NCBI GenBank assembly: GCA_014730235.1
Contig: WJIO01000210.1
Span: 1-19,574, forward strand
Direction: 5' to 3'
DNA length: 19,574 nucleotides
Source: Candidatus Poribacteria bacterium
Lineage (GTDB): Bacteria > Poribacteria > DTPJ01 > WJIO01
In this document: positions 1-19,574 of the stretch, piece after piece
Layout: every line of letters starts with the position of its first letter
How positions within the stretch are numbered: the first letter of the stretch is position 1
Program-made: the position numbers and the translations under genes
The notes under the pieces: model-generated
Seen by the model: only the letters and a program-made list of their open reading frames with translations
What the model was told of the DNA's origin: nothing
The model's database searches: none

Positions 1-44
1 AACACAGGGACATAAATTTTATACTTGGCTTTTTTTATAATATT

Positions 45-73
45 CTGGCAAAAATCTCAAAATATGGTATACT
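45..73 (+). promoter_or_regulatory. Possible sigma-70 type promoter for the glycerate kinase gene
   Basis: A TATACT hexamer at 68-73 (5 of 6 to TATAAT) is preceded, with a 17-bp spacer, by CTGGCA at 45-50 (4 of 6 to TTGACA). This would start transcription about 85 bases before the glycerate kinase ATG. The region is very AT-rich, so chance matches are likely and the call is weak. Nothing else interpretable was seen in bases 1-108. Confidence 0.22.
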
Positions 74-108
74 TAAATGTTTGGTGCATAAAAAATAGCG
101 TCAACATT

Positions 109-137
109 TGTCATTCTGAGCATAACAAAGAATATCT
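109..137. repeat. Possible remnant of a dispersed TGTCATTCTGAGC-type repeat
   Basis: The stretch begins TGTCATTCTGAGC and ends AAAGAATATCT. It resembles, from memory, a short dispersed repeat common in many bacterial genomes (TGTCATTCTGAGC followed by AAGCGAAGAATCT). It also shares its first seven bases with the core palindrome of the four intergenic elements in this window. Only this one copy is visible, so its repetitive nature is inferred. Confidence 0.3.
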
Positions 138-167
138 AATCCCTATTCCCTAACGGAGATTGACAGT

Positions 168-1301
168 ATGAAAATTGTGGTCGCTCCCGACTCGTTTAAA
201 GGAAGCCTCACAGCCCTTGAAGCCGCCCAAGCCATCGAAACTGGCATCAGGCGCGTTTTGCCCCATGCTGTAGTGGACAAAGTTCCCATGGCCGACGGCG
301 GCGAAGGCACTGTTCAGGCCCTTGTTGATGCCACTGATGGTCAGATTATCACCCAGCAGGTTAAAGACCCCCTGGGTAATCTTATCAAAGCCGATTTTGG
401 TATTCTGGGCGACAGGGAAACCGCTGTTATTGAAATGGCTACTGCGTCAGGCCTTCCTTTAGTTCCCGAAGATAAACGCAATCCCATGCTGACCACCACC
501 TACGGCACAGGCCAGCTTATAAAAGCCGCCCTGGAAAAAGGTTGCAAAAACCTCATAGTGGGCATAGGCGGCAGCGCGACAGTGGACGGCGGCGCAGGAA
601 TGGCCCAGGCCCTGGGTGCAAAGCTTCTGGACAAAGATGGAAAAGAGATTCCCACAGGCGGCGGTGGATTAAAAAATCTCCACAGTGTAGACGTTTCCCA
701 ACTGGATTCACGCATATCTTCCGCCAGTGTAGTTGTAGCCTGTGATGTGGATAATCCCCTTGTAGGGCCAAAAGGCGGCCCAGCCGTCTACGGCCCCCAA
801 AAAGGCGCAACACCGGAGATGGTAGAAAAACTCGACGCATATCTGGACAGGTACGCCGATATAATCAAGCGTGATCTGGGGGTGGACGTAAAAGAAGCCC
901 CCGGAGCCGGTGCTGCCGGTGGTTTAGGTGCTGGCCTTATGGCCTTTCTTAATGCGGAATTAAAGTCCGGAGTGGACATCGTTATTGAAGCTTCAGGTCT
1001 GGCAAAACACCTTGATGATGCAGATTTAGTCATCACCGGCGAAGGCAAGATCGACAGCCAGACCATATATGGAAAAACGCCCATAGGAGTAGCAAAGACA
1101 GCAAAAAAATTCGGCCTGCCTGTTATTGGTATTGCCGGTGGAATAGCAGACGACGCGTCTGTAGTTTATGAACATGGGATTGATGCCCTTATCAGCATTA
1201 TAAGCTATCCCATGACCCTGGAAAAAGCTGTTAAAAACGCAGACCAGCTCCTGGCCGATGCAGCCGAAAGGGCGATTCGATTAGTAGTAATATATTTGTA
1301 A
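168..1301 (+). CDS. Glycerate kinase, type I (GarK/GlxK family)
   Basis: ATP-dependent phosphorylation of D-glycerate in the cytoplasm; this family usually forms 2-phosphoglycerate, feeding lower glycolysis. At 377 residues the protein has the normal family length. Family signatures are present in order: the N-terminal VVAPDSFKGSLTALEAA, VPMADGGEGTV near residue 40, GIGGSATVDGGAGMAQALGA near 132-151, ACDVDNPLVGPKGGPAVYGP near 190-210, PGAGAAGGLGAGL near 245 and ITGEGKIDSQT near 290. The ATG at 168 is preceded by GGAG at 155-158, 9 bases away. The last residues (IRLVVIYL) replace the usual end of the last helix but cause no clear truncation. The next gene encodes a reductase that can make its substrate, so the pair probably works in glyoxylate or hydroxypyruvate assimilation. 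The garK versus glxK name cannot be decided from sequence. Confidence 0.95.
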   Translation: MKIVVAPDSFKGSLTALEAAQAIETGIRRVLPHAVVDKVPMADGGEGTVQALVDATDGQIITQQVKDPLGNLIKADFGILGDRETAVIEMATASGLPLVPEDKRNPMLTTTYGTGQLIKAALEKGCKNLIVGIGGSATVDGGAGMAQALGAKLLDKDGKEIPTGGGGLKNLHSVDVSQLDSRISSASVVVACDVDNPLVGPKGGPAVYGPQKGATPEMVEKLDAYLDRYADIIKRDLGVDVKEAPGAGAAGGLGAGLMAFLNAELKSGVDIVIEASGLAKHLDDADLVITGEGKIDSQTIYGKTPIGVAKTAKKFGLPVIGIAGGIADDASVVYEHGIDALISIISYPMTLEKAVKNADQLLADAAERAIRLVVIYL

Positions 1302-1320
1302 TTAAAGATTAAAAATCAAA

Positions 1321-1359
1321 ATCTAGTATTTAGAGTCTAGAGTCTAATATCTAGTATTT
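1321..1359. repeat. Short direct repeats in the gap before the reductase gene
   Basis: The gap between glycerate kinase and the reductase contains ATCTAGTATTT twice (1321-1331 and 1349-1359). Between them lies a perfect tandem 7-mer, AGAGTCT at 1332-1338 and 1339-1345. It looks like slippage-prone low-complexity DNA; no gene, hairpin terminator or operator is evident. Confidence 0.6.
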
Positions 1360-1381
1360 TTTTCTGCAGGAGGTGCAGATA

Positions 1382-2353
1382 ATGAGTAGTGGCTCACGCA
1401 AAGTATATGTAAGCAGGCCCATCCCGGAACCCGGTTTGGATTTACTCAGAGAGTGTTGTGACGTAGAGGTAAAACCCACAGACGAACTGGTGCCAAAAGA
1501 GGAACTGATGGAAAAGGTCAAAGGCAGGGACGCCCTACTTTGCCTGTTGACTGAAAAAATTGACGAAGAAATCATAAAAGCTGGCATTGATCTTAAGATC
1601 ATCGCAAACTACGCTGTAGGTTACAATAACATAGATGTAGAAACCGCAACAAAAAATGATATATGGGTAAGTAACACACCAGGAGTTTTGACGGATACCA
1701 CAGCCGATATGGCCTGGGCCCTGATGTTCGCTGTTGCCAGAAGAGTTGTCGAGGGCGACAAGTTCATAAGAGCTAATAAGTTCAAGGGTTGGTCAGCGAC
1801 TATGCTTCTCGGTGGCGACGTTTACGGTAAAACTCTGGGAATAATTGGTGCAGGTCGTATAGGACAAGCCGTGGCCCTAAGGACAACAGGATTCAATATG
1901 CAGGTGCTCTACTCCGATGTCCGACCAAATAACGATCTGGAAAGCAAAATCGGGGCAAAAAAAGTTGATACCGACACGCTGTTAAAAGAGTCCGACTTTG
2001 TATCAATCCACGTCCCCCTGATGCCCGAAACCAGACATCTCATCCGCAAACGCAGCCTGGAGATGATGAAGCCTACAGCTTATCTGATTAATACCTCTCG
2101 CGGCCCTGTGGTAGACGAAGCCTCTCTGGTTGAAGCCCTGAAAGATGGCGTTATAGCTGGTGCAGGAATGGACGTCTTTGAGGAAGAACCAAAGGTGCAT
2201 CCAGGCCTTATGGAACTTGGCAATGTTGTTATGACTCCACATATCGCCAGTGGTTCAAACGAAACCAGGTCGAAGATGGCCGTCATGGCAGCCAAAAACG
2301 TAATAGCAGCACTGGATGGCGAAACCCCGCCAAATGCCGTCAACAGAATATAA
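1382..2353 (+). CDS. D-2-hydroxyacid dehydrogenase, glyoxylate/hydroxypyruvate reductase type
   Basis: NAD(P)H-dependent cytoplasmic reduction of a 2-oxoacid, most likely glyoxylate to glycolate or hydroxypyruvate to D-glycerate. I place the start at ATG 1382 because a strong AGGAGGTG (1368-1375) lies at ideal distance; the in-frame GTG at 1373 would sit inside that site. This gives 323 residues, typical of the family. The Rossmann motif GAGRIG is at residues 156-161. The catalytic triad is present: Arg240 in NTSRGPVVDE, Glu269 in DVFEEEP and His287 in TPHIAS. The substrate-loop segment ANYAVGYNNID is typical of GyaR/GRHPR enzymes. The glycerate kinase just upstream supports a glyoxylate/hydroxypyruvate role over lactate or phosphoglycerate dehydrogenase, and there is no ACT domain as in SerA. 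Cofactor preference was not determined. Confidence 0.92.
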   Translation: MSSGSRKVYVSRPIPEPGLDLLRECCDVEVKPTDELVPKEELMEKVKGRDALLCLLTEKIDEEIIKAGIDLKIIANYAVGYNNIDVETATKNDIWVSNTPGVLTDTTADMAWALMFAVARRVVEGDKFIRANKFKGWSATMLLGGDVYGKTLGIIGAGRIGQAVALRTTGFNMQVLYSDVRPNNDLESKIGAKKVDTDTLLKESDFVSIHVPLMPETRHLIRKRSLEMMKPTAYLINTSRGPVVDEASLVEALKDGVIAGAGMDVFEEEPKVHPGLMELGNVVMTPHIASGSNETRSKMAVMAAKNVIAALDGETPPNAVNRI

Positions 2354-2363
2354 AATTTGTGTC

Positions 2364-2389
2364 TAGGGGCACGCTAATGCGTGTCCCTA
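2364..2389. repeat. Hairpin-forming inverted repeat (GGGGCACGC type)
   Basis: Arms of 11 bases (TAGGGGCACGC and GCGTGTCCCTA) pair around a TAAT loop with a single G-U position. It starts 11 bases after the reductase stop codon, so it would form in the 3' end of that mRNA. No run of T follows, so it is not a standard intrinsic terminator. From memory, similar GGGGCACG hairpins are dispersed in many genomes, so it may be a small repeat of its own. Confidence 0.6.
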
Positions 2390-2436
2390 TGTGCATCAAT
2401 TTGAAGAAAATATCAGTATTTAAGTGGTTTTCAATA

Positions 2437-2571
2437 AATCTTTTGGCTCTTCCGGGTTCAGTGTGGTAATAATTTAAAATTCTCTTAGCTTGTCATTCCT
2501 GCTTTCGCAGGAATGACAGCATAAAAAGTTTCTTATCTTTACCACACTGAACCCGGAAGAACCAATCTTTT
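2437..2571. mobile_element. MITE-like element, copy 1, with 8-bp target duplications
   Basis: The element body is 2445-2563 (119 bp). Its terminal inverted repeats of 25 bp match at 24 positions; the left arm begins GGCTCTTCCGGGTTCAGTG and the right arm ends GAACCCGGAAGAACC. In the exact centre is a palindrome, TGTCATTCCTGC and GCAGGAATGACA around TTTC (2491-2518). Both outer flanks read AATCTTTT (2437-2444 and 2564-2571), a perfect 8-bp direct repeat as left by transposition. It has no coding capacity. The two halves differ in the spacer between arm and palindrome, which allows orientation to be read: the GTTTCTTATC half is on the right here, as in copy 3. It lies in the 300-bp gap between the reductase and kdsB; the rest of that gap holds a small hairpin and AT-rich DNA. 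Confidence 0.88.
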
Positions 2572-2653
2572 CTTAAAATCTCCTTAAGTCAAGCTATTCG
2601 GATTAAAAATAATTTTAACGCGAATAAATTTTAGTTAGTCAATGAGGTAGTAA

Positions 2654-3388
2654 ATGAGTGTTCTAGCAGTTATTCCGGCCCGTTATGGCTCAATCCGTTT
2701 TGAGGGTAAAGTTCTGGTTGACATAATGGGCAAACCCATGGTTCAGCACGTTTACGAAAGGACTGGTAAAGCCAATATACCTGATGAAGTTATAGTCGCT
2801 ACCGATGACCAGAGGGTATACGGCGCAGTAAAGGATTTCAATGGCAATGTTATCATGACCGGAGAACACATAACCGGAACAGACCGGATCGCAGAAGTGG
2901 CAAGTCGTATTGACCATGAGATCATTGTAAACGTGCAGGGCGATGAGCCGTTAATCGAACCGGCCATGATAGACGAAGCAATTCAACCCCTTCTTGATCA
3001 CCAGGATGTGGATTTAAGCACTTTAGCCCATCGAATTGATTCAAAGGAGGATTATCTTAACCCAAACGTGGTAAAAGTCCTGATAGATCAGGCCGGTTTT
3101 GCCATGTATTTTTCCCGTTCTCCTGTACCCCACATTAAGCTGGGGAAATGGAAACCTGATATTCCAGCCTACAGGCACGTTGGACTTTATGTATTCAGAA
3201 GAGAAGCTCTTCTGGAATTTGCACAATTACCCTCCGCACCCTTTGAATCCCTGGAGGGTTTGGAACAGCTAAGATTTCTGGAAAATGGCTACCGTATGAA
3301 AGTGTTGCAGACAAAATACAGATCAATAGGAGTGGATACACCCGAGGACCTGGAAAAAGTAATTGAAATAATCAAAAGCAGTGACTGA
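2654..3388 (+). CDS. kdsB: 3-deoxy-manno-octulosonate cytidylyltransferase (CMP-KDO synthetase)
   Basis: Couples KDO to CMP using CTP in the cytoplasm, the activation step before KDO is added to lipid A. At 244 residues the length is normal. The N-terminal nucleotide-binding signature [15 protein letters not shown] is present, with Glu in place of the common Pro before GK. Next come the TDDQRVY segment, GTDRIAEVA near residue 78 and [11 protein letters not shown] near 95, which holds the metal- and KDO-binding residues of the family. [15 protein letters not shown] and [10 protein letters not shown] near the C-terminus are also typical. ATG 2654 has GAGG at 2644-2647, six bases upstream. It shows that the cell makes KDO-containing LPS and so has an outer membrane. 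The next gene, pyrG, supplies its CTP. An intergenic element sits on each side, so it may be transcribed separately. Confidence 0.96.
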
Positions 3389-3476
3389 TTAGTTAATACT
3401 CGCGATAAGTAATTTCTCATTTAGTAAAATTTTATTTCTATAACTTCGTAATCGCTAAAAATGGATATAATTTAGT

Positions 3477-3551
3477 TGTCATTCCTGCTTCCGCAGGAAT
3501 GACATGCTTAGGAAGTTTTCAAATTATTTCCAGACTAAACCCGGAAGAACC
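3477..3551. mobile_element. MITE-like element, copy 2, right half only
   Basis: The core palindrome (TGTCATTCCTGC, TTCC, GCAGGAATGACA, 3477-3504) and a right arm ending GACTAAACCCGGAAGAACC (to 3551) are clear. The left arm expected near 3430 is not recognisable, so this copy is decayed or truncated. The spacer of the remaining half (reverse strand AATAATTTGAAAACTTCC) matches the left-hand half of copy 1. Copy 2 is therefore inverted relative to copies 1 and 3 and parallel to copy 4. It lies between kdsB and pyrG, ending 65 bases before the pyrG start codon. Confidence 0.75.
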
Positions 3552-3616
3552 CAATTTTTTATAGTGTCTTGAGTCAAAAGTCTTTATCAGTCACAAATCT
3601 TTGGAGTAGTGAGGGG

Positions 3617-5239
3617 ATGCCAAAACAACCGAAAAAATTCATATTTGTTACTGGTGGAGTTGTATCATCTGTCGGAAAAGGTATAACTACTGCATCCGTA
3701 GGAAGACTCCTGGTAAACAGGGGGTTTAATGTAACTCCACTGAAAGTTGATCCATATCTGAACGTTGACGCCGGAACCATGAACCCATATCAGCACGGCG
3801 AGGTCTTCGTTACCCATGATGGAGCCGAAACCGATCTGGACTTGGGGCATTATGAGAGGTTTATAGGCAAGGATTTAAACAGGGAATCCAATTTTACCAC
3901 TGGCTCTGTCTACGGCGCGGTCATAGCAAAAGAGCGTCGCGGCGAATATCTGGGAAAAACAGTTCAGTTAATACCACATATTACTGATGAAATAAAAAAC
4001 AGGATCTACATGTTAGCCGATGACAGTGATGCAGATGTAATGATTACAGAAATCGGTGGAACTATAGGCGATTTTGAAACGCCGCCATTTACCGAGGCCA
4101 TCCGACAGGTTAGACTCGATGTGGGCAAGGAAAACACACTGTTTATACATGTCAGCCTCATCGCCTATGTAGGTCCATGGGGCGAGACAAAAACCAAGCC
4201 TACACAGCACAGCGTTAGAGCCCTTATGGGAATAGGAATAGTGCCGGATATTCTGATCTGCCGCTCAAAAGAAGCCCTTACTGAGGAGCATAAGGATAAA
4301 ATATCCTTGTTTTGCAGTGTTCCAAGAGAAGCTGTTATCGAAGCCAGGGATACAAAAGAAATTTATGATATACCATTAATATTTGAGCGTCAGGGTCTGG
4401 CAAATCTCATTATCAAAAGGCTGGGTTTGCCCGATAGTTCACCCGATACGGCCCAATGGTCGTCAATGGTAAAGAAGATAAAAAATCCAAAAGAAACCGT
4501 TGTCATTGCCATTGTCGGCAAATACACAGAACATGGCGACGCATACATGTCCATAACCGAAGCCCTGAAGCACGGCGGCGCAGCCAACGAAACCTGCGTC
4601 GAAATAAAATGGATTGAGTCTGACGATCTACAGGATGAAAGCAATATTAGAGATAACCTCAGGGATGTTCATGGGCTTCTGGTTCCCGGTGGATTTGGTT
4701 ACAGAGGTATAGAGGGTAAGATCAACGCCGTTAAATACACCCGGGAAAACAAACTGCCTTATCTGGGCTTATGTCTGGGAATGCAGTGTGCCACTATTGA
4801 ATTTGCCCGGAACGTGCTGGGTATGGAAAAAGCTAACAGTTCAGAATTCGATCCCCAAACACCTTATCCTGTGATCCATCTAATGGCCGAACAGGAAGAA
4901 ATAGAGGACATGGGCGGAACCATGCGTTTAGGTACATACCTATGCGTTCTGGATAACCAATCCAAATCTTATAAGGAATATGGTATAGATTCTGTTGGTG
5001 AACGTCACCGTCACCGTTTCGAGTTTAACAATAAATATCGGGATGATTTTACATCCAATGGTTTCAGACTCAGCGGTTTATCTCCCGACGGTCAGTTGGT
5101 TGAATTAATCGAACTGGACGATCATCCTTGGTTTATAGCTTCCCAGTTCCATCCTGAATTCAGGTCAAAGCCTTTGCATCCGCATCCTCTATTCCGGGGA
5201 TTCATTGCAGCGGCTTTAAGGCAGAAAGCAAATAAATAG
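3617..5239 (+). CDS. pyrG: CTP synthase (glutamine-hydrolysing)
   Basis: Makes CTP from UTP, ATP and glutamine in the cytoplasm. I place the start at ATG 3617, which gives MPKQPKKFIFVTGG, aligned with the usual family N-terminus, and 540 residues (E. coli about 545). GGAG at 3603-3606 is 10 bases upstream. The reading frame is open back to a TTG at 3569, but those 16 residues have no family counterpart. The synthetase domain carries the P-loop GGVVSSVGKG at residues 13-22 and LKVDPYLNVDAGTMNP. The glutaminase domain has GGFGYRG, the nucleophile Cys386 in GLCLGMQC, and His512 and Glu514 in FHPEF. A TATAAT lies at 3466-3471, next to the copy 2 palindrome, without a convincing -35. The pairing with kdsB joins CTP supply to CTP use. 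Confidence 0.97.
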   Translation: MPKQPKKFIFVTGGVVSSVGKGITTASVGRLLVNRGFNVTPLKVDPYLNVDAGTMNPYQHGEVFVTHDGAETDLDLGHYERFIGKDLNRESNFTTGSVYGAVIAKERRGEYLGKTVQLIPHITDEIKNRIYMLADDSDADVMITEIGGTIGDFETPPFTEAIRQVRLDVGKENTLFIHVSLIAYVGPWGETKTKPTQHSVRALMGIGIVPDILICRSKEALTEEHKDKISLFCSVPREAVIEARDTKEIYDIPLIFERQGLANLIIKRLGLPDSSPDTAQWSSMVKKIKNPKETVVIAIVGKYTEHGDAYMSITEALKHGGAANETCVEIKWIESDDLQDESNIRDNLRDVHGLLVPGGFGYRGIEGKINAVKYTRENKLPYLGLCLGMQCATIEFARNVLGMEKANSSEFDPQTPYPVIHLMAEQEEIEDMGGTMRLGTYLCVLDNQSKSYKEYGIDSVGERHRHRFEFNNKYRDDFTSNGFRLSGLSPDGQLVELIELDDHPWFIASQFHPEFRSKPLHPHPLFRGFIAAALRQKANK

Positions 5240-5685
5240 TCATGTGGTTTAATAAGACATGATGAGGTGTTCCATAGACATCAACTTAAGGAAATTTTAC
5301 TTAAATATATGGCTCTTCCGACTTGAGTTTGGAAGTGTAAAAAAATTGTCTAATTAATATTCACTGTTTTTTTTGTGAATATATTTAAAATTAGGTCCTG
5401 TCATTCCTGCTATAGCAGGAATGACAGCATATAGAAGTTTCTTATCTTTATAAAACACTGAACCCGGAAGAATCAAATATATACCAGTAGCCGTCACCCT
5501 CATTCCGGCTTCTACCTTCCAGGCAGGAAGAATTAAAACCATTGCTTTTACAGGTTTTGAGTCTCTTTCTCCCTGAAGAGGTAAGATTAAAATGTGGGTG
5601 ATACAGATTCCGCAATTATTGATGATTTTCCCTAAATTGATGCATATGGAGTACGTTGAAAGTGCCCCAAAAATAGAAAATAGAT
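5240..5685. other. 446-bp non-coding gap between pyrG and the giant gene
   Basis: It contains the 164-bp copy 3 of the MITE-like element (5311-5474) and its flanking repeats. The following stretch, about 5485-5560, has GTCACCCTCATTCCGGC and CTTCC/GGAAG (5516-5520 with 5526-5530), possibly a decayed second repeat. A weak stem can form from AAAACC (5535-5540) and GGTTTT (5553-5558). The 120 bases before the giant gene are AT-rich; no promoter, riboswitch or strong ribosome binding site could be assigned. Confidence 0.6.
5303..5482. mobile_element. MITE-like element, copy 3, enlarged, with 8-bp target duplications
   Basis: The element body is 5311-5474 (164 bp). The left end reads GGCTCTTCCGACTTGAG and the right end CACTGAACCCGGAAGAATC; the arms have diverged from each other more than in copy 1. 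Both flanks read AAATATAT (5303-5310 and 5475-5482), a perfect 8-bp duplication. The core is a perfect 30-bp palindrome at 5398-5427, arms CTGTCATTCCTGC around CTATAG. The right half is nearly the same as that of copy 1 (GTTTCTTATCTTTA), so orientation is the same. The left half is about 40 bp longer and contains its own hairpin, ATATTCAC (5357-5364) and GTGAATAT (5375-5382), so the core is off centre. Confidence 0.86.
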
Positions 5686-8600
5686 ATGTCCATTTCAAAA
5701 CATATACAAAATTTTTCTTCATCCATTACTCATCCCCTGTCACGCGTCCCCTGTTACGCGTTAACCATAATATCTCTGCTTCTAATCCTGTTCACACAGT
5801 TTCCGGCTTTCGCTATCCCCGACACATCCATAATAGCCGGCCCATCCGATACCATATCCTCCGGCGATCTGGTCTTCTTCTGGACAGGAAATGTTGATTC
5901 TCCTGATACCCACATAAGGGGGTTTTATTACCGGCTGGATGACGCCCCTTGGGGTTTTACTCGGGATCGTTTTATTGCGTATTACGGTCTTTCCAATGGT
6001 TCACATCAACTGGAAGTAAAAGCTGTGGATAATCTTAATATCGAAGACCCAACTCCGGCTATCCGAAGTTTCACGGTTCAGGAAAACCCGTTTATCGAAC
6101 CCGACGAAAGCCCCTTTACAGTACAGAGGGATTTTGTCAATCAACTGGACAGTGGCATTATTTCCCGGGATCTCAGGCAGGAGTTCTCAGACCAGCGACG
6201 TTCAATCTCCCAGGATGCCTTTGTTACCATAGTCTCTCAGGGAGCAGAATGGCTTATAGAGGACGATAACAACAGATACAGGATAAAGAAAGAGGGTAAC
6301 CTCCTTAACGTATACGAGCCTGATTCTGTCATGCGTCTGGATTCCGAATTTGAAGATGATTTAGACGACGGCAATATTACTGAAGAAATGGTGCTTGAGT
6401 TCGAGGATGAGGATATAGACATATCACAGAACTCAACCTTAACAATCATAACACCCGGCAGCGAATGGTTAGTTGACGATAAATACACAATTAGGGACGA
6501 AGGCAATAGACTCAGAGTGTATCAGGATGAGCTTCAGTTTGGCGTTGAATTGATCCAGTTTATGGTAGCCTATCTGGACAGCGGCTTTATTTCAGAGGAC
6601 TTAAACCGAAAATTCACTCAACAGGGCATAAACCTCTCCCCAAATGTAAACATAGAGTCTGTATCAGCAAACCAGTGGATACTGGAGGATGAAGATAATC
6701 AATACATAGTCCAGCGTGCAGGTGAAAGCTTCAACATATATCAGTCCATAAATGACAGCGTTTCCGAGGCCATACAGATAAACCCCGGTTCAGCCATCCG
6801 GGCCCTGAGTCAGCCCGACAGCGACGATAACAACAGCCTTGATACGGACTGGTTCAGCTTTTCCATCCCTGCCGAAACCCGACAAGCAGCCGTCATGTTT
6901 CGCCGCCCCGATTCCATTGGCTTAACGGAGATAAACATATTCCGCCGCCCCGAATTCGCCGCCGGAAGCGAAATATCAGCTTTTAACGCCCAATATCAGG
7001 GTTTCACAGCTTTTGGAGTATCCCAGGGTGAATATCTGATAAGCGTAGTTCCCGACGAGTCCGAAAATCCCGACGCTCCTTATTTTCTCACTGTCATTAC
7101 TGAACCTTTAGCTGAAAATGTGATATGGGATACTGAAAGTAACAACACCCTTGCAAGGGCCACCCAAACCCATTCCGTATCTCTTTCCCCTCTTACCCCC
7201 TGGATTGACATGGTAGGCTTCAAAGGTTCAGATAGCGATACAAAAGATTATTACAGCATATATGTTGACATAACCCAACCTGTTCGCCTGAACGTAAACC
7301 TTACCAGGCCTCAGTCTTTTCCAGCTTCTGTGAGGATAATACCTGCTTCCCAGTCCGGTGGTCAGATTGGCGAATTTCAGGTCTACCCCACTGCTGGCAC
7401 TGGATGGAAATTTGAAGCTGGCGTATTATCCGGCGATTACGTTTTTGAAGTTACGCTCCCTGAAGAGCAGGATTCCCACTACCCCTATTTCCTGACCCTC
7501 TACATATCAAGCCTGCCAGCCGGTGAACAATGGGAGATCGAACCAAATGACACCCCTCAGCTTTCCAATACCTTGCCTTTTAACCAGAGGCTTAGAGCCA
7601 GCAAAGGCTATGACGGCGATACTGCGGATCTATTCCGTTTCAACGTTATTGAGGATTCAATTTTCAGTCTGGTTACATCTGGAATTCTTAAATATAACTC
7701 TATAAGCATATATCCCCTGGATCCCATACTCCTTGTCCCTTCCGGCGATGCCCTGGAATACACCACCATCACAGCCCAACAGCGGGATTCCCTCAGTCTT
7801 GATTTGCTGCCCGGTGATTATCTGCTTGAGGTTGATCTTACTGATATAAACGGCTATTACTGGCTTACCGCCCGGTCTATAGATTCCTTATCCCACGACG
7901 CACCAGATGATGAAAGCCTGAAAGCCGGGGATGTCCTCACAGTGGAAATGGTCTGGACGTCTGGAAATACTGTATCTTTTGATATTATAGATATTAATAC
8001 AGATGAAGCTATCAACGAAGAACCTGTTGCCATGACCGACGACGGTAATGGCATATATATCGGAACTTACACCGTCCAGTCATCCCAACAGCAGGATGAT
8101 GATTTCGTCAATGATTACAGGATAGTGGTTCACATCCAGGATCAGTCTGGCAGTGCAGATTTAATCGCCGATGGCGATGTTACGATTGATACATCCCCGC
8201 CTGATGAAACCCCGCCGGAGATAACCAGCGTAACCCACACTGCCGAGGATAACCCCCTTCGCTCCGGCGACAGGCTTACGGTAACCATTCGGGGTGAAGC
8301 CGGAAACATCGCATCCTTTGACGTGGGCAATTTTCTGTTGGGTGTGGAAGCCTACGACGACGGCCGTCACAACGATGGCGACGCTGACGACGGCGTATAC
8401 GCGGGTTCATACTCCGTAAAAGCCGATGATTACGTCATAGGCGCGGTCATAACCGCTTATCTTGTGGACGGCTTCGGCAACCGGGCCAGCCTTGATGCCT
8501 CTGTCCCAGCCGATATTGTAGGCAATCGTCCTGTAATAAGGACGGTGGATCACAATGCCCGTCTCATCCTCGGCCTTGGCGATACTCTTAAGGTAACTCT

Positions 8601-11600
8601 CCAAGGCGATACTGACGGCATAGCCAGCTTTGACGTGCCCGGTCTGGTAAACAATATCCCCATGTATGACGACGGTCAGCACGACGACAACGGTCGCGGC
8701 GACGGCATATATTCCGGTTCTTATGAAATTCAGGAAGGTGACGGTGTTTTATCCGCTCCTGTAACTGCCCGTCTGGTTGATCGGGAAGGCCGGGAGACAT
8801 CCAAGACCGCGATCTTGGAAGTAAGCGTTGATGCCATTTCACCGCCCCCGGTGATTGGTGTAACAGCCTCTGATAGGCCAGATGATGACGGCGGTTTTAT
8901 CGTCATACAGTGGAATACATCGTCAGAGTTGGATTTTGCCCGTTATAACATATACCTGTCACAACAGCCCATAGGCGGCAGGGTCAGCGGTCTACAGCCT
9001 GCTTTAACTGTCACCGACCTTCTCCGTAACTCAGCGGAATTGGAAGTTGAGGAAAACGCCGTTGATTATTTTGTCGCCGTTACCGCTGTGGATATAATGG
9101 ACAACCAGTCTGAGTTGGACGAAACCGGCAGCTCCACCTTCGGTCCTGTCCAGGCCCTGGACAACGTAAGACCTGCCCCGGTCAGAGTAGTCTCCGCTGT
9201 GGACAGACCCGAAGATTTTGGCGGCGTAATAATTCTAAGCTGGACTCAGGTAAACCAAGAAGCGGATTTCGCTCGGTATAACATATACATGGATACTCAA
9301 ACCATATCATCGGTACAGGACTTAACCCCCTTTGAAGTCGTAACCGATAGATTCATAACCATATTAAGCATACCCGTTTCATCCAACGATATTGATTACT
9401 ATTTTGCCGTAACTGCTACGGATACTTCCGACAACGAATCTTCCCTGGATGCTGAGTCCACCGCCGGCCCTGTCCAGGCCCAAAATAATATTGGAACTCA
9501 ACCCGAAACCCCTGTAAGTATAATAACCGGACCTGTTGGCACTACCCTTTATAATTCTGTGGCCTTTAATCTTTCAAGGTTCATAAGCGGTTCATCCCAG
9601 ATCATTCCCGGTTATTATTACCGCCTTGACGACCGTGCATGGCAGTGGTCTTCTTTATCCACCGTTATTTATAACAATCTCCGGGATGGTTCTCACACCT
9701 TTTCAGTCCGTCTGCCCGATTCCCTTGAAGGCGATGCCGCCGGTTTTGTTCTCAGCCGTTCTTTCTCTGTGCAGGCTGTTTCAACCCTTGAGCGAGAGCC
9801 TAACGACAGCCCGGAGAACGCCCATGAAATCCCCTCTGGTGTGGTAACCCGGGGGCAAAGCTCCAGTGCTGACGACAGCGACTGGTTCAGGGTTCATATC
9901 CCGGCCAACAGTCCATCTGTGGCCCATGTGATATTCTCACCGTCCCCCTCTCTGGCTTCTGCCGATATAACTGTCCATGCTCTTGGGCCCTTGCGGGAGA
10001 TAGGTAGTTTCACAAGCTCTAATGGCCAGCCCGGTCATTTCAGCTTTGGTCTTTCCCAGACTTCGGATTATTATATACAGGTTAATACCTCCAACGCCGG
10101 AAACTATAGACTCGTAGCTGCTTATCATGTCCTTCCCCAGGAATACTATTGGGAGACGGAGAACAACGACCAGGGCCCAGCCGCCGATGTTATCGGTTCT
10201 GATATCCGGGAGATCCATGCCAACACTAGCAAAAGCGGCGACGTGGATTGGTTCAGGTTTTTTGTGACGCAGTTTTCTGGAAAGGATTCCGCGTGGATGG
10301 AGCTTTCTCTCCATCGCCCTGATATTCAGGCTGAAACCACTGTGGAAATATACTCCTCCTCCCCCGGCCCTGCGGATTTACAGGTAACCCGGTTCACCCT
10401 TGATCCCGTTTCCCAGTTTCAGGAGCTTACTCCCGACTTTGCTGGCCCGGTTAGTGCTGGAACGGATTATTTTATCAGGATTGACAGTGGCAGTGAACAG
10501 CCTTTTAACCCCTATCAGGTCTCTTTGGATCTATCGGAAGTGCCTGTTGGGGATGATTTTATCTGGGAGGTTGAACCAAACAACACCTCGAACCGGGCCA
10601 ATATGCTGGACATAGGCATAAAGCGCCGCGGCAACAGTTGGGATGCTAATCAGGATATTGACTGGTACAGGATCAACATTCCCGATGAAGGGGTATTGAA
10701 CTTAAATCTCTCCAGACCTGGTGGATTAGGTTCTACAACCCTTGAAGTTTACGATGCCTCCATGATGCCGGTAGGAAGCATGCAGGTTACCCCCTTATTC
10801 TCACAAAAAGGGGGCATAAACGTCGATGTGGCCCCCGGAGCATATTACGTTAAGCTGACACCTCAGGGTGAGCTTTCTGGGGCGTTTTATGAGTTAAGCG
10901 CGTTTCTGGTGGATTCAGTTTCTATGGTTCGTGTTTCATCTCAAGGCGAAGAAATACAAGACACAAACCAACCCCTGAAAGCCGGTGACATGATCCAGTT
11001 AGAGCTGGTATGGAACGTAGCCGATGGAACGGTAACCTTTGACATAGGCGATATTCAGACGGACATACCTATGACCCATCAGGAAAACGGAACTTATACC
11101 GGTTCATACACCTTTGTAACCGGAGACAATCAGACCAGAGCCCCTGTTGTCCTGCACCTTCAGGAGCCATCAGGAACAGTAGCCGACATCGAGTTTGACG
11201 AGACTGTGACTGTGGATACCCTACCTCCGGCCATTGCTCAGGTATCCCATGATGCATTAACCCCTCTTGCCGCTGGTCGTGATTTGACCGTAAGTATGAT
11301 AGGCGAACCCAGAGGAAGGGCAACCTTTGATATTGGCAACTTTAGAACAGGTCTGGATATGTATAACATGGCCTTTGACGGTGAGATGCCCCCTGTGGCC
11401 ATATTGTTCTGGAACTGGCGTCTGGAGCCGGGTGTTGGTCTGCTGGTATCCGGTCGGGTAAAAAATATATCCGATTCTGTAAGGAACAGGGTAAAGATTA
11501 ATTATACCTTCTACGATATTGACGATGAAGTTGTCAGCGAAGGCTTTATTTTCACCTCACCTCGCAGCATATCCCCCGGTGTTTCCCCATCGTTCAAGAC

Positions 11601-14600
11601 TTATGCGGATTACAGCGGCAGTGAGGTCAGGGCAGAACTTGAATTGGTGTATGGTAATGATGAAACTTTTGCCGGTGAAACCTCCGACGAAGGCATATAC
11701 ACCGGGATTTATCAGGTGGGCGAAAATGACAATGTGTCTGACGCTCCCGTCATATTTCACCTCACCGACGTTGCCGGTAACAGTTCCCAGACTCAGGCTG
11801 AAAATGCGGTAACCTTTGATAACATATCCCCTGTAATTGTTTCCTTAACTCACAACGCGGATCAGGTATTAGTAGAAAACGACGTTTTGACTGTTACCAT
11901 GCGCCTTGAGAACCCCGAACCCGGTGCCGAAGCCAGCTTTGATATAGGCGACTTTCGATCGGGGATTGACATGTCCGTCAATAATTCCGAACTCATTGAA
12001 TACATCGGCACTTATCGGATCAGGGCTGGTGATCAGGTGGAAAATGCCCTGATTATCGGACATATTTCAGACGCTGCCGGCAATGAAAATGAACAGACGA
12101 GTATCCAGTCTGTAAGCATCGATACATCAACTCCCAATATATCATCCGTAACATTCAACAGCAAAAACAGACCCTTCGTTCAGGATGAAGAACTCACAGT
12201 CTCTGTCCGCACCGACCCCGGCTCTGTGGTTACTTTCAGCGTGGAAGGTCTGGTTTCCGATGTGCCCATGTATGACGATGGTCAACATGATGACAGCGAA
12301 CCCGGCGACGGTCTTTACAAGGGTTCATACACCATCAGCCAGGATGATAACATTACCGCCCAGAGGATCAGGGTAACTGTAACAAATCCCAATGGAAAGA
12401 CGACAGTCCGTCAGTCTCTTGAAACTGTTTCTGTGGATACTACCCCGCCTGCTGAGGTTACAGGTGTAACAGCATCAGACAGACCCGATGATGAAGGCGG
12501 CTATCTGGTTCTAACATGGCAGGCCAGTCAGGATGAGGATTTCCACCACTACAATATATACCAGTCAGAAGCTCTTATAACTAATATTGTGCAATTAGAA
12601 CCATTGGATATAAACATAACCGATATAAACAACACCAGCGTTCAGATTCCCGTACCCATGTCCGACCCCGAACTACCGCCAGCCAATTACTACTTTGCTG
12701 TTACGGCCGTGGACGTGGCCACCAACGAATCCCGCATCACCAGCGAAAGCACCGCAGGCCCTGCATCGGCTCAGGACAATCTCCCGCCGCCGCCGGTAGA
12801 AACTGTGACGGGATATGACCGGGCTTTCGACAACGGAAAAGTCATAACAATAACATGGAGCGATCCATCCCCGGCCGAGGATTTTCGCCGCTATCACGTC
12901 TACATGGACAGCGTTCCCATAACGTCAACATCTGGTCTTGCACCTGTAGAAGCAGGCATCACTGATCGAAATGTATTATTGACAGATATAACCGTACCCC
13001 AGGACGACGTAGAATTCTATTTTGCCGTTACTGCCCTTGACACTTCCGGCAATGAATCAGTTTTAACGGATAATTCAACTGCGGGGCCTTTGTCCAGCCA
13101 GGATAATCTGGTTGATGTGCCTGATACCCTTGTAAAGCTCATAAGTGGTCCCATAGGCGAAGTTCATCACGACGACGTAACCTTCATCTGGAACCGATGG
13201 TTCAAAAACAGCGGTTCCGGTCTAACAGGATATTACTACAAGCTGGATAACGCTAACTGGACATGGACTGACCAGAATTACAAAATCTATAACGACCTTA
13301 ATCCCGGTGAACACATGTTTTACGTCAGGGCTGATTTAGGTTCAGGCCAGACCGATCCCATGCCTGCCAGCAGGACTTTTTCCGTCAGACGCATAAACAT
13401 CCCGGAGGATGAACCTAACGACACCGTAGGCCAGGCCAACTGGATCTCAAAAGGAATGACCATCACCGGCGTAAACGCCGGTGATGACGATAACGACTGG
13501 TATAGATTCCATGTGGAATCCGCAGGCATTATGACGCTGCATTTTAACCGCATAAGGGCTGTAGGCTCTACGGAAGTCTCGATTTACAGGGCTTTGCCTG
13601 CAACCCAGGAAACCAGGATAGGCAGTTTCATTGTAAATACTGCCGATAAACGCCATAATTTCAGCACCGGCGTGGAATTGGGCGATTACTTCATGCTGGT
13701 GGATTCCCAGGGTGAGGATTCGGAATATGATCTGTCAGTGATCACCGTTGAAATGCCGGAGGATATTTTGTGGGATATGGAGAACAACGACCAACCCCGA
13801 TTTGCTCAGTTGGTGGGACGGTGGGATCTGGAACCGGGAGTCACCGAGGAACTCCCGGTAACACAGGTTTCCGGTTTTGGGAACAAGGAATCAGACATAG
13901 ACTGGTATCAAATTCAGGTGTCTGGTTTGGCCCCCAATACCTCAGTTTTCATGGACCTGGATTTTGTACGTCCAAAAGGTGCTGGAACTACCGAAATTAG
14001 CCTTTATTCATCCTTCCCTGTTACCGATTCACCAAAAGTTGGCGTTATAAAACTTGAGCCTGCCAATGCTCAAATGAGTTTGTTCTCTACTCCTGTAAGG
14101 AATGGTGATTACTACCTTAAAGTTGATAATTCCCAGGAAATGGACTTATCCAGCATGTACTTTTTCAAGGTTTCGTTTAGAGCAGTACCCGATAAGTGGG
14201 AAGTAGAGCCAAACGGCGTTTCTCAATTTGCCAACAACCTTTCTGTGGGTGAAGTCATAAAAGGAACTAGCTGGCATCCTGATGATGATGTGGACTGGTT
14301 CAAAGTTAGACTAACCAGACGGGGAACCTTTGTGTTGTCTTACTTCAGACCCTTTGGTACTGGTTCTGCCGATATGAAGCTCAAAGGCGCAAACGGTGAA
14401 GATATAGCCACTGCATCAGCCGGTATATTCTCCGGTCAGAAAGCGGATATAAGCGCAGAGCTTAATCTTGGTGATTACTTTGTTGTTATTGATCCACAGT
14501 CAGAAGCTGATGCTTCGGCTTATTACTACCTTACGACTGTAGTTCTGGATGATGTGGAGTCAGAAATTGTTTACAGCGAAGATAATCCCTTTGATGAAAG

Positions 14601-17600
14601 GGAAATCCTTTCAATAGGTGATGTTTACAGGCTTTCGGTGGAATGGAAACCGGGTAACAACATCAGCTTTAATATTGGCGATCTCAGATCAGACATCCAG
14701 TTGTCCGGCGATGGTTTGTATACCGGTTCATATACTATTCAAAATGGGGATGATATACAGGACGCAGAAATTGTACTTGTAATTGACATGCCGCCGGCTT
14801 CTGCATCGGCAGATGACACCTGGACTGCGGAAGTAACCCTTGATGATACCATAACCATAGACACAACGCCGCCGAGAATTACCAGGATCGATCATAACAT
14901 AAGGCTGCGCCCACTTAAAGCCGGTGAAGAACTGCAAGTAACCATGAACGGCGAAGCCGGGGCCAGGGGCGCTTTCTTTGATATAGTTGTTCCTGACGGC
15001 ACTTCAATACTGCGGTATTCGGAAATACCCATGACAGAAGACCCGGAGGGAACTTATGCAGGGATATACACCGTTGAGGAATTGGATAATATAAGCGGGG
15101 CCTCTGTAATAGGTCATCTTTTTGATACGGCCGGAAATGAATCCACCAGAACGTCGGATCTCCCTGTTTACTTTGACACTCTGCCGCCGGATATTGAAGC
15201 TGTGGAGCATGATGCTGTTGAAGAAGCCCTGTTAGAGGGCGAGGTTATTACTGTAAAGGCTATCAGCGATACAATAGGCGGAAAGGCCGTATTCAGCATC
15301 GGAGATTTGGTTCCAGAAAGGGTTATGTATGACGATGGAACAAGGGGTGACGAAGAGGCTGATGATGGAGTTTATACAGGCAGGTATACGATAAGACCGG
15401 GCGATAATGCTACCGATGCCCTTGTTACCGTCAGGCTTGAAGATAAGGCCGGTAATGTAGCTGAAGAAAGGGCTTTAAACCCTGTCAATGTGGACACATC
15501 ATCACCGGAGATCACCTCCGTTGTTCACAACGCTGATGACATTCTTTCAGAAGGCGATGAACTTATGGTAACCCTTACCGGCGTTCCGGGAAATACTGCC
15601 AGCTTTGACATAGGTGAATTTCTGAAAGATCAGCCTATGTATGACGATGGAACCCGTTTGGATGAAACAGCCGGAGATGGTAACTATACGGGAATTTACG
15701 AGGTGAAAGAAGGTGATTTTGTAGAAAATGCCCGGATTACAGGCTATCTTGAGGACGAAAGCGGAAACCGGTCTGTATACAGGGTCTTTGAAAGGGTTAG
15801 TATAGACGCGATTGCGCCTTCACCGGTTCTTAACGTCCAGGCGGAGGACAAGCCTGATGACCAGGGATACAGGATTATATTAAGCTGGGACGCTTCGGAT
15901 GATGAAGGGCTTGAGCATTACAACATATACAGGGAGTCCTCACCTATAACCTCTATTTTAGGTCTGGCTCCTCTTGCTGATTCTGCTTTGCTTGACAGAT
16001 CCTTTACCCAATATGAAATCACAGTTCCCAGCAATGACAGTAGTTATTATGTGGCGGTGACGGCTGTGGATACGGCCGGAAACGAGTCTTTACTGGCTAT
16101 TGAGCCGGTAAATGGAAATTCCGGCAGTGTTTTCGGACCTGTTCGGGCTGTTGATAATATTGCCCCGGAACCTGTGACAAGGGTTTCTGCACAAGATAAC
16201 CCGGATGACCAGGGAAAGACTGTATTGGTTAGCTGGACAAGGGCCACCCAAGAAGATGATTTCGGATACTACGGTGTGTATTATTCAGAAGAGCCTATTA
16301 CGTCGGTGGAAGATTTAGAAAATGTGCAGACTTTTGGCCCCAGGGATGTTGTGAGTTTACCTAATGGCATAGGTGCTTACGTTTCAGTGCCTGCCGATGG
16401 TGTGGATTATTATTTTGCCGTTACAGCTTTTGATGAAAATGATAATGAGTCAGGGCTTGATGATCAGGGGCGTTCAACAGCCGGACCTGTGGCTTCCTCC
16501 GATGATGTTCCGCCTGATCCCGTTATTATACTGGAAGCCGCCGATGCTCCAGGCGATGAAGGTGGGTATCTGGAAATATTCTGGCGTTATAACACAAAGG
16601 AAGATATACGGGAGTATAATTTTTATCTTTCCACAGAATTTATTGATAACAGCGTTATAGACGACCTTATACCTACTGATCTTGTCAGTACTGCCGAAAT
16701 TAGTGTTACCGATTCTGTCGCAAGTTATGAACTTCGATCTCCTGCTGACCTGGTGAGTTTTTACGTGGCGATTACGGCTGTGGACTACGGCGGCAACATG
16801 AGTTCGCTGGATGATTCGGGTATGTCCGTTGCAGGGCCTGTTCAGTCGGTCTCCAATACTACCAGTGTGAATTCAAGCAGTGTGATTTTTGCTGGCTTTG
16901 ACCCCAAGACATCGGTTATTGTGCCTGCTGGTGCTATGCCAGACGGTGGAACGGTGGATATTTTCCTTCCTTCGGAATCCTTACTCAGAACTATAGAAGA
17001 AGCGGATCAATTCCTGGAAAGAGCCCATATTGATCCGGAACTAGACTTTTATTTTGATAATACTGTTCGGGAATTTATCTCCAGCACATCGGCTCTTAAT
17101 AGACCTGTGGAAATTACCCTGTCCTATCCGGATTTTGCCGAATTACAGGCAACCAGATTTATAGGTGCAGAGATACCTTCCGGGGAAGACGAGGCACATC
17201 TCAGGATATTTAAACTCAACCAGGAATCCAGAATACCACGATGGGATCTGGTTACCGGCTCTCATGAGGTAAACACCAGCCAGAGGACAGTCTCTGTGGA
17301 GGTGAATTCCTTTGGCGTTTACAGGATAGGTATACTGGAATTGCCTACAAGCCTGGACAGAGTTGTGGTTTATCCCAACCCCTATATACCATCTCAATCC
17401 CTTAACGGCTACGTTACATTTAAGAACCTTACAGATAGGTTTACTATTGACATATACACTCTGAACGGCGATCATGTAAGGACTATTGAACGTCAAAACG
17501 GCGGCGGCGATGAGGCCATATGGGACGTGAGAAATAAGCAGGATGAAGAAGTGGCCAGCGGAACTTATTTGTTTATTATTCAGGGGGATGATGATTCTTA

Positions 17601-17628
17601 TGTAGGTAAGATTGTTGTTTTACGGTGA
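5686..17628 (+). CDS. Giant secreted multidomain Ig/PPC/FN3 protein with FlgD-like C-terminal domain
   Basis: A 3980-residue exported protein, very acidic, with no enzymatic domain that I can recognise; a structural, adhesive or matrix role is inferred. An N-terminal signal peptide has its hydrophobic core at about 25-36 and probable cleavage after AFA at residue 43. Super-module 1 spans about 46-1275, super-module 2 about 1276-2478 and super-module 3 about 2479-3725. Each has an Ig-like domain (YYRLDxxxW and DGSH signatures), three PPC-like domains (WxxExND and DxDWFR), three or four Ig-like domains (YDDGxHxD, GDGxYxGSY, VDTxPP) and two or three FN3-like domains (DFxxYNIY, YYFAVTAVDxxGNES). 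A ZU5-like domain (about 3730-3885) and a C-terminal FlgD/type-IX-like domain (3886-3980) follow. ATG 5686 is the only start downstream of an in-frame TAG and has no clear ribosome binding site. MITE-like copies lie on both sides, so it is probably its own transcription unit. Confidence 0.93.
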   Translation: MSISKHIQNFSSSITHPLSRVPCYALTIISLLLILFTQFPAFAIPDTSIIAGPSDTISSGDLVFFWTGNVDSPDTHIRGFYYRLDDAPWGFTRDRFIAYYGLSNGSHQLEVKAVDNLNIEDPTPAIRSFTVQENPFIEPDESPFTVQRDFVNQLDSGIISRDLRQEFSDQRRSISQDAFVTIVSQGAEWLIEDDNNRYRIKKEGNLLNVYEPDSVMRLDSEFEDDLDDGNITEEMVLEFEDEDIDISQNSTLTIITPGSEWLVDDKYTIRDEGNRLRVYQDELQFGVELIQFMVAYLDSGFISEDLNRKFTQQGINLSPNVNIESVSANQWILEDEDNQYIVQRAGESFNIYQSINDSVSEAIQINPGSAIRALSQPDSDDNNSLDTDWFSFSIPAETRQAAVMFRRPDSIGLTEINIFRRPEFAAGSEISAFNAQYQGFTAFGVSQGEYLISVVPDESENPDAPYFLTVITEPLAENVIWDTESNNTLARATQTHSVSLSPLTPWIDMVGFKGSDSDTKDYYSIYVDITQPVRLNVNLTRPQSFPASVRIIPASQSGGQIGEFQVYPTAGTGWKFEAGVLSGDYVFEVTLPEEQDSHYPYFLTLYISSLPAGEQWEIEPNDTPQLSNTLPFNQRLRASKGYDGDTADLFRFNVIEDSIFSLVTSGILKYNSISIYPLDPILLVPSGDALEYTTITAQQRDSLSLDLLPGDYLLEVDLTDINGYYWLTARSIDSLSHDAPDDESLKAGDVLTVEMVWTSGNTVSFDIIDINTDEAINEEPVAMTDDGNGIYIGTYTVQSSQQQDDDFVNDYRIVVHIQDQSGSADLIADGDVTIDTSPPDETPPEITSVTHTAEDNPLRSGDRLTVTIRGEAGNIASFDVGNFLLGVEAYDDGRHNDGDADDGVYAGSYSVKADDYVIGAVITAYLVDGFGNRASLDASVPADIVGNRPVIRTVDHNARLILGLGDTLKVTLQGDTDGIASFDVPGLVNNIPMYDDGQHDDNGRGDGIYSGSYEIQEGDGVLSAPVTARLVDREGRETSKTAILEVSVDAISPPPVIGVTASDRPDDDGGFIVIQWNTSSELDFARYNIYLSQQPIGGRVSGLQPALTVTDLLRNSAELEVEENAVDYFVAVTAVDIMDNQSELDETGSSTFGPVQALDNVRPAPVRVVSAVDRPEDFGGVIILSWTQVNQEADFARYNIYMDTQTISSVQDLTPFEVVTDRFITILSIPVSSNDIDYYFAVTATDTSDNESSLDAESTAGPVQAQNNIGTQPETPVSIITGPVGTTLYNSVAFNLSRFISGSSQIIPGYYYRLDDRAWQWSSLSTVIYNNLRDGSHTFSVRLPDSLEGDAAGFVLSRSFSVQAVSTLEREPNDSPENAHEIPSGVVTRGQSSSADDSDWFRVHIPANSPSVAHVIFSPSPSLASADITVHALGPLREIGSFTSSNGQPGHFSFGLSQTSDYYIQVNTSNAGNYRLVAAYHVLPQEYYWETENNDQGPAADVIGSDIREIHANTSKSGDVDWFRFFVTQFSGKDSAWMELSLHRPDIQAETTVEIYSSSPGPADLQVTRFTLDPVSQFQELTPDFAGPVSAGTDYFIRIDSGSEQPFNPYQVSLDLSEVPVGDDFIWEVEPNNTSNRANMLDIGIKRRGNSWDANQDIDWYRINIPDEGVLNLNLSRPGGLGSTTLEVYDASMMPVGSMQVTPLFSQKGGINVDVAPGAYYVKLTPQGELSGAFYELSAFLVDSVSMVRVSSQGEEIQDTNQPLKAGDMIQLELVWNVADGTVTFDIGDIQTDIPMTHQENGTYTGSYTFVTGDNQTRAPVVLHLQEPSGTVADIEFDETVTVDTLPPAIAQVSHDALTPLAAGRDLTVSMIGEPRGRATFDIGNFRTGLDMYNMAFDGEMPPVAILFWNWRLEPGVGLLVSGRVKNISDSVRNRVKINYTFYDIDDEVVSEGFIFTSPRSISPGVSPSFKTYADYSGSEVRAELELVYGNDETFAGETSDEGIYTGIYQVGENDNVSDAPVIFHLTDVAGNSSQTQAENAVTFDNISPVIVSLTHNADQVLVENDVLTVTMRLENPEPGAEASFDIGDFRSGIDMSVNNSELIEYIGTYRIRAGDQVENALIIGHISDAAGNENEQTSIQSVSIDTSTPNISSVTFNSKNRPFVQDEELTVSVRTDPGSVVTFSVEGLVSDVPMYDDGQHDDSEPGDGLYKGSYTISQDDNITAQRIRVTVTNPNGKTTVRQSLETVSVDTTPPAEVTGVTASDRPDDEGGYLVLTWQASQDEDFHHYNIYQSEALITNIVQLEPLDINITDINNTSVQIPVPMSDPELPPANYYFAVTAVDVATNESRITSESTAGPASAQDNLPPPPVETVTGYDRAFDNGKVITITWSDPSPAEDFRRYHVYMDSVPITSTSGLAPVEAGITDRNVLLTDITVPQDDVEFYFAVTALDTSGNESVLTDNSTAGPLSSQDNLVDVPDTLVKLISGPIGEVHHDDVTFIWNRWFKNSGSGLTGYYYKLDNANWTWTDQNYKIYNDLNPGEHMFYVRADLGSGQTDPMPASRTFSVRRINIPEDEPNDTVGQANWISKGMTITGVNAGDDDNDWYRFHVESAGIMTLHFNRIRAVGSTEVSIYRALPATQETRIGSFIVNTADKRHNFSTGVELGDYFMLVDSQGEDSEYDLSVITVEMPEDILWDMENNDQPRFAQLVGRWDLEPGVTEELPVTQVSGFGNKESDIDWYQIQVSGLAPNTSVFMDLDFVRPKGAGTTEISLYSSFPVTDSPKVGVIKLEPANAQMSLFSTPVRNGDYYLKVDNSQEMDLSSMYFFKVSFRAVPDKWEVEPNGVSQFANNLSVGEVIKGTSWHPDDDVDWFKVRLTRRGTFVLSYFRPFGTGSADMKLKGANGEDIATASAGIFSGQKADISAELNLGDYFVVIDPQSEADASAYYYLTTVVLDDVESEIVYSEDNPFDEREILSIGDVYRLSVEWKPGNNISFNIGDLRSDIQLSGDGLYTGSYTIQNGDDIQDAEIVLVIDMPPASASADDTWTAEVTLDDTITIDTTPPRITRIDHNIRLRPLKAGEELQVTMNGEAGARGAFFDIVVPDGTSILRYSEIPMTEDPEGTYAGIYTVEELDNISGASVIGHLFDTAGNESTRTSDLPVYFDTLPPDIEAVEHDAVEEALLEGEVITVKAISDTIGGKAVFSIGDLVPERVMYDDGTRGDEEADDGVYTGRYTIRPGDNATDALVTVRLEDKAGNVAEERALNPVNVDTSSPEITSVVHNADDILSEGDELMVTLTGVPGNTASFDIGEFLKDQPMYDDGTRLDETAGDGNYTGIYEVKEGDFVENARITGYLEDESGNRSVYRVFERVSIDAIAPSPVLNVQAEDKPDDQGYRIILSWDASDDEGLEHYNIYRESSPITSILGLAPLADSALLDRSFTQYEITVPSNDSSYYVAVTAVDTAGNESLLAIEPVNGNSGSVFGPVRAVDNIAPEPVTRVSAQDNPDDQGKTVLVSWTRATQEDDFGYYGVYYSEEPITSVEDLENVQTFGPRDVVSLPNGIGAYVSVPADGVDYYFAVTAFDENDNESGLDDQGRSTAGPVASSDDVPPDPVIILEAADAPGDEGGYLEIFWRYNTKEDIREYNFYLSTEFIDNSVIDDLIPTDLVSTAEISVTDSVASYELRSPADLVSFYVAITAVDYGGNMSSLDDSGMSVAGPVQSVSNTTSVNSSSVIFAGFDPKTSVIVPAGAMPDGGTVDIFLPSESLLRTIEEADQFLERAHIDPELDFYFDNTVREFISSTSALNRPVEITLSYPDFAELQATRFIGAEIPSGEDEAHLRIFKLNQESRIPRWDLVTGSHEVNTSQRTVSVEVNSFGVYRIGILELPTSLDRVVVYPNPYIPSQSLNGYVTFKNLTDRFTIDIYTLNGDHVRTIERQNGGGDEAIWDVRNKQDEEVASGTYLFIIQGDDDSYVGKIVVLR
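5734..5761 (+). repeat. Tandem 14-bp duplication within the signal-peptide coding region
   Basis: CCCCTGTCACGCGT (5734-5747) is followed directly by CCCCTGTTACGCGT (5748-5761), with one mismatch. It encodes residues about 17-26, just before the hydrophobic core of the giant protein's signal peptide. Because 14 is not a multiple of 3, the two units are read in different frames, and loss or gain of a unit would shift the frame. Confidence 0.8.
5821..9510 (+). repeat. Super-module 1 of the giant protein (residues about 46-1275)
   Basis: Order of parts: Ig-like 46-132; three 71-residue LDSG repeats 150-354; PPC-like domains at about 355-475, 476-612 and 613-735; Ig-like at about 738-845, 846-948 and 950-1052; FN3-like at about 1056-1165 and 1166-1272. 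The first post-PPC Ig module begins LKAGDVLTVEMVW and ends TIDTSPP, as its counterparts in the other two super-modules do. The second PPC begins VIWDTESNN and the third QWEIEPND, again matching by position. Boundaries are by eye. Confidence 0.75.
6133..6747 (+). repeat. Three tandem ~71-residue repeats of unrecognised type (LDSG repeats)
   Basis: Residues about 150-213, 222-283 and 293-354 of the giant protein share the pattern L-D-[SD]-G-x-I-[ST], then F, then [IL]-S, W-x-[LIV]-x-D, Y-x-[IV] and a final [VI]-Y. The LD pairs fall at 154, 226 and 297, giving periods of 72 and 71. The pattern suggests a short helix followed by a beta-rich part. I do not recognise the family, and no such repeat occurs in super-modules 2 or 3. 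A role in binding or spacing is only a guess. Confidence 0.82.
9511..13119 (+). repeat. Super-module 2 of the giant protein (residues about 1276-2478)
   Basis: Order of parts: Ig-like 1276-1364 (PGYYYRLDDRAWQW); PPC-like at about 1370-1484, 1486-1620 and 1626-1745; Ig-like at about 1746-1847, 1848-2046 (split by an inserted domain), 2048-2147 and 2150-2250; FN3-like at about 2255-2368 and 2369-2475. Signature pieces match super-modules 1 and 3 by position: YYWETENND at the second PPC, FIWEVEPNN at the third, LKAGDMIQLELVW at the first following Ig, and VTASDRPDDEGG at the first FN3. Confidence 0.75.
11362..11679 (+). other. FxLYD-like domain inserted in an Ig-like module
   Basis: Residues about 1893-1998 of the giant protein interrupt an Ig-like module exactly where its siblings carry the YDDGxHxDxxxGDG loop: FRTGLDMYNM lies before it and SDEGIYTGIYQV after it. 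The core (about 1908-1988) has GRVKNISDSVRNRVKINYTF, then a YD pair, VVSEGF and ISPGVSPSF, the usual layout of FxLYD domains (G-x-V-x-N, long strands, then PG-x-x-x-x-F). Assignment rests on pattern only. Confidence 0.6.
13120..16860 (+). repeat. Super-module 3 of the giant protein (residues about 2479-3725)
   Basis: Order of parts: Ig-like about 2483-2569 (TGYYYKLDNANWTW); PPC-like at about 2572-2686, 2690-2833 and 2836-2950; Ig-like at about 2955-3062, 3064-3165, 3166-3270 and 3273-3374; FN3-like at about 3377-3490, 3493-3605 and 3609-3724. The third FN3 has no counterpart in the other super-modules. Position-specific matches include ILWDMENND (second PPC) and KWEVEPNG with GTSWHPDDDVDWF (third PPC). 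Confidence 0.75.
16873..17625 (+). other. C-terminal ZU5-like plus FlgD-like/type-IX-like sorting region
   Basis: Residues about 3730-3885 (SVIVPAGAMPDGGTVDIFLP near the start, VNSFGVYRIGI at the end) look like the ZU5-like domains that often precede this kind of C-terminus. Residues 3886-3980 follow the FlgD Ig-like/type-IX C-terminal consensus: VVVYPNPY, then FTIDIYTLNGDHVRTI, IWDVRNKQ, VASGTYLFIIQ and the final GKIVVLR. In type IX systems such a domain directs crossing of the outer membrane. In other phyla its role is unproven, so surface sorting is an inference. Confidence 0.72.
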
Positions 17629-17674
17629 TCAGTAATTGGTGAACAATAATGGATCTGAGAATTCTAAAAAATCT

Positions 17675-17794
17675 GGTTCTTTTGGGTTTAGTGTGGTAAA
17701 AACAAGAAGCTTCTTTATGCTGTCATTCCTGCTTTCGCAGGAATGACAAGCTGAGATAATTTTCAATTATAACCACACTAAACCCGGAAGAACC
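17675..17794. mobile_element. MITE-like element, copy 4
   Basis: A 120-bp element. The left arm begins GGTTCTTTTGGGTTTAGTG and the right arm ends CTAAACCCGGAAGAACC; 21 of 23 positions match. The core palindrome TGTCATTCCTGC, TTTC, GCAGGAATGACA (17721-17748) is exactly central. Its left half resembles the reverse complement of copy 1's right half (AAACAAGAAGCTTCTTTATGC), so it is inverted relative to copies 1 and 3. The flanking 8-mers (AAAAATCT and GTTAATTT) do not match, so any target duplication has decayed. It separates the giant gene from the lipoprotein gene. Confidence 0.86.
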
Positions 17795-17834
17795 GTTAAT
17801 TTTAGAGATATCAGTGGGTTAAAGGTTAGTAGAT

Positions 17835-17856
17835 AAGGGATTAGAAAGGGATTAGA
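17835..17856 (+). promoter_or_regulatory. Duplicated 11-bp unit carrying the ribosome binding site of the lipoprotein gene
   Basis: AAGGGATTAGA occurs twice in perfect tandem (17835-17845 and 17846-17856), ending one base before the ATG. The second AAGGG is at the right distance (7 bases) to be the ribosome binding site; the first is 18 bases away. The duplication is seen directly; any effect on expression is inferred. Confidence 0.6.
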
Positions 17857-17857
17857 T

Positions 17858-19396
17858 ATGAAAAGAGCAATTATAATATTTACAACTACATTTCTTTTCT
17901 TTATAGCAGTATTTTCAGGTTGCGGGGGAGAGAAGAATATATCATCTGTGGATATAACTCCTCCGGATTTGACTGTGAATATTGAAACAGAATCCCTGTC
18001 CTATCAGGCCATGAGTCCGGTGAAATTTGCGGCGGTTGTGTCCGGTGGCGACGGTGATTACAGCTATGTTTGGGATTTTAACGCTGATGATGGTTATACT
18101 CTGGATGGCTTTCAATCCAACGTTCAGTATATTTACCCGGAATCGGGAGTTTATACTGTCTCGGTTCATGCTGCTGATGGAAGGGGTGCTTCCGGCGAGG
18201 CTGATATTGAAATCAGCGTTAAAGATAAAGAATATGCCGTTCATGAACCTATCAGATTAAGGGATATTTCCCCCACTCCCGATAAGCCATATGTTATTGA
18301 GGGCTATGAGATAACCAATCCCAGCGGCAACGGCATTACCCTTCAAAGATGTAATAACGTTATCATCCGGGACTGCTATATCCACGACTGCGAAAGAAAT
18401 AAAGACGAAGATGGACAGGCGATTTTACTGGAAAACTGCGGGAATATTACAGTACAGAGATTGTATTTAAATAACAACAGATCTGGATTTGTTGCAAATG
18501 GCAACCCGGATCATCTATCCAGCGATTTTATGATAGAAAATAACGTGATTGTAGGCTGTGTTTCAAATGATGCTTTGTCGCTTGTAAACGTCAAAAATTC
18601 GGAAGTTAGATATAATATCCTGTATGATAACGGCACAATCTGGGAAAGGCGCATTTCGGGCATATCCTTTAACGGGGAATTTCATGATATATCTATACAT
18701 AATAACCTGGTGGTAAAATCGGACAGCGACGGGATAGAGTGTCTTGGATACCACTGGCAGGACGTGGCGAAAAACGTGGAAGTTTATGAGAATGTTTTGC
18801 GGGATAACGGGGAACAGGGTGTTTGGTTCTCAAGGATAAACGACGGCCGGATTCATCATAACTACATGGAGGGATCGCATAACTGCGGTGTTTGCTTTGA
18901 TGTGTTGGTTTCGGATGTTCTTATTGACCATAATATCATTGTCCGCTGTGGCGGTATACCCGGTATGAAGCATCACGGCGGAAGCGGCATTGGGCTTAAC
19001 TTTTCTCCGGATAATATAATCCAGTCGAATATCTGCGTTGACAGCACCAGCGGCGATATTTCCATATCTTATCGTGAGAAGGATGAAGAATGGATAAATA
19101 AGATTGACGATAGATCGCGCAGATCCGAAGGGAATGTTATCGATGGTAATGTGATGTGCAGTTCCGAAAGCAACCTGAATATTGACGAAGGGGTGTCTGA
19201 TCCTGTTATAACAAATAACGTATTCTGTCAGCGGGAAAACGGCCGTCATTATCATGGATGCAGTCCAGATGAGAGCAATATTAAGGCAAAACCCCTTTTC
19301 CGTGCCCCGGATCGTGGAGATTTTAATCTTTTGTCTGCTTCTCCGGGATATGAGGCTGTTAAACCAATAAACGAGGCGATAGAAAATGTTCGGTAA
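17858..19396 (+). CDS. Lipoprotein with PKD domain and right-handed parallel beta-helix
   Basis: 512 residues. A lipoprotein signal with hydrophobic residues 4-19 and a lipobox FSGC puts the lipidated cysteine at 22. Phe at -3 is unusual but tolerated. Residues about 35-123 form a PKD domain (YSYVWDFNADDGYT, then GVYTVSVHAADGRG). Residues about 150-440 carry parallel beta-helix coils, seen as repeated short strands such as NVIIRDCYIHDC, NITVQRLYLNNN, DISIHNNLVV, NVEVYENVLRDNG and DVLIDHNIIVRCGG. The end (DFNLLSASPGYEA) is the usual close of such proteins. The fold is shared by pectate lyases, alginate epimerases and many non-enzymatic surface proteins, so carbohydrate binding or cleavage is possible but unproven. 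It overlaps the next gene by 11 nt, so the two are co-translated. The membrane and side to which it is anchored are unknown. Confidence 0.9.
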   Translation: MKRAIIIFTTTFLFFIAVFSGCGGEKNISSVDITPPDLTVNIETESLSYQAMSPVKFAAVVSGGDGDYSYVWDFNADDGYTLDGFQSNVQYIYPESGVYTVSVHAADGRGASGEADIEISVKDKEYAVHEPIRLRDISPTPDKPYVIEGYEITNPSGNGITLQRCNNVIIRDCYIHDCERNKDEDGQAILLENCGNITVQRLYLNNNRSGFVANGNPDHLSSDFMIENNVIVGCVSNDALSLVNVKNSEVRYNILYDNGTIWERRISGISFNGEFHDISIHNNLVVKSDSDGIECLGYHWQDVAKNVEVYENVLRDNGEQGVWFSRINDGRIHHNYMEGSHNCGVCFDVLVSDVLIDHNIIVRCGGIPGMKHHGGSGIGLNFSPDNIIQSNICVDSTSGDISISYREKDEEWINKIDDRSRRSEGNVIDGNVMCSSESNLNIDEGVSDPVITNNVFCQRENGRHYHGCSPDESNIKAKPLFRAPDRGDFNLLSASPGYEAVKPINEAIENVR

Positions 19397-19574
19397 GTAT
19401 GCAGGCAGATATTTTTTTGGACTGATTCTGATGATGATGTTTATCACAGGTTCGGTCTATGGCCGGGGGGTTGGCACTTCTGGCAGCACTGCCCTTAATA
19501 TGGGCGTAGGGGCCAGATCTGTGGCTATGGGTGAGGCATCTGCGGCGGTTTCAGATGATGTCAGCGGCATATAT
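19386..19574 (+). CDS. PorV/PorQ-like outer-membrane protein, N-terminal part (cut by window end)
   Basis: The first 63 residues run in frame to the window edge. A signal peptide (hydrophobic FFGLILMMMFITG, ending near VYG at 26) is followed by a segment with NMGVGARSVAMGEASAAV and then DDVSGIY. That is the conserved N-terminal signature of the PorV/PorQ family (G-A-R-x-x-A-M-G, A-V-x-D-D, and usually YWNP next). In type IX secretion, PorV is the outer-membrane beta-barrel that shuttles cargo with the C-terminal signal; relatives in other phyla are uncharacterised. The ATG at 19386 lies inside the lipoprotein gene, with an 11-nt overlap and GAGG at 19373-19376, which points to translational coupling. 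The signature is short and the gene incomplete, so PorV versus PorQ cannot be told apart. Confidence 0.78.
   Translation, partial: MFGKYAGRYFFGLILMMMFITGSVYGRGVGTSGSTALNMGVGARSVAMGEASAAVSDDVSGIY

Follow-up and report, generated by a model that had tools for sequence, protein, structure and literature searches.

A high-copy MITE with ISL3-type ends in a Candidatus Poribacteria genome shares its hairpin core, and forms hybrids, with a second MITE family

The repeats described here are a small parasitic DNA element, a MITE with ISL3-type ends, present in about 440 copies (one per 12 to 13 kb) in the genome of a Candidatus Poribacteria bacterium. Four copies lie in the window, i.e., the whole stretch of 19,574 nt that was analyzed (contig C137), which belongs to a 5.53-Mb assembly of 451 contigs (91.6% complete, 4.8% contamination). 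Taken as a whole, our data are very probably explained by an ISL3-ended MITE moved in trans, together with the sharing of its hairpin core with a second MITE family and the formation of hybrids between the two.

Using a 21-nt end pattern, we obtained 432 forward and 446 reverse matches genome-wide, as opposed to 1 + 0 in the reversed control; these 878 ends correspond to ~440 elements of this family (family 1). A search of the same genome with copy 1 of the window returned 885 first-look candidates, and the 40 that were scored showed 86 to 100% identity. The inverted ends of family 1 span roughly 22 nt (GGYTCTTCCGGGTTNAGTGTGG) and begin GGYTCTTC, as in ISL3-driven MITEs; the main size class is 119 to 121 bp, most elements are <250 bp, and a transposase gene is absent. 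Statistics on duplications and positions were derived from a 1.75-Mb sample of the genome, taken as regions and partly picked from contigs with known copies, and density estimates therefore use whole-genome counts. In this sample, 57 of the 158 two-ended elements were flanked by perfect 8-bp duplications (0.6 expected from shuffled pairings), and 91/158 by duplications within one mismatch (5.3 expected). Similarly, in an earlier and smaller sample (1.05 Mb; 97 two-ended elements paired), perfect 8-bp duplications were found for 38/95 elements versus 0.71 upon shuffling. Flank lengths of 4, 5, 6, 9, and 10 bp were at or near chance, and 7 bp (11 versus 1.3) remained far under the 8-bp signal. 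The duplicated 8-mers are AT-rich, with mostly A at the first and mostly T at the last position. The earlier note on this DNA had taken the repeats for a transposition-derived family, and both the end counts and the duplications bear this out: hundreds of other copies are present in the genome, and the duplications flanking them are consistent and specific to 8 bp.

Perfect duplications were more common where the two ends match closely (16/31 for ends differing by 0 to 2 mismatches versus 11/37 for 6 to 8), as expected from decay with age. Pairwise identity within the 119- to 121-bp class averaged 81% (maximum, 97%), indicating that the family does not stem from one recent burst; the expansion is largely not recent, and activity today is not implied by the data. 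An empty site is available for one family-1 element (L190, 10460 to 10623) that sits in an arm of the second family: when its flanks are joined, they align unbroken to several empty family-2 copies. The TA target duplication of Correia-type elements was not found in either family, the duplications being 8 bp in family 1 and 5 to 6 bp in family 2.

Within the window, the four copies were confirmed in the sequence at the places originally reported, with the exception of the start of copy 2, and the central 28-bp palindrome is indeed found in all of them. Copy 1 (2445 to 2563, plus strand; 119 bp) is a complete ISL3-type MITE consisting of arm A, the hairpin, and arm B, with its palindrome TGTCATTCCTGC-TTTC-GCAGGAATGACA at 2491 to 2518 and, as read from the sequence, the 8-bp target duplication AATCTTTT on its left (2437 to 2444) and right (2564 to 2571). 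Copy 3 (5311 to 5474, plus strand; 164 bp) joins a left arm of type C (GGCTCTTCCGACTTGAG) to a right arm B around a palindrome with the loop TATA (5399 to 5426), and is bordered by AAATATAT at 5303 to 5310 and again at 5475 to 5482; the perfect, mutually different repeats claimed for copies 1 and 3 are thus present. Copy 4 (17675 to 17794, minus strand; 120 bp; palindrome at 17721 to 17748) carries its arms in the order B/A, in the orientation opposite to copy 1, and its flanks (AAAAATCT and GTTAATTT) retain no surviving duplication. For copy 2, previously placed at 3477 to 3551, the end stands, but the real start is 3448. Its left arm (3448 to 3476, plus strand; GTAATCGCTAAAAATGGATATAATTTAGT) corresponds to the short arm of the second MITE family according to the family-2 arm consensus, with the family-2 left end at 3448; the shared palindrome (3477 to 3504) forms the junction of the two families; and only the right half (3505 to 3551, plus strand), which ends CCCGGAAGAACC with the family-1 right end at 3551, is ISL3-type. 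Judged by its arms, copy 2 is a hybrid between family 1 and family 2, and this hybrid nature, as well as the palindrome common to two families, goes beyond what the earlier note had described. Likewise, its statement that all ends start GGYTCTTCCGGG holds only in part, the exceptions being the left side of copy 2 (which has no ISL3-type end), both ends of copy 3 (left, GGCTCTTCCGACTT, of another arm type; right, read inward, GATTCTTCCGGG), and the left end of copy 4 (GGTTCTTTTGGG). The RNA folds of copies 1 and 4 reach -67.3 kcal/mol (z -14) and -63.6 kcal/mol (z -11.6), respectively, and Rfam gave zero matches within the window. Four copies in successive gaps compare with a genome average of ~1.6 per 19.6 kb, an excess to be read with the caveat that windows that stand out are those that get reported. 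The window also contains a single open reading frame (ORF) of 3980 aa (5686 to 17628) with repeated segments and a C terminus that by eye resembles a FlgD-type or sorting domain; its product is probably a very large secreted protein.

The second MITE family (family 2) has ends reading GTAATCGTTAAAAAATG, unrelated to those of family 1, and a usual length of 123 to 125 bp, the same palindrome being flanked by arms that differ in length (30 and 66 nt). Its ends were matched 146 + 134 times genome-wide (3 + 3 in the control) and 0 to 5 times per relative, and its copy number is ~140. Loose matching of family-2 ends (5 mismatches) was noisy, with 360 control hits, so that statements on family 2 and on hybrids rest on strict sets unless said otherwise. 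Among 21 strict pairs, 16 showed perfect duplications of 5 or 6 bp, and one copy (L051, 18838 to 18961) lies inside another repeat, of which empty versions exist at at least eight loci. This further dispersed repeat, around TTTACCGTTTTGATATATAAAAAGTGCGAAAGTATA, was seen in at least eight places (the L051 18838 region, L086, L205, L080, L061, L206, L099, L204, and L056) and served as an empty-site control. Both MITE families together are estimated to make up 1 to 1.5% of the genome DNA (copy number multiplied by usual length). An extra arm segment, CTAAAACCAGATGTTGCAGTGCTTAAAGAGACACTAGCAAATGAAAATGCTATCAGGC, was observed in members of both (L088, 3554 to 3756; L080, 5289 to 5482; L070; L048); it can be read as an open frame and possibly represents a piece of a captured gene.

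The hairpin core common to the two families (GTCATTCCTGC-N4-GCAGGAATGAC) occurs in ~400 copies in this genome and 0 to 1 per relative; more specifically, the palindrome GTCATTCCYGCN4GCRGGAATGAC has 399 sites genome-wide with zero control hits, and it was absent from viral contigs. The first sample contained 123 palindromes: 79 were flanked by two ISL3-type ends and 25 by a single one, and the remaining 19 lacked such ends, most of these 19 belonging to family 2. Around the core, family-1 arms are of several types (A and a variant of it, B, C, D, and a short one) that combine in many ways, and elements with mixed arms (type C with A or B, including copy 3 of the window) can retain perfect duplications, so that either the mosaics themselves transposed or they were converted at their present sites. 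By length, the cores form classes of 28, 49 to 50, 69 to 78, and 113 to 115 nt, and in the 72-nt class two inverted hairpins are found with GGAATCCAG...CTGGATTCC between them. Both families include core-less copies (57 to 97 bp), of which some bear perfect duplications; this suggests that the core is cargo and not required for mobility; core-less copies with intact duplications could alternatively have arisen by later deletion. The core resembles the 20-bp dRS3 repeat of meningococci, ATTCCC(N8)GGGAAT (PMC3898611), but the window copies, all four of which read ATTCCT(N8)AGGAAT, fall outside that definition. We tentatively consider that this dRS3-like hairpin might be an exchangeable module around which new MITE types are built, either as a recombination joint for swaps of arms and cores or as a unit moved by some recombinase.

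Cross-family hybrids are a recurrent class. Under strict end calling, 19 elements combine a family-1 end with a family-2 end, and a core is recognizable in 15 of these; perfect duplications of 5 to 10 bp were found for none of the 38 heterotypic pairs of a looser set, in contrast to 57/158 family-1 and 16/21 family-2 pairs. Such a lack is expected if hybrids form by recombination and are unable to transpose; they resemble immobile products of recombination at the hairpin, the missing duplications suggesting the immobility. We rather favor, as their origin, nested insertion followed by deletion: a family-1 element would land in a family-2 element, after which the DNA separating the two matching palindromes would be lost through recombination or replication slippage, leaving one-end-each hybrids no longer able to move. 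Complete family-1 elements with 8-bp duplications do lie in family-2 arms (L190, 10460 to 10623, the empty-site case above; L120, 14904 to 15022). In several hybrids (e.g., L044, 4205 to 4326; L072, 13650 to 13772), the first 17 to 18 nt of family 2 are directly followed by a family-1 left end, the core, and a family-2 right arm, and these are plausible remnants of the insertion-deletion route.

The link to ISL3 rests on the ends, the duplications, and a relative of the host. ISArsp7, an ISL3-family element, has ends GGCTCTTCGCGGTTGGTGGTGAAT (GGCTCTTCGCGG...), beginning GGCTCTTC, and generates 8-bp direct repeats as here, although it is 1.4 kb long with a transposase gene and the present elements are ~120 bp and non-coding (PMC6305408). 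The 187-nt MITE of Microcystis aeruginosa PCC 7806 has ends GGCTCTTCG and 8-nt repeats and was assigned to an ISL3 transposase (PMC11448079). In the present genome, PF01610 matched no more than three ISL3 transposase fragments, all of them truncated at contig ends, and the Zn-ribbon N terminus of ISL3 transposases (PF14690) had no match. One fragment (C342) ends in an element reading GGTTCATCCGGTTAATGCG and another (C391) has GATTCATCCGGGAAATGCC, both agreeing with the MITE end only over the first ~11 to 12 nt. C391 bears MITE ends and so belongs to this genome; C342 and C236 may be foreign contigs, as judged by eye from gene content and from their lack of strong MITE ends. C236 also carries an IS200-type Y1 transposase gene (L124), and it and C342 may represent assembly contamination. 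Long elements bounded by either end type and a duplication were absent from the sample (the flank of the one candidate pair is truncated, so that it does not count), and an autonomous element with exactly these ends was not detected in the assembly, from which, at 92% completeness and 451 contigs, the partner could be missing.

An ISL3 transposase gene bounded by an end of this type was found only in a relative of the same phylum, and on one side of a gene fragment: in G064 (contig C617), the C terminus of an ISL3 transposase (PF01610, E = 1.2e-9) is encoded next to the end GGTTCATCAGACTTAAGTGGGG / GGTTCATCAGACTTAAGTGGGGGTATG, which lies 34 nt beyond the stop and has 2 mismatches in 22 relative to the MITE end consensus. 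The bounded transposase gene that the earlier note had suggested looking for was found in part, on one side and in a relative. G029, also of this phylum, has longer elements of ~270 to 570 bp with ends GGTTCTTCAGGGTTAAGTGTGGG and GGCTCTTCAGAGTTAAGTGTGG, three of which (L134, L136, and L138) have perfect 8-bp repeats in their flanks; a PF01610 transposase was not found in its genome. These ends indicate that the end type is spread wider in the phylum than the present expansion. The order-mate G001 has one end match, inside a coding sequence, and lacks the palindrome; comparable family-1 numbers occur in no relative searched, and the repeat sequence itself is absent from the order-mate and the other phylum members searched, in line with a mobile element. 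Elsewhere, the exact end pattern had no match in viral contigs, nor copy 1 in plasmids. A scan of genome contigs yielded one locus, in a Candidatus Methylomirabilis MAG (JACPQX010000013.1; L031, 6339 to 6607), which holds a single MITE-like element of ~269 bp with ends GGCTCTTCCGGGTTCAGTGTGG and GGCTCTTCAGGG and the perfect 8-bp duplication ATTTTTTT. We observed the copy number, the ends, the 8-bp duplications, the insertion into a known repeat with duplication of 8 bp, and the end beside the ISL3 gene of a relative; from these, the mover is most likely a borrowed ISL3-type transposase, which, acting in trans, would recognize the ~22-nt inverted ends and insert the element into AT-rich intergenic DNA with duplication of 8 bp. 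The proposal of a non-autonomous, ISL3-moved element is supported by the hundreds of copies, the 8-bp specificity, and the ISL3 link in G064.

The very stable RNA folds and the intergenic location could also be taken to mean that the elements are kept as regulatory parts, e.g., transcription terminators or RNA-stability hairpins. Although 88% of the sample is covered by ORFs of ≥110 aa, the midpoint of only 4/193 strict elements falls within an ORF, and these four lie at most 46 nt from the end of that ORF; 20/193 lie at contig edges and the remainder are intergenic. Gaps between tandem, divergent, and convergent genes hold 105, 47, and 17 elements, respectively, and comprise 111, 45, and 19 kb (the elements themselves included), so that the share of copies in each kind approximates its share of gap bases and convergent gaps show no excess. 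This lack of enrichment at convergent gaps argues against a terminator role, and a T-run after the hairpin is absent as well. Selection against genic insertion accounts for the intergenic bias, with no sign of a preferred regulatory position. Considering also that no relative searched has comparable numbers, and the order-mate none, we regard maintenance for regulation as very unlikely.

Two other explanations assign the mobility to the hairpin. It is unlikely, if less so than a regulatory role, that the palindrome constitutes a third unit, dRS3-like and either mobile on its own or recombining site-specifically, which inserted into both MITE families instead of spreading between them through recombination. 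Such a unit would fit the presence of one core in two families whose ends are unrelated, and the core variants of 28, 49, 69 to 78, and ~114 nt on the same arms; neisserial dRS3 serves phages as an integration target and has been proposed to act in recombination (PMC3898611). However, palindromes outside ISL3-type ends are few (the 19/123 above, mostly family 2), no duplication flanking the core was noticed, and an IS110-type recombinase was not found, which leaves IS110 unsupported as the core mover. We give hardly any credence to the idea of REP/BIME-type palindromes mobilized by a RAYT (Y1 tyrosine transposase), to which the ISL3-like arms would be incidental, even though the central hairpin resembles a REP sequence and, as in BIMEs, some cores consist of two hairpins in inverted orientation. 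The 8-bp duplications lie exactly outside the ISL3-type ends and not outside the palindrome, and core-less copies retain both ends and duplications. The genome has a single Y1 domain, in an apparently ordinary IS200-type element with no palindrome within ~1.5 kb; RAYT is thus unsupported as a mover of the core.

An ISL3-ended MITE moved in trans, as preferred here, has precedents. Like the present elements, the Microcystis MITE is <200 bp, with GGCTCTTC ends, 8-nt duplications, and an inferred ISL3 mover, but that genome has a full-length ISL3 element with matching ends, none being detected here, and no hairpin core common to a second MITE family is described in the available part of that paper (PMC11448079). 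Like the present elements, the neisserial dRS3/NIME repeats occur in hundreds of intergenic copies (PMC3898611), and the core here (ATTCCTGCGAAAGCAGGAAT) differs from theirs (ATTCCCGCGAAAGCGGGAAT) by one base pair (PMC3898611, PMC7593972); a gonococcal repeat with two inverted hairpins, outward GTCATTCC and inward GGAATCCAG, has the layout of our 72-nt cores (PMC7593972). Unlike dRS3, the hairpin here lies within MITEs that have terminal repeats as well as duplications. Chunjie of Geobacter uraniireducens, as described in a citing paper, is likewise an intergenic MITE with size variants, but has 38 copies with terminal repeats and 57 partial ones versus ~440 here (PMC10969869). TIMEs, mosaic miniature elements derived from Tn3, resemble family 2 in their 5- or 6-bp AT-rich duplications, and mosaic formation has been described for them, but they have 38-bp Tn3 ends as opposed to GTAATCGTTAAAAAATG (PMC4133298). 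Thus, ISL3-driven MITEs are already known from Microcystis; the copy number, the core shared with an unrelated MITE family, and the cross-family hybrids are new in that they are unreported in the open-access literature searched, and prior reports elsewhere are possible.

In this genome, insertions, nested insertions, and hybrids are available as a large natural series, in which duplications tell moved from unmoved forms. For annotation, the two families explain the share of the genome DNA estimated above. The genome also provides evidence that two MITE families, unrelated in other respects, can be linked through a short palindrome, and a route to asking how dRS3-like hairpins, known from Neisseria, become abundant in unrelated bacteria.

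Follow-up and report, generated by a model that had tools for sequence, protein, structure and literature searches.

Gene and domain architecture

The window, a 19,574-nucleotide stretch of a Candidatus Poribacteria contig (WJIO01000210.1), carries a giant open reading frame, P0001, whose features are collected in Table 1. The first-pass annotation had delimited a repeated region at 5821–16860, which corresponds to residues 46–3725 and to the three blocks described here. The adjacency to pyrG recurs in three genomes of another family (G003, G040 and G061), which argues for vertical descent of the giant gene. Scans for promoters and terminators around the gene returned nothing above chance. Downstream, a gene at 17858–19396 (+) encodes a product with a lipoprotein-like N-terminus, a PKD domain and a right-handed β-helix.

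Table 1. Features of the giant gene and its neighbour in the window (residues are those of P0001)
Feature	Residues	Position	Strand	Basis
pyrG (CTP synthase), directly upstream of the giant gene		3569..5239	+	
Giant ORF P0001, uninterrupted, all blocks in one frame	3980 aa	5686..17628	+	ORF calling/translation
Signal peptide-like N-terminus, ...LLLILFTQFPAFA	1–43	5686..5814	+	read from sequence
Block A: Y, R ×3, PPC ×3, Ig ×3, FN3 ×2	45–1272	5818..9501	+	own HMMs
R repeats ×3, ~70 aa each, in block A between Y and PPC1	143–354	6112..6747	+	
Block B: Y, PPC ×3, Ig ×4, FN3 ×2	1273–2474	9502..13107	+	own HMMs
FxLYD-type insert, within second Ig of block B	~1897–1998	11374..11679	+	NF038353
Block C: Y, PPC ×3, Ig ×4, FN3 ×3	2475–3728	13108..16869	+	own HMMs
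Post-block region, conserved, family marker A4	3729–3884	16870..17337	+	
T9SS type A sorting tail / FlgD-Ig-like domain, C-terminal	3895–3978	17368..17619	+	TIGR04183

Domain boundaries were set manually and then refined by our own HMMs, iterated over homologues. The resulting map bears out the earlier reading that an Ig-like (Y)–PPC–Ig–FN3 order occurs three times in the giant protein. The earlier domain inventory was right in its order and had missed the three R repeats of block A and the FxLYD insert of block B.

Standard models detect these domains to very different degrees. The Ig series matches choice-of-anchor X (choice_anch_X, NF041940) in five stretches with 98.7 bits, well over the cut-off of 25. 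The FN3-like domains reach 19.2 bits with PF00041, below its gathering threshold of 25, and are therefore called FN3-like only. The block-opening Y domain resembles Y_Y_Y (PF07495; 23.6 bits, gathering threshold 26.6), and the AF2 model of the Y domain of block C is poor, with a pLDDT under 50. The FxLYD-type insert scores 17.2 bits against a cut-off of 23 with NF038353; it has a counterpart in a genome of the same order, G001 (46.5% over 101 aa). The post-block region bears a likeness to ZU5-type domains, seen by eye only. At the C-terminus, TIGR04183 is passed marginally (23.3 bits, cut-off 23), and PF18962 falls short of its cut-off (22.2 versus 27 bits).

The R repeats follow the consensus LDSGxIS...EF...ISxxxxxxIVxxGxEWLxED...YxIxxEGxxLxVY. 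Searches against Pfam and the sequences of solved structures gave no convincing Pfam family and no match to a solved sequence. An R profile nevertheless finds matches in 77 of the 84 Poribacteria genomes, where copy number reaches 34. The AF2 model of the domain is confident (pLDDT 93.5), with two helices and four strands, and comparison with solved structures yielded no convincing counterpart (best Z 4.3). An R-type domain also lies at G000:C249:15377-15571 in the window's own genome, inside a still larger open frame of 5,438 aa.

Pfam PPC (PF04151) has no match on the window contig, nor by hmmscan to E 10. A profile of the blocks' first half, searched against solved structures, matched the tandem collagen-binding domain of ColG (5iku, E 2.9e-12). 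An AF2 model of 590 aa has an overall pLDDT of 72, mostly 70–90 in the PPC part, and superposes on 1nqd with a Z of 17.3 and an rmsd of 1.7 over 110 residues. Other high-ranking Foldseek rows for this model, none of them collagenases, were set aside for their low query TM-scores and large rmsd. On the predicted structure, the nine domains are of PPC fold and not members of Pfam PPC. They share with the collagen-binding (PPC-type) domains of ColG and ColH the fold and an N-terminal E-x-E-x-N-[DN] ... D-x-D motif, but are only ~20% identical to them, come without a peptidase and lie below detection by Pfam PPC. The E-x-E-x-N-[DN] linker and D-x-D motif are kept in most of the nine domains; in collagenase domains these motifs are calcium ligands. 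By analogy, we infer that the PPC-fold domains of the giant protein may bind calcium. In ColG, calcium switches the s3a–s3b linker from helix to strand (PMC4356367). Elsewhere in this genome, other proteins do carry true Pfam PPC domains (G000:C447:6966-9431 and C24:1721-1918), and one 1,485-aa frame has six.

Block-wise repetition within the protein

The giant protein was compared with itself by BLAST in overlapping 400-aa fragments. Long diagonals at offsets of ~1,120–1,210 and ~2,215–2,330 aa were stronger than local ones; the match at ~1,200 aa scored 283 bits (40% over 407 columns), and the best local match, at an offset of ~100 aa, scored 152 bits. Further top offsets were 1,119 and 2,328 aa, and collinear self-matches span 800–1,200 aa. 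The blocks are 28–39% identical in amino acids, and no long tandem repeat was found at the DNA level.

Within the window alone, equivalent positions can be told apart by identity for the PPC domains, where mean identity is 27.3% by equivalent position versus 23.9% within blocks and the true arrangement scores best of all 36. FN3 positions are inseparable by raw identity (F1_A is 45.7% identical to F2_A and 45.2% to F1_B), as are the inner Igs, and homologues were needed. We therefore built domain trees that include homologues from seven other Poribacteria genomes and compared position-label changes with those in 200 shuffles. The labels changed 9 times in the PPC tree (35.8 in shuffles), 13 times in the Ig tree (45.6) and 7 times in the FN3 tree (23.7), and in each case none of the 200 shuffles was as low.

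Because position groups cluster and the collinear self-matches are long, these results support the copying of multi-domain blocks as wholes, followed by separate gains and losses: Ig number now ranges from one to four and FN3 number is two or three, and the R repeats and FxLYD insert differ among blocks. The first-pass annotation had proposed just such whole-block duplication, as opposed to domain shuffling, with later insertions and losses. Two of the checks that it named, self-comparison and trees for each domain class, came out as it expected, and a pattern in which neighbouring domains are closest relatives was not seen. Its position-specific motifs fared unevenly. Read by eye from the translation, the second PPC starts WDTESN, WETENN and WDMENN in blocks A, B and C, and the third WEIEPN, WEVEPN and WEVEPN, both as described; so does the first FN3 (VTASDRPDD, VTASDRPDD and VQAEDKPDD). 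The opening of the first Ig after the PPC domains fits only roughly (GDVLTVEMVW, GDMIQLELVW and GDVYRLSVEW). Its ending is as described (IDTSPP, VDTLPP and IDTTPP), but DTxPP is not specific to that position and is also found in other Igs, such as I2_C and I4_B.

Homologues and the history of the blocks

A search of contigs with the window protein alone recovered no relative, and one with an alignment of homologues as query found one. Marker A4 is present in 15 of 84 genomes of the phylum at E ≤ 1e-5, representing 13 of 21 genera. In nearly every case it behaves as a single-copy marker, with a second weak match in one genome and a weak, doubtful match in G059; G001 clearly has the gene and gives no A4 match, its contigs breaking before the tail. 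Outside the phylum only weak matches were found (best E 3e-17). The marker is absent from every sampled genome of f3, the largest Poribacteria family. The giant gene is also absent from most genomes of f5 and f6, and T9SS-type tails are common in f3, f5 and f6. In G060, the homologue (G060:C1:154000-165000) is split into three overlapping open frames of 906, 1351 and 463 aa, through frameshifts or assembly errors.

Comparison of block number among homologues, also proposed earlier, gave two blocks in G003, three in G016, G023, G067, G040, G055 and G061, and probably four in the diverged G066 and, if its two contigs join, in G057 (Candidatus Poribacteria bacterium Dive96_bin1.70). Block C is the most conserved block, and its counterpart is the terminal block in all homologues. 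This last block reads Y-P3-I4-F3 in all complete homologues, except for an extra PPC in G040 and the diverged G066.

For the block trees, domains were concatenated into an N-half (Y, PPC1 and PPC2) and a C-half (PPC3, the first and last Ig, FN3-1 and FN3-2). N-halves of first blocks from different families form one clade in seven genomes (99/99) and again in nine (79/99, 82% of bootstraps), and C-halves of terminal blocks from 13 genomes form another (100/99, 100% of bootstraps). A clade of the blocks of the window's taxonomic order alone was rejected for both halves (AU p 0.012 for the N-half, 0.007 for the C-half); in a smaller first genome set, the same test rejected it for the N-half (p 0.025) and not for the C-half (p 0.15). 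Grouping blocks A and B together in the N-half was likewise rejected (AU p 0.010). These clades were named after the trees had been seen, composition differs among many rows, and support for the deep branches is weak, since no more than ~100 columns come from a single domain. Judged from these trees, the A/C duplication is older than the sampled families and not one event of this gene, because a clade restricted to the window's order is rejected and first and terminal blocks each cluster across families. Middle (B) blocks form no single group across families; the middle block appears to have a separate, lineage-dependent history, with breakpoints within blocks.

How the middle block of the window arose can be read in more than one way. 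In the window's order, block A groups with block B as its sister in the C-half (98/95 and 85/70 in two trees), B groups likewise with C in the N-half (92/92), and the best self-diagonal covers a shifted unit, residues ~801–1800 against ~2010–3009, with 438 bits. This suggests a register-shifted duplication as the origin of block B, in which a two-block ancestor would have duplicated the stretch from the Ig/FN3 half of A through the next Y-PPC half. The first block of G003 points the same way: its N-half falls with first blocks and its C-half with its own family's middle blocks (100/98), and it looks like a first-block/middle-block hybrid. Placing its C-half with first blocks was rejected (AU p 0.0006), and placing its N-half with B blocks was not (p 0.26). 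However, the C-half of block A could be grouped with other first blocks without rejection (AU p 0.20), an in-register comparison of B with C is as strong as the shifted one (466 bits), and gene conversion would give the same appearance. We take such a shifted origin seriously without quite favouring it.

Concerted evolution, with gene conversion between blocks producing the similarity within a genome, draws on the same mosaic signal, the sister relation of the A and B C-halves. We consider it improbable, since the blocks have diverged so far in protein sequence and orthologous blocks from other families are about as close, which indicates that homogenisation is not ongoing. Tandem growth at the local level, or a shuffling of individual domains that arrived at one order by convergence, would accommodate the varying Ig and FN3 numbers within blocks, FN3 identities that are alike for all pairs, and the interleaved Ig–FN3 order seen in block A of G016 and block B of G023 and G067. 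It is nevertheless very unlikely given how much more tightly position labels cluster than in shuffles, for PPC, Ig and FN3 alike, and how far the collinear self-matches extend, and survives as a minor added process for the inner Igs only. Least credible is a single lineage-specific triplication in this gene, the origin put forward by the first-pass annotation: the three blocks are alike in length and order and nearly equal in pairwise identity (37.6, 38.6 and 37.3% for the C-halves), but block identities are common to several families, terminal blocks from 13 genomes cluster, and the clade that such an event predicts is rejected in both halves.

A putative surface rod and known super-repeat proteins

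We regard it as quite probable that the gene encodes an exported super-repeat surface protein with ancient blocks and a recombining interior. Before today's families diverged, an ancestral Poribacteria gene would already have contained two or more copies of a ~1,200-aa unit, each comprising an Ig-like Y domain, three collagenase-type PPC-fold domains, an Ig series and an FN3 series. Unequal recombination between copies would later have added, removed or hybridised inner blocks, so that homologues now have two to probably four blocks; orthology would have been retained at both ends, in the first half-block (Y-PPC1-PPC2) and in the last block together with its tail. Single domains, R repeats and the FxLYD domain would have been gained or lost separately.

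An elongated, exported T9SS cell-surface rod is likely from the signal peptide-like start, the T9SS tail, the putative T9SS genes of the genome and the ~36 mostly β-sandwich domains. The same genome encodes PorU-type C25 peptidases and members of the PorV family that score over their cut-offs, and a SprA-like ORF of 2300 aa with 71.5 bits against a curated cut-off of 200. Export by type IX secretion would leave the C-terminal end held at the cell, with a rod on the order of 100 nm projecting from it; the tip would consist of the N-terminal half-block and the R repeats, and inner blocks would set the reach. Conservation is highest in the last block and tail, on the anchor side; the first half-block, on the tip side, is conserved as a type, and the middle varies. 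We infer an adhesive or scaffolding role. A more specific version is tentative and rather doubtful: a fixed-ended rod tuned in length would have kept its tip half-block and anchor block for as long as the families have existed, inner blocks would come and go by recombination at breakpoints within blocks, as register-shifted units and A/B hybrids, and block number would be selected as reach.

In the super-repeats of titin, domains at equivalent positions are most alike (PMC10665226), and repeats are known to expand several domains at once, often in the middle of an array (PMC1553488). Like the A-band of titin and the seven-module super-repeats of nebulin, the giant protein has a mixed series (Ig/FN3 in titin) duplicated as multi-domain units, and it has the repeated domain order, with equivalent positions closer than neighbours, that marks a titin-type architecture. 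It differs in being bacterial and exported, with a ~1,200-aa unit that includes PPC-fold and Y domains in two to four copies; it has no muscle role and is not homologous to either as a protein. Super-repeat growth is already known; the giant protein is a well-documented bacterial case, and its novelty is modest.

Periscope Proteins and fibrillar adhesins are surface rods whose variable repeat number would set the reach of the tip (PMC8201768). The geometry is shared, the rod of the giant protein being predicted from sequence. Periscope repeats are highly similar (82–100% between adjacent ones in Sgo_0707) and vary between strains, whereas the blocks here are multi-domain, 28–39% identical and vary between genera, with one genome per species. 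As judged by its domains, the giant protein is not a Periscope Protein: its repeats are far too divergent.

What the gene offers is a well-sampled example of super-repeat evolution in bacteria, with four domain classes per unit and identifiable orthologous ends, in a phylum-level Poribacteria family whose domains are barely detected by standard models. Homologues with two to probably four units allow a test of how surface proteins of such size gain and lose length. A parallel may be found in Giant1–5 of Apilactobacillus kunkeei, very large proteins outside the cell whose diversity is attributed to recombination within their genes (PMC12863079). Great size in a bacterium and intragenic recombination are common to both; Giant1–5 have β-solenoid domains and a Gram-positive host, and the abstract describing them reports no such block structure, in contrast to the Ig, FN3 and PPC-fold blocks of the giant protein.
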